From Synechococcus sp. WH 5701 (GTDB taxonomy: Bacteria > Cyanobacteriota > Cyanobacteriia > PCC-6307 > Cyanobiaceae), in the NCBI RefSeq assembly GCF_000153045.1, contig NZ_CH724159.1, positions 1,289,556-1,353,555 on the forward strand: a DNA stretch of 64,000 nucleotides, given 5' to 3'. The position numbers were made by a program, and so were the translations under genes. This document shows, one piece after another, positions 1 to 64,000 of this stretch (the stretch's first letter is position 1; every line of letters begins with the position of its first letter). The notes below the pieces were generated by a model that made no database searches, was not told where the DNA came from, and saw only the letters and a program-made list of their open reading frames with translations.

Positions 1-1
1 A

Positions 2-1219
2 CTGCCCCTGGCGGAAACCGTCGGGATGGCTCTCAACACCCTCAAGGCCAACCGGCTGCGCAGCCTGCTGACCATGCTGGGGATCGTGATCGGCAATGCC
101 TCGGTGATCACCCTGGTGGGGGTAGGCAAGGGGGCCCAGAACCTGGCGGAAGGCCAGCTCAACACCCTTGGGGCCAACGTGCTCTTCGTGGTGCCCGGCA
201 ACAACGACACCCGCCGCCAGGGGATCGAAAATCCACGCACCCTGGTACTGGAGGACGCCGAGGCGATCGCCGAGCAGGTGCCGAGTGTGCGCCGGGTCGC
301 CCCCCAGATCACGATCAACGAGGTGGTTCAGTCGGGCGGGAACAGCTCCAACGCCTCGGTATCGGGCATCACGCCGGAGTTTCTGCCGGTGCGGCGCTTT
401 GAGATCGCCCAGGGGCGATTCTTCAGCGACGACGACATCAAGGGGGCCCGCAACGTGGCCGTGATCGGCCCGGATCTCAAGCAGAAGCTGCTCCCCTCGG
501 GCTCAGCCATCGGCCAGTCCCTGCGCATCCGCGATCAGTCCTTCGAGGTGATCGGCGTGACGGCTGCCAAGGGCGCCGCCTTCGGCACCAACCAGGACGA
601 AGCCGCCTACATCCCGCTCTCGACGATGGTGAGCAAGCTGAGCGGCCGTGACCCCACCTACGGGGTGGTGCTCACCTTCATCAGCGCTGAGGCCCGCGAC
701 GAGGCCAGCACCAGTGCTGCCAAGTTCCAGATCACCAACCTGCTACGCCAGCGCCACCGCATCCTCAGAGAAGACGATTTCGCCGTGCGCTCCCAGCAGG
801 ACGCCCTTTCGATCGTGGGCACGATCACCGGAGGACTGACCTTGATGCTGGGCGCGATCGGCGGCGTCTCGCTGCTGGTGGGCGGCATCGGCATCATGAA
901 CATCATGCTGGTGTCGGTGAGTGAGCGCACCCAGGAGATCGGGTTGCGCAAGGCGGTGGGGGCCCGCAGCGGCGATGTGCTGCTGCAGTTCCTGGTGGAA
1001 TCCCTGGTGCTGGCCAGCCTCGGCGGCCTGATCGGCAGCGCCGTGGGCCTGGGCACGGTGGCGGCGGTGAGCCGCTTCACCCCCCTACCGGCCTCGATCG
1101 ACAGCGGCAGTGTGCTCTTCACGGTGGGCCTCTCGGGTTCGATCGGCCTGTTCTTCGGGGTGGTGCCGGCTCGCCGGGCCTCCCGGCTGGATCCGATCGT
1201 GGCCCTGCGCAGCCTCTGA
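2..1219 (+). CDS. MacB-like ABC transporter permease, 5' end cut by window
   Basis: The permease subunit of a MacB/FtsX-type ABC exporter, which would couple a cytoplasmic ATPase to periplasmic substrate handling. The frame is open to the left edge (it reads LPLAETVG before the first internal Met at 26), as in family members, so the true start lies outside. Visible order: an N-terminal membrane helix (SLLTMLGIVIG), a periplasmic MacB core domain of about 200 residues, then three C-terminal helices (around LLVGGIGIMNIMLV, FLVESLVLASLGG and the LFFGVVPARRA end). The ATPase and any fusion protein are not in the window. Family assignment is firm; the substrate is unknown. Confidence 0.9.
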   Translation: MPLAETVGMALNTLKANRLRSLLTMLGIVIGNASVITLVGVGKGAQNLAEGQLNTLGANVLFVVPGNNDTRRQGIENPRTLVLEDAEAIAEQVPSVRRVAPQITINEVVQSGGNSSNASVSGITPEFLPVRRFEIAQGRFFSDDDIKGARNVAVIGPDLKQKLLPSGSAIGQSLRIRDQSFEVIGVTAAKGAAFGTNQDEAAYIPLSTMVSKLSGRDPTYGVVLTFISAEARDEASTSAAKFQITNLLRQRHRILREDDFAVRSQQDALSIVGTITGGLTLMLGAIGGVSLLVGGIGIMNIMLVSVSERTQEIGLRKAVGARSGDVLLQFLVESLVLASLGGLIGSAVGLGTVAAVSRFTPLPASIDSGSVLFTVGLSGSIGLFFGVVPARRASRLDPIVALRSL

Positions 1220-1339
1220 GACCCGGGACCAGGAGTCCTGCAACGCCAGACCGCCCACCTCCTACATATCAAGAAAACCTTAAGAAAGCCGAACGGTGCT
1301 GACCGTGACCAAAGCCAAGGATGGATGGTGGCTTGATGG

Positions 1340-1639
1340 TTGAATCCCGATGAAACTCCTCCTTTGGCCCTGCTCTCCTGCGGCTATCGCAATTCCAGCG
1401 ACCGTATGGTGATCCTGCGCTCGTGCGGGCCTGGCGAGTTCTACTTGGAGAGGGTCATTTTCCCCTTTGAGCTGCTCAGTTTCCAGGCTCCCAAGGGGGC
1501 AGAGCTGGAAATCTGGACCCATGGCCTGGGGGGGCCTGAACTGCTGGAAACTCTCCCAAGCGCCGAGCTGCTGATCGAACCCCCCGATCCCGATGGTGTC
1601 GAGGCCAGCGACGATCCAGCCTGGCTGACGATCCGCTGA
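1340..1639 (+). CDS. DUF1830 domain protein
   Basis: A 99-residue cyanobacterial protein of unknown function, recognisable by the order LLSCGYRNSSDRM, VIFPFELLSF and EIWTHGLGGPELL. There is no signal peptide or membrane helix, so it is probably cytoplasmic. An in-frame stop at 1334 limits the start to the TTG at 1340 or a later weak codon such as TTG 1364; no in-frame ATG lies ahead of the conserved core. It stands alone between the permease and ftsH. The family call rests on remembered sequence pattern. Confidence 0.8.
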   Translation: MNPDETPPLALLSCGYRNSSDRMVILRSCGPGEFYLERVIFPFELLSFQAPKGAELEIWTHGLGGPELLETLPSAELLIEPPDPDGVEASDDPAWLTIR

Positions 1640-1699
1640 AGCTCTGTCACCAGAGCGCACGGCTCGGGGCAACCATGACAAGCTGAAATCAGTGGCACA

Positions 1700-1721
1700 G
1701 CGGCCGGAGACTCTCGGCCGC
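1700..1721 (+). terminator. GC-rich hairpin between DUF1830 and ftsH
   Basis: Perfect 7-bp inverted repeat GCGGCCG/CGGCCGC with an 8-base loop that a G-T pair can narrow to six. It lies 60 bases after the DUF1830 stop and 40 before the ftsH start. There is no T run, so intrinsic termination is only possible. The AT-rich TTTACACTTGTTAAAAAT just downstream (1732-1750) is the likely core of the ftsH promoter. Confidence 0.4.
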
Positions 1722-1761
1722 GGGTTGCGCGCTTTACACTTGTTAAAAATTCCCCTCAGCC

Positions 1762-3687
1762 ATGAATCAGCGCTGGCGTCTGTTCGCTCTCTGGCTGCTC
1801 CCGCTCGGAGTGGCCCTTTTCCTTGGCTGGCAGGTGCTGGGGAACGGCGGCGCCAGCCGGTTCACCCCTGAGGGACGCACCGACACGGTGGCTCCGCGCA
1901 ATGCGGCGGTGGCGCGGATGAGCTACGGCCGTTTCCTCGACTACATCGAGGCCGGACGGGTCACGGCAGTCGACATCTTCGATGGGGGCCGCAGTGCCGT
2001 GATCGAAGCGGTGGATCCCGATCTTGACAACCGTGTGCAGCGCCTGCGGGTCGATCTGCCAGGGCTTGCCCCCGAGCTGATCAACAACCTCAAGGCCCAG
2101 GGCATCAGCTTCGACATCCACCCTCCCCGCACGACCCCACCGGCTCTGGGGATCCTCGGCAATCTGCTCTTCCCACTGCTGCTGATCGGCTCGCTGATCT
2201 TCCTGGCCCGTCGGTCTTCGTCGATGCCCGGTGGACCTGGCCAGGCCATGCAGTTCGGCAAGACCAAGGCCCGTTTCGCCATGGAGGCTGAAACCGGCGT
2301 CATGTTCGATGACGTGGCCGGCGTGGAGGAGGCCAAAGAAGATCTCGAGGAAGTGGTCACCTTCTTGAAGCAGCCCGAACGCTTCACGTCCGTGGGCGCC
2401 AAGATTCCCAAGGGTGTGCTGCTGGTGGGACCTCCCGGCACCGGCAAGACCCTGCTGGCCAAGGCCATCGCCGGTGAAGCTGGTGTTCCCTTCTTCTCCC
2501 TCTCCGGTTCTGAATTCGTCGAGATGTTCGTGGGTGTCGGCGCCAGCCGCGTGCGCGATCTGTTCAAGCGGGCCAAGGAAAACAGCCCCTGCCTGATCTT
2601 CATCGATGAGATCGATGCGGTGGGACGTCAGCGTGGAGCCGGCATCGGCGGCGGTAACGACGAGCGGGAGCAGACCCTCAACCAGCTGCTGACCGAGATG
2701 GACGGCTTCGAGGGCAACAGCGGCATTATCATCATCGCCGCCACCAACAGGCCAGACGTGCTCGATTCGGCGCTGATGCGTCCGGGCCGTTTCGATCGTC
2801 AGGTGAGCGTCGACGCTCCCGACATCAAGGGACGGCTCTCGATTCTCAAGGTCCACTCCCGCAACAAGAAGCTTGCCGAGGACGTGTCCCTCGAGGCCGT
2901 CGCCCGCCGAACCCCTGGGTTCACCGGCGCCGACCTGGCCAATCTTCTCAACGAGGCGGCCATCCTCACAGCGCGCCGCCGCAAGGAAGCCACCACGCTG
3001 GCCGAGATTGATGACGCTGTCGATCGGGTGATCGCCGGCATGGAAGGAAAACCCCTCACCGACGGCCGCAGCAAGCGCCTGATTGCTTACCACGAAGTGG
3101 GCCATGCCCTGGTGGGCACCCTGGTCAAAGACCACGATCCTGTCCAGAAGGTCACCCTCGTCCCCCGCGGCCAGGCCCAAGGACTCACCTGGTTCGCCCC
3201 GGATGAGGAGCAGATGCTCGTGAGCCGTGCCCAGCTCAAGGCCCGCATCATGGGAGCCCTCGGCGGACGGGTCGCGGAAGACGTGGTCTTTGGCCACGCC
3301 GAGGTCACCACCGGAGCCGGTGGTGACATTCAGCAGGTGGCGAGCATGGCCCGCCAGATGGTGACCCGCTTCGGGATGAGCGATCTTGGGCCGGTATCGC
3401 TGGAGGCCGGCAATCAGGAGGTCTTCCTCGGGCGCGACCTGATTACCCGCAGTGATGTCTCCGATTCCATCTCCCGCCGGATCGACGAGCAGATCCGCAG
3501 CATCGTCGACCTCTGCTACCGCGACACCCAGGCCCTGGTGGCCAGCCACCGCGATTGCATGGACCGCCTCGTGGAGATGCTGATCGAGAAGGAAACCCTC
3601 GATGGCGATGAGTTCCGGGCGGTGGTGGCCGAGTTCACAACCATCCCTGAGAAGGACCGCTTCTCACCCCTGCTGCCTGCCGCCTGA
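1762..3687 (+). CDS. ftsH: FtsH2-type thylakoid AAA metalloprotease
   Basis: Membrane-bound ATP-dependent zinc protease of 641 residues. An N-terminal helix (residues 7-25) and a second helix (about 130-148) flank a lumenal domain. Then come Walker A GPPGTGKT (near 223), Walker [12 protein letters not shown], the second region of homology ending in RPGRFDRQ, and the zinc site HEVGH (near 444). The sequence closely follows cyanobacterial FtsH2, which removes photodamaged D1 from photosystem II as a hetero-hexamer with FtsH3. Three genes downstream lies thf1, whose product is known to stabilise FtsH complexes. Start ATG 1762 is clear. Confidence 0.97.
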
Positions 3688-3830
3688 CCAAGCGGACGGG
3701 ACAGGGTTGTTGGCGGGGGCGGGGCTACAGGCGGGGCCGAGTTCTTAACCGAACCTTCTCCCGCCCAGCTCGATCGAGTGTTTAGCCTGAATCATTACGC
3801 GTTCAGGTCTTGAGCAGCACCCGCTCTCCG

Positions 3831-4046
3831 ATGGAGTCGTTCAGCGCCTACCACGGCGACGACTGGAGTCCGCAGCGGCTGGCCTTTCACCAGAATCTGG
3901 AGCGTTTCGCCGACCGCGTCGGGCTGATCGTTGGCCTTCAGAGCAATGGCAAGCTCAATCAGGATCAGGCATACGACGAGATACGCATGCTCTGGAAAGA
4001 ACTCAAGGGCAGCAAGAACGGCCTGGAGATCTCCGACAGAGAATGA
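3831..4046 (+). CDS. DUF7219 family small protein
   Basis: A 71-residue soluble protein in the pattern of a cyanobacterial family: an N-terminal AYHGDDW segment, then FADRVGLIVGLQSNGKLNQD, then the helical IRMLWKELKGSKNGL. Function is unknown. ATG 3831 is preferred because it sits just before the conserved part; an in-frame TTG at 3810 would add seven residues. A possible -10 (TAGCCT, 3783-3788) lies upstream. Position between ftsH and clpP suggests, but does not show, a role in proteolysis. Confidence 0.75.
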   Translation: MESFSAYHGDDWSPQRLAFHQNLERFADRVGLIVGLQSNGKLNQDQAYDEIRMLWKELKGSKNGLEISDRE

Positions 4047-4135
4047 AGATCAACCAATGATTCTCATTCAAGGACTCAGTTCAAGCCTTTTTCACTGAGA
4101 CGCTAAAAACCTGTAATTATTTCTATTTTTTATCG

Positions 4136-4164
4136 TGGCCTCAGCTTTCATGGCTGGGGCCACT
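4136..4164. terminator. Hairpin between convergent DUF7219 and clpP genes
   Basis: An 11-bp stem GTGGCCTCAGC/GCTGGGGCCAC (one G-T pair) closes a 7-base loop, 15 bases past the clpP stop on the minus strand. The flank at 4106-4135 is AT-rich with a T6 run on the plus strand ahead of the stem, so it is not a textbook terminator in either direction. A smaller stem, CTCAGT/ACTGAG, lies near 4075-4100. A transcription stop between the convergent genes is the simplest reading. Confidence 0.4.
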
Positions 4165-4178
4165 CGCCTGGGCTCAGC

Positions 4179-4781
4179 TCAGACCGGCCGCACGGGGCGC
4201 TTTTCGATCACTTTGTCGATCAGTCCATAACTCACAGCTTCGGCCGGCGACATGAAAAAGTCGCGGTCGGTGTCGATCTGGATTCGATCCAGGGGCTGGC
4301 CGGTGCGATCGGAGAGCTCCCTGTTCAGCTTGTCCTTGAGGTAGAGGATTTCGTCCGCCTGAATGCGGATATCGCTGGCCTGCCCGCGGGCCCCACCCAG
4401 GGGCTGGTGAATCATGATGCGTGAATGGTGCAGGCTGCTGCGCTTGCCCTTGGCTCCTGCCGTGAGCAGAAAGGCGCCCATGCTGGCGGCCAGCCCCACA
4501 CAGACGGTCTGCACGTCGGGCTTGATGTGCTGCATCGTGTCGAAGATGCCAAGGCCGTCGTAGACGGATCCACCGGGGGAGTTGATGTAGAGAAAAATAT
4601 CTTTCTCAGGATCTTCCGCCTCCAGAAAAAGCAGCTGGGCCACCACCCGATTGGCGGATTCTGCGGTCACCGGTTCGCCCAGAAAGATGATCCGTTCGCG
4701 CAGCAGCCTGGAGTAGATATCAAAGGCGCGCTCACCCCGGCCCGAATCCTCAATCACGATCGGGATCATCGGCAACGGCAA
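4179..4781 (-). CDS. clpP: ATP-dependent Clp protease proteolytic subunit
   Basis: Serine peptidase of 200 residues that forms the barrel of the Clp protease and works with ClpX or ClpC. Catalytic Ser is S100 in GLAASMGAF, His is H125 in MIHQPLGG, and the acidic residue lies in DTDRDFF near 170-174. [14 protein letters not shown] is the oxyanion-loop region, and the length is normal. Cyanobacteria carry several ClpP paralogues plus inactive ClpR; the intact triad says this is a ClpP, but which paralogue is not settled here. It diverges from thf1 with an 89-base spacer. Confidence 0.95.
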
Positions 4782-4870
4782 AGCAACTCGGTCGATCCTA
4801 CCGAGGACGGCGCGCCCGCCGCCCGATCGGCTCGGGGGGGTGCAGCGCTAAGGTCCATTCATTCGAGCGG

Positions 4871-5644
4871 ATGAGTGTGAGCGCCTGCCTCACCGTTGCT
4901 GACAGCAAGCGTGCCTTCCACGCAGCCTTTCCCTACGTGATCGGTCCTCTGTACCGGCGCATGGTCGATGAGCTGCTCGTCGAGTTGCATCTGCTCAGCC
5001 GGCAGAGCGGATTTCACAGCGACGGCCTGTTTGCCGTGGGCCTCACCCAGGTTTTTGATGGCTTTGCCAAGGGCTACCGGCCCCAGCAGCAGAGTGAGCC
5101 CCTCTTCGCCGCCCTCTGCGCCTCGTCGGGCTTCGATGCCCAGCAGATTCGCGCGCAGCACGCCGCCGCCGTGAAGGCGGTGGGGGAGCACAGCCTCGAT
5201 GAGGTGAAGCAGTGGCTGGCCCAGCGGGGCCAGGGTGCGCCTGAACCGATCGCCGGGGTACTTGCCGGCATCGACAGGGCTGACTTCCACTACTCGCGCC
5301 TGTTCGCCGTAGGGCTGCTCAGCTTGCTGCAGCATGCCCGCGGCGCCGAAGCCGTGGAGCCCCAGGCTCTCCGGCAGGCCGCCCATGAGATCGGCGAATC
5401 CATGGGTCTGATGAAGGAGCGGGTCGACAAGGACCTGACCCTTTACGCCAGCACCCTTGAGAAGATGGCCCAGGCCGTCGAGCTGATGGAGGAGACCCTG
5501 GCGGCCGAACGTCGCCGGCGCGAACGGCAGGCCCGGGAGAGCAAGGTCACCCCTGACAGCAGCACTGTCACCAGCAACGCTGGAGAAACCGAAGCCACCG
5601 TGGCGCCGGAACCGAACCCTCCAGCCGCGCCCCAGGGGGGCTGA
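4871..5644 (+). CDS. thf1: Thf1/Psb29, photosystem II and FtsH-complex factor
   Basis: A 257-residue, mostly helical protein matching Thf1 (Psb29): the N-terminal TVADSKRAFHAAFPYVIGP, then a LYRRMVDELLVELHLL helix and FAVGLTQVFDGFAKGY. In other cyanobacteria and in chloroplasts it is needed for photosystem II repair and for accumulation of thylakoid FtsH complexes, so lying near ftsH is meaningful. The C-terminus is a charged coiled coil (about 175-220) with a Pro/Thr-rich tail. A TAAGGT hexamer at 4849-4854 is a plausible -10. Confidence 0.93.
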   Translation: MSVSACLTVADSKRAFHAAFPYVIGPLYRRMVDELLVELHLLSRQSGFHSDGLFAVGLTQVFDGFAKGYRPQQQSEPLFAALCASSGFDAQQIRAQHAAAVKAVGEHSLDEVKQWLAQRGQGAPEPIAGVLAGIDRADFHYSRLFAVGLLSLLQHARGAEAVEPQALRQAAHEIGESMGLMKERVDKDLTLYASTLEKMAQAVELMEETLAAERRRRERQARESKVTPDSSTVTSNAGETEATVAPEPNPPAAPQGG

Positions 5645-5662
5645 CCAGTCAACGGCCAGTCG

Positions 5663-7168
5663 TTAACGCCCGACAGGCTTGTCAGATCCAGAGTGGGCCT
5701 CTGAGGCTGCTTGAGGGGCTTGGGCAGGTTGGGCCGTGGCCGCAGGTGGCGGAGTGGGAGCCTCCAGCATCAGAGAGCCCCACAGCCACGACAACCCCGC
5801 ATCGCCACCAGGAGAGGCACCTGGCTTGGGGGCTGCCGCAGGAGCCGACAGGATTTCCAGCTGGGTGGAGCGCCGGGCCACCGCCGGCAGGTCAGGGGGC
5901 AGCAGCCCAAGGGCGGCGAGGGCATCTGGTCTGGCCCGCAGGCTGAGCCCACCGCCCGCCGGAGGCGTGGCCGCCGCGAAGCGCTCAGCGCCGGGCAGAG
6001 CTGCGCCAAGCACGAACAACAACTCCGGGGCGCCACCGGAGGCCGGCACCACCCAGCGCCAGCCTCCCAGGGGGGTTCCGTCATCGCGCAGCCAGAGACT
6101 GCTGGGCAATTTGACCTGTACAGCGGTGGCCGACGTTGCCGGCCCGGCGCTCGAAGGGGAGCGCTGGTCGCTCAGGCCCTGGCGCTCCAGGGCCTGGCTC
6201 AGGGCCGACAACCAGCGGGTCCAGCCGGAACGCTCCTGACCCACCGCCAGTTGCAACTCCAGCGACGCCAGGAATGGGCCCTTGGGCTGGGGTCTGAGGC
6301 GCAGAAGGAACGGGGTGCTCTGCAGGCGCTCCAGGGCGGCCTGGTCGAGGCCGTAGCGGTCCATCAGCGGTTGCCGGATCACAGCATTGCTGAGCAGAGC
6401 GTCGAGGAGCTGATCCAGCCGGGCCCCGGTGACCTCCAGAAGCAGATCGGCAGGCAGGGGCTCGCCGCGGCTTGGGGCGGGCTCCGGCGGCAGCGATGGG
6501 GCAGGAGCCACCGAATCGGGCTTGGCGCTGGCCTCCCCCTGCCAGCTGAGGCCGTCGGCCTCCGCACTCACCGTGAGACAGCCCTGCTGGAAGCGCTGCA
6601 GCAGCGGGGCGAGATCACCGGAGATCTGAGCCAGGGCGAGCTTGGTCCAGACCACCGCCTGGCGGCTGCGCAACAGGTTGACGCAGCGTTGCTCCAGGCC
6701 CCGGGGCGGCCGGGAGGTGCGGCGCAGTTGCTGCTGCAGCGTCTGGTGAGACAGGGGATCGGGAGCGATCACCACCAGATCGTCCACCCGCACGGCACGG
6801 GCCGGCAGAGCAGCGCTGGCCTGGGGGCCGAACAGCCGGCCCGGCACCACCAGGTGGGCCGACCCTTCCCGCCCCCAGAACTGCCACCAGGTCCCGCGCT
6901 GGCGTGCCCAGAGCCGGGCAGCCGGCTCTGGGCCCAGACGCTCCTGCCAGAGCAGCGGCACCGGCCTGGCATCACCCGACTGGAAGCTCTGAACCAGGGT
7001 GGCCACGCCCACCACCCGCTCCAGCCCCTCGGCGTTGGAGCGGGGAAAGCGGTGGAGCTGGCTGGCCGGAGCCAACACCAGCAGAGCGATCACCGTCGAG
7101 GTGATCGGCAGGGGCCCCAGACGGGGGGCAGGCGGCAGACCCTTCCAGCGCGGCAGGGAGAGGGTCAT
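5663..7168 (-). CDS. Large membrane-anchored protein of unknown function
   Basis: A 501-residue protein with a short basic N-terminus and one hydrophobic helix (ITSTVIALLVLAPA, about residues 20-34), then a long region rich in Ala, Leu, Arg and Pro that would lie outside the cytoplasm. A Pro-rich linker lies near residue 215-235 and the C-terminus is an Ala/Pro tail. I do not recognise a catalytic motif; it resembles conserved cyanobacterial unknowns. ATG 7168 is chosen because it directly precedes the anchor and overlaps the upstream reading frame's stop by four bases (ATGA). Confidence 0.8.
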   Translation of the reverse strand: MTLSLPRWKGLPPAPRLGPLPITSTVIALLVLAPASQLHRFPRSNAEGLERVVGVATLVQSFQSGDARPVPLLWQERLGPEPAARLWARQRGTWWQFWGREGSAHLVVPGRLFGPQASAALPARAVRVDDLVVIAPDPLSHQTLQQQLRRTSRPPRGLEQRCVNLLRSRQAVVWTKLALAQISGDLAPLLQRFQQGCLTVSAEADGLSWQGEASAKPDSVAPAPSLPPEPAPSRGEPLPADLLLEVTGARLDQLLDALLSNAVIRQPLMDRYGLDQAALERLQSTPFLLRLRPQPKGPFLASLELQLAVGQERSGWTRWLSALSQALERQGLSDQRSPSSAGPATSATAVQVKLPSSLWLRDDGTPLGGWRWVVPASGGAPELLFVLGAALPGAERFAAATPPAGGGLSLRARPDALAALGLLPPDLPAVARRSTQLEILSAPAAAPKPGASPGGDAGLSWLWGSLMLEAPTPPPAATAQPAQAPQAASEAHSGSDKPVGR

Positions 7169-7436
7169 GGTTGGGGTGAGGTCATGGCGTACAGCGTGGT
7201 GCGTCGCCTTACCGGGCCGCCCAGGTCGTTGCATTCCCAGCGCAGGGCTTTGCTGGCGCCATCGAGGCCCAGTTTCAACCAGCCGAGATTGAGCCGTGAG
7301 CACCAGCATCTCGCTGCGGTCGAGCTGGTTTCTGTCCCAGGACCGTTGCGGCTCCACCAGGGTGAGCAGATGGACGACCCGGTCGGGGCCAGTCCTGGGT
7401 CGAGGCGGCCAGGGGTTCTGGACGTGCTGAGGTCAC
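7165..7436 (-). pseudogene. Small gene broken by frameshift, upstream of the 501-residue protein
   Basis: The 264 bases between two minus-strand genes contain protein-like pieces in different frames. One frame ends RLNLGWLKLGLDGASK, then ALRWECNDLGGPVRRRTTLY, with a TGA (7165-7167) that overlaps the next ATG in a classic ATGA. The preceding part reads well in another frame (RVVHLLTLVEPQRSWDRNQL, then DRSEMLVLT). The switch needs a one-base shift near 7290-7305. A GTG overlaps the upstream TGA at 7433-7436, but reaching it needs a second shift; GTG 7355-7357 is another start. Either a real disrupted gene of roughly 85 residues or a sequencing error. Function unknown. Confidence 0.45.
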
Positions 7437-7606
7437 CGTCGCCCGGAGGACAGGCGACCCGAGGGCAGCCGTGAGGGCCGCTTGGCCCGGCGTCGGTCAC
7501 GCCATTCGACCGCGGAAAGGTAGATCACCCCGACCGTGACGAAAACCAGCAACACCGAGGCGGTCAGTGCCAGGACATTGGTGCTGGAGAGGAAAAAGTG
7601 AGGCAT
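7433..7606 (-). CDS. 57-residue single-helix membrane protein next to petN
   Basis: ATG 7606 to TGA 7433 encodes 57 residues: a short start (MPHFFLSSTN), one membrane helix (VLALTASVLLVFVTVGVIYL), then a strongly basic tail starting VEWRDRRRAKR. The positive-inside rule puts the tail in the cytoplasm or stroma. It follows petN on the same strand after 27 bases and is followed by a GTGA overlap. Size and company suggest a small thylakoid complex subunit or assembly factor, which is inference. It is not a photosystem subunit I can name. Confidence 0.7.
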   Translation of the reverse strand: MPHFFLSSTNVLALTASVLLVFVTVGVIYLSAVEWRDRRRAKRPSRLPSGRLSSGRR

Positions 7607-7633
7607 CCGGGTGTGGAGTGGGCCCTGGGGCGA

Positions 7634-7735
7634 TCAGAAATTGATCGTGCCGTCGCCGTTGCGGCCCCAGACCACCATGGCAATCGAGAAGCTGAACAGG
7701 GCAGCCAGGGAAGCCCAGGCGAAGGTGATGAGCAT
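7634..7735 (-). CDS. petN: Cytochrome b6f complex subunit VIII (PetN)
   Basis: A 33-residue protein beginning [10 protein letters not shown] and ending [13 protein letters not shown]. The closing VVWGRNGDG is the hallmark of PetN, a one-helix subunit of the thylakoid cytochrome b6f complex that carries electrons between plastoquinone and plastocyanin. The length matches the family exactly. It diverges from clpS with 67 bases between starts, so both promoters lie in that spacer. Confidence 0.95.
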
Positions 7736-7802
7736 GAGATCGCCCAAGCAACGGTGATCCTGACTTTACCTAAGATGAGGCGGCCTCAAACGCAGTCCAT
7801 CG

Positions 7803-8093
7803 ATGGCAGCTCCGGGAGTCCAGACGATCCCGGCGGGGATCCGGCAACGCCAGCGCTATCCCCATCTCCGGGTCGTTGTGCTCGACGACGACGTCAACAC
7901 CTTCCAGCACGTGGTGAATTGCCTGGTGCGCTATTTGCCGGGCATGGGACCCGACCGGGCCTGGGAACTGGCCCATCAGATCGACTCCCAGGGTTCTGCC
8001 GTGGTCTGGAGCGGGCCGCAGGAGCAGGCCGAGCTTTACCACCAGCAACTCAGCCAGGAGGGCCTGACGATGGCACCTCTGGAGCGGGAGTGA
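7803..8093 (+). CDS. clpS: ClpS, Clp protease adaptor
   Basis: A 96-residue adaptor that binds the N-domain of ClpC/ClpA and delivers N-degron substrates. The core is visible: VVVLDDDVNTFQHVVNCLV (substrate pocket and first helix), then MGPDRAWELAHQIDSQGSAV and the GPQEQAELYHQQL helix. A basic N-terminal extension (residues 1-20) contacts the ATPase in known homologues. TAAGAT at about 7772-7777 is a possible -10. With clpP 3 kb away, the region holds two Clp components. Confidence 0.93.
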   Translation: MAAPGVQTIPAGIRQRQRYPHLRVVVLDDDVNTFQHVVNCLVRYLPGMGPDRAWELAHQIDSQGSAVVWSGPQEQAELYHQQLSQEGLTMAPLERE

Positions 8094-8138
8094 TCCCCAC
8101 GGGACAGTGGAGACACAAGCGCCGCTTAACAAGAGGGT

Positions 8139-8369
8139 TCAGGCCAGGCCCATGAGGGCATTGTCCTGAGGACAGACGCTGAGCTCGAGCAGGTTGCGCA
8201 CCTGCAGTGTCAGGGCACCCCCATCGAACACATAGCTGAACACCCGTCCAGAGCAGACCGCCAGGCCACGCACCTGGCGCCGCAGGGGCTGAGCCAGGGT
8301 GAGTACCTCAACGGCTTCGCCAAGCTGGCGGCTGAGCTCAAGACTGAGCGATGCGCGTGTGAGGACCAC
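8139..8369 (-). CDS. Conserved small protein of unknown function
   Basis: A 76-residue frame from GTG 8369. Protein-like sequence (DEALRRLTV) continues a few codons upstream to a TAG without an ATG, so the start is uncertain. The body alternates hydrophobic and polar residues (RQVRGLAVCSGRVFSYVF) as in a small beta-rich soluble protein. No motif is recognised. It converges on clpS and diverges from the DUF2103 gene. Confidence 0.55.
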   Translation of the reverse strand: MVLTRASLSLELSRQLGEAVEVLTLAQPLRRQVRGLAVCSGRVFSYVFDGGALTLQVRNLLELSVCPQDNALMGLA

Positions 8370-8438
8370 CGTGAGTCGGCGTAGGGCTTCATCGTCCTAG
8401 CGGGCCTGCCTAGGGTTGGCCAACGGAGAGAAATACCC

Positions 8439-8720
8439 ATGGGCCGGGTGGTGATCACCCACAGCACCTACGTGGAAGGCCTGATCCCGGTGCTCAAGGT
8501 CCTGGCCCGGGACGAGGGCATCGACACGATCACCCCGGCCGTGATCAGTCGTGTCAAGGGACACAGCCCACGCCTGCGCCTGCGGGTGTCGGTTCCGATC
8601 AACGGGGGCTACAAGCTGCTGGCCCGTCGCGGCAGCTCGGCCCAGGAGGTGTTCGTGCTGACCACCTGGTCAAGGGAGCAGCTCCAGGAACGCCTGGAGC
8701 TGCTCTGTCTCGAGGGTTAA
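8439..8720 (+). CDS. DUF2103 predicted metal-binding protein
   Basis: A 93-residue cyanobacterial protein with the family's features: ITHSTYVEGLIPVLKVLA at the N-terminus, then the basic RVKGHSPRLRLRVSVPINGG and the KLLARRGSSAQEVFV strand region. It is annotated elsewhere as metal-binding, but the function is not known. A TAGGGT hexamer (8411-8416) lies 22 bases before the ATG. Its stop abuts the 3' end of the predicted 6S RNA on the other strand. Confidence 0.85.
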   Translation: MGRVVITHSTYVEGLIPVLKVLARDEGIDTITPAVISRVKGHSPRLRLRVSVPINGGYKLLARRGSSAQEVFVLTTWSREQLQERLELLCLEG

Positions 8721-8721
8721 G

Positions 8722-8905
8722 AGGGTGAACCGCTGTGCCGTCTTGCCCCAGTGTTCGACCTGGTAGTACCAGAGGAGCAGTCAAAGCGGGGCTTCGTTTC
8801 CGGCAACGAGGCCGGTGTACGTCACCGTCGCGACAGACCACCCACGTCGAAGAGGGAGTCAGATCAGAAACTGTGAAAGGCAGTCACCAACACAGCAGTC
8901 CGAGG
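8722..8905 (-). ncRNA. ssaA: 6S RNA (6Sa), regulator of RNA polymerase
   Basis: The 190-base gene-free stretch behind purK folds, on the minus strand, into one long rod. The closing stem is GGACTGCTGTG (8901-8891) with CACAGCGGTTC (8737-8727). CAGT/ACTG comes next, then a wide bubble (18 bases on the 5' side), TTCGAC/GTCGAA (8851-8846 with 8759-8754), and the terminal hairpin 8813-8805 with 8798-8790. Size (about 180 nt), the rod with a central bubble, and the place behind purK all fit cyanobacterial 6S RNA, which mimics an open promoter. Exact ends are estimated. It may be processed from a purK transcript or have its own promoter. Confidence 0.75.
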
Positions 8906-8910
8906 AAACT

Positions 8911-10161
8911 CTAAGGGGTACGGGCTGGTGGCAGTGGCCAGATTGCCCGGACCTCAGCCAGCCTCAGGGCTGCCTCCCTGGCCCGCTCAGCCGCACCTGA
9001 GGCCTTGAGCTCCAGGGTGATGTGACCCAGCTTGCGCCCGGGCCGGGCCAGACGTTTGCCATACCAGTGCAGGTGGGCGGCTGGAAGGGTCTCCAGGGCC
9101 TGGCGTTGCCTGGCGTAGGCCGCCGTGGAGGTCTCGAAACCCAGCAGGTTCACCATCAACGCGCCGCTCAGCGTCATGGAGTTGTCCCCGAGGGGCTGTC
9201 CCGAGACGATGCGCACCTGCTGGGCGAACTGGCTGGTGCGACACGCTTCGATCGTGTAGTGGCCGGAGTTGTGCGTGCGCGGGGCGAGCTCGTTGATCAG
9301 GAGGCCCGTGCGTCCGTAGAAAAACTCGATCGAGAGCACACCGACGTAATCGAGGGCTGCCAGCAGCGAGGCCGCCACGTTGCGGGCGCGGGCCTCCACC
9401 GCCTGGCTGGCGGCAGCTGGTGCAAGCACCCAGTCGCAGACCTGATCATGCTGGTGCGTCTCCACCAGGGGGTAGCACTGAACCGCCCCGAGGTGATCGC
9501 GGCAGGCCACCAGCGCCAGCTCCTGCTCGAAAGCCACGAACTCCTCCAGCAGCCACAGGCTGGGATCCACCGCCTCGATCAGGGCCTCCAGTTCCGCCTG
9601 GCTGCGGATCACCCGGGTGCCGCGGCCGTCGTACCCCCCCCGTACCGCCTTGGCCATCAACGGGAAGTCAAACCCCTGCGGAAGCTGGGGCGGCAGGGGC
9701 AGCTCTGGCTCAGCCGCTTCGCCGGCAGGCTCCTCGGCCCCGGCCAACGGCGCATCCTCCAGCTCGGCCGCCGCCGGCGGAGTCAGCAGCTGCTCCAACG
9801 GGAACCAGCGCGGCGAGGGGAGGTGCAACCGCTCCAGCAGCTGGCGCTGACGGCGCTTGCAGACCAGATCCGCCAGGGACTCCAGCCGGGGGATGAAGAC
9901 CACGCCCTCCTGCTCCAGCGCCGCAAGGGCCGCAAGGTCAAGCCATTCGTTCTCGAAACTGATCGCCGACGCCCTCTCGGCCAGACGACGGGAGGCCGCC
10001 AGATCGGCCAACGGCGCCCGCACCACGCTGGTGGCCAGCCGTGCGGCGGGATCGGAGAGCTCCGGAGTCTGAACATGCAGCTCCACACCCTGCTTCCTGG
10101 CGGCCGCGGCAAGCATCCAGGCCAGTTGGCCGCCCCCCACCACGCCGATACTGCCGCCCAT
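8911..10161 (-). CDS. purK: N5-carboxyaminoimidazole ribonucleotide synthase
   Basis: ATP-grasp enzyme of purine synthesis that carboxylates AIR with bicarbonate and ATP; PurE then rearranges the product. It starts MGGSIGVVGGGQLAWM (preATP-grasp fold) and shows MAKAVRGGYDGRGT (ATP-binding loop), LLEEFVAFEQELALV and SIEFFYGRTG with ELAPRTHNSGH. At 416 residues it is longer than E. coli PurK, partly through an acidic, Pro-rich insert near 125-155. ATG 10161 is preferred over an upstream in-frame start because the Rossmann motif begins there. The 6S RNA follows directly. Confidence 0.93.
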   Translation of the reverse strand: MGGSIGVVGGGQLAWMLAAAARKQGVELHVQTPELSDPAARLATSVVRAPLADLAASRRLAERASAISFENEWLDLAALAALEQEGVVFIPRLESLADLVCKRRQRQLLERLHLPSPRWFPLEQLLTPPAAAELEDAPLAGAEEPAGEAAEPELPLPPQLPQGFDFPLMAKAVRGGYDGRGTRVIRSQAELEALIEAVDPSLWLLEEFVAFEQELALVACRDHLGAVQCYPLVETHQHDQVCDWVLAPAAASQAVEARARNVAASLLAALDYVGVLSIEFFYGRTGLLINELAPRTHNSGHYTIEACRTSQFAQQVRIVSGQPLGDNSMTLSGALMVNLLGFETSTAAYARQRQALETLPAAHLHWYGKRLARPGRKLGHITLELKASGAAERAREAALRLAEVRAIWPLPPARTP

Positions 10162-10248
10162 CGCTGACCTCCCCGACCACGCGGCGCCAGGGCCACGCGC
10201 CAATTCAGAAGCTTGCCATTCCCTCGCCCACCCCCCCCTTGGGCCGCC

Positions 10249-11172
10249 TCAGCTGAAGCCCTTCTCGCCCACCGCCAGGAAGCGCAGCAGGCTGAAGATC
10301 AGCACGATCAGAAACAGGGCCAGACCCACCGTGCAGGCGTAGCTGATCTCCAGCTCAGAGAAGGCCTGGTCGTAGACGTAATAGACGAGGGTGCGGGTGG
10401 AATCGGCCGGCCCCCCCTGGGTCATCAGATACACCTCCTCGAACACCTTGGTGGCGGCGATGGCGGAGATCACCCCCACCAGGGTGATGTAGGGCCGAAG
10501 CAACGGCAGGGTGATGTCGAGATGGCGCCGCCAGCCCTCGCTGCCATCGAGAGCGGCGGCTTCGTAGAGCTCCGGCGAGATGCCCTGGAGGCCCGAGAGA
10601 AAGATCACCATGTAGTAGCCCAGGCCCTTCCAGAGGGTCACGAGCATCACCGCCGGCAGCGCCAGCCAGGGGGTGGTGAGGAAACCGATCGGCGTGAAGG
10701 CCTCTCCAAGCCAGGCCGCCAGCCAGCCGTTGATCAGGCCATTTTCGGCATACAGCCAACGGAAGGCGATGGCCGCCACCACGATCGAGACCAGCACCGG
10801 GGTGTAGAAGGCGGCACGGAAGAGGTGGATGCCGGGCAGCTGGCGGTTCACCAGGACGGCCAGGGCGAGGGATCCCAGGACGATCGGCGGCACCACTCCG
10901 ATCAGATAGAGGAAGGTGGTGCCCAGCACCTGCAGGAACACCGGATCGGCCAGCAGCCGCCGGATGTTGGCCAGGCCGATGAAGCGCAGCGGTTCGCTCA
11001 CATCAAGACCGGTGGCGGTGAAGCTGATCACCAGGGCCATCGCGGCCGGAACCAGCACCGAAACACTCAGCAGCAGCAGCGCCGGCGTCAGAAAGCCCCA
11101 GGCCGTGGCGCTGCGCCCCCACCAGGCCAAGCGGCGACGGGGCGACGGTGAGGCAGCGGGGGAACCATCCAT
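10249..11172 (-). CDS. Sugar ABC transporter permease, MalF/UgpA type
   Basis: A 307-residue inner-membrane permease with about six helices. It carries the EAA loop that docks the ATPase (ELYEAAALDGSEGWRRHLDI then TLPLLRP). The N-terminus is Ser/Arg-rich ahead of the first helix (AWGFLTPALLLLSVSVLVP). Such permeases work as a pair with a MalG-type subunit, an ATPase and a binding protein; none of these is in the window. The substrate is therefore unknown; osmolyte or sugar uptake is only a guess. Its start lies 21 bases from the divergent recQ start. Confidence 0.88.
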   Translation of the reverse strand: MDGSPAASPSPRRRLAWWGRSATAWGFLTPALLLLSVSVLVPAAMALVISFTATGLDVSEPLRFIGLANIRRLLADPVFLQVLGTTFLYLIGVVPPIVLGSLALAVLVNRQLPGIHLFRAAFYTPVLVSIVVAAIAFRWLYAENGLINGWLAAWLGEAFTPIGFLTTPWLALPAVMLVTLWKGLGYYMVIFLSGLQGISPELYEAAALDGSEGWRRHLDITLPLLRPYITLVGVISAIAATKVFEEVYLMTQGGPADSTRTLVYYVYDQAFSELEISYACTVGLALFLIVLIFSLLRFLAVGEKGFS

Positions 11173-11193
11173 GGGGCCATTGTGGGACGCACC

Positions 11194-13038
11194 ATGACGA
11201 GAGCCAGGGTCGTGCAGAGCAGCTTTGGCGGCAGCGACCCGCTGCGGGTGCTGCGGGAGGTGTTCGGCTACGACCGGTTCCGTGGTCCCCAGGAGGAGAT
11301 CGTGCGGCACGTGATCGCCGGCGGCTCCGGTCTGGTGCTGATGCCCACCGGTGGCGGCAAATCGCTCTGCTATCAGGTGCCCGCCCTGTGCCGGGAGGGC
11401 CTGGCGGTGGTGGTCTCGCCCCTGATCGCTCTGATGGACGATCAGGTGCTGGCCCTGCGCCAGGCGGGGGTGAGGGCGGCGGCCCTGCACTCCGGCCTCT
11501 CGAGCGAAGCCGTCAGCGTCCTCTGGCGCAGCCTGCTGCGGGGCGAGCTGGATCTGCTCTACGTCTCACCGGAGCGGCTGCTGGGCGGAGATCTGCTCGA
11601 GCGGCTGCAGGAGAGGCCCCTGGCCCTGTTCGCGATCGATGAGGCCCACTGCGTCTCCCAGTGGGGCCACGACTTCCGCCCCGAGTATCTGCAGCTGGAG
11701 GCCCTGGCCCAGCGCTTCCCGCAGGTTCCCCGGCTGGCCCTCACCGCCACAGCCGATCCACGCACCCGGGGCGAGATCATCGAACGCCTGGCTCTCGAGC
11801 AGGGGCGGGTGTTTCTGGCCAGCTTCGATCGGCCCAACATCCGTTACCTGCTGCGGCCCAAGCAGGAGGCCAAGGAGCAGCTGCTGGCCTTCCTGGAGGA
11901 GTTCCGGGGCGAAGCCGGCATCGTCTACGCCCGCTCCCGCAGCCGGGTGGACAGCTTCGCCGCCCTGCTGCAGGCCGCCGGCCATGGGGCGGTGGGCTAT
12001 CACGCTGGCATGGACGCGAGCCAGCGCTCCAGCGCCCTCAGCCGCTTCCGCAACGACAGTGGCGTGGTGGTGGTGGCCACGATCGCCTTCGGCATGGGCA
12101 TCGACAAACCGGATGTGCGTTTCGTCGCCCATCTGGATCTGCCCAAGAGCCTGGAGGCCTACTACCAGGAAACTGGCCGGGCGGGACGCGACGGCCTTCC
12201 GGCCACTGCCTGGATGGTGCACGGGCCGGGGGATGTGCCCCAGCTGCGGCGCTTCATCGAAGACTCCGAGGCCGACGCCGCCCAGAAGCGGATCGAGCAC
12301 GGCAAGCTCGACGCCCTGGTGGGCTTCACCGAGGCACCGGGCTGCCGCCGCCAGGTGCTGCTGGCCCATCTGGGCGAAACGCTGGCTGAGCCCTGCGGCA
12401 ACTGCGACCGCTGCCTCGAGCCCCAGGTTCTGGAGGACCGGACGGTGGCGGCCCAGAAGGCACTCTCGGCGGTGTGGCGCACGGGCCAGCGCTTCGGCGC
12501 CGCCCACCTCACTGATGTGCTGCTGGGTGCTGACACCGCCCGGGTGCGATCCCTCGGCCACCACAGCCTGAGTGTGTACGGCATCGGCAAGGAGCTGAAC
12601 CGCGAGCAGTGGCGCACCCTGCTGCGTCAGCTCACCAGCCAGGGCTGGCTGGAGCCGGTGCCCGAGGGCCGCGGCGGGTTGCGCTGGGGGGAGGAGGCGC
12701 GGGTCAGGAGCCTGCTGCGGGGAGACCTGAAGCTGGAGCTGCCCGCTGCCCCACCTCGCCAGGAGCGCAGGCGGGCTGCAGCAGCCGCCGCCGCCGCTGA
12801 ACCTGAAGCCGATGCCAGTCTGATGACGGCGCTCAAGGACTGGCGCCGGGCCCAGGCCCGTGAGCAGGGGGTGCCCCCCTACGTGGTGTTCCACGACCGC
12901 ACCCTGGCGGAGCTGGCGGCGCGGCGTCCGGTGCGCCTGGCCGACCTGGGGCAGGTGAGCGGCATCGGCGCCGCCAAGCTGGACCGCTACGGCGAGGCGG
13001 TGCTGGCGGTGATCGAGGGCTGGCAAGCCCAGACCTAG
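11194..13038 (+). CDS. recQ: ATP-dependent DNA helicase RecQ
   Basis: A 3'-5' DNA helicase for recombination and fork repair, 614 residues. Order: Walker A (MPTGGGKSLCYQVPA), DEAH box (AIDEAHCVSQWGHDFRP), helicase C-domain with QETGRAGRDG, RQC zinc site (CGNCDRCLEP), winged helix, an Ala-rich linker (AAAAAAAEPEAD), then an HRDC domain (LAELAARRPVRLADLGQVSG). ATG 11194 is chosen; a GTG at 11182 is in frame. It diverges from the permease and is followed by aroB after 32 bases. Confidence 0.95.
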   Translation: MTRARVVQSSFGGSDPLRVLREVFGYDRFRGPQEEIVRHVIAGGSGLVLMPTGGGKSLCYQVPALCREGLAVVVSPLIALMDDQVLALRQAGVRAAALHSGLSSEAVSVLWRSLLRGELDLLYVSPERLLGGDLLERLQERPLALFAIDEAHCVSQWGHDFRPEYLQLEALAQRFPQVPRLALTATADPRTRGEIIERLALEQGRVFLASFDRPNIRYLLRPKQEAKEQLLAFLEEFRGEAGIVYARSRSRVDSFAALLQAAGHGAVGYHAGMDASQRSSALSRFRNDSGVVVVATIAFGMGIDKPDVRFVAHLDLPKSLEAYYQETGRAGRDGLPATAWMVHGPGDVPQLRRFIEDSEADAAQKRIEHGKLDALVGFTEAPGCRRQVLLAHLGETLAEPCGNCDRCLEPQVLEDRTVAAQKALSAVWRTGQRFGAAHLTDVLLGADTARVRSLGHHSLSVYGIGKELNREQWRTLLRQLTSQGWLEPVPEGRGGLRWGEEARVRSLLRGDLKLELPAAPPRQERRRAAAAAAAAEPEADASLMTALKDWRRAQAREQGVPPYVVFHDRTLAELAARRPVRLADLGQVSGIGAAKLDRYGEAVLAVIEGWQAQT

Positions 13039-13070
13039 CCTGACCAGCCTGCCTGCCGCACCGGCCGAAG

Positions 13071-14186
13071 ATGATCCCGCCCCTTTCGATCGAGGTGGCC
13101 CTCAGCAGCCAGCCGTACTCGGTGCTGATCGGCAAGGGCAGCCTCGATCAGCTCGGCCCGCTGATCCGCTCCAGCGGAGTGGCGGCCGCCACCAAGGTGC
13201 TGGTGGTGACCAACCCGGTGGTGGAGGGCTTCTATGGCCCCAGGGCCCTCGCGAGCCTGCGCTGTGCGGAGCTGGAGCCCAGCCTGCTGGTGCTGGACGC
13301 GGGGGAGGATCAGAAAACACCCGCCAGCGTGGCTCTGATCCATGACGCGGCCCAGGCCCGGCGGCTGGAGCGGAGCTCTCTGATCGTGGCCTTAGGCGGA
13401 GGGGTGGTGGGCGACATGGCGGGCTTCGCCGCCGCCACCTGGTTGCGCGGGATCGCGGTGGTGCAGGTGCCCACCACCCTGCTGGCGATGGTGGATGCCT
13501 CCATCGGCGGCAAAACCGGGGTGAACCACCCCGGCGGCAAGAACCTGATCGGGGCCTTCCACCAGCCCAGGCTGGTGCTGATCGACCCAAGCACCCTGGT
13601 CACGCTGCCGGAGCGGGAATTCCGGGCGGGGATGGCCGAGGTGATCAAGTACGGCGTGATCGGTGATCCCGAGTTGTTCAGCGAGCTGGAGGCCGCCGCC
13701 GACCTCTCCAGCCTGGAGGCGGTGGGCGACAGCCTGCTGCAACGGCTGCTGGAGCGCTCCGCGGCGGCCAAGGCCCGCGTGGTGGCCGCCGATGAACGGG
13801 AAGGGGGCTTGCGCGCCATCCTCAACTACGGCCACACCCTCGGCCACGTGGTGGAGACCCTCTGCGGCTACGGCACCTACCTGCATGGAGAGGCAGTGGC
13901 GCTGGGGATGGTGGCAGCTGGTGAGCTTGCGGTGGCCATGGGCCTCTGGAGCCCGGCCGAGCAGCAACGGCAGTGCGCCCTGATCGCCAAGGCCGGCCTG
14001 CCATTGCAGCTGCCACCCCTTGATCCAGAGGCGGTGCTGCTCACCCTTCAGAGCGACAAAAAAGTGAGGAGCGGCCTGGTGCGCTTCGTGCTGCCCAACG
14101 CCATCGGCGAGGTGCAGATCCGCAACGACGTGGGGGCTGATCAGATCCTTGAGCTGCTCAGCACACGTGGCGGCGAGCCGGGCTGA
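13071..14186 (+). CDS. aroB: 3-dehydroquinate synthase
   Basis: Second enzyme of the shikimate pathway: it turns DAHP into 3-dehydroquinate with NAD and a metal ion. The 371 residues show the NAD-binding glycines ([20 protein letters not shown]), [20 protein letters not shown], the metal and substrate region [13 protein letters not shown], and [11 protein letters not shown] with a metal-binding His. All catalytic segments look intact. It lies behind recQ on the same strand, a loose pairing without functional link. Confidence 0.97.
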
Positions 14187-14203
14187 GCAGGTGGGCCCCG
14201 GCT

Positions 14204-14467
14204 TCAGCCTTCGCCCCCTTCTCCACCCTCGCCCCCCTCTCCACCGTCCTCGGGCTTCATGCCGTCATGGTTCATGCCGTCGTGGGAGCCCGACTTCTCC
14301 TCCGTGCTGGAGGACTCAGCGCCGGGGCTGCTCATCGCCGGCTTTTCCATCGCCGGCTTCTCCATCGCCGGAGAGCTGGGCTTGGGGGTCTGGCTCTGGC
14401 CGCAACCGGCCACACCGGCGGCCAGACCAGCCGTGGCCAGGAACAGAGCGAGGCTGGAGCGGTTCAT
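14204..14467 (-). CDS. Small repeat-containing lipoprotein
   Basis: An 87-residue protein starting at ATG 14467. Signal peptide MNRSSLALFLATAGLAAGVA is followed by a lipobox Cys (AGVAGC), so it is probably anchored in a membrane by a lipid. The rest is low complexity: two copies of AMEKP and a third AM, HDGMNHDGMKPEDGG, then four GEG units at the end. The His/Met/Asp-rich middle could bind metal, but that is inference. It converges on aroB and diverges from the hydroxylase gene. Confidence 0.7.
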   Translation of the reverse strand: MNRSSLALFLATAGLAAGVAGCGQSQTPKPSSPAMEKPAMEKPAMSSPGAESSSTEEKSGSHDGMNHDGMKPEDGGEGGEGGEGGEG

Positions 14468-14508
14468 GGGCCGTGACGTTGCAATCCGGCCATTGTTCAC
14501 CATCCACC

Positions 14509-15174
14509 ATGCGCTTCGTTCTCGAACCTCTTCTCCAGCCCCACCAGGTGGAGGACTGGTGCTTGGCCCTGAGCAGCGAGCACGCCAGCTGGCGCCCTGG
14601 GGCTGAAACGGCGGGCTGGCATGCCCGCTCCGTCAAGCGCAACCACCAGCTGGAGCGCGGCAGCCCGTTGCACGCCCAGCTGGCGGAGCAGCTGCAGAGC
14701 GCTCTGCTGGCCCACCCCCTGCTGCTGGCCGCCGCGCTGCCGGTGAGTATTCACGGCGTGCTGTTCAGCCGCAGCACCAGGGGCGAGGGCTACGGAAGCC
14801 ATGTCGACAATGCCTACATGGCCGGCGGCCGCTCCGACCTCTCCTTCACCCTGTTCCTCAGTGATCCAGACACCTACAGCGGCGGCGAGCTGGTGCTCGA
14901 GGGCCCGGCGGACGAGGAAGCGCTGCGCTGCCCGGCAGGCCATGCCCTGGTGTACCCCAGCACCCAGTTGCACCGGGTGGAGCCGGTGCGGGATGGGCAG
15001 CGCCTGGTGGCGGTGGGATGGATCCAGAGCCGGGTGCGCCGGGCCGATCAGCGGGAGCTGCTGTTCGAGCTCGACACAGCCCGGCGGGCGATCTTCAAGC
15101 GCGACGGCAAGGACGAGGTCTTCGATCTGATCAGCCGCAGCTACACCAACCTGCTGCGTCAGTGGGGGGAGTGA
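14509..15174 (+). CDS. PKHD-type Fe(II)/2-oxoglutarate hydroxylase
   Basis: A 221-residue dioxygenase of the PiuC/YbiX type, which uses iron, oxygen and 2-oxoglutarate to hydroxylate an unidentified substrate. Iron ligands are visible as HVDNAYM (His-x-Asp) and the distal His in PSTQLHRVEPV; the 2-oxoglutarate Arg follows in RLVAVGWIQSR. LPVSIHGVLFSRSTRGEGYG is the typical lead-in strand. In other bacteria the gene often sits beside iron-uptake receptors; here it does not. Length and motif order are normal. Confidence 0.93.
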   Translation: MRFVLEPLLQPHQVEDWCLALSSEHASWRPGAETAGWHARSVKRNHQLERGSPLHAQLAEQLQSALLAHPLLLAAALPVSIHGVLFSRSTRGEGYGSHVDNAYMAGGRSDLSFTLFLSDPDTYSGGELVLEGPADEEALRCPAGHALVYPSTQLHRVEPVRDGQRLVAVGWIQSRVRRADQRELLFELDTARRAIFKRDGKDEVFDLISRSYTNLLRQWGE

Positions 15175-15230
15175 GCCCTGCTCCCCAGGGGGAGCCATGC
15201 TGGGGAGCCATCGCGCTCGGCCCGCCCGCC

Positions 15231-15446
15231 ATGTCCCAGGAGCAACTCAGGGCCTTCCTCGCCAGGGTTCAGGACGATGGGGAGCTCAGGCGCCAGGTGC
15301 TGGGGTCCTCCACCGCCGATGACGTGGCCAGGATCGCCACATCCCTGGGCTTCGATGTCTCCGGAGACGAACTGCTGCGGGCCTCCGGCAAACGCATCGG
15401 CAAGGTGACGATCACCAAGCAGGATATGCCCGGCGAATACAACTGA
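15231..15446 (+). CDS. Nif11-type leader-like peptide
   Basis: A 71-residue protein with the Nif11 fold pattern: MSQEQLRAFLARVQDDGELR, then VARIATSLGFDVSGDELLRA. In many cyanobacteria such domains are leaders of modified peptides (prochlorosins), where a Gly-Gly motif precedes a Cys-rich core. Here the tail (KRIGKVTITKQDMPGEYN) has no Cys, no Gly-Gly and no Ser/Thr-rich core, and no LanM or other modifying enzyme is near. So it looks like an orphan or leader-only member. It follows the hydroxylase by 56 bases. Confidence 0.85.
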   Translation: MSQEQLRAFLARVQDDGELRRQVLGSSTADDVARIATSLGFDVSGDELLRASGKRIGKVTITKQDMPGEYN

Positions 15447-15662
15447 AGGTCACTTTTGATTACTAAAACGGTATCAATTCTGACAAATTATTGAATCGGA
15501 ATTGATCATCAGTCTAGATGGAATGTTGAATCAAGATGTTATGGTCAACCCATGTGCGAAGATGTCCCTGGATCGGCATGTCACGATGACGATGCCTTCG
15601 GGCAGGAGCCTGGGGTGGTGGTTCACTCTGGGCTCTTCCACCCACCAACACAATCCGGCGAC
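15447..15662. other. Gene-free AT-rich spacer
   Basis: 216 bases between the Nif11 stop and the DOMON gene stop. The first hundred bases are about two-thirds A+T in a genome that is strongly GC-rich. A loose stem (GGTGG-TGG with CCACCCACC, near 15614-15650) lies close to the DOMON stop and could end its message. Short open frames here have no coding character. Nothing else is recognised. Confidence 0.6.
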
Positions 15663-16271
15663 TCAAAGGCGCAGCACCAGCCCATCGCGCCGGTGAAAGT
15701 CGGCTTCATTGCCTGGGTGGGCCACGGCCCAGTAGCTGAGCTGCCCCTGGCGTTGCTCGATCACCGCACAGACCCCAGCCTCAAGGGCTGAAGGGGCGGA
15801 GCGAAGGTCATCCGGCAGCGCCCAGGCCAGCTCCAGCTCGATCGAGCCGGGCACTGGCTTGAACTCGAAGGGCAACGCCTGCAGGGAGGGCTCGTTCTCC
15901 ATCCCCTGGCGGTAGCTGCTGAAGCGGTAAACGTTCCAGTGGCCAGCCGGTGAAAGGTTCACTTCCCAGTAAACCGGCTGCGCCTCCGCGGCCAGGAAGA
16001 GCTCGAAACAGGTGCTGAGCCAGAGATCATCGCGGCGCTCGGGCCAGGGTGAGGGCTCAGCCAGCACCACCGACTCAGGATCGCCGCCGAGGCGCAAGCG
16101 CAGCTCCAGGGTCCCGCCCCTGCGGCGGATCTGCCCGGTCAGCTCCAGGCCAGTTCCGGGAACGGCAGGACCGGGAGTGATCGGGCCAGGCGGCACATCT
16201 GCGGATTGAAAGGGTTGCAGGACAAACGACTGCCAGGCCGTCTCAGGCTGCTCTGAGCTGGGTGCCTTCAC
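15663..16271 (-). CDS. DOMON-like domain protein
   Basis: A 202-residue, beta-rich protein: ELTGQIRRRGGTLELRLRLG, then LWLSTCFELFLA and YWEVNLSPAGHWNVYRFSSY, typical of cyanobacterial DOMON-like proteins related to carbohydrate- or haem-binding beta sandwiches. There is no signal peptide, so it is probably cytoplasmic. Its ATG overlaps the stop of the upstream phosphotransferase by four bases (ATGA), so the two are likely made together; a sugar-related role would fit both, by inference only. Confidence 0.82.
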   Translation of the reverse strand: MKAPSSEQPETAWQSFVLQPFQSADVPPGPITPGPAVPGTGLELTGQIRRRGGTLELRLRLGGDPESVVLAEPSPWPERRDDLWLSTCFELFLAAEAQPVYWEVNLSPAGHWNVYRFSSYRQGMENEPSLQALPFEFKPVPGSIELELAWALPDDLRSAPSALEAGVCAVIEQRQGQLSYWAVAHPGNEADFHRRDGLVLRL

Positions 16272-17401
16272 CGGATCGCCGCCACAACGGCCTCAATGGC
16301 GGCCTCCTGCCGCTCGATGCTCTCGGTGAGCTGGAACTGAACCCTGGCCCGCAGCAGGTTATGACCTCTGTAGCGGGTCTTGAAGTAGACATCCCCGGCG
16401 AGATGATCCGTGAGGAAGCGCAACCCCAACTCGAAGCTGATCAGGCGAATCGCCACAACGATGTGGTCGTAGTCGGCGGGGGTGAGAAAGGAGCTGGCCA
16501 CGCTGCCGTATCCCCCAAGCAACGCCTCACAGAGCCTCACATCGAAGTGAACAGCCCTCCAGTCGGCGGCGTCCTCGCCCAGGGGATTGCAGGCCGAGCG
16601 CAGGCAGTCGCCAATGTCGTAGTGCACCAGACCTGGTTTGACGGTGTCGAGATCGACGAGGGCGACGGCATGATCGCCCTCCAGGTCGAGCATGACGTTG
16701 TTGATCTTCGGATCGCCGTGGATCGGTCGCTGGTGCAGGATCCCGGCCGCCTTGGCCTGCTCGAGCACCGGCACCAGGGAGCGGCGCTGCTCCACGAAGG
16801 CCAGGCAGTCGCTGAGCTCTGGGTCTGTGGAGGATCCGAGCCTGGCGAGCACCTGATCGAATTGACGCAGATAGCTGGGGGTGATGTGGAACCCCTCCAG
16901 GGTGTCGGCCAGGCTCTCCACCGGCAGATCACTGATCAGCCGGTGGAACATGCCCAGGCCGAAGCCGATTTCACGGGCATGGCCGCTGTGGCCGATCCGC
17001 TCCAGCGATTGAGCCCGCTCCACATAGCCCAGAGCTCGCCAGAAGCTGGAGCCTTCCCACACCCAGGGGCAGCCATCGGCGCGGGCCTGGTACACCCGAG
17101 GCACCTCCCAGCGACGCCCCGCCAGCTCCCTGGGGGGCTCGAGCAGCCGTCTGGCCACATGATTGCTGAAGGCCACCAGGTTGCCCATCACCAGTTCGGG
17201 GCTGGTGAACACCTTGGTGTTCACCCGTTGCAGCACAGCGGCTGGCCGGGCCAGTTCCCCCAGCCGCACCAGATAGGTGTCGTTGACATTGCCATGTCCC
17301 AGGGGTTCGATGCCGCTGACCGGGCCGCCGAGGTCGAAGCGCTCCGCGATCGCCGTGAGTGCGCCGCTGGCGTCGATCATGGGATGCGCCGGATCACTCA
17401 T
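16268..17401 (-). CDS. Phosphotransferase-family kinase (APH fold)
   Basis: A 377-residue kinase of the aminoglycoside phosphotransferase/choline kinase fold. The Brenner motif is present as HQRPIHGDPKINNVML (catalytic Asp) and the metal-binding Asp as VALVDLDTVKPG. The N-terminal GHGNVNDTYLV is the nucleotide-binding loop. It resembles N-acetylhexosamine 1-kinases more than antibiotic resistance enzymes. It overlaps the upstream small gene by eight bases and the downstream DOMON gene by four. The substrate, probably a sugar, is unproven. Confidence 0.85.
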   Translation of the reverse strand: MSDPAHPMIDASGALTAIAERFDLGGPVSGIEPLGHGNVNDTYLVRLGELARPAAVLQRVNTKVFTSPELVMGNLVAFSNHVARRLLEPPRELAGRRWEVPRVYQARADGCPWVWEGSSFWRALGYVERAQSLERIGHSGHAREIGFGLGMFHRLISDLPVESLADTLEGFHITPSYLRQFDQVLARLGSSTDPELSDCLAFVEQRRSLVPVLEQAKAAGILHQRPIHGDPKINNVMLDLEGDHAVALVDLDTVKPGLVHYDIGDCLRSACNPLGEDAADWRAVHFDVRLCEALLGGYGSVASSFLTPADYDHIVVAIRLISFELGLRFLTDHLAGDVYFKTRYRGHNLLRARVQFQLTESIERQEAAIEAVVAAIR

Positions 17402-17675
17402 CGGCGGGAATCAGCACGGTGGTCTGCAGGCTGTCGGTGCCGAGGTGGTCGGTGATCACCCAGATGCACAGCCCCTGCCCCAGGTTGTAAACGCTGCGCA
17501 GCCGGCCGCATTGGTGGTAGGCCGCCAGGGTGTTGGCCCTGGCATCACGAGCATCGACCTCGCCCCAGTCGCCGCGGCGGTGACGGGCCACCAGGCGCTG
17601 CAGCGTTTCCAGATCCAGCCATTCCCGCACCTGTGGACAGACGTGCACGGGGCCGAGCACCAAACGAGCGCTCAT
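17394..17675 (-). CDS. Small protein of plasmid-associated family
   Basis: A 93-residue protein that resembles short proteins often named plasmid-related: LGPVHVCPQVREWLD, then LVARHRRGDWGEVDARDARA and LCIWVITDHLGTDSLQTTVL. Such proteins are common near mobile DNA but also sit alone on chromosomes; their function is unknown. ATG 17675 is chosen over an upstream in-frame start because the conserved part begins there. It overlaps the kinase gene start by eight bases. Confidence 0.72.
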   Translation of the reverse strand: MSARLVLGPVHVCPQVREWLDLETLQRLVARHRRGDWGEVDARDARANTLAAYHQCGRLRSVYNLGQGLCIWVITDHLGTDSLQTTVLIPADE

Positions 17676-17721
17676 CCGACCAGCCCGCCACAGCAAAGGC
17701 GGCTACAGCTTGAGCCGATCT

Positions 17722-17979
17722 TCAAGGGCGGCCGGCATCGGGCGCGGACGCGGATGCCCCCGCCAGGCTCGGCATCACCGCGCTGATCTGACCCACCCCG
17801 AGGGCCAGCACCAGGAAGCAGACAACCAACGCCGTGAGGCTGCTCAACGACACCGCCAGGGACTCGACCTCGCTCGCCGCCGAGGACTTCACCACCACTG
17901 CCATTGGAATGCCTGCGCTCCCGAAGCCCACCCTGATCGAGAAGCCCCGGCCGGGGATCAAGTCGACAAGCTCCTTCAC
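17722..17979 (-). CDS. Possible small membrane protein
   Basis: An 85-residue frame from GTG 17979 with one strong hydrophobic stretch (LTALVVCFLVLALGVGQISA, about residues 48-67), between an amphipathic N-terminus and an Ala/Pro-rich end. It lies 20 bases after the lytic transglycosylase on the same strand. There is no ATG start and no family is recognised, so this could be chance. If not real, 17676-17999 is a 324-base spacer with nothing recognisable. Confidence 0.4.
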   Translation of the reverse strand: MKELVDLIPGRGFSIRVGFGSAGIPMAVVVKSSAASEVESLAVSLSSLTALVVCFLVLALGVGQISAVMPSLAGASASAPDAGRP

Positions 17980-17999
17980 TCGTTCGGATCATGGCTGCC

Positions 18000-19037
18000 T
18001 CAGCCGCCACGGTTGGCGGCCGGCGGGGCGCTGGCGGGGAAACGCTGGAGGTAAAGGGCCACCGGGATGGGTTTGGTCTGGGCGTAGCCCACGGGCAGCC
18101 AGAGGTCCCCGGCATTGGAGGCAAAGTGGATTTCCCAGTGATAGAGGCCCGTGTAAGCGGCAGGATCCTCGCGCAGCAGAGCGGCGTAGTGGAGGACGGC
18201 CTTGCCGTAGTAGTCGCTGTTGTTGTACCCCCAGAGCCCCTTGCGAATGTCCTTCAACCCGCCCCGGCGCACCAGGTAGCGAGCGGCGGCGTGGATGGCA
18301 TCGTGGGGATCGCGGATATCCCCCTTGCCGACACCGGGCTGGGCCCAGGTGGTGGGCAGGAACTGCATCGGCCCGCGGGCGTCAGCAACGGAAACCCCAT
18401 CGATGCGGCCCATTCCCGTTTCCACCAGGTTGACGGCTGCCAGCACTTCCCAGTCGATGCCGGTGGCCGCCGCGGCGCTGCGGTAGTAGCGCAGCAGATT
18501 CTCCGCCGGCTCCGGTGCCACGATCCTCCAGGCCGGCAGGGTGGCACTGCCCGGGCCGCGGCGCCGCATGGAGAGGAAGGCACGGCGGGCGCCCAGGTGA
18601 TGGTCCAGCACGGGTTGCCAGCGGCCAGGAAGGCGGCGCCGCACCTCCTGGGCCTGGCCCTCTCGAACCGCCAGCACCCGCAGGATCACCTGGTGCTGGT
18701 GGCCCAGAGCCGGCAACGACTCCGCCGGGGTATCGGGCGAGCGCAGGGCTTCCTCGAGAGACACCAGCAGCTCAGCCACGGCCTGGGGATCGCTGGGAAC
18801 GACCGGATAGTGGCGGCCATCGGCCGCCAGGGGCAGGCTCGGCTCCGAGGGCAGCAGCACCGTGACTGGAGCCGTGGGCGGCTCTGGAGCTGGAGTTGGA
18901 GCTGGCGGAGACGGTGCTTCCACCGCCGACAGGAGAAGACCAGGCTGCCTCGGTCCGAAGGCCGCTGCTGCGCTCATCACCAGCAGCGGCAGACCCACCA
19001 GAGCGAGCAGAGACCAACGACGGTGGGACGCTGTCAT
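18000..19037 (-). CDS. Lytic transglycosylase, secreted or anchored
   Basis: A 345-residue peptidoglycan-cleaving enzyme. An N-terminal helix (LLALVGLPLLVMSAAAAF) is followed by a Pro-rich linker, a helical region, and an SLT-like catalytic domain: IDWEVLAAVNLVETGMGR supplies the catalytic Glu, then DARGPMQFLPTTWAQPG and IHAAARYLVRRGG. It would act in the periplasm, opening glycan strands by a 1,6-anhydro reaction. Substrate preference and partners are not shown. It stands 62 bases from the VIT1 gene on the same strand. Confidence 0.88.
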   Translation of the reverse strand: MTASHRRWSLLALVGLPLLVMSAAAAFGPRQPGLLLSAVEAPSPPAPTPAPEPPTAPVTVLLPSEPSLPLAADGRHYPVVPSDPQAVAELLVSLEEALRSPDTPAESLPALGHQHQVILRVLAVREGQAQEVRRRLPGRWQPVLDHHLGARRAFLSMRRRGPGSATLPAWRIVAPEPAENLLRYYRSAAAATGIDWEVLAAVNLVETGMGRIDGVSVADARGPMQFLPTTWAQPGVGKGDIRDPHDAIHAAARYLVRRGGLKDIRKGLWGYNNSDYYGKAVLHYAALLREDPAAYTGLYHWEIHFASNAGDLWLPVGYAQTKPIPVALYLQRFPASAPPAANRGG

Positions 19038-19099
19038 GAAGGGATCCTGGGGCTGGTCGCAGGCAGGACGTTATCGGTGTCCGCGCCGATCTGAGTCGC

Positions 19100-19828
19100 T
19101 CAGGGGGAGACCCCCAGCAGGGAGCCGATCAGGGCCGTGGCCCCCATCGCCAGCGCCCCCCAGATGGTGACTCGCAGGATGCCGGTGCTCAGCCTGGCGC
19201 CACCGGCCCTGGCGGAGATTCCACCCAGCACCCCCAGGAACAGCAGCGAGGTGAGCGAGACCACCACCGTGATGCGGGAGGCGGGCAGGAGAGCGGCTGT
19301 GCCCAGGGGAAGCGCTGCCCCGATCGAGAACATCACCGCCGAGGTGAGGGCCGCCTGAACCGGCCGAGCTGCCAGGGCATCGGTGATGCCCAGCTCATCA
19401 CGGGCATGGGCGCCCAGGGCATCGTGGCGGGTGAGCTGCAGCGCCACCTCATGGGCCAGGGCGGGCTCAAGGCCCCGATGCACGTAGATGCCGGTGAGCT
19501 CGGCCAGTTCCGCCGCCGCGTCATCGGCAAGCTCCTGGCGCTCCCGGGCCAGGTCGGCCTGCTCGGTGTCGGCCTGGGAGCTGACCGAAACGTATTCACC
19601 GGCCGCCATCGACATCGCTCCGGCCACCAGGCCGGCCGCTCCGGCCAACATGATCGCGCCGTGGTCGGCCTCAGCCGCCGCCACCCCCACCAGCAGGCTG
19701 GCGGTGGAGACAATGCCGTCATTGGCCCCCAGCACCGCAGCCCGCAGCCAGCCCACCCGGGACGTGCGGTGCTGCTCCTGATGGCGCATCCAGTGACCGT
19801 GGTGCCAACCGTCTCGCTGCTGTGCCAT
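19100..19828 (-). CDS. VIT1/CCC1-type iron or manganese transporter
   Basis: A 242-residue integral membrane protein of the VIT family, which moves Fe(II) or Mn(II) out of the cytosol. The family pattern AAVLGANDGIVSTASLLVGV opens the first helix, followed by AGAMSMAAGEYVSVSSQADT with its Met and acidic transport residues. A charged cytoplasmic domain (about 75-150) carries the metal-binding Glu residues (ERQELADDAAAELAELTG), then three more helices. The N-terminus is His-rich (WHHGHWMRHQEQH). ATG 19828 is chosen; upstream codons would run into the ABC-2 gene. Confidence 0.92.
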   Translation of the reverse strand: MAQQRDGWHHGHWMRHQEQHRTSRVGWLRAAVLGANDGIVSTASLLVGVAAAEADHGAIMLAGAAGLVAGAMSMAAGEYVSVSSQADTEQADLARERQELADDAAAELAELTGIYVHRGLEPALAHEVALQLTRHDALGAHARDELGITDALAARPVQAALTSAVMFSIGAALPLGTAALLPASRITVVVSLTSLLFLGVLGGISARAGGARLSTGILRVTIWGALAMGATALIGSLLGVSP

Positions 19829-19833
19829 CGCTG

Positions 19834-20622
19834 TCAACTGGACGCCGAGGTGTAGTAGCGCAGGGCATGGCGCCACAAGCCACGGCTGAGGGCCAGGGAC
19901 AGCACAGCCATCCCAAGGCTGGCCAGCACCCAGGGCAGGGTGGCGCGGCCCAGGATGGCTTCGGCCGGCACGGTGGTGAGGAAGGCCACGGGCAGCACCA
20001 GGGTGAACAGGGTGCGCAGAGCTGGGGGATAGGCGCTGACAGGAAAGCGGCCGGCCACCAGGGTGCTGCGCAACACCTCGGTGGCGTTCCAGACCTTCAC
20101 GAACCAGATGCTGGCGGCTGCCAGCACGAACCAGAGGCTGTAGAGAATCAGGCCGCTGCAGAGCAGCAGCAGGGTGGTGCCCAGCAGGGTGAGAAGCGAT
20201 GGAGTGGCCCCCGCCCGTCCCGCCGCCAGCACGATCAGGACCAGTCCGGCCAGCACGCCTGGCAGGCCCCAGGGGGAGAAGCTGCGGGCCGAGAGCCAGA
20301 ACTGACTGTCGATCGGCTTGAGCAGCACGAAATCGAGGCTGCCGGTGCGCACATGGTCCACGATCGCCCCCAGGTTGGGCTGAAGCAGGGTGCTGGCGAA
20401 GCCGTCGAGCAGGGTGTAGATCCCCAGCACCACCAGGGCCTCATCCCAGCTCCAGCCGCCTAGGCCATGGCCGCGGCCGTAGAACAACGCCAGCACCACC
20501 ACGCTGCCGGCCAGGTTGCCCAGCACCGAGAGCAGTTCGATCAACGCGTTGGCCGGATATTCCAGCTCCATCGCCAGAGCCGACGCCCAGAACGCTCTCA
20601 GGGTGCGCGCATAGCGCCCCAT
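19834..20622 (-). CDS. ABC-2 exporter permease, second subunit
   Basis: A 262-residue membrane protein with about six helices, of the ABC-2 type used for export of lipids, polysaccharides or drugs. Motifs include LQPNLGAIVDHVRTGSLDFV and LLKPIDSQF, typical of a small cyanobacterial and actinobacterial ABC-2 family. Its start shares one base with the stop of the next permease, so the two form a heterodimer by inference. With the ATPase upstream it completes a three-gene exporter. Confidence 0.88.
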   Translation of the reverse strand: MGRYARTLRAFWASALAMELEYPANALIELLSVLGNLAGSVVVLALFYGRGHGLGGWSWDEALVVLGIYTLLDGFASTLLQPNLGAIVDHVRTGSLDFVLLKPIDSQFWLSARSFSPWGLPGVLAGLVLIVLAAGRAGATPSLLTLLGTTLLLLCSGLILYSLWFVLAAASIWFVKVWNATEVLRSTLVAGRFPVSAYPPALRTLFTLVLPVAFLTTVPAEAILGRATLPWVLASLGMAVLSLALSRGLWRHALRYYTSASS

Positions 20623-21410
20623 CAGGCCCCCATCGCCGCATAACGCCGCAGTCCGGCGCGCCAGAGCAGCAGAAAGAGGGGCAACAGCAGGGCCATCCAG
20701 GCGGCCATCGTCGCCAGCCCTCCGAGCAGGTCCACGTCGCCGCCGGAGAGCAGCCGGGCCGGAAAGTCGACCATCGAAGGGAAGGGGGTGGCCTGCGCCA
20801 GGCGGCGCAGCCCGGGGGGAAAGGCCTCCAGAGGCGCCACCAGCCCGGAGAGGAACAGGTAAGGGATCAGCAGCAGGCGCTCCAGGGCCGCCGCCCGCTC
20901 ACTCCAGAAGCAGGCCATGGTGATCACCGACTGCAGCAGGAAGCGCAGCAGAAAGGCCAGGTGGATCACCAGCAGGCCCAGCAGCCAGGTGGAGGGCGGC
21001 GGCCAGCCGCTTGCCCCCGCCCCCAGCAGCCAGACCGCCAGCACGATCGCCAGCACGAAGGGCACCCGCGTGGCCTGCTCGGCGATGTGGGCGGCCAGGT
21101 AGCGCCAGAAGGGGTGCAGCGGTTGCAGCAGGTAGGGGGAGAGGCGCCCCTGCAGAGAGTCCTCCTCGAAGACATGGATCACCCACACCACCGTGAACTG
21201 ACGCACGACGAAGGCCGCTAGGAAGTAGCGGTTCAGAGCCGCCGGGCTGAGGCTGAGATCAGCGGCTGCTCCGGCACCGCTCCAGAGCGCCAGCATGATC
21301 AGCGGCAGGAGGCCGGAGAGGGCCCAGAGCGCGATCTCGGCGCGGTACTCGAGCATGTAGGCGTACTGGACCGAGAGCAGCACCCGCGCCAGCCGCAGCG
21401 TGCGTTTCAT
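20622..21410 (-). CDS. ABC-2 exporter permease, first subunit
   Basis: A 262-residue permease with six predicted helices, paralogous to its neighbour: the segment VFEEDSLQGRLSPYLLQPLH matches the second subunit's VRTGSLDFVLLKPID position. The N-terminal amphipathic KRTLRLARVLLSVQYAYML leads into the first helix. Its ATG overlaps the ATPase stop by four bases, so translation is probably coupled. The substrate is unknown. Confidence 0.88.
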   Translation of the reverse strand: MKRTLRLARVLLSVQYAYMLEYRAEIALWALSGLLPLIMLALWSGAGAAADLSLSPAALNRYFLAAFVVRQFTVVWVIHVFEEDSLQGRLSPYLLQPLHPFWRYLAAHIAEQATRVPFVLAIVLAVWLLGAGASGWPPPSTWLLGLLVIHLAFLLRFLLQSVITMACFWSERAAALERLLLIPYLFLSGLVAPLEAFPPGLRRLAQATPFPSMVDFPARLLSGGDVDLLGGLATMAAWMALLLPLFLLLWRAGLRRYAAMGA

Positions 21411-22390
21411 CCCACCGCGCCCTCACGGAAGAGGCGGCCGATGATCTCCTCCACCGGCGGATCGTTCACCTCCAGATCGAGCACGGGAAAGGTGGAAAGC
21501 AGCCGGGAGACGGTGGCCGTGAGCTGATCCCGTGACACCAGCAGGCGCACCCGGTGGCCGGCCAGATACTCGAGCTCGCCGTAGCCACGGAAGGCCTCGG
21601 GCGGGTAGATCTCCCCCAGGTCGCAGCAGACCTCCCGGTAAGGGGCGAGCTGCTGGGTCAGCTCCTGCAGGCTGCCGTCGTAGAAGAGCTGGCCCTGGTG
21701 GATCAGCAGCACCCGCTGGCAGAGGGCGGTGATGTCGCCCATGTAGTGGCTGGTGAGCAGCACGGTGGCGCCGGTGCGTCGGTTGTAGTCGGCGAGGAAC
21801 TCCCGCACCCGCGCCTGGGCATTCACATCCAGCCCGAGGGTGGGTTCATCGAGGAAGAGCACGGAGGGGCGATGCAGCAGAGCCGCCAGCAACTCGGCCT
21901 TCATGCGCTGGCCAAGGGAGAGCTTGCGCACCGGCCGACGCAGCTCCTCCCCCAGCTCCAGCATCTCGGCCAGCTCGTCGATGCGGCGACGGGCTTCGGC
22001 CTCGCCGATGCCGTAGACCGCCGCATTGACCCGCAGGGAATCGAGCGGGGGCAGGTCCCAGATCAGCTGCTGCTTCTGCCCCATCACCAGGGTGATCGTG
22101 CGCAGGAAGGCCGCCTGGCGGCGAAAGGGCCTGAAGCCCGCCACCTCCACGTCCCCGGCACTGGGCTCGATCAGGCCGGTGAGCATCTTGAGTGTGGTGG
22201 TCTTGCCGGCGCCATTGGCCCCCAGGAAGCCCACCACTTCGCCAGGCTCGATGCTGAAGCTGACGTCCCGCACCGCCGGAATGTCCTTGAGCCGGCGGGC
22301 GAAGAAATGGCGCAGGGTTCCGCCCAGACCAGGCTGCTTGTCGGCCACCCGGAAGCTCTTGCCGAGCCCGCGGGCCTGGATGATCGGCAT
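21407..22390 (-). CDS. ABC-2 exporter ATPase
   Basis: A 327-residue ATP-binding subunit: Walker A GANGAGKTTTLKMLTGL, Q-loop near MGQKQQLIWD, signature LSLGQRMKAELLAALL, Walker B VLFLDEPTLGLD and the switch His in LLTSHYMGDI. A C-terminal extension of about 90 residues follows the fold. It heads the exporter operon, with a four-base overlap into the first permease. No regulatory site is obvious. Confidence 0.93.
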   Translation of the reverse strand: MPIIQARGLGKSFRVADKQPGLGGTLRHFFARRLKDIPAVRDVSFSIEPGEVVGFLGANGAGKTTTLKMLTGLIEPSAGDVEVAGFRPFRRQAAFLRTITLVMGQKQQLIWDLPPLDSLRVNAAVYGIGEAEARRRIDELAEMLELGEELRRPVRKLSLGQRMKAELLAALLHRPSVLFLDEPTLGLDVNAQARVREFLADYNRRTGATVLLTSHYMGDITALCQRVLLIHQGQLFYDGSLQELTQQLAPYREVCCDLGEIYPPEAFRGYGELEYLAGHRVRLLVSRDQLTATVSRLLSTFPVLDLEVNDPPVEEIIGRLFREGAVG

Positions 22391-22438
22391 CTCAGACCGC
22401 CCCCTGCCCCGAAGCGACGGGGGGTCCTCCGCAGCCGC

Positions 22439-22870
22439 TCAATCGTCTTCCTCGCCTTCCAGAAGAAGGGAATGGAAAGCTGTGTAGAGATCGGCGTGCT
22501 CGGCCGCCAGGCGAGGGTCGGCCCGGGGTGGGGTGCTGCGACCAGGCCCTGATCGCCGGCCGGGCTGGGACTGGGTGGCTGGGGCTGCTGACTGGCCGGC
22601 CGGAGCACGGCGCTCGCTGGCCTCCTGGGCGGAGCGGTTCGCCTCGAGGCCGCGCAGACGCTCCATCAGGTGGGGCGGAACAGTGCCGTCGGGGCTCACC
22701 TGCATCAGCTCGCGAAAGAGCTGCTCAGGGTCACGCTCCAGCTCCACCTGGTGACGTTGCTCGCTGGCCCTGGGCTTGGCGCTGACGGGCGGCGTCGGTG
22801 CTGGCAGGGGCTGGGGCAGCTGACGGCCGAGCTGGCGAAGGCGCTCGAGGCTGTGGGCGTCGAAGCTCAT
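22439..22870 (-). CDS. Conserved unknown, possibly regulatory
   Basis: A 143-residue soluble protein. It has a helical start (MSFDAHSLERLRQLGRQLPQ), a middle FRELMQVSPDGTVPPHLMER, and a low-complexity Ser/Pro/Arg stretch before an acidic end (DLYTAFHSLLLEGEEDD). The two conserved-looking ends joined by a variable linker resemble a picocyanobacterial family of unknown function. ATG 22870 is clear. It follows the pentapeptide protein by 19 bases on the same strand. Confidence 0.75.
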   Translation of the reverse strand: MSFDAHSLERLRQLGRQLPQPLPAPTPPVSAKPRASEQRHQVELERDPEQLFRELMQVSPDGTVPPHLMERLRGLEANRSAQEASERRAPAGQSAAPATQSQPGRRSGPGRSTPPRADPRLAAEHADLYTAFHSLLLEGEEDD

Positions 22871-22889
22871 GGCAGCAGGAGCGTTGGGG

Positions 22890-23396
22890 TCAGGAACAGC
22901 CGAGGGTGTCGCGGGTGACACGGCCCGTGACGGGGTTGGTGCCGCTGGCGATGGCGCACAGGGAAGTGAGCACATCCCCGCGCAGGGGCACATTGGTGAA
23001 GTCAGCCCCCTCGATCGCCACGTCCACGAACTTGGTGTTGAACGCGAAGGCATCTTCAAGCACGGCCTCCCGCAGGTCGGTACCCTCGAGCACCGCCGAG
23101 TCCAGGGTTGCCTCGCGCAGGTCGACGCCGTGCATGTCGGCGTCCTGGAGCTTGGCGCCGAACAGGCTGGCGTTGCGCATGTCGGCGCCGGAGAGATTGG
23201 CGTCGCGCAGGTTGGTGAGATTGAACGTGACACCGCGCAGGTCGGCGTCGTGGAAATCAGCGCCGATCAGCACCTGTTTGGCGTAGTCCATCGCAGCTGT
23301 GGCCGGAGCGGCAGGCAGCAACAACAGCAGCGCCAGCAGGCCACAACCCAGCCAGGCCACCAGGCCCGAGACCAGCGAACGCAGCGGGGCAGCCAT
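22890..23396 (-). CDS. Pentapeptide-repeat protein, secreted to lumen or periplasm
   Basis: A 168-residue protein with a signal-like N-terminus (LVAWLGCGLLALLLLLPAAP, cleavage near ATAAMDYA). Tandem A(D/N)Lxx pentapeptides follow: FHDADLRGVTFNLTNLRDAN, LSGADMRNASLFGAKLQDAD and on to FVDVAIEGADFTNVPL. Such repeats form a right-handed beta helix. The C-terminus holds two Cys (SLCAIASG, DTLGCS) that could form a disulfide. Many cyanobacterial lumen proteins look like this; none has a settled function. Confidence 0.9.
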   Translation of the reverse strand: MAAPLRSLVSGLVAWLGCGLLALLLLLPAAPATAAMDYAKQVLIGADFHDADLRGVTFNLTNLRDANLSGADMRNASLFGAKLQDADMHGVDLREATLDSAVLEGTDLREAVLEDAFAFNTKFVDVAIEGADFTNVPLRGDVLTSLCAIASGTNPVTGRVTRDTLGCS

Positions 23397-23435
23397 GGCA
23401 GGGAAGGGACAGCAAGGGAACCCTAGGAAAAGCCG

Positions 23436-23858
23436 GTGATCAGACCCTTGACCCAGAGCAGAACGCAACGCGCCCGAAGCCGTAGCGCCCTGCCCGGGGC
23501 CTGGGCCGAGCAGCGCGCCTGGCGGCTGCTGCACCAGCGGGGCTGGCGGCTCCTCTCCAGCCGCTGGCGTTGCCGCTGGGGTGAGCTGGACCTGGTGGTG
23601 GCCAAACCGGGCCGGCTGCTGGTGGTGGAGGTGAAGGGCCGCCGTCGCTGCGGCGCCGATGGCTGGGGCGTGGCCGCCCTGGGAGTCGTCAAGCGCCGGC
23701 GGCTGGCCAGGGCCCTGAACTGCTGGCTGGCCGAGCATCCCGAGCAGGCCCAGCATCCCCTGGAGGTGGTCTGTGCCCTGGTGCCCCTGCCGCCGACGGG
23801 CGGTGCTGTGCGCTGGCTTCGCCTTGAGTCACTCGCGGCGGCTCAGGGGGACGACTGA
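23436..23858 (+). CDS. UPF0102/YraN-family nuclease-like protein
   Basis: A 140-residue protein with the restriction-endonuclease-like core of the YraN family: GAWAEQRAWRLLHQRGWRLL, then RCRWGELDLVVAKPG and LLVVEVKGRRR, giving the E-x(n)-D-ExK arrangement of the active site. Function in the cell is not established, possibly DNA repair or processing. GTG 23436 follows a TAGGAA hexamer at 23424. Its last 16 bases overlap the 3' end of the convergent secreted-protein gene. Confidence 0.85.
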   Translation: MIRPLTQSRTQRARSRSALPGAWAEQRAWRLLHQRGWRLLSSRWRCRWGELDLVVAKPGRLLVVEVKGRRRCGADGWGVAALGVVKRRRLARALNCWLAEHPEQAQHPLEVVCALVPLPPTGGAVRWLRLESLAAAQGDD

Positions 23859-24190
23859 GCTCCCGCTGGTCCCGGCAGCGGAGACGCCGGCTGGCTGAAC
23901 TCCACGGTGCAGCGGTAGCGGTAGTTGCCCATGCCCACCGTCATCTCCTGGCAGCGGTGCCGGCCCGGGATGGCACCACGCGGCACCAGTTGCCGGGCCC
24001 GCTGCAGCGCATTGCCCCTGTCCCAGACGGAGTCGGCGCTGACGCTGCCCGAGCGGGCCGGCGCCACCCAGGCCAGGCAAGGCAGAGCAACTGCCACGCA
24101 GAGCAGCCACGGGGCCAGAGAAGGCCTCAGGCAGCGGACGGATCGGATCGAAAGGGTGCGGATCGAAGGGCTGATGAGGATGGGGGCCAT
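23843..24190 (-). CDS. Small secreted protein of unknown function
   Basis: A 115-residue protein with a signal peptide (LAPWLLCVAVALPCLAWVAP, preceded by Arg residues). The mature part has three Cys (HRCQEM, RYRCTV and one in the signal) and a conserved-looking YRYRCTVEF, suggesting a small disulfide-bonded periplasmic domain. There is no recognised family. It converges on YraN and diverges from rsmA, whose start lies 86 bases away. Confidence 0.7.
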   Translation of the reverse strand: MAPILISPSIRTLSIRSVRCLRPSLAPWLLCVAVALPCLAWVAPARSGSVSADSVWDRGNALQRARQLVPRGAIPGRHRCQEMTVGMGNYRYRCTVEFSQPASPLPGPAGAQSSP

Positions 24191-24275
24191 TGCGACCTGG
24201 CAGGTCTCTGAACCAGAGATAGCCAGGGAACAGCCGCCCGGCCGGGCAATCTGGAAGGCCCGCCCAGTCACACCC

Positions 24276-25136
24276 ATGTCATTCGGGGGCCACCACACCC
24301 GCAAGCGCTTCGGCCAGCACTGGCTGACCGATGCCGCCGTGCTGGAGCGGATCGTGGCGGCGGCGGAGCTGCAGCCGGGGGAGCGGGTGCTGGAAGTGGG
24401 CCCGGGCCGCGGAGCCCTCACGGAACGGCTCCTGGCCACAGCGCTGGGGGAGCTGCATGCCATCGAACTCGACCGTGACCTGGTGGCCGGCCTGCGCCAG
24501 CACTTCGCTGGCGATGAACGCTTCCAGCTGCTGGAGGGCGACGTGTTGCGCCTGAATCTTCCTCCGGCCGACAAGGTGGTCGCCAACATCCCCTACAACA
24601 TCACCGGCCCACTGCTGGAGCGGCTGGTGGGCCGGCTCGACCGCCCCCTGGCCAGCCCCTACCGGCGCCTGGTGCTGCTCGTGCAGCAGGAGGTGGGCGA
24701 GCGCATCCGGGCGGTGGCCGGCAGCAGCGCCTTCAGCGCCCTGAGCGTGCGCCTGCAACTGCTGGCGCACTGCCGCTCGGTCTGCGCCGTGCCGCCGCGC
24801 TGCTTCCAGCCGTCACCGAAGGTGATGTCGGAGGTGATCGTGATCGATCCCCTGCCGCCATCGGAGAGGCTGGAGCCGGAGCTGGCCGGGCGGCTCGAGG
24901 GCCTGCTCAAGCGCTGCTTCGCGGCCCGCCGCAAGATGCTGCGCAATTCGCTGGCCGGGCTCTGGCCCGAGGACGAGCTGAGCGAACGGGCCGAGCGGGC
25001 GGGGGTCTCCCTCAGGCAGCGGCCCCAGGAACTCTCCCCCCAGCGCTGGGTGGAGCTGACCCGCCAGCTGTGCCCCAGACCACAGTTCCCGCGCGAGTCG
25101 AGCTCACCCATCCCCGAGAAAACCGCCCATGGTTGA
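24276..25136 (+). CDS. rsmA: 16S rRNA dimethyladenosine transferase
   Basis: RsmA/KsgA dimethylates two adjacent adenosines near the 3' end of 16S rRNA. The 286 residues begin with [13 protein letters not shown], then motif [23 protein letters not shown], and the catalytic motif [12 protein letters not shown] (NIPY). [16 protein letters not shown] and an RRKMLRNSL segment close the fold. It starts an operon-like run; its last eight bases overlap ispE. Confidence 0.96.
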
Positions 25137-26139
25137 TCCGTTCTCAGCGAACACCCGCTCGGCCCCCCTGCTGGTTGAGGCCCCCGCCAAGATCAACCTG
25201 CATCTGGAAGTGCTCGGACTGCGGGCCGATGGCTTCCATGAGCTGGCGATGGTGATGCAAAGCGTCGATCTGGCCGATCGCCTGGCGATCCAGCCCCGAG
25301 ACGATGGGGCGATCGTGCTGCACTGCCCAGGCAGCACGCTCCCCAGCGACGGCGGCAACCTGGTGGTGCGGGCTGCCGAGCGCCTGAGGGAGCACGCCGG
25401 CAGGCCGGAGCTGGGGGCCACGATGCAGCTGGAGAAGCGCATTCCCATCGGCGCCGGCCTGGCCGGCGGCTCCAGCGACGGGGCGGCGGCCCTGCTGGGC
25501 CTCAACCAGCTCTGGGGGCTCCAGCTCGACAACGGCAGCCTGCAGCAACTGGCGGCGGAGCTGGGCTCGGATGTGCCGTTCACTCTCTGCGGCGGCACCC
25601 AGCTCTGCTTCGGCCGCGGGGAGATCCTCGAGCCGGTGCCACTGCCCGAAGAAGGTCCCCGCGTCCTGGGGCCCCAGGGCCCCGAGGAGCTGGCGGTGCT
25701 GCTGATCAAGGACCCGGCCGCCAGTGTCTCCACCCCCTGGGCCTATGGCCGTTGCCGTGAGCTGCGGGGCGATTTCTATCTCGAACGCGAGAGCGACTTC
25801 GAACAACGGCGGCAGAGTCTGCGCGAGGGAGCGCTGCTGACGGCTCTGCATGGAGAGCGAGCCCTGCCGCCCCTGCGCAACGACCTGCAGGTGGTGGTGG
25901 AGCCGGAGCAGGAGAGCGTGCGGGCGGGGCTGAGACTGCTGCGCCAGACGATCGAGCCCCTGGCGGTGGCGATGAGCGGGTCAGGGCCCAGCCTGTTTGC
26001 CCTCTTCGCCGGGCTGGAGCGGGCCGAGGCGGCCCGGGAACAGCTGCGGGACGCCCTGGCCGACGGTGGTTTCGAGGCCTGGTGCTGCCGCTGCAGCAGC
26101 CGAGGGGCCAGGATCATCGAACCAGGCCAGGCCCCATGA
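25129..26139 (+). CDS. ispE: 4-diphosphocytidyl-2-C-methyl-D-erythritol kinase
   Basis: GHMP kinase of the MEP pathway to isoprenoids, which feed carotenoids, phytol and quinones. The 336 residues show [20 protein letters not shown] at the start, the phosphate-binding loop [20 protein letters not shown], and [12 protein letters not shown] near the end. ATG 25129 overlaps rsmA by eight bases and its stop overlaps the DUF3082 start by four. Confidence 0.96.
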
Positions 26140-26450
26140 GCACTCCGGAGCCCACCGAACCCCAACCGAGCCCCCCGCGCAAGGGTCCGCTCAGTTTTCT
26201 CTCCGGCGCCCTCACCAGTGCACTACTGGCCTGGGTCTGTCTGGGGCTGAGCCAGCGGGTGGTGGGTTGGTACAGCCTGCATCCGCCCCACTACAGCAAG
26301 GCCTTTGCCCAGAGCATCGGCACCGCCATGAAGACCCTGGTGGTGGGCATGAGCTTCCTGGCCACCTTCACCTTTGGCTTCGTTGCTCTGGGGCTGTTCC
26401 TTGTCTTCATTCGCAGCCTGCTGCCAGTCGGCGAGAGCGAGGCTTCCTAA
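26136..26450 (+). CDS. DUF3082 membrane protein
   Basis: A 104-residue protein with a Pro-rich N-terminus, a first helix ([17 protein letters not shown]), a loop with [20 protein letters not shown], and a second helix ([19 protein letters not shown]). The pattern matches cyanobacterial DUF3082, of unknown function, often located beside ispE. ATGA overlap with ispE implies coupled translation. Confidence 0.85.
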
Positions 26451-26474
26451 GCTGTAAGTGCGCGCGTCAACGCC

Positions 26475-26570
26475 ATGACTCCCCACGATCTCGGCCTGCT
26501 GGCCCTGCTGCTCTCCCCGGGCATGCTGCTCTCGGTGCTGCTGCTGGCCACCTTCGCCGCTGGCGGCTGA
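26475..26570 (+). CDS. Possible 31-residue membrane micro-protein
   Basis: ATG 26475 to TGA 26570 encodes 31 residues, nearly all hydrophobic: a short start (MTPHDLG) and one helix (LLALLLSPGMLLSVLLLATF) ending AAGG. It sits between DUF3082 and pdhB on the same strand, 24 bases after the former. One-helix proteins of this size are common in thylakoid complexes. No named subunit matches, and a frame this short could be chance. Confidence 0.5.
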   Translation: MTPHDLGLLALLLSPGMLLSVLLLATFAAGG

Positions 26571-26617
26571 GATAAGTTGGCCGCTCCACCGGCACTCGCC
26601 GGGTTCGCACACCGTCC

Positions 26618-27601
26618 GTGGCCGAGACCCTTCTCTTCAACGCCCTGCGCGACGCCATCGACGAGGAGATGGCCCGCGATCCTTACGTGTGTGTGTTCGG
26701 GGAGGACGTCGGCCAGTACGGCGGGTCCTACAAAGTCACCAAAGACCTTTACGAGAAGTACGGTGAACTGCGGGTGCTGGACACCCCGATCGCCGAGAAC
26801 AGTTTCACCGGCATGGCCGTCGGTGCCGCGATGACTGGCCTGCGCCCGATCGTGGAGGGCATGAACATGGGCTTCCTGCTGCTGGCCTTCAACCAGATCT
26901 CCAACAACATGGGGATGCTGCGCTACACCAGCGGCGGCAACTACACCATTCCAACGGTGGTGCGCGGCCCCGGAGGCGTAGGGCGGCAGCTGGGGGCTGA
27001 GCACAGCCAGCGCCTGGAGGCCTATTTCCACGCCGTGCCCGGCATCAAAATCGTGGCGGTGAGCACTCCCACCAATGCCAAGGGTCTGATGAAGGCCGCC
27101 ATCCGCGACAACAACCCCGTGCTGTTTTTCGAGCACGTGTTGCTTTACAACCTCAGCGAGGAGATTCCCGAGGGGGATTACATCTGCTCCCTCGATCAGG
27201 CTGAAGTGGTGCGCGAGGGCAAGGACATCACAATCCTCACTTACTCGCGCATGCGCTACCACTGCCTCAAGGCGGTGGAGCAGCTCGAAGCCGATGGGGT
27301 GAGTGTCGAGCTGATTGATCTGATCAGCCTCAAGCCCTTCGACCTGGAGACCATCACCCGCTCGATCCGCAAGACCCACAAAGTGATGGTGGTGGAGGAA
27401 TGCATGAAGACCGGCGGCATCGGCGCCGAACTTCTGGCCCTGATCACCGAGCACTGCTTCGACGATCTCGACGCCAGGCCCGTTCGCCTCTCCAGCCAGG
27501 ACATCCCCACCCCCTACAACGGCGCCCTTGAAAATCTGACCATCATTCAGCCCCGGCAGATCGTCGAGGCCGCCCGCCAGCTCAAGGCGGGCACGATCTG
27601 A
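26618..27601 (+). CDS. pdhB: Pyruvate dehydrogenase E1 component, beta subunit
   Basis: E1-beta of 327 residues; with E1-alpha it decarboxylates pyruvate using thiamine diphosphate, feeding acetyl-CoA to fatty acid synthesis. Family pattern: [39 protein letters not shown], the [20 protein letters not shown] loop and [10 protein letters not shown]. Start is GTG 26618. E1-alpha, E2 and E3 genes are not in the window, as usual in cyanobacteria. It is followed one base later by secD. Confidence 0.95.
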
Positions 27602-27602
27602 G

Positions 27603-29117
27603 ATGGCACGCCAGCAGGGGCTATTCGCCCTGATCCTGGCCCTGGCGATCGCCGCCGGAGCCGTTCTCTTCAGTTTCCCCCTGCAGCTAGGGCTCGATCT
27701 GCGGGGCGGCAGCCAGCTCACCCTTCAGGTGCTGCCGGCCGGTGCCATCAAAACAGTGAAGCGGGAGCAGCTCGAAGCCGTCAAAGAGGTGCTCGACCGC
27801 CGAGTCAACGGCCTGGGCGTGGCCGAATCCACCCTCCAGACCATCGGTGACGACCAACTGGTTCTGCAGCTGCCTGGCGAGCAGGACCCCACCCGGGCTG
27901 CCAAGGTGTTCGGCACCACCGCCCTGCTGGAATTCCGTGCCCAGAAGCCCGGCACCGAGCGGGAGATGCAGGGGCTTCTGCGGCTCAAGCGCCAGGCCCA
28001 GTCGGTTCTTGACCTCAGCCGGCGGCGTACCCCTGCGGATCCGGCTCAGCCTTCAGCGCCAGGAGAACCCCCTGCCCAGACTCCGAGCTTTCCAGCCGAG
28101 GACCTAGCCCAGGCCCTGCGCGAGCTCGGGGTGTCTGTGCCGGCAGGAGCTGGTGAAACCGAACAGATTGAGGCCCTGCTTGATGAAGTGAACAAGCGGG
28201 TGGTGGCCCTCTATGAACCGGCGGCCCTCACCGGCAAAGACCTCGTCACGGCTGGCCGCCAGCAGCAACAGACCGGCACCGGCTGGGATGTGACCCTCAA
28301 CTTCAACCGCCAGGGAGGTGAGGCCTTCGCCAAGCTCACCCAGTCGATCGCCGGCAGCAACCGGCTGCTGGGCATCGTGCTGGATGGCCGCTCGATCAGC
28401 GAAGCCTCCGTGAGCCAGGAGTTCGCCGCGGCCGGAATCACCGGAGGCGCCGCCAGCATCACCGGCAACTTCAGCGCCGAAGAGGCCCGCGATCTTGAGG
28501 TGCAGCTGAGGGGCGGCTCCCTGCCCCTGCCCGTGAAGATCATTGAGGTGCGCACCGTCGGCCCGCTGCTCGGAGCCGAGAACATCCGCACCAGTCTGGT
28601 GGCCGCCCTCGCGGGCCTGGCCCTGGTGGCGGTGTTCATGGTGGTGATCTATCGGCTGCCCGGAGCGGTGGCCGTGGTGGCTCTGAGTCTGTATGCCCTC
28701 TTCAACCTGGCCACCTATGCCCTGATTCCCGTCACCCTCACCCTGCCGGGGATTGCCGGCTTCATCCTCTCGATCGGCATGGCGGTGGACGCCAACGTGC
28801 TGATCTTCGAGCGGGTGAAGGAGGAGCTGCGCTCGGGCAACACCCTGATCCGCTCGATCGACAGTGGCTTTTCCCTGGCCTTCTCCTCGATCCTGGATGG
28901 CCACGTCACCGGGCTGATCAGCTGCATCGCCCTTTTTGCCCTCGGAACGGGCCTGGTCAAGGGCTTTGCCGTGACCCTCGGCATCGGCCTGCTGCTCAGC
29001 CTGTTCACCGCCCTGTCCTGCACCCGCGTACTCCTGCGCCTGATGATGAGCTACCCGACCCTGCGGCGCCCCGGTTACTTCCTGCCCAGCCGTCAGCTGC
29101 CCTCGCCAGCCGCCTGA
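27603..29117 (+). CDS. secD: Protein translocase subunit SecD
   Basis: A 504-residue membrane protein that works with SecF and SecYEG to pull proteins across the thylakoid or plasma membrane using the proton gradient. It has an N-terminal helix with GLDLRGGSQLTLQV, a large periplasmic domain with a Pro-rich insert (about 140-170), and five C-terminal helices with SIGMAVDANVLIFERVKEEL (motif D4). Its ATG directly follows the pdhB stop. Confidence 0.96.
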   Translation: MARQQGLFALILALAIAAGAVLFSFPLQLGLDLRGGSQLTLQVLPAGAIKTVKREQLEAVKEVLDRRVNGLGVAESTLQTIGDDQLVLQLPGEQDPTRAAKVFGTTALLEFRAQKPGTEREMQGLLRLKRQAQSVLDLSRRRTPADPAQPSAPGEPPAQTPSFPAEDLAQALRELGVSVPAGAGETEQIEALLDEVNKRVVALYEPAALTGKDLVTAGRQQQQTGTGWDVTLNFNRQGGEAFAKLTQSIAGSNRLLGIVLDGRSISEASVSQEFAAAGITGGAASITGNFSAEEARDLEVQLRGGSLPLPVKIIEVRTVGPLLGAENIRTSLVAALAGLALVAVFMVVIYRLPGAVAVVALSLYALFNLATYALIPVTLTLPGIAGFILSIGMAVDANVLIFERVKEELRSGNTLIRSIDSGFSLAFSSILDGHVTGLISCIALFALGTGLVKGFAVTLGIGLLLSLFTALSCTRVLLRLMMSYPTLRRPGYFLPSRQLPSPAA

Positions 29118-29124
29118 GCAACCC

Positions 29125-30156
29125 ATGACCCCCTCCCCATCTGAATCGGCAGCGTTGCCGCCGATTCAGTACTTCCGCATCACCCGCCACAGGCATATCG
29201 CCTGGTGGGGCTCGGCTGTGGCCTGTCTGATCAGCCTGATCGGCATCGCCCTGTGCTGGCTCAACCCCGCCATCGGCGCCCCGCTCAAGCCCGGCCTCGA
29301 CTTCACCGGTGGCACCCGCATCCAGTTGGAGCGGGCCTGCGACCCCAACTGCTCAGCGATCACCGTGCCCCAGGTGGCCGAGCAACTCGACGGCCTGAAG
29401 CTGCCCGATGAGGGTGGTGCGGCTGCGCCAGGCCTGCGGGGCGCACCGGTGCAGGTGCTGGATCAGGGGCGCTCGATCGAGCTGCGCCTGCCGAGCCTCA
29501 GCGCCGAGCAGGGCAACGCTGTGATCAGCCAGCTGGCCGGCAGCCTGGGGCCGTTCAAGGACGGCGGAACCTCGGTGGACACCATCGGCCCCACCCTCGG
29601 CGCCCAGCTGCTGCGCAGCAGCCTCCTGTCCCTGCTGGTGAGCTTCGCAGCCATCGCCCTCTACATCACCCTTCGCTACGACAGGGTCTTCGCCTTCCTG
29701 GCGATCCTCTGTCTGGCCCACGACGTGCTGATCACCACCGGGCTGTTCGCCTGGCTCGGGCTGCTGCTGGGGATTGAAGTGGATTCCCTCTTCGCCGTGG
29801 CGCTCATCACCGTGGCCGGGTATTCCGTCAACGACACCGTGGTGGTGTTCGACCGGATCCGCGAACAGAAAACAAGCCTGGGGGCCTTCCCCTTCAGTGA
29901 TCAGGTGGATGTGGCCGTCGATGCCACCCTGACCCGCTCTCTCTACACCTCACTCACCACGCTGCTGCCCCTGCTGGGGATCCTGTTCTTCGGCGGCAGC
30001 AGTCTGTTCTGGTTCTCCGTGGCGCTCACCGCCGGCATCAGTGTCGGCAGCTGGTCGAGCATCGGCGTGGCCCCCACCCTGCTGCCTCTGCTCAGCGGCA
30101 AGGGCTTCGTGGAATCACCTCAAGAGGATGGGTCGGCCCCTGCCGGCGTGGCTTGA
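29125..30156 (+). CDS. secF: Protein translocase subunit SecF
   Basis: Partner of SecD, 343 residues with six helices. The N-terminal helix is followed by KPGLDFTGGTRIQLE, and the later VNDTVVVFDRIREQ is the SecF version of the conserved transmembrane motif. A short periplasmic domain sits between, with a Gly/Ala-rich insert. The gene lies seven bases behind secD, and its TGA overlaps the ATG of the next small gene. Confidence 0.96.
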   Translation: MTPSPSESAALPPIQYFRITRHRHIAWWGSAVACLISLIGIALCWLNPAIGAPLKPGLDFTGGTRIQLERACDPNCSAITVPQVAEQLDGLKLPDEGGAAAPGLRGAPVQVLDQGRSIELRLPSLSAEQGNAVISQLAGSLGPFKDGGTSVDTIGPTLGAQLLRSSLLSLLVSFAAIALYITLRYDRVFAFLAILCLAHDVLITTGLFAWLGLLLGIEVDSLFAVALITVAGYSVNDTVVVFDRIREQKTSLGAFPFSDQVDVAVDATLTRSLYTSLTTLLPLLGILFFGGSSLFWFSVALTAGISVGSWSSIGVAPTLLPLLSGKGFVESPQEDGSAPAGVA

Positions 30157-30341
30157 TGCGGCGCTTCCCGCCGTTCATCCCGGTACTGCTGGCTCTGTTG
30201 GCGCTGGGGGATCTGATGACGGAACTGCGGCTGCTGGCCGACCACTTCACCTGGTCGTCACTGGTTTCGGCCACCCAGCAGCACCCCCTGGCCGTGGTGG
30301 TGCTGCTGCTCACCCCCAGCCTGATCAAGCACTACCGCTGA
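30156..30341 (+). CDS. 61-residue membrane protein coupled to secF
   Basis: Starts at ATG 30156 in a TGATG overlap with secF. It has a basic start (MRRF), one helix (PPFIPVLLALLALGDL), an amphipathic middle (MTELRLLADHFTWSSLVSAT) and a second helix ending LIKHYR. Two helices with both ends in the cytoplasm are likely. It resembles small conserved cyanobacterial membrane proteins without a known role. Confidence 0.75.
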   Translation: MRRFPPFIPVLLALLALGDLMTELRLLADHFTWSSLVSATQQHPLAVVVLLLTPSLIKHYR

Positions 30342-30348
30342 TCAGGAG

Positions 30349-31350
30349 TCAGGTCCAACGGTCCATCACCTGTTCCACCAGCACCCGCTGGAAGACCACC
30401 TGCAACACCACCACCAGCGGCAGGGCGAGCAGCACCCCCGGCAGCCCCAGCAGGGCACCGAGGCTCAGCTGGGCCATCAGGGCCACGGTGGGCAGCAGGT
30501 TGACCGTGCGGCTGAGCAGAAGCGGGGTGAGCACGAAAGCTTCGGCGTTCTGCAGCATCAGGCGCAGCACCAGCACCTGCGCCACCTTGGCCGGGGAGAT
30601 CAGCAGGGCCACCGCCAGAGGCAGGGCCGTGGCCACCGTCGGGCCGATCGTGGGTACGAAGGTGAGCAGACCGCAGACCAGTCCACTCAGCAGGGCCAGA
30701 GGCACCTTCAGCAGCGCCAGGCCCGCCCAGGTGAGCAGGAACACCGTCACCGCCGAAATGGTCATCCCCGCCAGCCAGCCGCCGAGAGCCTCGCGTGCCT
30801 CCCGCAACAGCGACTGCATCGACGGGCGCCAGAACTGGGGGGTGGCCGCCAGCACCAGCCGCTGGTGAGGCCTTGGATCCAGGGCCAGCAGGATCGCCAG
30901 CAGCACCATCAGCAGGATCTGAATGGTGGAACTGGCGGCGCCCCCCGCCACCCCCAGCAGCTGGGTTCCCAGGGGCTGAAGCTTGTCCCAGGTGGCCAGC
31001 TCCAGCAACCGCTCCTCGAAGCTGCGAAAAGCCATCGAGCCGCCGGCCAGATCGCCGAGCCGTTGCAACAGCACCGGCAACAGCTGGGTGAATTGATTGG
31101 CCTGCTGCAACACCTCTGGCAGCAACAGCACCGACACCTTCCAGCCCACCAGCACCAGGGCCACGATCACCAGGGCCACGGCGCTGGGCCGGTTCAGGGG
31201 CAGCCGTCGGCGCAGCAGACTCACCGGCACATCCAGCGCCACGGCCAGAACCACGGCCCCGAAGAGCACCAGCAGCACCCAGCGCAGTTCCCACACCAGC
31301 AGGGCCAGCAGCACAAGGGAGAGGGTCCCCAGCAGGGCGCGGCCGTTCAT
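30349..31350 (-). CDS. AI-2E family transporter, copy 1
   Basis: A 333-residue membrane protein of the AI-2E (UPF0118) family with about seven helices: three at the N-terminus, a long amphipathic segment (about 70-140), then a helical C-terminal half with the family signature region LVCGLLTFVPTIGPTVATAL. Members include transporters and exchangers of varied substrates; true autoinducer-2 export is shown for few. It is about one-third alike to its neighbour by eye, so an old tandem duplication is likely. The two overlap by four bases. Confidence 0.9.
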   Translation of the reverse strand: MNGRALLGTLSLVLLALLVWELRWVLLVLFGAVVLAVALDVPVSLLRRRLPLNRPSAVALVIVALVLVGWKVSVLLLPEVLQQANQFTQLLPVLLQRLGDLAGGSMAFRSFEERLLELATWDKLQPLGTQLLGVAGGAASSTIQILLMVLLAILLALDPRPHQRLVLAATPQFWRPSMQSLLREAREALGGWLAGMTISAVTVFLLTWAGLALLKVPLALLSGLVCGLLTFVPTIGPTVATALPLAVALLISPAKVAQVLVLRLMLQNAEAFVLTPLLLSRTVNLLPTVALMAQLSLGALLGLPGVLLALPLVVVLQVVFQRVLVEQVMDRWT

Positions 31351-32420
31351 GGAGACAATCGCTGGCGCTTCCAGGGATCAAGGATGTCGTGGATGAGCAC
31401 CTCACGCACGATCACCTGGACGCAAACCGCCATCGGCAGGGCCAGCAAAAGGCCCAGCGGACCGAAAATCACGGTGAACAGGAACTGGGCGGTGAGGGTG
31501 AGACCGGGCAGCAGCCGAAGCTTGGCGTGCATCACCGACGGGGTGATCACGTAGCTCTCCAGATGCTGCACCACCACGTAGAGCCCCAGAACAGCCAGGG
31601 CTTTCCAGGGGGCGTCGAGCAGAGCCACCGACATCGGAAAGATGGTGCTCAGGGTGGGACCCACATTGGGAATCACGTTGAGCAGGCCTGCCAGCAGGGC
31701 GTTGGCCACCACCAGCTTCACCCCCAGCAACGACAGGCCCACGCCCGCCAACAGGGCCACGCACACCGAGCTGATCGCCACTCCCACCATCCAGTCGCTC
31801 AGGGCCGCTCCGCAGAGGTCGAGCACCTGGCGCAGGCGCCGGCGGTAGAAGGAGGGGGCCAGCAGCACCAGCACATCGCGGTAGGCGGTGGGCTGCACGG
31901 CCAGCATCAGACTCACCGCCAGGACGAACACCAGTTGCAGGGTGCCGCTGCCCAGGTTGCTCGCCAGACCCAGCAGCCGCAGGGCGCCGCCCCCCAGGCC
32001 ACCGGCCAGCACATCCGGGCTGGGACCACTGGCCGGCCAGAGCTGCTGAAGCCACTCCAGCGATCCGTCATGGCGGCCATAGAGCACCCGGCTCACGTTG
32101 GCCAGCACCCGGCGGGCCAGAGCGATCAGCACATCCGCCGCATCGGGCAGCTTGGCCAGCAGCTCGGCGAACTGCTCCACGAAGGGAGGGATCAGAACCA
32201 CACCGCCCACCACCACCACCAGGGCCACGGCCCCCAGGCTGATGGTCAGGGCGAGGGGCCTGGAGCAGCCCAGCCGCCCGCGCACCACCCCCACCAGGGT
32301 GCAGATCGCCATGGCCAGCACCACGGCAGCGAAGAGCTGCAGCAGTAATCCCCGCAGGCTCCAGAGAAGGGCAACGGCGGCGATGATCGCCGCCAGGCCA
32401 AGCCATTGGCCGAATTTCAA
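31347..32420 (-). CDS. AI-2E family transporter, copy 2
   Basis: A 357-residue paralogue of the downstream copy with the same layout: N-terminal helices ([19 protein letters not shown]), an amphipathic middle and the signature [20 protein letters not shown]. Its stop overlaps the next copy's ATG by four bases and its own ATG overlaps the psb28 stop by four, giving the order psb28-copy2-copy1 in one coupled unit. Substrate is unknown. Confidence 0.9.
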
Positions 32421-32818
32421 GCGCCTTCGGGCTCGCCCTCAGCGGCCGGGTCGGGGCTGGCTCCATCGGCCTCGGAGTCCCCATCCTTTTCTGCGAAACC
32501 GAGGCCATGGCCGGCGGCGTAGCGCTCGGCGAAACGCATGAACCGGTCGAAATCCGCTTCCGTCTTCCAGGTGTACGTGGCCTCGAGGGCGCTGGGTTTG
32601 CCGTTCACGAATCTGGCCTTCACCTCCCGGGTCACCAATTCACCCTCTTCGTCGAGCAGGAACATCCCGGTGATGTCGCCCATGGCTTCAGGAGCGAGCG
32701 CCTGGGGTTGCTCGAACACAAAGAGGGCCTGGCCAGTTCGTCCATCGCGGGAGCGGGTCAGACGGATATCGGGAATCACGGGCTCGTCCACCCCGCGGAA
32801 GAACTGAATGGCCGTCAT
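32417..32818 (-). CDS. psb28: Photosystem II assembly factor Psb28
   Basis: A 133-residue protein matching Psb28: [20 protein letters not shown], then [20 protein letters not shown] and [20 protein letters not shown]. Psb28 binds the cytosolic face of photosystem II intermediates near cytochrome b559 during assembly and repair. The start is ATG 32818; upstream in-frame codons are not conserved. An acidic tail ([20 protein letters not shown]) extends beyond the usual family end. It heads the unit with the two AI-2E transporters. Confidence 0.93.
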
Positions 32819-32865
32819 CGGGGAGGGGCAAAGTTCGATCCTAAGCAGACCCTCTGATCGCGCCT

Positions 32866-33921
32866 TCACAGTTCACATGAGCTTGATCCTCCACGGCTCA
32901 GGAGCAAAGTGGCGGAGCGCCCCTCGTCCCAGTCATGGAGGTCGAGGGAGCGATGGGCGGAGCCGGGCTCCGGTCGCTTGCGCTGACGCTCCAGCTCGTG
33001 GTCGTAACAGCGGTCGTAGTAGTCGAGCATCCTGCGGCAGGCCTCGCTCCAGTCGCGTCGCTCGATCGCCGCCAGTGCCTCCTGGGTGCGGACCGGTCCC
33101 AGCCGCCGCGCGATCCTCCGGGTGGCCTCCGCCAGGTCATCGGGCTCCTGAACCCCATAGACCGCCACCAGCCGGCGCAGCCGTTCACCCAGGGGCCTGC
33201 GGATCTCCAGCACCGGAGCACCCTGCATCTGCCGCCAGAGCCCTGCCGGGATGCGGCATCGCCCCACCTGGGCACTTTCAGCCTCAAGCCAGATCGCACC
33301 GGCCCCAGCGCAGGCGGCAAGGGCCGCCGCCAGGCGGTTCTCGTAGTGCTCGTTGCTGGGCTGAGGCGGCAGCCCGAGGCCACCGAAGCTGCTGCCGCGG
33401 TGGTGGGCCAGTCCCTCGAGATCGACCACCGCCACCCCGCGGCGGGCCAGCTCCAGCAGCAGGTCGGTCTTGCCGGTGCCGGTGCGCCCGCCCAGCAGCC
33501 TCAGGGGCCAGGGGCGCTCGAAGCTGGCCAGCACCCAGCGGCGGTAAGCCTTGTACCCCCCCTCCAGCAGCTGCACCGGCAGCCCCAGGGTTTCGGCCAG
33601 CCAGCCGATGCTGGCGGAGCGCATGCCGCCACGCCAGCAATGGATGCGCAGGGGCCCACCGCCGGCGGTTTGATGGTGCGCGAGCAGACCATCGCCGAGG
33701 GCCGCCAGCTTCGGGCCCACCAGCGCCAGCCCCGTTTGAACCGCCTGCTGGGAGCCCCGCTGCTTGTAGGTCAGTCCCACCTCGGCCCGCTCAAGGTCGC
33801 TGAACAGGGGCAGGTTGAGAGCTCCGGGAATGTGCCCCTGGGCGAACTCCGCCGGGCTGCGCACATCCAGCAGTGCTCCTTCGCCCGCCAGGAAGGCGTC
33901 GATCGCCAGCCACGACGCCAT
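32866..33921 (-). CDS. mnmH: tRNA 2-selenouridine/geranyl-2-thiouridine synthase
   Basis: MnmH (SelU/YbbB) modifies the wobble thiouridine of certain tRNAs. The 351 residues comprise an N-terminal rhodanese domain with the active Cys ([17 protein letters not shown]) and a P-loop domain ([20 protein letters not shown]). Rhodanese start is [20 protein letters not shown]. No selD lies in the window, so selenium use cannot be judged. It ends 47 bases before psb28 on the same strand and diverges from gun4. Confidence 0.94.
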
Positions 33922-33993
33922 CGCGCCCCACCTCCACGGACCTTGCCTGACATAGTGGGCCCACGCCGGCCCGGCTCAGGCCCGCCGAACTTC

Positions 33994-34719
33994 ATGCTTT
34001 CCGGTCCACCCGCTTCCGCCACGGCCAGCGCCGAACAGCTGCTCGAGCGTTTCAGCTCCAGCTCCCCGCGCCAGCGGCGGAGCCTGCTCCCCCAGATCGA
34101 GGCCCGCTCCCAGGAGCTGCGTCCTTTGTTGCTCGATGCCCTCAGCCGCCACGATCCCGACAGCGACGACTGGATCGCCGGCCTCTGGGTTCAGATGCTT
34201 CTGGCCGAGAACGACAGCCTCAGGGAGGCCTTGCTCGAGGGCCATCCAGGAGGATGGCTGAACGTTGCCAGTGCCGATGGCATCGCCTACGCCCCCCTGC
34301 AGGAGGCCCTGGCCGAGGGCTCGTTCGAGCTGGCGGATCGCATCACCAGCGAGGTGCTCCGACAACTGGCCGGAGCTGAAGCGGTCCGGCGCGGCTACGT
34401 CTATTACAGCGAGGTGGCTCCCATGCCCAGCCTCGATCTCACCAGCCTCGATCGGCTCTGGGTCTCCTACTCCCGTGGCCGCTTCGGGTTTTCCGTCCAG
34501 GGGCGGCTGCTGAGAGCCTGCAACGGCCGCTGGGACCAGCTCTGGCCCAGGTTGGGCTGGAAGAGCGAGGGCACCTGGACCCGTTACCCCAGTGCGTTCC
34601 AGTGGAACCTGGAGGCACCGGAGGGACACATGCCGCTGATCAACCAGTTGCGCGGGGTGCGCCTGATGGATGCCTTGCTCAATCACCCGGCTGTGCAACA
34701 ACGAATCAGCACCGGCTGA
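33994..34719 (+). CDS. gun4: GUN4-domain protein, regulator of Mg-chelatase
   Basis: A 241-residue protein: an N-terminal helical domain (AEQLLERFSSSSPRQRRSLL onward), then a GUN4 core with SLDRLWVSYSRGRFGFSVQG and NGRWDQLWPRLGWKSEGTWT. GUN4 binds protoporphyrin IX and its magnesium form and stimulates Mg-chelatase in chlorophyll synthesis. Length is close to Synechocystis Gun4. Cyanobacteria may hold several GUN4 proteins; the full-length match supports the classic one. TAGTGG at 33953 is a possible -10. Confidence 0.88.
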   Translation: MLSGPPASATASAEQLLERFSSSSPRQRRSLLPQIEARSQELRPLLLDALSRHDPDSDDWIAGLWVQMLLAENDSLREALLEGHPGGWLNVASADGIAYAPLQEALAEGSFELADRITSEVLRQLAGAEAVRRGYVYYSEVAPMPSLDLTSLDRLWVSYSRGRFGFSVQGRLLRACNGRWDQLWPRLGWKSEGTWTRYPSAFQWNLEAPEGHMPLINQLRGVRLMDALLNHPAVQQRISTG

Positions 34720-34761
34720 GCCTGGGGAGGCCCGGAGCGTTAGGGTCAAATTGAGCCGTGA

Positions 34762-35184
34762 ATGGTGTGGATGCTTCGGCGCCTGATCAGTCCGCTGAGG
34801 TGGACCGACTTCATCACTCCCTCCACGCTTCAGTTAGCCCCCCTGCTGGAACTGCTGCTGGAGCCGATGGCCACGGCGGCCAACCTGGCGGAGTTGCAGC
34901 TCGGCCTGCAGGAGGCCTTGGTGAATGCGGTGCGGCACGGCAACGGCGGCGACCCACGCAAATGCCTGCGCATCCGCCGCATCCTCACCCCCAACTGGGT
35001 GATCTGGCAGATCCAGGACGAGGGCTGCGGGGTACCGGTCTGTGCTCGCTCCAGCGTCCTGCCCGAGCGCAGCGATGCCTGCTGCGGCCGGGGCTTCTTC
35101 CTGATTCACCACTGCTTCGATGACGTGCGCTGGAGCGAGCGGGGCAACCGCCTTCAGCTGGCGGCCCAACGGCACCGGGCCTGA
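34762..35184 (+). CDS. RsbW-like serine/threonine kinase-type ATPase
   Basis: A 140-residue single HATPase domain, like anti-sigma factor kinases: N-box LQEALVNAVRHGNGGDP, G1 IQDEGCGVP, G2 GRGFFLIHHCFDDVRW. Such proteins switch partners by phosphorylating an STAS anti-anti-sigma factor or by binding a sigma factor. Neither partner is in the window. A TAGGGT hexamer (34741-34746) lies 15 bases before the ATG. It stands 42 bases behind gun4. Confidence 0.85.
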   Translation: MVWMLRRLISPLRWTDFITPSTLQLAPLLELLLEPMATAANLAELQLGLQEALVNAVRHGNGGDPRKCLRIRRILTPNWVIWQIQDEGCGVPVCARSSVLPERSDACCGRGFFLIHHCFDDVRWSERGNRLQLAAQRHRA

Positions 35185-35220
35185 GCCGGCTGGCCTGGCC
35201 TCCGAGGATTGAAGACTGGT

Positions 35221-35568
35221 TCAGTGGCCGTGGCTGGGGCAGCCGGGATCGCGCAGATCGCCTTTCAACCAGGCCAGACCGTGCTCCAGCAGTTCGATCG
35301 CCCGCTCCTGGGCGTCACCCTCGAGGCGCTGGGGGGGGCTGTCCTCCGCAAGCAGATGGACCAGGGCCGCCGCCACCTGCTCGGCCGCGCGCCTGGGTTT
35401 GTGACCTTTCTGGGCATGCCAGTCGCGTCCATCGATGGCCAGGAGCCGCTGCAGCTCCTCCGCCAGCTCACGGCTGGTGGCCGGCCAGGTCTGGGGAGAT
35501 CCACTCCGCGTGGCGGCAGCGGGCGCTGAGGAAAGCGGCACTGGACGGGAGACATCGTGGGGATCCAT
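35221..35568 (-). CDS. DUF6439-like small protein
   Basis: A 115-residue soluble protein. The conserved-looking part is RELAEELQRLLAIDGRDWHA, then RAAEQVAAALVHLLAEDSPP and LLEHGLAWLKGDLRDPGCP with a His-rich end. The pattern fits a cyanobacterial family I recall as DUF6439, of unknown function. ATG 35568 is chosen; its start lies nine bases from the divergent start at 35578, so the two must share an overlapping promoter. Confidence 0.7.
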   Translation of the reverse strand: MDPHDVSRPVPLSSAPAAATRSGSPQTWPATSRELAEELQRLLAIDGRDWHAQKGHKPRRAAEQVAAALVHLLAEDSPPQRLEGDAQERAIELLEHGLAWLKGDLRDPGCPSHGH

Positions 35569-35577
35569 CCTGACGCG

Positions 35578-35907
35578 ATGGCCAACCCTTCGCGGCGTCG
35601 ACCGCGGCGCCGATCCTCCCGTTCGCTCAACCGGCCGCCCAGCCGGGGCTCCGGTTGGCTGCATGGACTATCAACCCTGCTCACCGTGGCGAGCCAGGGA
35701 GAGAGGCTGGCGGCCCAGGAGCGCTCCAGCCCTGCGGAACTCTCCAGCTCAGGGAGGCGGTTGAGCCAGCGACTCGAGCTGGGTCAGCGACTGCTGGATC
35801 CCCTGCCGGCTCCCTTGCGGGGCGGCCGTTGGCAGGACCAGGTGCTCTGGCAGGCCCTGCGCTGGGGCGGGGCCGGGCTGATCCTGGCCTGGTGGCTGCT
35901 GCGCTAG
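35578..35907 (+). CDS. Tail-anchored small protein of unknown function
   Basis: A 109-residue protein with a very basic N-terminus (NPSRRRPRRRSSRSLNRPPS), a helical middle (LSQRLELGQRLLDPLPAPL), and one C-terminal helix (LRWGGAGLILAWWLL) that ends the protein. That layout is typical of a tail anchor. No family recognised. It diverges from the DUF6439-like gene and converges with the next, overlapping it by four bases. Confidence 0.6.
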   Translation: MANPSRRRPRRRSSRSLNRPPSRGSGWLHGLSTLLTVASQGERLAAQERSSPAELSSSGRRLSQRLELGQRLLDPLPAPLRGGRWQDQVLWQALRWGGAGLILAWWLLR

Positions 35908-36242
35908 GCGGCCAGCACCAGCTCGGAGACCTCCTCGATCACGTCGACCAGATAGGGACTGCCCTCGGCGAAAAGGCCACCACTGGCGAAGAGGACTTCC
36001 TTGGTGGGAGCCGGCAGCGGGTGCTGCAACTGGCTGCTCCGCCAGGAGTGGTACAACGAGCGGCGGCGGCGGTCTTCCTGGAGCACGAGCCTGTCGGCAC
36101 CCGAACGCGGACTCTCACCCGCCAGCAGGGGGGTGCGCAGGCGAATGCCAAAACCGTGGGCTTCGATCTGGACATGTCCTTCCATCAGAACCGTCTGAAA
36201 GGACCAGCCTTGTAACCAGCGCAGATGAAAGGGATTGGACAT
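35904..36242 (-). CDS. Conserved soluble protein of unknown function
   Basis: A 112-residue protein from ATG 36242: MSNPFHLRWLQGWSFQTVLM, then a beta-rich run (EGHVQIEAHGFGIRLRTPLL), a basic middle (LQEDRRRRSLYHSW), and an acidic end (VDVIEEVSELVLAA). It looks like a small single-domain beta/alpha protein; no motif identifies it. The 91 bases upstream, to the methyltransferase stop, are slightly AT-rich and probably hold its promoter. Confidence 0.65.
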   Translation of the reverse strand: MSNPFHLRWLQGWSFQTVLMEGHVQIEAHGFGIRLRTPLLAGESPRSGADRLVLQEDRRRRSLYHSWRSSQLQHPLPAPTKEVLFASGGLFAEGSPYLVDVIEEVSELVLAA

Positions 36243-36333
36243 CAGGCGAAACACCCAAGAACAACGAAAACCTATTCACATTCGGCAAAACCTGCTGGGA
36301 TCTGGCGATCGATGTGCTGCTGCGCTGACGCCC

Positions 36334-37395
36334 TCAGGCCAAAGGCTTGGTGGCGGACCAGACCCGGGTCATGAAATGGGACTGGGCGCTGATCCCAGCG
36401 AAGCCGGCCTGAACCAGGCGCGCTTCGATGTCATCGGCGATGTAATCGCGGTAATAGGGCTCGTGGAAGGCCCGGCGGAAGTTCTCCAGTACCGCGGAGA
36501 ACTCGGGGGAATCAGCCAGCTGGATTGAATCGGCCAGCACCAGCACACCGCCTGGCTCGATCACCCGGAAGCACTCCTGCAGAACGTTCTGGCGGGCTTC
36601 GGCGGGGAGCTCATGGAAGAGGAACACACAGCTCACCGCCTGGAAGGTGGCATCAGCGAAGGGCAGCGACTCGGCATTTCCCTGCACCAGCTGGGGCAGC
36701 TCCCCCGGCAACTGGCTGAGGCAACGGTTGGCTTCACGCAGGTACGACGCCGAGAGGTCAAGGCCCACCAGCTGGATCTCCCCAAGGCCACCGCGCAGTT
36801 GACGCAGAGTGCGGCCGGTACCGGTGGCCACATCCAGAAGGCGCAGCTGGCCGGGGGAGCGCTGGGCGAAGGCCCGCAGCCCCCGCCTGAGGGGGGCGAT
36901 CAGGCGACGGCGCATCGCATCGGCGCTGCCGTTGAAGAGGATTTCGACCTGAAGGTCGTAGAGCGCCGCGGAATGGTCGCTCAGATAGCCATCGGTCTGG
37001 TGATGGAAATTCTGCAGGTAATAGGAGGGGTAGTCCTCGGGGCGCACATCCCGGGGCAGATCCCTCACCTTGCGCTGGGTGCGGCGGTTCCACTGACGGG
37101 GGGTGTCCAGCCAGACCAGGGGATAGCGGGCCGCCCAGTCGAGCCAGGGGGCATCGAAAAGGAGGGAGGGGGGATAAAGGCCGCTCTCAGCGTCCTGCCA
37201 GTCGGTCTCCAGCAACCGGTCCATGGAGGCCTTGAGGGCCAGGCTCATCTGCGCGGGCACCGGCACCGTCTGGGGAGCGCCCTGGGGATCGACCAGGCGC
37301 ATCAGCCGTCCGCCCAGCTCCTTGTGGGCCAGACCCATGATCGTCTTGCCCTGCTGCAGGGCCTGGTAGGCGAACTTGCTGACGGTGTCGGGCAT
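36334..37395 (-). CDS. Class I SAM-dependent methyltransferase
   Basis: A 353-residue enzyme. The N-terminal 180 residues are a helical region with YYLQNFHHQTDGYLSDHSAA; the C-terminal half is a UbiE-like Rossmann domain with motif I LLDVATGTGRTLRQL, GLDLSASYL, ESLPFADATFQAVSCVFLFH and the post-motif VIEPGGVLVLADS. The substrate is unknown; quinone, lipid or pigment methylation is possible. It follows glnA by 68 bases on the same strand. Confidence 0.88.
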   Translation of the reverse strand: MPDTVSKFAYQALQQGKTIMGLAHKELGGRLMRLVDPQGAPQTVPVPAQMSLALKASMDRLLETDWQDAESGLYPPSLLFDAPWLDWAARYPLVWLDTPRQWNRRTQRKVRDLPRDVRPEDYPSYYLQNFHHQTDGYLSDHSAALYDLQVEILFNGSADAMRRRLIAPLRRGLRAFAQRSPGQLRLLDVATGTGRTLRQLRGGLGEIQLVGLDLSASYLREANRCLSQLPGELPQLVQGNAESLPFADATFQAVSCVFLFHELPAEARQNVLQECFRVIEPGGVLVLADSIQLADSPEFSAVLENFRRAFHEPYYRDYIADDIEARLVQAGFAGISAQSHFMTRVWSATKPLA

Positions 37396-37463
37396 GGGGT
37401 GCCGGTGGAGAGGCGGCGCGCAAGGCCCTCCATTTCAGCTGATCCGCCTGGCAGCCGCGAGGC

Positions 37464-38885
37464 TCAGCCGTCGTAATAGAGGCTGAACTCGTAGGGATGG
37501 GGCCGTTGCCGCAGCTGCTGCAACTCCTCGGATTTAAGGGCGATCCAGTTGCTGATGAAGTCTTCGCTGAACACCTCCCCGGCCAGCAGATACTCGTGGT
37601 CGGCCTCGAGGGCGGCCAGCACGCCCTCGAGGGAGGAGGGCAACGTGGCGATCTGCTCCAGATCTTCAGGGGGCAACTCGAACAGGTCAAGGTCCATCCC
37701 GTCGCCCGGGTCGATCTGCTGACGGATGCCATCCAGCCCAGCCAGGAGCATGGCGGAGAACGCCAGATAGGGATTGGCCATGGCATCGCCGCTGCGGAAC
37801 TCCAGGCGCTTGGCACGGGGGTTTTCACCGCTGAGGGGAATGCGCACGGCAGCGGAGCGGTTGCCCTGGGAATAGACCAGATTCACTGGTGCCTCGAAGC
37901 CCGGCACCAGGCGTTTGTAGCTGTTGGTGGTGGGATTGGTGAAGGCCAGGAAGCTGGGGGCATGCCGCAGCAGTCCCCCGATGTACCAGCGGGCCGTCTG
38001 GGAGAGATCCGCGTAGGTGCCCAGTCCGAAGAACAGCGGTTGACCGTCCCTCCAGAGGCTCTGGTGCACGTGCATGCCGCTGCCGTTGTCGGCGAACACC
38101 GGCTTGGGCATGAAGGTGGCTGAGCGCCCGTACTTGCGGGCCACATTGCGCACCACGTACTTGTAGATCATCACGTTGTCGGCCGCGCTGATCAGCTCGG
38201 CGAACCTGATGCCCAGCTCCTGCTGGCCAGAGGCCGCCACTTCGTGGTGATGCTTCTCGATCGGCACCCCCAGCTGACCCATGGTCAGCAACATCTCGCT
38301 GCGGATGTCCTGGAAGGTGTCGCTTGGGGGGACGGGGGAATAGCCCTCCTTCGCGTTCATCTTGTAGGCCAGATTGCCGCCCTCCTCCAGTCGGCCGCTG
38401 TTCCAGGGGGCTTCTATCGAATCGACGCTGTAGAAACTGCCTCCCTCGCTGGAGCCGTAGCGCACGTCTTCGAACAGGAAGAACTCCAGCTCAGGTCCGA
38501 AGTAGGCCGTGTCGGCCAGGCCCGTGCCGGCCAGATGAGCCAGGGCCCGCTGGGCCAGCGACCGGGGGCAACGCCCATAGGCCTCGCCGCTGCGGGGCTC
38601 CTGAATCGAGCAGATCAGGCTGAGGGTCTTGTGGCGAAGAAAGGGATCAATCCAGGCGGTGGCCGGATCGGGCACCATCACCATGTCCGATTCATTGATC
38701 GCCTTCCAGCCCCTGATCGAGGAGCCATCAAAGGCCAGGCCGCTCTGAAACGACTCCTCATTCAGCAGGTCCGTGCAGACGGTGAGGTGCTGCCATTGGC
38801 CATGGAGATCGGCGAATTTGAGGTCAATCAGCTCAATGCCCTCGTCCCTGATCCGACGAAGAAGGTCCTGGGCTGGGTTGGCCAT
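37464..38885 (-). CDS. glnA: Glutamine synthetase type I
   Basis: Central ammonium-assimilation enzyme, 473 residues, making glutamine from glutamate and ammonia with ATP as a dodecamer. Motifs: the latch [26 protein letters not shown] metal site, the ATP site [20 protein letters not shown] and [20 protein letters not shown]. At the place where enteric enzymes carry the adenylylated Tyr (NLYDLPPEE), this reads [10 protein letters not shown] with Phe. That fits cyanobacterial GSI, which is controlled by inactivating factors and NtcA rather than by adenylylation. Confidence 0.97.
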
Positions 38886-39136
38886 GGGGGAAGAGAAAGG
38901 CGGAAGGGAGGAAGGAAGGCCGGTGGCAGCCGCAGGCAGCCGCGGGATCGATGCTTGGAGAGGTCCCGCTGGCCTTTGGTGCCCGTTGTAACCCTCGCCC
39001 AGGGCCGGGCCATGGGGGTGCCGCTGGCCAGGCCTGCGTAACCGTTTCTGTCAGAATGGCCAGATCCCATGGCTGGACAGGGATCTTGCCAATCTTGGGT
39101 GCTAGCTTCCGCACCAGGTGAGACGATCTCAACGTC
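38886..39136. promoter_or_regulatory. Divergent glnA-apcF regulatory region
   Basis: 251 gene-free bases between divergent starts. Near glnA there is a purine-rich stretch (38886-38920). GTA-N8-TGT at 39038-39051 is only a partial match to the NtcA site GTA-N8-TAC. TAGCTT at 39103-39108 is a plausible -10 for apcF. The divergent arrangement allows joint control of nitrogen assimilation and the phycobilisome core, which is inference. Confidence 0.5.
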
Positions 39137-39655
39137 ATGCGCGATGCCATCACCGGTCTGATCGGCCGGTATGACCAGCTGGGGCGCTATCTCGATCGGG
39201 ACGCGATCGATCGGATCGCCACCTACCACTCCCAGACTGAAGTACGGCTGGCAGCGGTGGAACTGATCAACCGGGAAGCGGCAGAGATCGTCCGGGATGC
39301 CAGCCGTCGGCTGTTCGAGCAGGATCCGGAACTTCTCCTCCCCGGCGGTAATGCCTACACCACCCGACGGCTGGCCGCCTGCCTGCGGGACATGGATTAT
39401 TTCCTGCGCTACGCCAGTTATGCGCTGGTGGCGGACGACCCCACCATCCTCAACGAGCGCGTTCTCAACGGCCTCGACGACACCTACAAGAGCCTGGGGG
39501 TCCCCACCGGTCCCACAGTGCGCAGCATCGTGCTGTTGGGAGAAGTGCTGGCGGAGCGGCTTTCGGAAGCGGGGCTGGAGCCTGGGACTCTGATCAGCGC
39601 TCCGTTCGAGCACATGGCCCGCGGTCTGGGCGACACCAATGTCAGGGCACGCTGA
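39137..39655 (+). CDS. apcF: Allophycocyanin beta-18 subunit
   Basis: A 172-residue core protein of the phycobilisome. The globin-like fold starts MRDAITGLIGRYDQLGRYLD. The Asn methylated in beta subunits lies in LPGGNAYTTRR, and the bilin-bearing Cys in AACLRDMDYFLRYASYAL. The start and the LVADDPTILNERVLNG stretch match ApcF rather than ApcB. ApcF sits with the linker ApcE where excitation leaves for the photosystems. It shows the organism makes phycobilisomes. Confidence 0.93.
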   Translation: MRDAITGLIGRYDQLGRYLDRDAIDRIATYHSQTEVRLAAVELINREAAEIVRDASRRLFEQDPELLLPGGNAYTTRRLAACLRDMDYFLRYASYALVADDPTILNERVLNGLDDTYKSLGVPTGPTVRSIVLLGEVLAERLSEAGLEPGTLISAPFEHMARGLGDTNVRAR

Positions 39656-39713
39656 GGCCTTTTGGCTCACTGCTTAGGCTGACGTTCATCGATCCTTAGT
39701 TGCGCTGCAGGCC

Positions 39714-40922
39714 TTGGTCACCCTGTCTTCCTCCCCCTCCACCGCCGCGGCGGGCACCGTGAGCGATCGTCATCGCCTCCGGCTGGGGCCGATCGCCACC
39801 CCGGACCGGCTGCTGCTCGGTCCAGGCCCGTCGAACGCCCACCCCACGGTCCTGAAGGCCCTCAGCCGCACCCCGATCGGCCACCTCGATCCGCTCTACA
39901 TCGAGCTGATGGGAGAGGTGCAGGATCTGCTGCGCTACGCCTGGCAGACCGAGAACCGTCTCACCATTCCCATGAGCGGCACCGGCAGTGCCGCCATGGA
40001 GGCGACCCTGGCCAACACCGTCGAGCCTGGCGACAAGGTGCTGGTGGCGGTGAAGGGCTACTTCGGCCTGCGCCTCGTCGACATGGCCGGGCGCTACCGG
40101 GCTGAGGTGGCCACGATCGAGCGGCCCTGGGGAGAGGCCTTCACCCTCGAAGAGATCGAGCAGGCCCTGGCCAGTCACCGTCCAGCGATCCTGGCGATGG
40201 TTCACGCGGAAACCTCCACCGGTGTCTGCCAGCCGATGGAAGGAATCGGCGAGCTTTGCCGCCGCTACGACTGCCTGCTGCTGCTCGACACGGTCACGTC
40301 CCTCGGGGCCGTGCCCCTGCACCTCGACGCCTGGGGTGTCGACCTGGCCTACAGCTGCAGCCAGAAAGGCTTGAGCTGTCCTCCGGGCCTCGGCCCCTTC
40401 ACCATGGGGGAGCGGGCTGAGGCCAAGTTGGCAGCCCGCAGCAGCAAGGTACCCAACTGGTATCTGGATGTCTCACTGCTCAACCAGTACTGGGGCAGCA
40501 ACCGTGTTTATCACCACACTGCCCCGGTGAACATGAACTTCGGCATGCGCGAAGCCCTGCGGCTGCTTGCCGAAGAGGGCCTGGAGAACGCCTGGAGCCG
40601 ACACCGCAGCAATGCCGAGCGCCTCTGGACGGGCCTGGAGCGCCTTGGCCTCGAGCTGCACGTGCCGGAGCATCTGCGCCTGCCCACCCTCACCACGGTG
40701 CGCATTCCCGAGGGCATCGATGGCAAAGCCTTCTCGCTTCACCTGCTCAACACCCACGGCATCGAAGTGGGCGGTGGCCTCGGCGCCCTCGCCGGCAAGG
40801 TCTGGCGGATCGGCCTGATGGGCTACAACAGCCAGCCGGAGAACGTCGATCTGCTGCTCAACCTGCTGGAGACGGAACTTCCCGCCTTCCGTCAGTCGCC
40901 GCCCGTTGCCGCGGTCGCCTGA
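39714..40922 (+). CDS. Alanine-glyoxylate aminotransferase, class V
   Basis: A 402-residue PLP enzyme that converts glyoxylate to glycine, part of photorespiratory glycolate salvage. Visible: LLLGPGPSNAHPTVLKALSR, substrate region IPMSGTGSAAMEATLAN, HAETSTGV, cofactor Asp LLLDTVTSLGAVPL and the PLP Lys in YSCSQKGLSCPPG. The start is probably TTG 39714 or GTG 39762; TAGGCT (39675-39680) is a possible -10. Its 3' end overlaps tadA by 31 bases on the other strand. Confidence 0.92.
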   Translation: MVTLSSSPSTAAAGTVSDRHRLRLGPIATPDRLLLGPGPSNAHPTVLKALSRTPIGHLDPLYIELMGEVQDLLRYAWQTENRLTIPMSGTGSAAMEATLANTVEPGDKVLVAVKGYFGLRLVDMAGRYRAEVATIERPWGEAFTLEEIEQALASHRPAILAMVHAETSTGVCQPMEGIGELCRRYDCLLLLDTVTSLGAVPLHLDAWGVDLAYSCSQKGLSCPPGLGPFTMGERAEAKLAARSSKVPNWYLDVSLLNQYWGSNRVYHHTAPVNMNFGMREALRLLAEEGLENAWSRHRSNAERLWTGLERLGLELHVPEHLRLPTLTTVRIPEGIDGKAFSLHLLNTHGIEVGGGLGALAGKVWRIGLMGYNSQPENVDLLLNLLETELPAFRQSPPVAAVA

Positions 40923-41401
40923 GCTCTGCGCCGGCGTCTGAACCAGCTCTCCAGCAGCTCTCTGGCCTCCAGCTCCCGCACACCGCCCATCACCTCCATG
41001 TGGTGGTGGGAGCTGGGGTCCGCCGCCAGGTTGAGGCAGCCGCCCAGGGCACCACGCTTGGCATCTCCGGCGGCGAACACCACCCGGCCCATGCGGGCCT
41101 GGATCAGGGCACCAGCACACATCGGACAGGGCTCCAGGGTCACCAGCAGGCTGCAGGCGTTGAAGCGCCAGTCGTGAATGAGGCGTGCGGCCTGGCTGAG
41201 CGCCACCAGTTCGGCATGGCCCAGGGGATCCTGATGAGTCTGACGACGGTTCGTTCCCCAGCCCAGGGCACGGCCAGCTCCATCGAGAACGATGGCCGCC
41301 ACAGGGATCTCTCCGGCCTCGCCCGCCCGCTGGGCCATCCGCAGCAACCGCTCCATCCAGAACTGCTGGCTGCTGAGCGGCAGAGGGGCAGGAGGGCGCA
41401 T
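40892..41401 (-). CDS. tadA: tRNA-specific adenosine deaminase
   Basis: TadA converts the wobble adenosine of tRNA-Arg to inosine. The 169 residues contain the zinc and catalytic motifs DPLGHAELVALSQAA (His-Ala-Glu) and LEPCPMCAGALIQARMGRVV (PCxxC). The N-terminal helix and the closing LESWFRRRRR are typical. It is essential in most bacteria. It converges with the aminotransferase gene, sharing 31 bases. Confidence 0.95.
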   Translation of the reverse strand: MRPPAPLPLSSQQFWMERLLRMAQRAGEAGEIPVAAIVLDGAGRALGWGTNRRQTHQDPLGHAELVALSQAARLIHDWRFNACSLLVTLEPCPMCAGALIQARMGRVVFAAGDAKRGALGGCLNLAADPSSHHHMEVMGGVRELEARELLESWFRRRRRAQATAATGGD

Positions 41402-41487
41402 GGGCGTAGGCGTTGGCGTTGGCAGTGAGGGCAGCGGCGCTCAGAACCCGAGACTGACAGCCCGGACTGCTCCCGTTACAAGGGACA

Positions 41488-42942
41488 ATGGTTGCCCCGA
41501 CCGCCTTGCCCTTGGCCGTCACGCCACACCAGGAGCGGGCGCTCGATCCCCTGCCCTTCGCCTCACCGGGCGTCTTCGACGCGGATCTGGAGGCCTTTCT
41601 TGCGGACGCCAGCCATCAGCTCTGCCGATGGCTGGGCTCGGCCGTGAGCCGTCCCCCCCTGCCGGGCCTGAGCCTGCTGCCAGCCGTGGAGCCGGAAACC
41701 TCTGGGCTGGGCGCCGAGAGGCTGCTCGCGGATCTGCACCTGGTGATGGAGGGGGCCTACAACCCGAACCATCCAGGCGCCCTGGCCCACCTCGATCCCC
41801 CGCCCCTGAGCGCCTCGCTGGTGGGGGACCTGATCTGTGCGGGGTTGAACAACAACCTGCTGGCCGAGGAGCTCTCCCCCTCGCTCAGCCGACTGGAGCG
41901 GAGCCTGTGCGGCTGGCTGGCCCGGCGGCTGGGCCTTGGGGAGCGCTCCGGCGGGGTGCCCGCCAGCGGCGGCAGCCTCAGCAATCTGATGGCCCTGGTC
42001 GCGGCCCGGGAGAGTCGCGGGCTGCGCGGCGTCCCCGAGGCCGTGGTGCTCTGCGGCCTCGACAGCCACACCTCGCTGGAGAAGGCCGCGATGGTGATGG
42101 GTCTTCCGGCCGCAGCCCTGCACCGCCTGCCCCTCGATGGCGACGGCCGCCTCGAGCCGGCGCTGGTGGCTGAGTACCTGGAGTCCCTCAGCGCCGCTGG
42201 CGTCCCGGTGATCGCCCTGGTGGCCACCGCCGGCACCACCGTGCGCGGGGCCGTGGATCCCCTGGTGGAACTCGCGTCCCTCTGCCGCCGCCACGGGGTC
42301 TGGCTGCACATCGATGCGGCGATCGGTGGGGTGCTCGGCCTGTCTGAGCGCCACCGCCAGCGGGTCGACGGCCTGGGGCAGGCGGATTCGATCACGATCA
42401 ACCCCCAGAAACTGCTGGGGATCACCAAGACCTCCTCACTCCTGCTGCTGGCTGATCCCTCCGCCCTCGAGCGAAGCTTCGCCACGGGTCTGCCCTACAT
42501 GGAGCTCAGCCGCGAAGGGGGCCATGGAGGCGAGTGTGGCCTGCAGGGCAGCCGCAGCGCCGAGATTCTGAAGCTGTGGCTTGGCTTGCGCCAGCTGGGC
42601 CTCAATGGCATCGAGGCCGTGATCGAAAAGGCGATTCAGCGGCGGCGGAGCCTGCAGCACCTGTTGCATGGGGCCCAAGACGCCTGCGAGCTCACCCTGC
42701 TCAGCGGCCCCCTGCACCTGCTGGCCTTCCGTCCCAGTCAGCTGGATGCGGCTGGCTGCGAGCAGTGGTCACAGCACTGCCGCCAGCGGCTGCTGGAGCA
42801 CGACCTGATGCTCTCCCGGCCCCGTTACCAGGGGAAACATCACCTCAAGGCGGTGCTGGGCAATCCCCACACCCAGGGGGAGCATCTGCAGCGGCTCGCC
42901 GCGGTGGTCCTCCAGTCGCTGCGGCCCGGGGAGCTGATCTGA
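41488..42942 (+). CDS. PLP-dependent group II decarboxylase-like enzyme
   Basis: A 484-residue enzyme of the glutamate/DABA/aromatic amino acid decarboxylase fold. Visible: NPNHPGALAHLDPPPLSASL, NNNLLAEELSP, GVPASGGSLSNLMALVAARE (phosphate binding), VWLHIDAAIGG (cofactor Asp) and INPQKLLGITKTSS, where the Lys should bind PLP in place of the usual HK pair. The closest guess is an L-2,4-diaminobutyrate decarboxylase-type enzyme, but the substrate is not fixed by sequence. Start ATG 41488 lies 86 bases past divergent tadA. Confidence 0.82.
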   Translation: MVAPTALPLAVTPHQERALDPLPFASPGVFDADLEAFLADASHQLCRWLGSAVSRPPLPGLSLLPAVEPETSGLGAERLLADLHLVMEGAYNPNHPGALAHLDPPPLSASLVGDLICAGLNNNLLAEELSPSLSRLERSLCGWLARRLGLGERSGGVPASGGSLSNLMALVAARESRGLRGVPEAVVLCGLDSHTSLEKAAMVMGLPAAALHRLPLDGDGRLEPALVAEYLESLSAAGVPVIALVATAGTTVRGAVDPLVELASLCRRHGVWLHIDAAIGGVLGLSERHRQRVDGLGQADSITINPQKLLGITKTSSLLLLADPSALERSFATGLPYMELSREGGHGGECGLQGSRSAEILKLWLGLRQLGLNGIEAVIEKAIQRRRSLQHLLHGAQDACELTLLSGPLHLLAFRPSQLDAAGCEQWSQHCRQRLLEHDLMLSRPRYQGKHHLKAVLGNPHTQGEHLQRLAAVVLQSLRPGELI

Positions 42943-43044
42943 AACGCGAGCCGCGGCCAACCGGCAGGATGCCAGCCGGAGTAAGCAGCCTTCAGGGGTG
43001 ACAAGCCATCGTGAACCCACAACAGCCATGAGCGATCTGCGGCC

Positions 43045-43299
43045 ATGAGCCAGGAGCAGCCCAAGAGCAACCTCCGCGGACGCTGGGTGGCGATCATCAC
43101 CGGCGCCCTTTCGATTTTGATCGGGGTTCTCTATCTCGGCCTGATCACGGTGCTCGACGCCCGGGGCCCCCTCCAGCCCCCTCCCCCCGAGGCCCTGGGC
43201 GTGGTGGCAGCTGCCGGTCCCGCCGGCGCTGCAGCGGCTCCACCACCCGGCGCAGGGCCACCTCCAGAAAACCGCTCAACGCCCCCTCCCGCCGGTTGA
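43045..43299 (+). CDS. 84-residue membrane protein overlapping a GTPase gene
   Basis: ATG 43045 follows a 102-base spacer. It has a short basic start (KSNLRGR), one helix (WVAIITGALSILIGVLYLGL), the conserved-looking ITVLDARGPLQPPPPEAL, then an Ala/Pro-rich tail. The N-terminal half resembles a conserved small picocyanobacterial protein. The last 155 bases run antisense to the 3' end of the DUF697-type GTPase, an unusually long convergent overlap, so the low-complexity tail may not be conserved. Confidence 0.65.
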   Translation: MSQEQPKSNLRGRWVAIITGALSILIGVLYLGLITVLDARGPLQPPPPEALGVVAAAGPAGAAAAPPPGAGPPPENRSTPPPAG

Positions 43300-44737
43300 G
43301 GTCGTACTGACGGCGCACCACCTCCTGCAGTCCGCCATCGCCCCAGTCCTGGCCCTGCTCGAAGTAGGTGAGGAAGCTGAGGCCGGCAATCCGCGTCAAC
43401 CACGCGGCACTCACCCCCTGCACCGCCTTGCTGACCAGCAGCGCCGGCACGTTCAGGCTCAGGGCCGCCGTGATCAGCCCCAGCCCCCCCTTGATCACCC
43501 CAAGGCCCGCCAGGGTGCGGCCCACGGAGAGCGCCAGGTCCTGTCCCGCCTCCCGCGTCAGCATCACCCCGTAGACACGGCCCAGCTCCACCACCATCTG
43601 GGCGTTCACCGCCGCCGTACCGAGCAGATCCACCACCGGCAGGGGGTTCACCACCAGCACCCCGGCACCGATCCACATGTAGCGATCCACAATGACCTCC
43701 CCGTCCTGGCGCCGCTGGCGCGAGAGCAGGGCACGGCTGGCGTCACTGAGGCGCTGGCTCTGCAGCAGGATGTTGTCCGCGATCAGCTCTTCGCCGTCCT
43801 GGTGGAGCACCTCCGAGAGACGGCGCAGCAGGGCCTCAACTTCCGGACCAGGCTGAAGCGGTCGACCACCAGGCCTGGGGATCGACTGGGGCGCCGCTGC
43901 GGCGGGGATCACGTCCTCGGTGGCGATTCTGCCGGCACAGCGCTGGCGCAGCAGGGCCAGAAGCCGCCGCTCCTCCTCCTCGCCACGCAGGTCGCACTTG
44001 TTCAGCACCAGCACCAGGCGCTTGCCCAGACTGGCTAAGGCCTCGAACACCTGGAACTCCGCGGCGCGCAGATCGCCATCCACCACGAGCACCAGCAGAT
44101 CGGCCCGGGCCGCCTGCGCGCGGGCCTCCCGCTCCCGCTCCTGGCCGTCGCGACCCGATTCGAGAATGCCCGGTGTATCCACCAGTTGCAGCCCCCGCTG
44201 CAAGCCCTTCAGGCGTAACCGGTAGGTGTGGCAGGTGGTGGTGGAGCCCATCGCGGCCCCCACCTCCCCCACCACCTGCTGGAGCAGGGCGCGGATCAGA
44301 GAGGTCTTGCCGGCGGAGCCACTGCCGAACACCACCAGCACCAGATCGCCGCGGGAGAGTTCCGCCTCCACCCGGTCGCGCTCCTGGCGCAGGGCTTCGC
44401 GGGCCACCGCATCGCGTACCCGCTCCAGCACCGGATCAATGGCACGCAGCTGCTGACCGGCCGCCTCCTGGCGGCTGCTGGGGGCGGGGAGGGGTTGGGT
44501 GCCGGGGCCAGGGACATTCCTGGGATTGCGCCAGGCCCGCAGCCAGGGCCAGGCCAGGCGCAGGAGAAGCACAGCGCCGCCGCCCAGCACCAGCAGCAGC
44601 AGCGGGCCCACCAGGGCCGGTGGCAGCAGGTAGCTGAGCTGCCACACCAGGTTGTTGAAGGCCTGCAGCAGCAGCGACAGCGCCACGATCACAGCCACCG
44701 CCGCCGCCGCCCAGATCCAGAGCCGCAGGCGAGGCAT
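43145..44737 (-). CDS. Membrane-associated GTPase with DUF697-like domain
   Basis: A 530-residue protein. Two N-terminal helices are followed by an Era/Septin-like G domain: G1 VFGSGSAGKTSLIRALL, G2 near GSTTTCHTYRL, G3 LVDTPGILESG, G4 LVLNKCDLRG. A C-terminal hydrophobic domain (VDRYMWIGAGVLVVNPLPVV onward) is like DUF697/YcjF proteins. Function is unknown; membrane or thylakoid organisation is a guess. Its ATG overlaps the stop of the PBP gene in TGATG form. The Gly/Arg/Pro-rich last 30 residues lie in the antisense overlap. Confidence 0.87.
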   Translation of the reverse strand: MPRLRLWIWAAAAVAVIVALSLLLQAFNNLVWQLSYLLPPALVGPLLLLVLGGGAVLLLRLAWPWLRAWRNPRNVPGPGTQPLPAPSSRQEAAGQQLRAIDPVLERVRDAVAREALRQERDRVEAELSRGDLVLVVFGSGSAGKTSLIRALLQQVVGEVGAAMGSTTTCHTYRLRLKGLQRGLQLVDTPGILESGRDGQEREREARAQAARADLLVLVVDGDLRAAEFQVFEALASLGKRLVLVLNKCDLRGEEEERRLLALLRQRCAGRIATEDVIPAAAAPQSIPRPGGRPLQPGPEVEALLRRLSEVLHQDGEELIADNILLQSQRLSDASRALLSRQRRQDGEVIVDRYMWIGAGVLVVNPLPVVDLLGTAAVNAQMVVELGRVYGVMLTREAGQDLALSVGRTLAGLGVIKGGLGLITAALSLNVPALLVSKAVQGVSAAWLTRIAGLSFLTYFEQGQDWGDGGLQEVVRRQYDLNRREGALSGFLEVALRRVVEPLQRRRDRQLPPRPGPRGEGAGGGPGRRAP

Positions 44738-46935
44738 CAGGGCTTCGCCGCGGGGGCGCCACGGCTCGGGGTGGCCTGACGCATGATGTCGCCCCAGAGA
44801 CCGGCGGCCAGGGCGCTGCTGCTGCGGGTGGGGCTGTTGTCGTCGTTGCCCAGCCAGATGCCCATCACCCAGTGACGACTGGGCTCGGAGCCGATGAACA
44901 GGAGATCCCTGGCCCCGTTGGTGGTACCGGTCTTGCCTCCTTCCTGTCCGCCGAGGTACGCCGCCCGGCCTGTGCCGGAGCGCACCACGGCCTGGAGCAG
45001 CCCCTGCATGCTGCGGGCCACCTCGGGCTTGAGCACGCTGCGGCCGGCCTGGATGGCCCGGTTCGGCTGATCGCCCTGGTTGCGCAGCTGGCGGCAGCGC
45101 TCGCTCTCGAGGCCCGCGCAGGTTTCGGCGTCAGTGAGGCGGCGGATGGTGCTGGGGGCATGCCAGACCCCGCCGTTGGCCACGGCGGCGTAGGCGGCGG
45201 TGAGCTCGATCAGCCGCACCTCGCTCTGGCCAAGAGTCAGGCCGGGCACCGGGCTGAGGCTGGAGCTGATGCCCAGATCCTGGGCCTGCTGCACCACCGC
45301 TTCCAGCCCCACCCGCCGAGCCAGGCGCAGGGCGGCGGTGTTGCTGCTGGCGGCGAAGGCCTGGCGCAGGCTGAGGCTGCCGCCGCAGCCACTGGAGAAG
45401 GACTGGCCGCGCCAGCTCAGGGGACTGCAGCTGATGGCGTCGCCGGGCTTGGCGCCCCGCTGCAGGGCCGCCAGATAGGTGAAGAGCTTGAAGGTGCTGC
45501 CGGGCTGCCGCAGGGCCTGGCTGGCCCGGTTGAACTGACTGGTGCGGTAGTCACGCCCGCCGGCAATGGCGATCACCCCACCGTTGCGGCTGTCCAGCAG
45601 CACCACGGCCCCCTCGCTCACCCCAAGCGCGGCGGAAGCGGCCAGGCGACGGCGCAGCTCCCGCTCCACCACCGCCTGCACCGGCGGATCAAGGTGGGTC
45701 TCCACCAGGAAATTCCCCTCAGCCGCCACATCCGCCCCCAGCAGCCGCTCCAGGTCAAGACGCACCTGGTCGGTGTAGTAGGGCGCAGGTCGCCGGCTGC
45801 CGCTGCGGCAGGCCTGGCTCCCCAGCTGAATGGGGCTGCGGCGGGAGCGGCGGGCCTGGTCGGCGCTGAGGCGGCCACTGTCGGCCATCTTCAGCAGCAC
45901 CACGTTCCGGGCCTCGAGGGCCGCCTGGGGATTGACGCAGGGATCATGGCCGTTGGGAGAGGGCAGCAGACCCACCAACAGGGCTGCCTCCTCCAGGCTG
46001 AGCTGGGCCGCCGGCTTGGCGAAGAAATGGCGGGCGGCGTCTTCGAAGCCCCAACCCACCCCCAGATACACCCGGTTCAGGTAGCTCAGCAGCAGGTCGC
46101 CCTTGCTGAAACGGGCCTCGAGTTGCAGGGCCACCATCAGCTCCCGCCACTTGCGGATCAGCGTTTCCCCCTGGCCCACCTGCTCTGGGTAGAGGCTGCG
46201 GGCCAGTTGCTGGGTCAGGGTGCTGCCCCCCTCCAGCACCCGGCCACCGAGCAGGTTGGTGGCCAGGGCCCGGGCGGTGCCGATCGGATCCACGCCGGGG
46301 TGCCACCAGAAGCGGCTGTCTTCACTGGCAAGGAGGGCATCCACCAGGGCCGGCGGGAAATCGGAGAGGGAATCGTTTTCGCGATGTTCGCTCGATTCGA
46401 CGGAACTGAGAGGCCGGTTCAAGCGGTCGTAGAGGGCGAGGGGACCTCGCACCGGCGCCAGGCTGCCCCTCACCGGGGTCCACAGGAAGGCCAGAGCCAG
46501 CAGCAGCAGCCCCCCCGAACCCACGCCCGCCAGAACCAGGGTGAGACCGCGGGCGAGCCGAAGTCCCCGGGGCATCGGCTTGCGCTCAAACACCAGCTCC
46601 GGCAACCCCGGCTGCTCGGGGGGGCCGAAGCGCACCACATCGCCATCCCGCAGCAGCAGCTCCCGGATCCGCTGGCCCCGCCAGAACAGCCCGTTGGTGG
46701 AGCCGCTGTCACGGATCAGCCACTGGTGGCCCACCGCTTCGAGTCGGGCGTGCTGCTTGCTGACAGCAGGGTGGTCGAGGCTCAGCTCCAGACCAGGATC
46801 TCGGCCAAGACGGACCAGGCGGCCGTGGAGCGCCATCCGGCGGGGGGGCTGGCCGCCGAGATGGATCTCGACCTGAGCGGCCGGCGGGCTCTCCAGCTCC
46901 ACCAAGCCCCTTTTCAAGCCCTCAACGGCGCTCAC
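44737..46935 (-). CDS. FHA-domain class A penicillin-binding protein
   Basis: A 732-residue bifunctional peptidoglycan synthase. An N-terminal FHA domain binds phosphothreonine peptides (VRLGRDPGLELSLDHPAVSK, then IRDSGSTNGLFWRGQRI). One membrane helix (LTLVLAGVGSGGLLLLALAF) follows, then GT51 glycosyltransferase (ASEDSRFWWHPGVDPIGTAR, EGGSTLTQQLARSLYPEQ), then transpeptidase with Ser in QPGSTFKLF, SSNTA and KTGTTNGARD. All catalytic motifs are intact. The cytoplasmic FHA domain suggests control by Ser/Thr kinases. It is coupled to the GTPase gene and overlaps lspA by 14 bases. Confidence 0.95.
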   Translation of the reverse strand: MSAVEGLKRGLVELESPPAAQVEIHLGGQPPRRMALHGRLVRLGRDPGLELSLDHPAVSKQHARLEAVGHQWLIRDSGSTNGLFWRGQRIRELLLRDGDVVRFGPPEQPGLPELVFERKPMPRGLRLARGLTLVLAGVGSGGLLLLALAFLWTPVRGSLAPVRGPLALYDRLNRPLSSVESSEHRENDSLSDFPPALVDALLASEDSRFWWHPGVDPIGTARALATNLLGGRVLEGGSTLTQQLARSLYPEQVGQGETLIRKWRELMVALQLEARFSKGDLLLSYLNRVYLGVGWGFEDAARHFFAKPAAQLSLEEAALLVGLLPSPNGHDPCVNPQAALEARNVVLLKMADSGRLSADQARRSRRSPIQLGSQACRSGSRRPAPYYTDQVRLDLERLLGADVAAEGNFLVETHLDPPVQAVVERELRRRLAASAALGVSEGAVVLLDSRNGGVIAIAGGRDYRTSQFNRASQALRQPGSTFKLFTYLAALQRGAKPGDAISCSPLSWRGQSFSSGCGGSLSLRQAFAASSNTAALRLARRVGLEAVVQQAQDLGISSSLSPVPGLTLGQSEVRLIELTAAYAAVANGGVWHAPSTIRRLTDAETCAGLESERCRQLRNQGDQPNRAIQAGRSVLKPEVARSMQGLLQAVVRSGTGRAAYLGGQEGGKTGTTNGARDLLFIGSEPSRHWVMGIWLGNDDNSPTRSSSALAAGLWGDIMRQATPSRGAPAAKP

Positions 46936-47401
46936 GGGGGCGTCCCTCCCAGAGGTCCAGGATCAGGCAGACCACCGCCACGTTGATCGCCACATCGGCG
47001 AGGTTGAACACCGGGAACTGGACGGGCACCAACTCAAGGAAATCGACCACGCCACCGATCCGCCAGCGGTCGAGGCCATTGCCCACGGCGCCCCCGAGCA
47101 AGGATCCGAGCCCCAGCCACTGCCAGCGCGGCAGAGAAGGATGGCGCTGGATCCACACCACCAGCAGCAGCGCCACCACCAGACTCACCACCCCCAGCCA
47201 GACGGTGTGACCGGTGAGCAGGCTGAAGGCGGCGCCGGTGTTGAACACCAGCCGCAGACGCAGGAGCCCCGGGATCAGCGGTTCCGCCAGGCCCGAAGGA
47301 AGAGCGGCCGTGGCCCACGCCTTGCTGAGCTGGTCGAGCACCACCACCAGCCCCGCCACGCTCCAGGCGAGGCGGCGACTGGAGCTCCCCGCCCCGCTCA
47401 T
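46922..47401 (-). CDS. lspA: Lipoprotein signal peptidase II
   Basis: A 159-residue aspartyl protease of the membrane that cuts the signal peptide of prolipoproteins after lipid attachment. Four helices; LDQLSKAWA, FNTGAAFSLL, GGAVGNGLDRWRIGGVVDFL (first catalytic Asp region) and FNLADVAINVAVVCLILD (second). ATG 47401 overlaps the bioY stop by four bases. The window's lipoprotein at 14204 would be a substrate. Confidence 0.95.
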   Translation of the reverse strand: MSGAGSSSRRLAWSVAGLVVVLDQLSKAWATAALPSGLAEPLIPGLLRLRLVFNTGAAFSLLTGHTVWLGVVSLVVALLLVVWIQRHPSLPRWQWLGLGSLLGGAVGNGLDRWRIGGVVDFLELVPVQFPVFNLADVAINVAVVCLILDLWEGRPRERR

Positions 47402-47973
47402 GGCTGCACCAGCAGGAGGCGGCGCAGGGGCCAGGCCAGCACCGCCACGCCGCAGCAAAGCAGCAGCTGGGGCAGCAACGGGCCGAGGCTGTAAGCGATC
47501 AGCAGATCGGGCAGACCATTGGCCCATCGGCCCGCCAGAGCTCCGAGCAGGAGGTTGGCGATGCCACTGAGCTGAATCACCACCAGCCCGAAGAAGGCAG
47601 CTCCCAGCAGGCGCAGCAGCTCACCCATCCCCTCCTGACGGGCCAGCCGTCCACTCACCCAGGCCGCCGGCACGAATCCAGCCAGATAGCCGAACCCGGG
47701 ATCCAGCAGGTAGGCCATGCCACCGCCGGAATGGAACACAGGCAGCACCAGCAGACCGAGGCTGAGGTAGGCGACCGCCGCCAGCAGGGCCGGCCTTGGC
47801 CCGCAGACCAGGGCCGTGAGCAACAGCGCCGGCACCTGGGCGGTGACGGGCAGGTCGAGAAGGCGCAGTCCGCCCCCCGCAAGGGGCAGGGGAACAGCGG
47901 CCTGGATCAGACCCCCCATGATGATCAGCAGCAGCCCGACAAGGGCGCCACTCCAGTTGGCTAAGGCCCGCAA
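47398..47973 (-). CDS. bioY: Biotin transporter BioY
   Basis: A 191-residue S-component of the ECF type that binds and imports biotin. Six helices; the signature is visible in LLDLPVTAQVPALLLTALVC and GLLVLPVFHSGGGMAYLLDP, then GFGYLAGFVPAAWVSGRLA. The start appears to be TTG 47973, as no in-frame ATG precedes the first helix. An ECF ATPase pair is not in the window. It diverges from sipA and is coupled to lspA. Confidence 0.92.
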   Translation of the reverse strand: MRALANWSGALVGLLLIIMGGLIQAAVPLPLAGGGLRLLDLPVTAQVPALLLTALVCGPRPALLAAVAYLSLGLLVLPVFHSGGGMAYLLDPGFGYLAGFVPAAWVSGRLARQEGMGELLRLLGAAFFGLVVIQLSGIANLLLGALAGRWANGLPDLLIAYSLGPLLPQLLLCCGVAVLAWPLRRLLLVQP

Positions 47974-48034
47974 ACGAAGGGTGATTGGCTGCCCCCATCC
48001 TGCTGTAGTGGATGCCAGCTGAACAGCTGTGGCG

Positions 48035-48376
48035 ATGAGCCCCCCCGATCAACCCTCCGATCACTCCGCCAAGGCCACGACTGACCCTCCGAACCATCCA
48101 CCAACGGATCAGCCTTCCAGTCCTGCCGGTGAGCCCGAAGCCGCGCCGTTCAACGTGGGCGACTGGGTGCGGATCACGGCCCGGATCACCTACCTCAAAA
48201 CCGCCGATCCGATGCCGATGCTGCGCCCCCCCGATCTGGTCGATGGCGATGAAGCCGGCCAGGTGATGGCCCTGCGGGCCATCAACCAACTGGCGGTGCG
48301 CTTCCGGCGCGGCACCTTCCTTCTGGATGTCGCTCAGCTCAGCGCCTGCACTCCCGAGGGGCGGCCGAAGGGGTGA
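48035..48376 (+). CDS. sipA: SipA/DUF3148, partner of the NblS sensor kinase
   Basis: A 113-residue protein whose C-terminal 75 residues match SipA (DUF3148): FNVGDWVRITARITYLKTAD, PMPMLRPPDLVDGDEAGQVM, then LAVRFRRGTFLLDVAQL, an SH3-like barrel. SipA binds the NblS histidine kinase, which controls light and nutrient stress genes and phycobilisome breakdown. The N-terminal 40 residues are a Pro/Ser-rich extension. ATG 48035 or GTG 48029 start; TAGTGG at 48005 is a possible -10. It overlaps the M16 gene by 43 bases antisense. Confidence 0.85.
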   Translation: MSPPDQPSDHSAKATTDPPNHPPTDQPSSPAGEPEAAPFNVGDWVRITARITYLKTADPMPMLRPPDLVDGDEAGQVMALRAINQLAVRFRRGTFLLDVAQLSACTPEGRPKG

Positions 48377-49656
48377 GCCCACCAGACCTTGCCGGCGGCC
48401 CGCAGGGCCTGGGGCGGTCCGCAGAGGCTCAGGCTCGGCCGGCTCAGCAGTTGGCGGGCCACCACATGAAGACTGTCGGGGTCGAGGCTGCCGGCCCGCT
48501 CCAGAGCCTCATCGGCGTAGGACCAGCCCAGGCCATGGCCCAGCACCATCGCCTGGCGATCGGCGATCTGGCCACAGGTCTGCCGGCCGGCGGCGGAAGC
48601 GCCGCGGAACTTGGCGATCGCCAGGGACAGTTCCTCCTCGCTCAGGGGCTGATCCAGCAGACGCTGCCACTCGGCAAGCAGCTCGGTGGTGGCCTCAGCG
48701 GCCCGCTCCGCGGAACTGGAGAGGTGGAACACGAACGGGGCGGCACCGCAACGGGCCGGGGCATGGACACCCACGTCGTAGGCCAGACCGTGATCTTCCC
48801 GCAGGGCCACGAACAACCGGCTCGACATGCCCACCCCCAGGTGGCACTGCAGCAGCCGCAGGGCCAGGGAGCGGGGATCGGCCAGGGGCACCGTGGCGGC
48901 CCCGAGCATCAGCACCAGCTGCTCGGTGTCCTGCTCCTCCAGCACCAGGCCAGCCTCGTTCACCGCCTCCTGTCCGCTCAGCAGCGACGGTGATCGGCTG
49001 CTCCAGGCCTGACTGCCGAGGGGCTGCAGCAACTCCTCCAGGTCATGGGGTGGCCGGCCCACCAGCACCAGGGCTGCCCCCTGGCTCCCCAGGGCCGCGG
49101 CGGCATCGAGCAGCTGGGGACGATCAAGACCGGCCAGCTCCGCCTCCACGCCCAGGGGGTCGTGGCCGTAGGGGCCCTCGCCGTAAAGGTGCGAACGCAA
49201 CTGGTCATGGGCCTGCTGGAAGGGGTCTTCGCGCAAGCGGCCGAGGGTCTGCAGGTTGAGCTGCCGCTCCAGACTGATCTGATCGGGATCGAGCCAGGGG
49301 CGCTGCACCATGACCCCCAGCAGGGGCAGCAGAGCCGGGGCATCGTCGCTGGCGCACTTCAGACTGATCACCAGGGCGTCTTCGCTGGCTTCGCAGCGCA
49401 GTTCATCGCCGAGGCCCTCCACCAGATCAGCCAGCTGGTCGCCACTGAGATCACCGCAGCCTCGGCTGAGCAGGCCCGCCATCAGCTGGGCCCGGCCTCG
49501 CTGGCCAGGGGGATCGGCTGCACTGCCGCCACGGATCCAGAGCCTGGCGGAGAGAATTGCCGGCCCCTCGCGGCGCAGCACCGACGCCGGGCAGCCGCCA
49601 GGCAGCTCGAAGCGCTCGGGCTGGGGCAGAAGAGGAAGGGGTGTGGAGCGGCTCAT
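48334..49656 (-). CDS. M16 peptidase-like subunit, inactive
   Basis: A 440-residue protein with the two-domain M16 fold but no zinc motif: where active members have HFLEH, this reads GRAQLMAGLLSRG. The C-terminal R/Y-type motif region is present (GMSSRLFVALREDHGLAYDV), which completes the active site of a partner. So it should pair with the upstream active subunit, as in mitochondrial processing peptidase. Its ATG overlaps that gene's stop by four bases. Confidence 0.9.
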   Translation of the reverse strand: MSRSTPLPLLPQPERFELPGGCPASVLRREGPAILSARLWIRGGSAADPPGQRGRAQLMAGLLSRGCGDLSGDQLADLVEGLGDELRCEASEDALVISLKCASDDAPALLPLLGVMVQRPWLDPDQISLERQLNLQTLGRLREDPFQQAHDQLRSHLYGEGPYGHDPLGVEAELAGLDRPQLLDAAAALGSQGAALVLVGRPPHDLEELLQPLGSQAWSSRSPSLLSGQEAVNEAGLVLEEQDTEQLVLMLGAATVPLADPRSLALRLLQCHLGVGMSSRLFVALREDHGLAYDVGVHAPARCGAAPFVFHLSSSAERAAEATTELLAEWQRLLDQPLSEEELSLAIAKFRGASAAGRQTCGQIADRQAMVLGHGLGWSYADEALERAGSLDPDSLHVVARQLLSRPSLSLCGPPQALRAAGKVWWAHPFGRPSGVQALS

Positions 49657-50930
49657 GCGGGCAGGGCCAGCAGGCGGCAGGCCCGCTCGGGCGCCAGCAG
49701 CGGCAGCAGCTCAGCGCCGAGGCGCTCAACGCTCCAGCGCTCCAGCAGCTCAAGGGGATGGCGCAGTGGTCGCAAGCGCCCCCAGAGGCACTGGTGACCG
49801 ATCAGCCCCGCCACTGACGACGCCGACTCCAAGCCAAAGCGGTAGCCGTTCGCCACAAGCCGCCGGGCGCGCTCCAGCTCACTCTCCGGGGGAAGGGTGC
49901 AACAGATCTGCTGCCAGACCACGGCGATCTGCTCCTCGACCGCCGCCACCTGTTCCGGGGCACAGACCGCTTCGAGCAGGGCCAGGCTGCCGGCTTCCAG
50001 CACATTCAGATCCAGATCGATGCTCTCCACCAGGCGCAGCTCTTCGCGCAGCCGCTGCACCAGGCGACTGCGGCGCCCTTCGGCCAGAAGGCTGGTGAGC
50101 AGATCGGCGCCGGCCACCGCCTCCAGATCGTCAGCGGCGGGAAGCTGCCAGGCCATCAGCAGGCGGGCCGCCTCAAGCCGGGGCAGCCGCAGCTCATGGA
50201 CCCCAGGGCGCAGCTCCAGGGTTGGGCCTGGCGGATCTGCCGAGGCCAGAGGCTCAAGGCTGGCCAGGGCACTGGCCTCCAGCAGGGACTCGATCGGCAA
50301 CTGATCAAGGGCACCGGCCAGGGCCAGACTGCAGCGCCGGGGCCGGTAGGCGCCGCTGTGGAAGGAGGCCATCCCCTCGGGGGTCTGGGCCTTGAGCGCC
50401 CCGCGGTTTCCCAGGATCGGCCGGCCATAGGGGTGCTGGGGACAGGCCAGGTGGAGCAGGCTCTGGAAAGCCACTTCCTCGGGCTGATCTTCACTCTGGG
50501 CGAGCTCCTCGAGCACCACCTGGCGCTCCATCCGGAAATCCCCGGGATCGAGCCGTGGCTTGAGCACCAGATCCAGCAGCAGTTCCAGGGCTTCAGCCAC
50601 CGCCTCCGCAGGCACGAGCACGTGGTAGTGCACGTCGTCGAAGCCTGTGGCCGCATTGCTGCTGCCGCCCAGCGACTCGATGCGGTGATCGAATTGCCCC
50701 GCCTCCAGGTGCTCGCTGCCCTTGAAGACCATGTGCTCCAGGAAGTGAGCCATCCCCTCCTGTCCGGGGCCCTCACCAGCGCTGCCTGCCTGGCACCAGA
50801 AGTCAATACAGACCAGGGGAGCCTGCTCCTGCTTCAGGCTCACCACATCCACCCCATTGGCGAGGCGGAGCAGGCATGGATCCTCGAAGCTGTCGGCAGC
50901 CTCGAGCGGGGGTCGGGAGGGGAGGGGCAA
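49653..50930 (-). CDS. M16 family zinc peptidase, active subunit
   Basis: A 425-residue metallopeptidase with the inverted zinc motif HFLEH in [20 protein letters not shown], and the distal Glu in the helix near [10 protein letters not shown]-type region ([18 protein letters not shown]). Substrates are unstructured peptides; related cyanobacterial and plastid enzymes degrade transit or signal peptides. It diverges from pcyA with 55 bases between starts. Confidence 0.94.
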
Positions 50931-50985
50931 CGGCTGGGCCGAAAGGGCGTGGCAGGATCAACATTCTGCTGGCCGAGGCTGCCCC

Positions 50986-51750
50986 GTGACCTCCACCGTC
51001 CCTGCCCCGAGCCCCGATCAGCGCCCCGCCTCCTCCGGTCTGCACCCCCTGGTGGATGCCCTGGCCGAAACGATCCGCAGAAGCTGGAGCACGCTGCCGG
51101 ATCTGGCTCCCCTGGCCATCGAGGCCGATCTCGAGGCGATCAGCGGCAGCCTCGACGGCGAAAAGCTGTTCATCCGCAATGAGCTGCGCCGCTGCCGTGG
51201 CCTGCGCAAACTGCACCTGGAAACCGCACGGCTGGGAGCAGGTCTGCAGATCCTGCACTGCGTGTTCTTCCCGGATCCCCGCTACGACCTGCCCATCTTC
51301 GGCGCAGACATCGTGGCCGGACCGGCCGGGGTCTCTGCCGCCATCGCCGATCTCTCCCCAACGGGCGGTGAGCTGGCGGCCGGGATCGCCGCCGACCTGG
51401 CCGCCCTGCCGCGCCGCCCTTACAGCCAGCCGCGGGAGCTGCCGGCCTGGGGCACGATCTTTTCCCCCTTCGTGCGCTTCGTGCGGCCGATGAGCGAACA
51501 GGAGGACGGCTGGTTCCTCGAGGAGGTGGCGGCACTGCTGGCCGTGATGGGCAAGGCCGTGGCCAGCACGCCGGAGCAGGCCAGCGATGACCCCGCTACG
51601 GTTTCGAGATATCACGGCCAGCTCTCGTATTGCCAGCAGCAGAAACGGAACGACAAGACCCGTCGCGTGCTGGAGAAGGCGTTCAACCCGAGCTGGGCGG
51701 ATCGCTACATCGAGCAACTCCTGTTCGACGATCCTCTGCCGCCGGCATGA
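50986..51750 (+). CDS. pcyA: Phycocyanobilin:ferredoxin oxidoreductase
   Basis: PcyA reduces biliverdin to phycocyanobilin in two steps with ferredoxin, giving the chromophore of phycobilisomes and phytochromes. The 254 residues show [20 protein letters not shown] with the active Glu and His, [16 protein letters not shown] with the proton-relay Asp, and [10 protein letters not shown]. Start is GTG 50986. Its TGA overlaps the ATG of the devB-like gene by four bases, so this pigment enzyme is translated together with an exporter. It fits with apcF nearby. Confidence 0.95.
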
Positions 51751-52661
51751 GCCGACTGACCCTGCGTCCGTGGCTGATCGGCGCCGCTGCCCTGGTGCTG
51801 GTGGCCGGGGCAGCGATTTTGATCAGCCGCAGCCAGCAGAGCACCAGTTCCGAGGCCGCGCCCCAGACCACCGCCCAGCCCAGGACGCTGGAGGCGGTAT
51901 CGGCCCTGGGACGGCTTGAGCCCGCCGGCGACATTCGCAAGCTGGCCGCACCGATCACCGGCATCGGCGGCAGTCCTCGCATCACCAAGCTGCTGGTGGA
52001 GGAAGGCCAACGGGTGCAGGAGGGCCAGTTGCTGGCCACCTTCGACACCGGCCCGCCCCTTCAGGCCCAGCGGCGGCTGCTTCAGAGCCGCATCGCCAAC
52101 CTCAGCGACCAGGTGACCCTTCTGGGACGGGAGATCTCCCGCTACCGCCAGCTGGCCAAGGCGGGTGCCACCCCGGCCGCTGACCTCGAGAGCCGCGAAC
52201 TCACCCTGGTGGAACTCAAGGGCAATCTGCGCGAAGCCCAGGACGAACTGGTCAAGACCGAGGCCGATCTGGTCAACACGGAGCTGCGTGCCCCGTTCAG
52301 CGGCACCGTGCTGAAGCTGCGCTCCAGGGTTGGCGAGCGTCCCGGTGATGACGGCATTCTCGAACTGGGCGCCAGCGACCAGATGGAAGTGCTTGCCGAG
52401 GTCTACGAGAGCGACATCAACCGCCTGCAACTGGGCCAGCGGGCCACCATCACCAGCGAGAACGGAGGCTTCAGCGGCACCCTCAATGGCCGGGTGATCC
52501 GGATCAGCCCCCAGGTTCGCCAGCGGGATGTGCTCTCCACCGACCCCACCGGCGATGCCGATGCCCGCATTGTTGAAGTGCGGCTCGCCCTCGAGCCGGA
52601 CGACATCGCCAAGGTCCGGAACCGCGCCGGTCTGAAAACCGTGATCCGCTTCCAGCCATGA
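51747..52661 (+). CDS. devB: DevB-type membrane fusion protein
   Basis: A 304-residue HlyD-family adaptor with one N-terminal helix ([20 protein letters not shown]), biotinyl-lipoyl-like halves ([18 protein letters not shown] and [20 protein letters not shown]), a coiled coil ([20 protein letters not shown] onward) and a beta barrel. In Anabaena, DevBCA exports heterocyst glycolipids; unicellular relatives carry similar sets of other function. It is coupled to pcyA and to devC by four-base overlaps on each side. Confidence 0.9.
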
Positions 52662-53845
52662 GCGCTCTGCCCAGGCTGGCGGCGCTCTGGAGTCGGCGCC
52701 GGATTCCCCTGGCCTGGCTGCTGCTCACCCGGCAACCGGCCCGGCTGGCGGTGGCCCTGGCGGGCATCAGCTTCGCCGGGATTCTGATGTTCATGCAGTT
52801 CGGCTTCCGCGACGGCCTGTTCGACGCCAGCGTCACGGTGCACAAGCTGTTCGACACCGATCTGGTGCTGCTCAGCCCCCGCTCCAGCAGTTCGGTGAGC
52901 ATGGCCGGCTTTCCCCGCCGGCGGCTGGTGCAGACCCTCGCCGATCCCGACGTGGCCGGCATCACGCCGGTGCACTGGAACCTGGTGATCTGGCGCAATC
53001 CCAAGGACCTCAGCACCCGCTCGATCCTGGCCCTCGGGTTTGAGCCGAGGGATCCCCTGTTCACCGATCCTGGCCTGGCGCCCAAGGCCAAGGTGCTCAA
53101 CCAGCGGGGCCGGGTGCTCTTCGATGAACTCTCCAGGCCCGAGTTCGGTCCGGTGGCGGAGTGGTTCCGGGAGGGCCGCACCGTGGAGAGCGAGATCGGC
53201 GGCAAGCGGGTACGCGTCGGCGGCCTGGTGGCCCTCGGTGTGTCGTTCGGGGCCGACGGCAACATCCTCACCAGCAGCGAGACCTATCTGCAGCTGCTGC
53301 CCAACACGCCCCCCGGCAGCATCGAAGTGGGCCTGATCCGCCTGCGGCCAGGGGCGGATCCAGCAGAGGTGAAGCAGCGCCTCGAGGCCTCCCTGCCAAA
53401 AGACGTGAACGTGTTCACGAAGCAGGGCTTCATGGACTTCGAGAAGGACTACTGGCGCAGCAGCACGGCCATCGGCTTCATCTTCACCCTCGGTGCCGCC
53501 ATGGGCTTCATCGTGGGGTGCGTGATCGTGTATCAGATCCTCTACAGCGATGTGAGTGATCACCTGCCGGAGTACGCCACGTTGATGGCGATGGGGTATC
53601 CCCTCTCCACCCTGCTGGGGGTGGTGGCCCGGGAGGGTCTGCTGCTGGCTCTGCTCGGCTATCTGCCGGCCTATGCCGCCGGCCAGGGTCTCTACTCGCT
53701 GGTGCGATCAGCCACCCGCTTGCCGGTCTACATGGACACCCCCAGGGCCGTGCTGGTGTTCAGCCTGATCCTGGTGATGTGCATGGGCTCGGCTGGGATG
53801 GCCATGCGCCGCCTGGGGGATGCCGACCCCGCCGAGATCTTCTGA
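52658..53845 (+). CDS. devC: DevC-type ABC exporter permease
   Basis: A 395-residue FtsX-like permease. The DevC pattern is clear: IPLAWLLLTRQPARLAVALA then GISFAGILMFMQFGFRDGLF, and the periplasmic start of VLLSPRSSSSVSMAGFPRRR. C-terminal helices include IGFIFTLGAAMGFIVGCVIV and VVAREGLLLALLGYLPAY. Works with DevB and DevA; the outer membrane channel would be TolC-like and is not in the window. Confidence 0.93.
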   Translation: MSALPRLAALWSRRRIPLAWLLLTRQPARLAVALAGISFAGILMFMQFGFRDGLFDASVTVHKLFDTDLVLLSPRSSSSVSMAGFPRRRLVQTLADPDVAGITPVHWNLVIWRNPKDLSTRSILALGFEPRDPLFTDPGLAPKAKVLNQRGRVLFDELSRPEFGPVAEWFREGRTVESEIGGKRVRVGGLVALGVSFGADGNILTSSETYLQLLPNTPPGSIEVGLIRLRPGADPAEVKQRLEASLPKDVNVFTKQGFMDFEKDYWRSSTAIGFIFTLGAAMGFIVGCVIVYQILYSDVSDHLPEYATLMAMGYPLSTLLGVVAREGLLLALLGYLPAYAAGQGLYSLVRSATRLPVYMDTPRAVLVFSLILVMCMGSAGMAMRRLGDADPAEIF

Positions 53846-53867
53846 CCGCCACCTCAGCCGTGCCGCC

Positions 53868-54623
53868 ATGACCGCCTCCCCCTCATTCCTTCCCGCCCGT
53901 ACCTCCCCAGGAGGATCTCCGCCACCGATGGTTGAGGTGGACGGCCTCTGCCACTGGTATGGCGTCGGCGAGATGCGCCGCCAGGTGCTTCAGCAGGTGA
54001 GCCTGACGATCCAGCCCGGGGAGGTGGTGCTGCTGACCGGACCTTCAGGCTGTGGCAAGACCACCCTGCTCACCCTGGTGGGAGCCCTGCGCCAGGTGCA
54101 GCAGGGCCATGTGCGGGTGCTGGGCCAGGACCTGAACGGGTCCAGCAGGAGACAGCGCCAGCAACTGCGGCGACACATCGGCATGATTTTTCAGGGGCAC
54201 AACCTGCTGCGCTGCCTCAGCGCCGAGCAGAACGTCCAGATGGGCTCCGACCTCCTGCCGCACCTCGGCTACCGAGCCAGGCGCGATCAGGCACGCGAGT
54301 GGCTGCGGGCCGTGGGCCTCGGCGACCAACTCGACAAACTGCCTCACGGGCTCTCAGGAGGCCAGAAGCAACGGGTGGCGATCGCCCGGGCCCTGGCGGC
54401 CCACCCCCGCCTGCTGCTGGCCGATGAACCCACCGCAGCCCTCGACAAACAGAGCGGCCGCGAGGTGGTGGATCTGCTCAAACGCCTCGCCCGGGAGCAG
54501 CATTGCGCCGTGCTGATGGTCACCCATGACCCCCGTATCCTGGATGTGGCCGACCGGCTGGTGCAGATGGAGGACGGCCGCCTGATCGCCGCCCGGGTGC
54601 CTGAGCCGGAACCGGCTGTCTGA
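53868..54623 (+). CDS. devA: DevA-type ABC exporter ATPase
   Basis: A 251-residue ATPase of the LolD/MacB-like group: Walker A TGPSGCGKTTLLTLVGAL, Q-loop IGMIFQGHNLLRCLS, signature LSGGQKQRVAIARALA, Walker B LLLADEPTAALD and switch His in VLMVTHDPRI. It has a Pro-rich N-terminal extension of about 20 residues. It is 22 bases behind devC and completes the pcyA-devBCA unit. Substrate not deduced. Confidence 0.94.
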   Translation: MTASPSFLPARTSPGGSPPPMVEVDGLCHWYGVGEMRRQVLQQVSLTIQPGEVVLLTGPSGCGKTTLLTLVGALRQVQQGHVRVLGQDLNGSSRRQRQQLRRHIGMIFQGHNLLRCLSAEQNVQMGSDLLPHLGYRARRDQAREWLRAVGLGDQLDKLPHGLSGGQKQRVAIARALAAHPRLLLADEPTAALDKQSGREVVDLLKRLAREQHCAVLMVTHDPRILDVADRLVQMEDGRLIAARVPEPEPAV

Positions 54624-54681
54624 AGCCCGATGGGCAGGGCTTGGTAGGCTGGAGAATCTCCCCAACGGGCCGAACCACTAC

Positions 54682-54837
54682 ATGGCGAAACGCAGGAATC
54701 TGAAGAAGGAAAAGCAGGAGCGCAACCGCGCCTACGCCCGCAAGTTCAAGAAGCGCAAGCTCCGCAACGACGGTCGTGGTGAAGGTGCCGGCAACGGCGT
54801 CACCGGCACGGCCAACAACGGCGGCGCTGCCGACTGA
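54682..54837 (+). CDS. 51-residue highly basic protein
   Basis: ATG 54682 to TGA 54837. The first 29 residues are extremely basic (MAKRRNLKKEKQERNRAYAR, then KFKKRKLRN); the rest is a Gly/Asn/Ala-rich tail. It resembles a small protein I recall from other cyanobacteria; RNA or ribosome binding is inferred from charge only. TAGGCT (54645-54650) is a possible -10, and strong hairpins follow the stop, so it is probably a single-gene transcript. Confidence 0.75.
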   Translation: MAKRRNLKKEKQERNRAYARKFKKRKLRNDGRGEGAGNGVTGTANNGGAAD

Positions 54838-54852
54838 GCCAGGAGCTGGTGT

Positions 54853-54914
54853 CGCCCGTCAGGCGCCCGAGCGTGGCGACTGACGGGCGTGGGGATCCCG
54901 AGGGATCCCTTTTT
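54853..54914 (+). terminator. Tandem hairpins ending in a T run
   Basis: Two stems follow the 51-residue gene: CGCCCGTCA (54853-54861) with TGACGGGCG (54881-54889), then GGGATCC (54892-54898) with GGATCCC (54903-54909) and TTTTT (54910-54914). The second is a textbook intrinsic terminator. It lies 31 bases before the glycosyltransferase ATG, so that gene needs its own promoter or read-through. Confidence 0.85.
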
Positions 54915-54944
54915 CATGCCCCATCACCCCCCGGCAGCCGAGCC

Positions 54945-55877
54945 ATGTTTCCCAGCGTCGTCATCCCCACCTACAACCGCCGGCCGATCCTGGAGAAGGC
55001 GCTGCTGGCCCTGGAGGATCAGCGGCTGGAGCCGCCCCTGGAGGGGTACGAGGTGGTGGTGGTCGATGACGGCTCCACCGACGGCACCGCCGAGTGGCTG
55101 CTGCAGGAGGCTGGGCGCTTCCCCCATGTGCGCCTGATCGAGCAGAACCATGGCGGACCCGCCGAGGGCCGCAACCGCGGCGTGGATCACGCCCGGGGTG
55201 ATGTGATCGTGTTCATCGACAGCGATCTGGTGGTCACCGGAACATTCCTGCTGGAGCATGCCCGGACCCTGGAAGCCCACTGGCAGCGCAGCGGCAACCG
55301 GCTCTGTTTCACCTATGGCGCGGTGATCAACACAGCCAATTTCGAGGATCCCACCAGCGAACCCCACAAGCTGAGCGATCACTCCTGGGCCTACTTCGCC
55401 ACCGGCAACGTGGCGATCGATCGCCAGCTTCTGGAGCGCTCCGGCCTCTTCGACACCGGCTTCCGCCTCTACGGCTGGGAAGACCTGGAGCTGGGGGAGC
55501 GGCTGCGGCGCCTGGGGGTGGAGCTGGTGCGCTGCCCGGCGGCGGTGGGGTACCACTGGCATCCAGCGCTGAGCCTGGAGCAACTGCCCGATCTGGTACG
55601 GATTGAGCAGGAGCGGGCCCGCATGGGGCTGGTGTTCTACCGGAAGCACCCCACCCGGCGGGTGCGCTTCATCATTCAGTTCACCTGGTGGCACCGCCTG
55701 CTCTGGGAGCTGCTCACCCTGGGGGGGCTGGTCAACGAGCGCACGCTGCGGCCGCTGCTGGCCTGGCTGATCCGCCATGGCCAGAACGCTCTGGCCATGG
55801 AGCTGCTGCGCTTGCCGCTCAACCGCCTGGGGGTCCGCGCCCTGTTCCGCGAAGCCCGCGCCGAGGGCCTTCGCTGA
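54945..55877 (+). CDS. Family 2 glycosyltransferase
   Basis: A 310-residue GT-A enzyme: VVIPTYNRRPILEKALLALE start, nucleotide motif VVVDDGSTDGTAEWL, HGGPAEGRNRGVDHARGDVI, the metal DxD as FIDSDLVVTG, and the acceptor region [20 protein letters not shown]. It transfers a sugar from a nucleotide donor, probably to a polysaccharide or glycolipid at the membrane. No partner glycan genes lie nearby. ATG 54945 matches the family start. Confidence 0.92.
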   Translation: MFPSVVIPTYNRRPILEKALLALEDQRLEPPLEGYEVVVVDDGSTDGTAEWLLQEAGRFPHVRLIEQNHGGPAEGRNRGVDHARGDVIVFIDSDLVVTGTFLLEHARTLEAHWQRSGNRLCFTYGAVINTANFEDPTSEPHKLSDHSWAYFATGNVAIDRQLLERSGLFDTGFRLYGWEDLELGERLRRLGVELVRCPAAVGYHWHPALSLEQLPDLVRIEQERARMGLVFYRKHPTRRVRFIIQFTWWHRLLWELLTLGGLVNERTLRPLLAWLIRHGQNALAMELLRLPLNRLGVRALFREARAEGLR

Positions 55878-55901
55878 CCGTTTGGTAGCTTGGATTGTCC
55901 T

Positions 55902-56016
55902 TAATAAACCGCACACCTGTCCGTTTCGGGTGCTCAGTCGGCACCGGTGATCCCCCTTCCGGGTCATCGCGTCTGATCCCTGGCAGGTGGAGGCGAACCC
56001 GAAACCCTTCCCAACC
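55902..56016 (+). promoter_or_regulatory. Structured leader of rpsB
   Basis: A perfect 9-bp inverted repeat, GTTTCGGGT (55923-55931) and ACCCGAAAC (55997-56005), brackets 65 bases that hold an inner stem CGGTGA/TCATCG. The second arm ends 11 bases before the rpsB ATG. TAATAA at 55902-55907 is a likely -10. A leader that folds next to the start codon suits S2 autoregulation, known from other bacteria; the link here is inference. Confidence 0.55.
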
Positions 56017-56733
56017 ATGGCTGTTGTCACCCTCTCCGAGATGATGGAGGCTGGCGCCCACTTCGGGCACCAGACGCGTCGCTGGAATCCCAAGATGTCG
56101 CGCTACATCTATTGCGCGCGCAACGGGGTTCATATCATTGATCTCGTGCAGACCGCCGTCTGCATGAACAACGCCTACAAGTGGACTCGCAATGCCTCCC
56201 GCAGCGGCAAGCGTTTCCTCTTCGTGGGCACCAAGAAGCAGGCCTCCGAGGTGATCGCCATCGAGGCCAGCCGTTGCGGCGCCGCCTATGTGAACCAGCG
56301 CTGGCTTGGCGGCATGCTCACCAACTGGAGCACGATGCGCGCCCGCATCGACCGCCTCAAGGATCTGGAGCGGATGGAGAGCTCCGGCGCCATCGCCATG
56401 CGTCCGAAAAAGGAAGCGGCCGTTCTGCGACGCGAGCTGGAGCGTCTGCAGAAGTACCTGGGCGGCCTGAAGAACATGCGCCGCCTCCCGGACGTGGTGG
56501 TGCTGGTTGACCAGCGTCGCGAGAACAACGCCGTCCTCGAGTGCCGCAAGCTCGACATCCCCCTGGTGTCGATGCTCGACACCAACTGCGACCCTGACCT
56601 GGCCGACGTCCCCATCCCCTGCAACGACGACGCCGTCCGCTCCGTGCAGCTGGTGCTGGGACGTCTGGCCGATGCGATCAACGAAGGTCGCCACGGCAGC
56701 CAGGAACAACGCGCCGAAGACGACGAGGCCTGA
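56017..56733 (+). CDS. rpsB: 30S ribosomal protein S2
   Basis: Small-subunit protein S2, 238 residues, needed to load S1. Clear family features: [80 protein letters not shown] and [20 protein letters not shown]. The acidic tail (EQRAEDDEA) is short. Start ATG 56017. Followed by tsf after a hairpin-rich spacer, the classic bacterial order. Confidence 0.98.
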
Positions 56734-56750
56734 AGCCTCTCGACTCAGAG

Positions 56751-56802
56751 CTCAGGCCTCAGGCCTGAGGTTTGCCCGGGGTTCCAAGCTGTTCGGGACC
56801 CC
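56751..56802 (+). promoter_or_regulatory. Two hairpins between rpsB and tsf
   Basis: Stem CTCAGGC/GCCTGAG (56751-56757 with 56763-56769, 5-base loop) and stem GGGGTTCC/GGGACCCC (56778-56785 with 56795-56802). No strong T run follows; the next 40 bases are pyrimidine-rich up to the tsf ATG. They may act as a partial terminator or processing site that sets the S2 to EF-Ts ratio. Confidence 0.5.
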
Positions 56803-56843
56803 TGATCACCACCTTCACCCTTCCCTTCCTCCTTTCCCCTCCC

Positions 56844-57506
56844 ATGGCTGAGATCTCAGCGAAGCTCGTCAAGGAACTGCGCGAGAAAACCGGCGCCGGC
56901 ATGATGGATTGCAAAAAGGCGCTGGGGGAATCCGCCGGCGACATGGGCAAGGCCGCGGAGTGGCTGCGCCAGAAGGGCATCGCCACCGCCGAGAAGAAAG
57001 CCGGCCGCACCGCCGCTGAGGGCGCCATCGGCAGTTACATCCACACCGGAGCACGGGTGGGTGTGCTGGTGGAGGTGAACTGCGAAACCGATTTCGTCGC
57101 CCGCGGCGATGTCTTCCAGGAGTTGCTGCGCAACGTGGCGATGCAGATCGCTGCTTGCCCCAACGTCGAATACGTCAGCACCGAGGAAATTCCCGCCGCT
57201 ATCGCCGATCGCGAGAAGCAGATCGAGATGGGTCGTGACGACCTGGCCGGCAAGCCCGACAAGATGAAGGAGAAGATCGTCGAGGGGCGCATCGGCAAGC
57301 GCCTCAAGGAACTGGCCCTGCTGGAGCAGCCCTTCATCAAGGACAGCTCGATCACCGTGGCCGAGCTGGTCAAGCAGGTGGCCGGCAAGATCGGCGAGAA
57401 CATCCAGGTGCGTCGCTTCACCCGCTACACCCTCGGTGAGGGCATCGAGGTGGAGCAGACCGACTTCGCCGCCGAGGTGGCCGCCATCACCGGCAAGGCG
57501 GCCTGA
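56844..57506 (+). CDS. tsf: Elongation factor Ts
   Basis: EF-Ts, the exchange factor that removes GDP from EF-Tu; 220 residues. The N-terminal UBA-like domain ([20 protein letters not shown]) is followed by the core [14 protein letters not shown], the TDFV motif that touches EF-Tu, and a C-terminal [20 protein letters not shown]. It is shorter than the E. coli protein, as is usual in cyanobacteria. Start ATG 56844. Confidence 0.97.
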
Positions 57507-57547
57507 GCGCCGCTGGCGTTCCCATTCCGTCCCTCCGCTTCAGCCGA

Positions 57548-58858
57548 TTGGAGACCAGCGCCACCGCGTTGTCAGAAGCCCACGGGCACCTGGAGCGGAT
57601 CCGCCGGCGTCTGGGGGAAGGGCACCGGGACCTCTATCACGACCTGGCCCTCTACCTGCAGGTGTTGCGCGACGGTCTGCTGGACGCCGTTCAGCAGGCC
57701 GTCTTTCACGTGGCCACCCAGGTGGTGCCGGAGCGCTATCAGCAACTGAACGATCGCCAGCGCCAGGAGCTGCCCGGGCGTCTGGCGCAGCTGGTGCAGC
57801 GTTGCGGCTGCCTGCTGACCCTGGAGCAGTTGCTGGTGCTGGCGCGCCAGGTCCAGAGCGAGCAGAGGCGCCTGGGTCAGCAGGAACAACGTCGCCTGGC
57901 CCGTGCCCTGGCTCAGATGTCCGCCGGGGCTGACCAGGGCAACGACGAGGATGACGGGAACGAGCGTGAGGAAGCTGAGGGCTCGATCCGGCTGGATCTG
58001 AACCTTCCCCTCTCCGCCGAGCTGTTCTCCGCTGGCATCCCCGCCCTGGCCGGCCTCACCAGGCTGTTGGACGACGCCTCACCGGAGCTGATGGGCAGCA
58101 AAGAACACGACGAAGAGGACGGCAACCACGGAGCCGTCGACTTTGAGGACCTGGGCGACGAGGGACTAGACGAAGACGCAGGAGAAGACGGGGACCTGGA
58201 TGAGTCCGGCCTGGACGACCTTGAGGGCCTTGAGGCTGACGAGGCTGAGGCGGAGGATCCCACCGACATCCTGCGGGCCCTGCTGGTGATGGCTGTGCCC
58301 CCGGAACGCCGCGCCCAGATTCGCGGTCCTGGCCGCCCGCTTGCCGAGGCCTCAACCGAAACGCTCCCCCTTGGGTCCGAGGCCACTGATGGGGATCAGG
58401 CTCTGGTGCCTCGGCAGCCCCTGGAGCTGCTGGAGTGGTGGCAGGCACTCGACCGTGCCCTGCAGAGGCGCCTGCGCAACCTTTCCCATGCCATCAACCT
58501 GGATCTGATCAAGCTGGGGCTCACTCGCAGCCTGCTGCCGCTGTCCCTGCTTGATGCCGTCCTGCAGGGAGACCTCGAAGCCCTGCCCGCCCCGGCCAAC
58601 CTGCTGCGGATCCAATTGCCCTTCGGCAGCCCCGAAATGCCTGTTCAGATCGAGGCCCTGGGTGTGCTCCTGCGCACCAGTGACCTCGAATACGAACAAC
58701 CCCGCCTGCGCACCTGCCGCAAACGCCTGGAGCGGCGCCGCGCCAGCGTACGCAAAATGGCTCAGCAGTACCGCCACTGGCAGCGGCGGGCCAGGGCCCT
58801 GGAAGCGGAACAGCAGTGGATGCAGGACAGCCAATCCACCCCCGAGAGCCCGGCCTGA
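57548..58858 (+). CDS. Acidic-centred protein of unknown function
   Basis: A 436-residue protein. The helical N-terminal third (about 1-125) includes AVQQAVFHVATQVVPERYQQ; the middle (about 125-245) is dominated by Asp and Glu (for example DDLEGLEADEAEAEDPTDIL); the C-terminal part is helical and ends in a basic coiled coil (CRKRLERRRASVRKMAQQYR). No catalytic motif seen. It starts at TTG 57548. Conserved position between tsf and recG in related genomes is recalled, not tested. It overlaps recG by 43 bases. Confidence 0.75.
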   Translation: METSATALSEAHGHLERIRRRLGEGHRDLYHDLALYLQVLRDGLLDAVQQAVFHVATQVVPERYQQLNDRQRQELPGRLAQLVQRCGCLLTLEQLLVLARQVQSEQRRLGQQEQRRLARALAQMSAGADQGNDEDDGNEREEAEGSIRLDLNLPLSAELFSAGIPALAGLTRLLDDASPELMGSKEHDEEDGNHGAVDFEDLGDEGLDEDAGEDGDLDESGLDDLEGLEADEAEAEDPTDILRALLVMAVPPERRAQIRGPGRPLAEASTETLPLGSEATDGDQALVPRQPLELLEWWQALDRALQRRLRNLSHAINLDLIKLGLTRSLLPLSLLDAVLQGDLEALPAPANLLRIQLPFGSPEMPVQIEALGVLLRTSDLEYEQPRLRTCRKRLERRRASVRKMAQQYRHWQRRARALEAEQQWMQDSQSTPESPA

Positions 58859-61404
58859 ACCCGGCGGGGGATCCGCCGGCCGCCAGCGCCGGGGCCAGCC
58901 AACCCTGGGCCAGCCTGGACCATGGGAGCTGGATCACCACCCTGCAACAGGCCCTGCAGCTGGAGGTGGAGCGCGGGTTCGAGAACCTGCAGGGCCGCCG
59001 GGAACGGTTCAGCCTCTTCCTGGAGCGCCAGTGCCGACAGCCCCCCGACGACCTGATCCGCCGGCTGCCTGAGGCGGCGCCAGCCCTGATCGCCCTGGCC
59101 GAGCTCTTCGCCCGCTACGACGCGCTGCCCCTGGCCCAGCGCCAGTCGTTGCTGCGGCGCAGCCGGGAGCAGCTGCACAGCCTTCGCCAGAGCCTGGATC
59201 CTCCCCGGCCGCCCGGCCCACCGCGCCTGAAGCTGGCGCCCCAGACAGCTGCCTCCAACGGGGGTCCTTCGGGAGCCCGCCGGACGGCCAGCCCCATCCA
59301 ACCCGACACCCCCCTGGCCGAGGTGCCGGGGATCGGGCCGAAAACCGCCACGCGACTGGCGGGCCTCGGCCTGCTGCTGGCCCGCGACCTGCTGCGCCAC
59401 TACCCCCGCGACTACCTCGATTACGCGAATCTGGTGCGCATCCGGGAGCTGGTGCCGGGCAGCACGGCCACGATCGTCGCCACGGTGCAGCGCTCCCATG
59501 CCTTCGCCAGCCCGCGCAACCCCAGGCTGGTGATCCTGGAACTGCAGCTCCACGACATCACCGGACGGCTGCGGCTGAGCAAGTTCTTCGCTGGCAGGCG
59601 CTTCAGCTCACCGGGATGGCTCAAGGCCCAGCAACGGCAGTTCCCGCCAGGCTGCAGCGTGGCCGCCAGCGGCCTGGTGCGCCAGACCCCCTATGGCCCC
59701 ACCCTGCAGGATCCCCTGCTGGAGGTGCTCGACTCCCCCAATACCCCGGTGCGCTCGCGCCAGATCGGACGGCTCGTGCCGGTCTATGCCCTCACCGAAG
59801 GGCTCGGCGCCGAACGCCTGCGCCAGGCCATCCAGACGGTGCTGACCGCAGCCGCCCACTGGGGCGATCCCCTGCCGGCAGCCCTGCGGCGGCAGGAGGG
59901 TCTGCAGGATCGAGCCACCGCCTGGCGCGGTCTGCACGATCCTGCTGATCGCGACGACCTCAGGGCCAGCCGCCATCGGCTGGTCTTCGATGAATTCCTG
60001 CTGCTGCAGCTCAGCCTGCTGCAACGGCGCGCGCAGCTCGCCCGGCGGCCGGCCCGGCCCCTGCGGTTGCCCAGGGGGCAGAGCAGTCTGATGGCCTCCT
60101 TTCTGGAGTTGCTTCCCTTCCAGCTCACCGAGGCCCAGCGGCGGGTGCTGGCGGACATTCAGGCCGATCTGGAGCAGGAGCAGCCGATGGCCCGCCTTCT
60201 GCAGGGGGATGTGGGCAGCGGCAAGACCGTGGTGGCGATCGCGGCCCTGCTGGTGGCCATCGAAGCCGGTTGCCAGGGGGCCCTGATGGCCCCCACGGAG
60301 GTGCTGGCCGAGCAGCATGCCCGCAAGCTGGGGGAGTGGCTGAGCCAGCTGCACGTGAGCACGGCCCTGCTGACGGGATCCACCCCGGCGGGGCGGCGGC
60401 GCCAGCTGCTCCAGGACCTGGCCAACGGCCAGCTGCAGCTGCTGGTGGGAACCCATGCCCTGCTGGAGGATCCGGTGGCCTTTGCCCGCCTGGGGCTGGT
60501 GGTGGTGGATGAGCAGCACCGCTTCGGCGTGCGCCAGCGCGACCGGCTGATGGGCAAGGGCCTGCAGCCCCACCTGCTCACCATGACCGCCACACCGATC
60601 CCGCGCACCCTGGCCCTCTCGGTGCACGGCGACCTGGAGGTGAGTCAGATCGACGGCCTGCCGCCGGGGCGCACCCCCATCCGCACCCGCCTGCTGCGGG
60701 GCGGCCAGCGCCAGGAGGCCTACGAGCTGATCCGCGCAGAGGTGGCCTTGGGCCAGCGGGCCTATGTGGTGCTGCCCCTGGTGGAGGAGTCGGAGAACCT
60801 GGACCTGCGCTCGGCGGTGACCGTGCACCAGCAGTTGCAGGAGGAGATCTTCCCGGACCTGCGCGTGGGCCTGCTGCACGGGCGGATGCCGAGTCCCCGC
60901 AAGCAGGAGGCGATCAACGCCTTCGCCAGCGGCCACTGTGATGTGCTGGTCTCCACCACCGTGGTGGAGGTGGGGGTCGACGTGCCCGAGGCCAGCGTGA
61001 TGGTGATCGAGCACGCCGAGCGCTTCGGGCTGGCGCAGCTGCATCAGCTGCGGGGCCGGGTGGGGCGCGGGGCGGCCGCCTCCCATTGCCTGTTGATCAA
61101 CGATGGCAAAGCCGGGCAGGCCCAGCAGCGGCTGGAGCTGCTGGTGCGCTCCAGCGACGGCTTCGAGATCGCCGAGATGGATCTGCAACTGCGGGGACCA
61201 GGCCAGGTGCTGGGAACACGCCAGTCGGGCCTGCCAGACCTGGCCCTGGCCAGCCTCAGCGACGATGGGGACGTGCTGGAGCAGGCCCGCTCGCTGGCGA
61301 GGCGGCTGCTGGAGCTCGACCCCGACCTGGAGGGTCATCCGGGCCTGCGCCAGGCGCTGCTCGAGCAGCGGCAACGGCAGGTCGAGTCCGGCAGCTTGAA
61401 TTGA
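58816..61404 (+). CDS. recG: ATP-dependent DNA helicase RecG
   Basis: An 862-residue fork-reversal helicase for replication restart. An N-terminal extension of about 150 residues precedes the helix-hairpin EVPGIGPKTATRLAGLGL and wedge domain. Helicase motifs: I LLQGDVGSGKTVVAIAALL, II VVVDEQHRFGVRQRDRL, III TMTATPIPRTLALS, then VVEVGVDVPEASVMVIEHAE and LRGRVGRGAAASHCLL. The likely start is GTG 58816, within the preceding gene. The N-terminal extension is characteristic of cyanobacterial and plant RecG. Confidence 0.95.
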   Translation: MDAGQPIHPREPGLNPAGDPPAASAGASQPWASLDHGSWITTLQQALQLEVERGFENLQGRRERFSLFLERQCRQPPDDLIRRLPEAAPALIALAELFARYDALPLAQRQSLLRRSREQLHSLRQSLDPPRPPGPPRLKLAPQTAASNGGPSGARRTASPIQPDTPLAEVPGIGPKTATRLAGLGLLLARDLLRHYPRDYLDYANLVRIRELVPGSTATIVATVQRSHAFASPRNPRLVILELQLHDITGRLRLSKFFAGRRFSSPGWLKAQQRQFPPGCSVAASGLVRQTPYGPTLQDPLLEVLDSPNTPVRSRQIGRLVPVYALTEGLGAERLRQAIQTVLTAAAHWGDPLPAALRRQEGLQDRATAWRGLHDPADRDDLRASRHRLVFDEFLLLQLSLLQRRAQLARRPARPLRLPRGQSSLMASFLELLPFQLTEAQRRVLADIQADLEQEQPMARLLQGDVGSGKTVVAIAALLVAIEAGCQGALMAPTEVLAEQHARKLGEWLSQLHVSTALLTGSTPAGRRRQLLQDLANGQLQLLVGTHALLEDPVAFARLGLVVVDEQHRFGVRQRDRLMGKGLQPHLLTMTATPIPRTLALSVHGDLEVSQIDGLPPGRTPIRTRLLRGGQRQEAYELIRAEVALGQRAYVVLPLVEESENLDLRSAVTVHQQLQEEIFPDLRVGLLHGRMPSPRKQEAINAFASGHCDVLVSTTVVEVGVDVPEASVMVIEHAERFGLAQLHQLRGRVGRGAAASHCLLINDGKAGQAQQRLELLVRSSDGFEIAEMDLQLRGPGQVLGTRQSGLPDLALASLSDDGDVLEQARSLARRLLELDPDLEGHPGLRQALLEQRQRQVESGSLN

Positions 61405-61425
61405 CCGTCCCCGCCATCCCCGAGT

Positions 61426-62175
61426 GTGAGCCCCAGCCTGCTCAGGCCCTGGAGCCCGATTCCGATCCAGGACACGGCCGAACCGCTGATTCCCCTGCCC
61501 AGGGAGATTCTGCGACTTGAGCCCCACCCCTACGCGTCGCTGGGAGCGCCCTACGGCGACGGCTGCAGCCCCTTCCAGCTGCGCAACGGCGTGGTGGAAC
61601 GCCTGCTGGTGGCCCAGGGCGAGCTGCAGCGTCAACGCAGCGACTGGCGCCTGGCGATCTTCGACGGCTGGAGGCCCGTACGGGTGCAGCAGTTCATGGT
61701 GGAGCACACCATCGCGAGCGAATGCCGCCGGCTGGGGTTGGACCCTCGCCAGAGCGGGCCCGAGCTGGAGGCCGTGACCGCGGACGTGGGCCGTTTCTGG
61801 GCCCCCCCAAGCCTGGATCCAGCGACACCACCCCCCCACAGCACCGGCGGTGCTGTGGATCTCACCCTGGCCACCTCAGGCGGCGAACCGCTCGATCTGG
61901 GCGGGGAGATCGATGCGATCGGAGCTGTCTCGGAGCCTGATCACTACGACCCTTCGAAGCGAGAACAACGCCTGCAGAGTGGGAGCGGAGGGGCAGGGGT
62001 ACTCGAGCTCGAGTGGCACGGGCGCCGCAGTCTGCTGCGTGAGGTGATGGCGGCTGCCGGATTTGCCCAGCACCCCAACGAGTGGTGGCACTTCAGCCAC
62101 GGCGATCAGCTCTGGGCCTGGCGGCAGGGAGCGACGGCCGCGATCTATGGCGGCTGGGATCCCGGCAGGGGCTGA
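61426..62175 (+). CDS. D-alanyl-D-alanine dipeptidase (VanX-like)
   Basis: A 249-residue zinc enzyme that splits D-Ala-D-Ala, probably for peptidoglycan recycling rather than resistance. The zinc motif is PHSTGGAVDLTLATSG (His and Asp), and the later EWWHFSHGDQLW carries the general-base Glu and third zinc His. LAIFDGWRPVRVQQFM is the substrate-side segment. GTG 61426 start. The absence of vanH and vanA argues against a vancomycin cassette. It converges with the next gene by 31 bases. Confidence 0.9.
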   Translation: MSPSLLRPWSPIPIQDTAEPLIPLPREILRLEPHPYASLGAPYGDGCSPFQLRNGVVERLLVAQGELQRQRSDWRLAIFDGWRPVRVQQFMVEHTIASECRRLGLDPRQSGPELEAVTADVGRFWAPPSLDPATPPPHSTGGAVDLTLATSGGEPLDLGGEIDAIGAVSEPDHYDPSKREQRLQSGSGGAGVLELEWHGRRSLLREVMAAAGFAQHPNEWWHFSHGDQLWAWRQGATAAIYGGWDPGRG

Positions 62176-62522
62176 CGCTGCAGCTCCCGCCAGATGCGGT
62201 CAGCTTCCTCCCGGCTGATCCGGTTCTCGTTGGCGCAGCGCTTGAGGCTGGCCTCTCCCAGCTCCAGCTGCATCTGACGAAGCCGCTGCAGCACCTGAGG
62301 GGGCTGATCGGCAAATTGCAGCAGCTGGCTCTGGTACGCCTTGAGCAGGTGGTCGGCCCGGCAGGTGTCACCGTCAGGTTGATAGATCGTGACGGGCGTT
62401 TTCGGCGGTGGTGGCATCGTGCGGGCCTCGAGCGGTGGGCACCAGGGGCTGATCACCCCCAGGACCAGGCTGGCTGCACTCAGCAGCAGGGGAGCAGAGC
62501 CGCTCTGCAGGGGAGCCATCAT
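62145..62522 (-). CDS. Small secreted helical protein of unknown function
   Basis: A 125-residue protein from ATG 62522, which overlaps the sir stop (ATGATGA). A hydrophobic start (LLLSAASLVLGVISPW) suggests a signal peptide. A Pro-rich linker is followed by helices with Cys (DTCRADHLLKAYQSQLLQFA and EASLKRCANENRISREEADR), possibly disulfide-linked. It resembles small periplasmic unknowns of picocyanobacteria. Translation may be coupled to sir. Confidence 0.7.
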   Translation of the reverse strand: MMAPLQSGSAPLLLSAASLVLGVISPWCPPLEARTMPPPPKTPVTIYQPDGDTCRADHLLKAYQSQLLQFADQPPQVLQRLRQMQLELGEASLKRCANENRISREEADRIWRELQRQPLPGSQPP

Positions 62523-64000
62523 CAGCTCTCGGCAGGGAGCAGCCCCTGAATCCTCTCGGCGCCGAGGCCGGAGATGAACTGGCCGAAACTCTGACGACCG
62601 CCCGTGCTCTTCCAGAGCACCAGCAGCGGCTCCAGGGTGGCCTCCAGGTCGGCGAGGGGCATGCGCTCCAGGTAGGGAGCCGCCAGCTGGGTGAGGTTGG
62701 GGGTGCCGCCCAGCCAGAGCTGGTACTGCTCCACGCCGCTGCCCACCAGGCCCACTTCGGCCATGTAGGGCCTGGCGCAACCGTTCGGGCAGCCCGTCAT
62801 GCGCAGCAGCAGCGGCCGTTCGATACCGAGCCGCTGCAGCAGAGCCTCCAGGCGCTCGAGCACCGCCGGCAGGATCCGCTCCGATTCGGTGATCGCCAGG
62901 CCGCAGGTGGGCAACGCCGGACAGGCGATGGCATGGCGCGACAGCAAAGACGGCGCTTCCGGCGCCTCGAAGCCCAGGGCGGCCAGGGCCTCCTTCACGC
63001 TGTTGCGCTGGGAGGTGCCGATCGAGCAGAGCAGCAGATCCTGGTTGGGGGTGAGCCGCACCTCCAGCTGGTAGGTCTCGACCAGGCGCCGCAGCCCGCG
63101 CTTGCGCTCACCCTCCAGCCGGCCGCAGACCAGGGGCAACCCCACGAACCAGAGCCCTCGGTTCTGGCGGTGCCAACCCAGGTAGTCGTCCAGGCGAGGC
63201 TTCGGTTCCCTCCGCAGGGGCTTGATCGGCGCGTCAAGGTAACGGCCGAGCTCCTGGCGGAACCAGTCGACCCCGCGGTCGTGGATCAGATACTTCATGC
63301 GCGCATGGCGCCGCTGCTCCCGGTCGCCGTGGTCGCGCTGGAGGGCCACGATGGCCTGCACCAGATCGAGCACATGCTCAGCCGCCACGTAGCCGAGGGG
63401 ATCGGCGGTGCGGGCGAAGGTTTCCTCCTTGTTGTGGGTGCGGCCCATGCCGCCGCCCACGTAGACGTTGCAGCCGCGCAGACGTCCGGAGGGGTCGGTG
63501 AAGGCCACCAGACCGATGTCCTGGGTGAGCAGATCCACCGAGTTATCTCCCGGCACGGTGACGGCCACCTTGAACTTGCGGGGGAGGTAGGTGCCTCCGT
63601 AGAGCGGTTCGTTGGGGTCGCCGCTGAATCCAGCCCCCTGCAACTGCCGCTGACGGACGCGCTTCACGGCCGCTGCGGGCTTGAAGCGGTAGCTGTGGTC
63701 GCCATCCACCCAGAGATCCAGATACGACCCCTCGGCCGCCAGCGGGGAGAGCAGGTCGGCAATCTCATCGGCCAGACGCCTGGCGGCGGGATACCCCCCC
63801 TTTTCAAAGGGTGCGGCCGGAGCCATCACGTTGCGGTTGATGTCACCGCAAGCAGCGAGGGTTGAGCCCATCGAGCGCACGATCGTGCCGATCACCTCAC
63901 GGATGTCGGCCTTGGCGATGCCATGCATCTGGAAGGCCTGGCGGGTGGTGAGCCGCAGGGTGCCGTTGCCGAGGCGATCAGCGAGATCATCCATCGCCAG
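62522..64000 (-). CDS. sir: Ferredoxin-dependent sulfite reductase, 5' end cut by window
   Basis: Assimilatory sulfite reductase, 493 residues visible, with the N-terminus beyond the right edge. It reduces sulfite to sulfide with six electrons from ferredoxin, using siroheme and a 4Fe-4S cluster. Visible: DLADRLGNGTLRLTTRQAFQ, the siroheme basic residues (ACGDINRNVMAP), VYVGGGMGRTHNKEETFART, and cluster Cys in CPALPTCGLA and MTGCPNGCARPYMAEVGLVG. A nitrite reductase is possible by fold, but the sequence follows cyanobacterial Sir. Confidence 0.94.
   Translation of the reverse strand: MAMDDLADRLGNGTLRLTTRQAFQMHGIAKADIREVIGTIVRSMGSTLAACGDINRNVMAPAAPFEKGGYPAARRLADEIADLLSPLAAEGSYLDLWVDGDHSYRFKPAAAVKRVRQRQLQGAGFSGDPNEPLYGGTYLPRKFKVAVTVPGDNSVDLLTQDIGLVAFTDPSGRLRGCNVYVGGGMGRTHNKEETFARTADPLGYVAAEHVLDLVQAIVALQRDHGDREQRRHARMKYLIHDRGVDWFRQELGRYLDAPIKPLRREPKPRLDDYLGWHRQNRGLWFVGLPLVCGRLEGERKRGLRRLVETYQLEVRLTPNQDLLLCSIGTSQRNSVKEALAALGFEAPEAPSLLSRHAIACPALPTCGLAITESERILPAVLERLEALLQRLGIERPLLLRMTGCPNGCARPYMAEVGLVGSGVEQYQLWLGGTPNLTQLAAPYLERMPLADLEATLEPLLVLWKSTGGRQSFGQFISGLGAERIQGLLPAES

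Follow-up and report, generated by a model that had tools for sequence, protein, structure and literature searches.

In actinobacteria, cell wall synthesis is controlled by Ser/Thr kinases and FHA proteins, with PknA and PknB acting together with FhaA and FhaB. To our knowledge, the control of class A peptidoglycan synthases in cyanobacteria is poorly known. The system proposed here resembles the actinobacterial one in pairing an FHA reader with a Ser/Thr kinase-like membrane protein, both of which would act on peptidoglycan synthesis, and the FHA domain scores weakly as FhaB-like in a profile search. In contrast, the cyanobacterial FHA domain is part of the synthase polypeptide, and the genes for the kinase-like protein (L124:1327-3336, hereafter L124) and the reader are unlinked. 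L124 also has no match to PASTA repeats at E ≤ 0.001, so it does not classify as a PASTA kinase (PknB/PrkC type). In the main text of a 2025 review of cyanobacterial Ser/Thr phosphorylation, the terms penicillin, FHA, peptidoglycan, and cell wall are absent (PMC11863333). The literature covered FHA with penicillin-binding proteins and cyanobacteria, DUF697, lspA with bioY, and slr1306, largely outside subscription journals, and within it we recognized no paper on the pair of genes described below or on the bioY-lspA row.

The window analyzed (64,000 nucleotides from Synechococcus sp. WH 5701) contains a row of envelope genes, bioY-lspA-FHA/PBP-GTPase, that is old in cyanobacteria, and all window features given below are on the minus strand. 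The first gene, bioY (47398..47973), encodes the biotin transporter S component (Pfam BioY, 5.8e-27); its start codon choice is uncertain, and its order is as in relatives by locus comparison. The second, lspA (46922..47527), encodes lipoprotein signal peptidase (Pfam Peptidase_A8, 1.2e-35; above the TIGR00077 cut-off). The lspA ORF overlaps the start of the next gene by 14 nt, and the true lspA start is probably inside the ORF. Both genes are directly upstream of the penicillin-binding protein (PBP) gene and were absent from the first-pass annotation of this region. The third gene encodes a class A PBP of 732 aa with an N-terminal FHA domain and a GTG start (44737..46935), and the fourth encodes a DUF697 membrane GTPase of 530 aa with an ATG start (43145..44737). 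Their joint reads CCCTGATGCC, so the TGA stop and the ATG start share one A (TGATG, 44735..44739). An FHA-bearing PBP whose stop overlaps the ATG of a membrane GTPase was what the first-pass annotation had described; the ORFs, coordinates, joint, and Pfam domains all agree with it, and the two genes are in the co-transcription arrangement expected for co-production.

The PBP resembles the PBP1a family (TIGR02074) in its Transgly-Transpeptidase order and full set of catalytic motifs, but it adds the N-terminal FHA domain and scores 450 bits against a family cut-off of 508.75. The glycosyltransferase domain spans residues 175-350 (45886..46413; Pfam Transgly, 8.2e-51), and the transpeptidase domain spans residues 442-676 (44908..45612; Pfam Transpeptidase, 2.9e-30) with SxxK at S480, SxN at S530, and KTG at K668. 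The two enzyme domains thus have the catalytic Glu, SxxK, SxN, and KTG of a class A PBP, and E205, S480/K483, S530/N532, and K668-T-G are present in all 16 linked PBP homologs aligned. In FHA domains, GR, SxxH, and NG are the phosphopeptide-binding residues. The FHA domain of the PBP (residues 41-104; 46624..46815) is well above the Pfam cut-off (60.4 bits vs. 20.7), and these columns are conserved, with G44, R45, H62, N81, and G82 in 93/93 homologs and S59 in 92/93. A membrane helix is predicted at residues 133-151 (46483..46539; hydropathy peak 2.35). Because this hydrophobic segment comes after the FHA domain, the FHA domain is expected to be inside and the enzyme domains outside.

Gene order was surveyed in 201 Cyanobiaceae genomes, of which 95 have the PBP. 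The GTPase is directly behind the PBP in 89 of these 95, so the genes are linked in close relatives, as the first-pass annotation required. Fifteen of 30 junctions are of the TGATG type, and six more have a 4-nt overlap with ATG/GTG. By itself, the overlap is near chance for the host genome, where codirectional neighbor pairs have a possible 1-nt overlap in 12/170 cases and a possible 4-nt overlap in 25/170 (a rough base rate from home-made ORF calling). Given these rates, the joint was rejected as special evidence; the adjacency kept in 89/95 genomes is not chance. Outside the family, the PBP is behind bioY-lspA in 23/55 cases and before the GTPase in only 4/55, so it is linked to lspA more often than to the GTPase. 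Among 80 named loci outside the family, PBP and GTPase are linked on the same strand in four, and the two genes are mostly unlinked at this distance. The same order with close spacing was found at L191, L174, L066, and L105, and four named loci also have it (for example, L287 of Microcoleus vaginatus). In a tree of 93 sequences, the linked PBP clusters with the cyanobacteria-wide FHA-PBP, of which it is the vertical ortholog; the midpoint root is for drawing only, and a second FHA-PBP is on a long branch with unsure placement. Recent insertion of the PBP between lspA and the GTPase was rejected because of this grouping and because the bioY-lspA-PBP order is found again in distant families.

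The fourth gene product has a P-loop GTPase domain followed by DUF697. Its G domain (approximately residues 130-317; 43787..44350) matches Pfam MMR_HSR1 at residues 135-247 (2e-16) and has the P-loop GSGSAGKT at 138, DTPG at 187, and NKCD at 246. The DUF697 helical domain (residues 325-483; 43289..43765) scores 177.2 bits against a cut-off of 27.7. An N-terminal hydrophobic hairpin (residues 6-59; 44561..44722) is indicated by hydropathy and by model helices at 3-37 and 40-70. By hydropathy, the clearest membrane segments of the protein are in this N-terminal part (6-24 and 41-59), which had not been noted earlier. The whole model has pLDDT 71.2 and pTM 0.43; only its G domain was matched (Era 3iev_A, Z 17.9, rmsd 3.0, 167 aligned), and the DUF697 helical part was barely probed. 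Dynamin-like and IRG GTPases (LeoA, IIGP1, mitofusin), which also have helical or membrane parts alongside a G domain, rank near the top of the Foldseek matches to the whole model, but their TM-scores are only 0.2-0.3 by query length, and a firm match is confined to the G domain. The title of a report by Zhang et al. (2008; listed in the references of PMC5472144) describes slr1306 as a putative CO2-concentrating component. Its family (NF049994) has the same GTPase and DUF697 layout and is the best family match of the window GTPase (224.4 bits; paralogs L002 and L003 score 104.1 and 114.6). However, this score is far below the curated cut-off of 490, on which slr1306 orthology was rejected, and by best matches the window GTPase falls into a class-wide group of its own.

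The GTPase is kept in 89/89 sampled genomes of class Cyanobacteriia. All Cyanobiaceae genomes at least 90% complete have it except G361, which is a PBP carrier, and in PBP-less Cyanobiaceae genomes it is directly after lspA and/or bioY in 20/20 examined. Retention across the class and in PBP-less genomes argues against a PBP-specific role, which had been suggested from the co-production of the pair. The GTPase is thus not tied to the PBP and appears not to need it for function, and we regard it as a core membrane GTPase of oxygenic cyanobacteria in its own right that is made with the PBP; the conserved adjacency leaves room for a link. In 22 loci outside the family, no conserved neighbor that would indicate its function was found beyond the bioY-lspA-PBP set.

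L124 is a 669-aa membrane protein with a Hanks-type Ser/Thr kinase domain (Pkinase, 63.5 bits vs. cut-off 31.7). The HxD Asp, the Asn, and the DFG-Asp are intact in 69/69 sampled loci from PBP-bearing genomes and in 1/17 loci from PBP-less genomes. The VAIK Lys is absent, with Arg in 68/69 family loci as aligned; the 69th row is one of three in the wrong frame, and all three read ALR. The glycine loop is degenerate in the family; wider homologs are canonical, and most have the VAIK Lys. Because the usual lysine is missing, kinase activity is only putative, and L124 could be either a kinase of low activity or a pseudokinase.

Kinase and PBP distributions are correlated. Among genomes at least 90% complete, a Ser/Thr kinase above cut-off is found in 75/76 with the PBP vs. 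6/54 without it, and among genomes of 2.0-2.8 Mb in 40/41 vs. 6/21 (counts from 198 of the 201 genomes, leaving out three unlisted ones). The PBP is the sole FHA protein in 63 of the 95 PBP-bearing genomes, and L124 is present in 91; the four lacking it are 73-82% complete. At PBP-less loci, the L124 kinase domain is damaged or gone and the membrane/C-terminal part is kept, and seven of 17 such loci have the C-terminal part without any kinase domain. Orthology of these loci is supported because neighboring genes agree in all 15 locus pairs compared. On a tree of the L124 C-terminal part, the PBP label switches five times (bootstraps 4-5; at least two switches are forced), and independent events number only about two to five. 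The contrast persists within genera g9 and g100; three g9 genomes without this PBP keep the other FHA-PBP and have damaged L124 kinases. The identity ratio of kinase to C-terminal part shows a clear fall in g9 alone (0.80-0.83), with none in g6 or g100, so it was rejected as a decay measure and the case for decay rests on motif and domain loss. As exceptions, G272 has an intact kinase without the PBP, and so does G308, which was set aside (78% complete, GTPase also missing). The L124/PBP pair is not alone in FHA reading, since the second FHA-PBP adjoins another kinase. The possible Ser/Thr kinase control raised by the first-pass annotation therefore gains comparative support from an unlinked gene rather than from the PBP and GTPase genes themselves.

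We give about even chances to the overall reading that this old envelope row carries an FHA-PBP docked via L124 as a dedicated, unlinked kinase-like protein, with the GTPase separate. The cytoplasmic FHA domain would dock the PBP, a class A peptidoglycan synthase, onto phosphothreonine made, directly or indirectly, by this one membrane protein. L124 may sense the envelope via its part beyond the membrane, FHA docking would recruit or activate the synthase, and the GTPase would be co-made with the PBP and work apart from it. More tentatively, in larger-genome picocyanobacteria one kinase-like receptor and one FHA domain may form a closed line into the class A synthase; upon loss of the synthase, the kinase half would be shed and the membrane and C-terminal (probably extracytoplasmic) part kept.

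Other explanations fit parts of these data. The adjacency and overlapping junctions in the family, and the same close order in a few lineages outside it, would suit a single functional unit in which the GTPase places or switches the PBP, but this earlier model is quite improbable given GTPase retention in PBP-less genomes behind lspA/bioY and across the class, and the commoner lspA-PBP linkage outside the family. Plain co-regulation of four membrane/envelope genes on one transcript, with no pairing, would treat the kinase-PBP correlation as shared streamlining in reduced lineages. Losses are concentrated in small genomes, so streamlining is a confounder; short overlaps are common here, marine lineages have reduced signaling genes, and PMC2176072 already quotes a near-perfect correlation between FHA domains and kinases across bacterial genomes. 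However, we consider it unlikely, as the L124 gene is not simply deleted but loses its kinase part and keeps its C-terminal part, and as the contrast also holds at similar genome size. L124 could instead be a pseudokinase scaffold, with the FHA-PBP needing its ATP-binding fold and not catalysis, and the phosphate coming from another kinase. The Arg in place of the VAIK Lys throughout the family sample and the degenerate glycine loop agree with this; it is nevertheless doubtful, since the catalytic residues kept at all PBP-bearing loci sampled would be dispensable for a pure scaffold.

The proposed pairing of L124 with the FHA-PBP points to a single kinase and a single reader, in organisms where both kinds of protein are scarce, and it is readily testable for that reason. 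The L124 loci provide a natural series of receptor decay. The analysis also sets the PBP and the GTPase apart, with the latter emerging as a core membrane GTPase of cyanobacteria.

The PBP and GTPase pair described in the first-pass annotation is real; both genes are on the minus strand, and their domains and TGATG joint were confirmed. The FHA-bearing class A penicillin-binding protein (PBP; 46935..44737) has an FHA domain (residues 41-104), a membrane helix (133-151), a glycosyltransferase domain (175-350), and a transpeptidase domain (442-676). Across 93 homologs the catalytic motifs and the FHA contact residues of this PBP are kept, apart from single exceptions in a few of the wider rows. 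Upstream of the PBP are lspA, which overlaps its start, and then bioY. A CRR42-like gene is also present in the window. The DUF697 membrane GTPase (44737..43145) has, besides its DUF697 domain, P-loop, DTPG, and NKCD motifs; it also begins with a hydrophobic hairpin at the N-terminus that is absent from the earlier description. Its structure model (pLDDT 71.2) is firm for the Era-like G domain only. The closest named family, slr1306, scored under the cut-off. A small plus-strand ORF (window 43045-43299) without a Pfam match extends into the GTPase gene at its 3' end. Elsewhere, L003:952-2361 encodes a DUF697 protein in which no GTPase domain is detectable; the gene immediately downstream is, as read from its sequence, of the photosystem II D1 type.

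The PBP is present at an identity of at least 59% in 95 of 201 family genomes, and in 89 of these the GTPase follows in the same orientation, no more than 400 nt behind. This count leaves out G285, G299, G278, G293, G319, and G361; in the first three, a GTPase start lies directly behind the PBP and then the contig ends (L046, L050, L051). Both lspA and bioY are directly upstream of the PBP in all 30 best loci. Conservation of the TGATG joint, proposed earlier as a check and examined here within the family, was partial: 15 of these 30 loci have it, six have a 4-nt ATG/GTG overlap, and the others are spaced or unsure. The GTPase is encoded in 129 of 130 family genomes that are at least 90% complete (the exception, G361, carries the PBP), and in 89 of 194 phylum-sample genomes, which by kinship labels are every genome of the class and none outside it. 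Twenty PBP-less genomes keep the GTPase behind one or both of lspA and bioY; each of these two is labelled in 18, and at least one of them in 20/20. As for the proposed PBP-GTPase coupling, the layout is conserved, and a partnership of the two is putative.

Outside the family, 55 genomes were covered, for the most part one or two from each family. In the same orientation, lspA is upstream of the FHA-PBP in 23 of them and bioY in 20, and the GTPase is downstream in four. Among named loci, the PBP was inside the flank in 5/80 and on the same strand in 4/80. Linked PBPs form one clade in the FHA-PBP tree. The simplest reading is that bioY-lspA-PBP is an old row, that the GTPase stands behind it in some lineages, and that the family retained the whole row. 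In three outside loci (L066, L174, L191), a putative biotin synthase gene (BioB-like) can precede bioY, which would place biotin genes and lspA-PBP in one row there.

FHA proteins occur in 100 of the 201 family genomes (the 95 that carry the linked PBP, plus five more), and kinases co-occur strongly with the linked PBP. Strain WH 5701 has three kinase genes above the Pfam cut-off and three FHA proteins. At L118:5763-12589 (C9 near 1603786), a second, faster-evolving FHA-PBP is head to head with one of these kinases, a small FHA protein, a VWA protein, and a PP2C-type protein, a group resembling a TerY-type phosphorylation triad; kinase and FHA matches are near it in other family genomes too.

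Another of the three kinase genes, not linked to the PBP (L124:1327-3336), encodes a membrane kinase-like protein. Its kinase domain is N-terminal, a single clear membrane segment lies near residues 324-342, and the C-terminal part had no match in a Pfam search. Of the 201 family genomes, 110 encode this protein, and 91 of these also carry the PBP. From genomes with the PBP we sampled 69 of the 91 loci; from PBP-less genomes we sampled 18 of 19, all but G343, where the match is weak. G308 (78% complete, PBP-less) was set aside, leaving 17. The full set of catalytic Asp, Asn, and DFG-Asp is retained in 69/69 loci with the PBP versus 1/17 without (2/18 if G308 is counted). PBP-less loci of genus g9 have lost the His and DFG; in g100, Asn is His and DFG is DGG or EGG, or the entire kinase domain is absent; g6 loci either have Thr or Ala in place of the Asn or lack the domain. 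The domain is gone altogether in seven PBP-less loci. Neighbouring genes match in the locus pairs compared. Sampled loci with the PBP have Arg in place of the VAIK Lys, which most wider homologs keep, so catalysis by this kinase-like protein is putative. In L257, L259, and L261-L265, from genomes without the FHA-PBP, the C-terminal membrane part survives alone (about 305-371 aa), and it must therefore have a use of its own. In the WH 5701 genus, a cysteine-synthase-like gene (L124:182-1336) precedes the kinase-like gene with a TGATG-type 1-nt overlap; it was not found beside it in sampled g5, g6, and g100 loci.

Shared streamlining is the main alternative explanation for the co-occurrence of kinase and PBP. 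However, size-matched and within-genus contrasts hold, and the C-terminal part of the kinase-like protein is retained. Most likely, the L124 protein would sense the envelope, a threonine would be phosphorylated in its line and read by the FHA domain of the PBP, and this reading would recruit or switch the peptidoglycan synthase. The earlier suggestion of Ser/Thr kinase control is better supported than could be known from the window, through the comparative pattern of an unlinked gene; that pattern is what the analysis shows, and every biochemical step in this line is presumed. A general correlation between FHA domains and kinases in bacteria is already quoted in PMC2176072; what is new beyond it is the pairing of this particular kinase-like protein with this PBP, and the stepwise decay of the pair.
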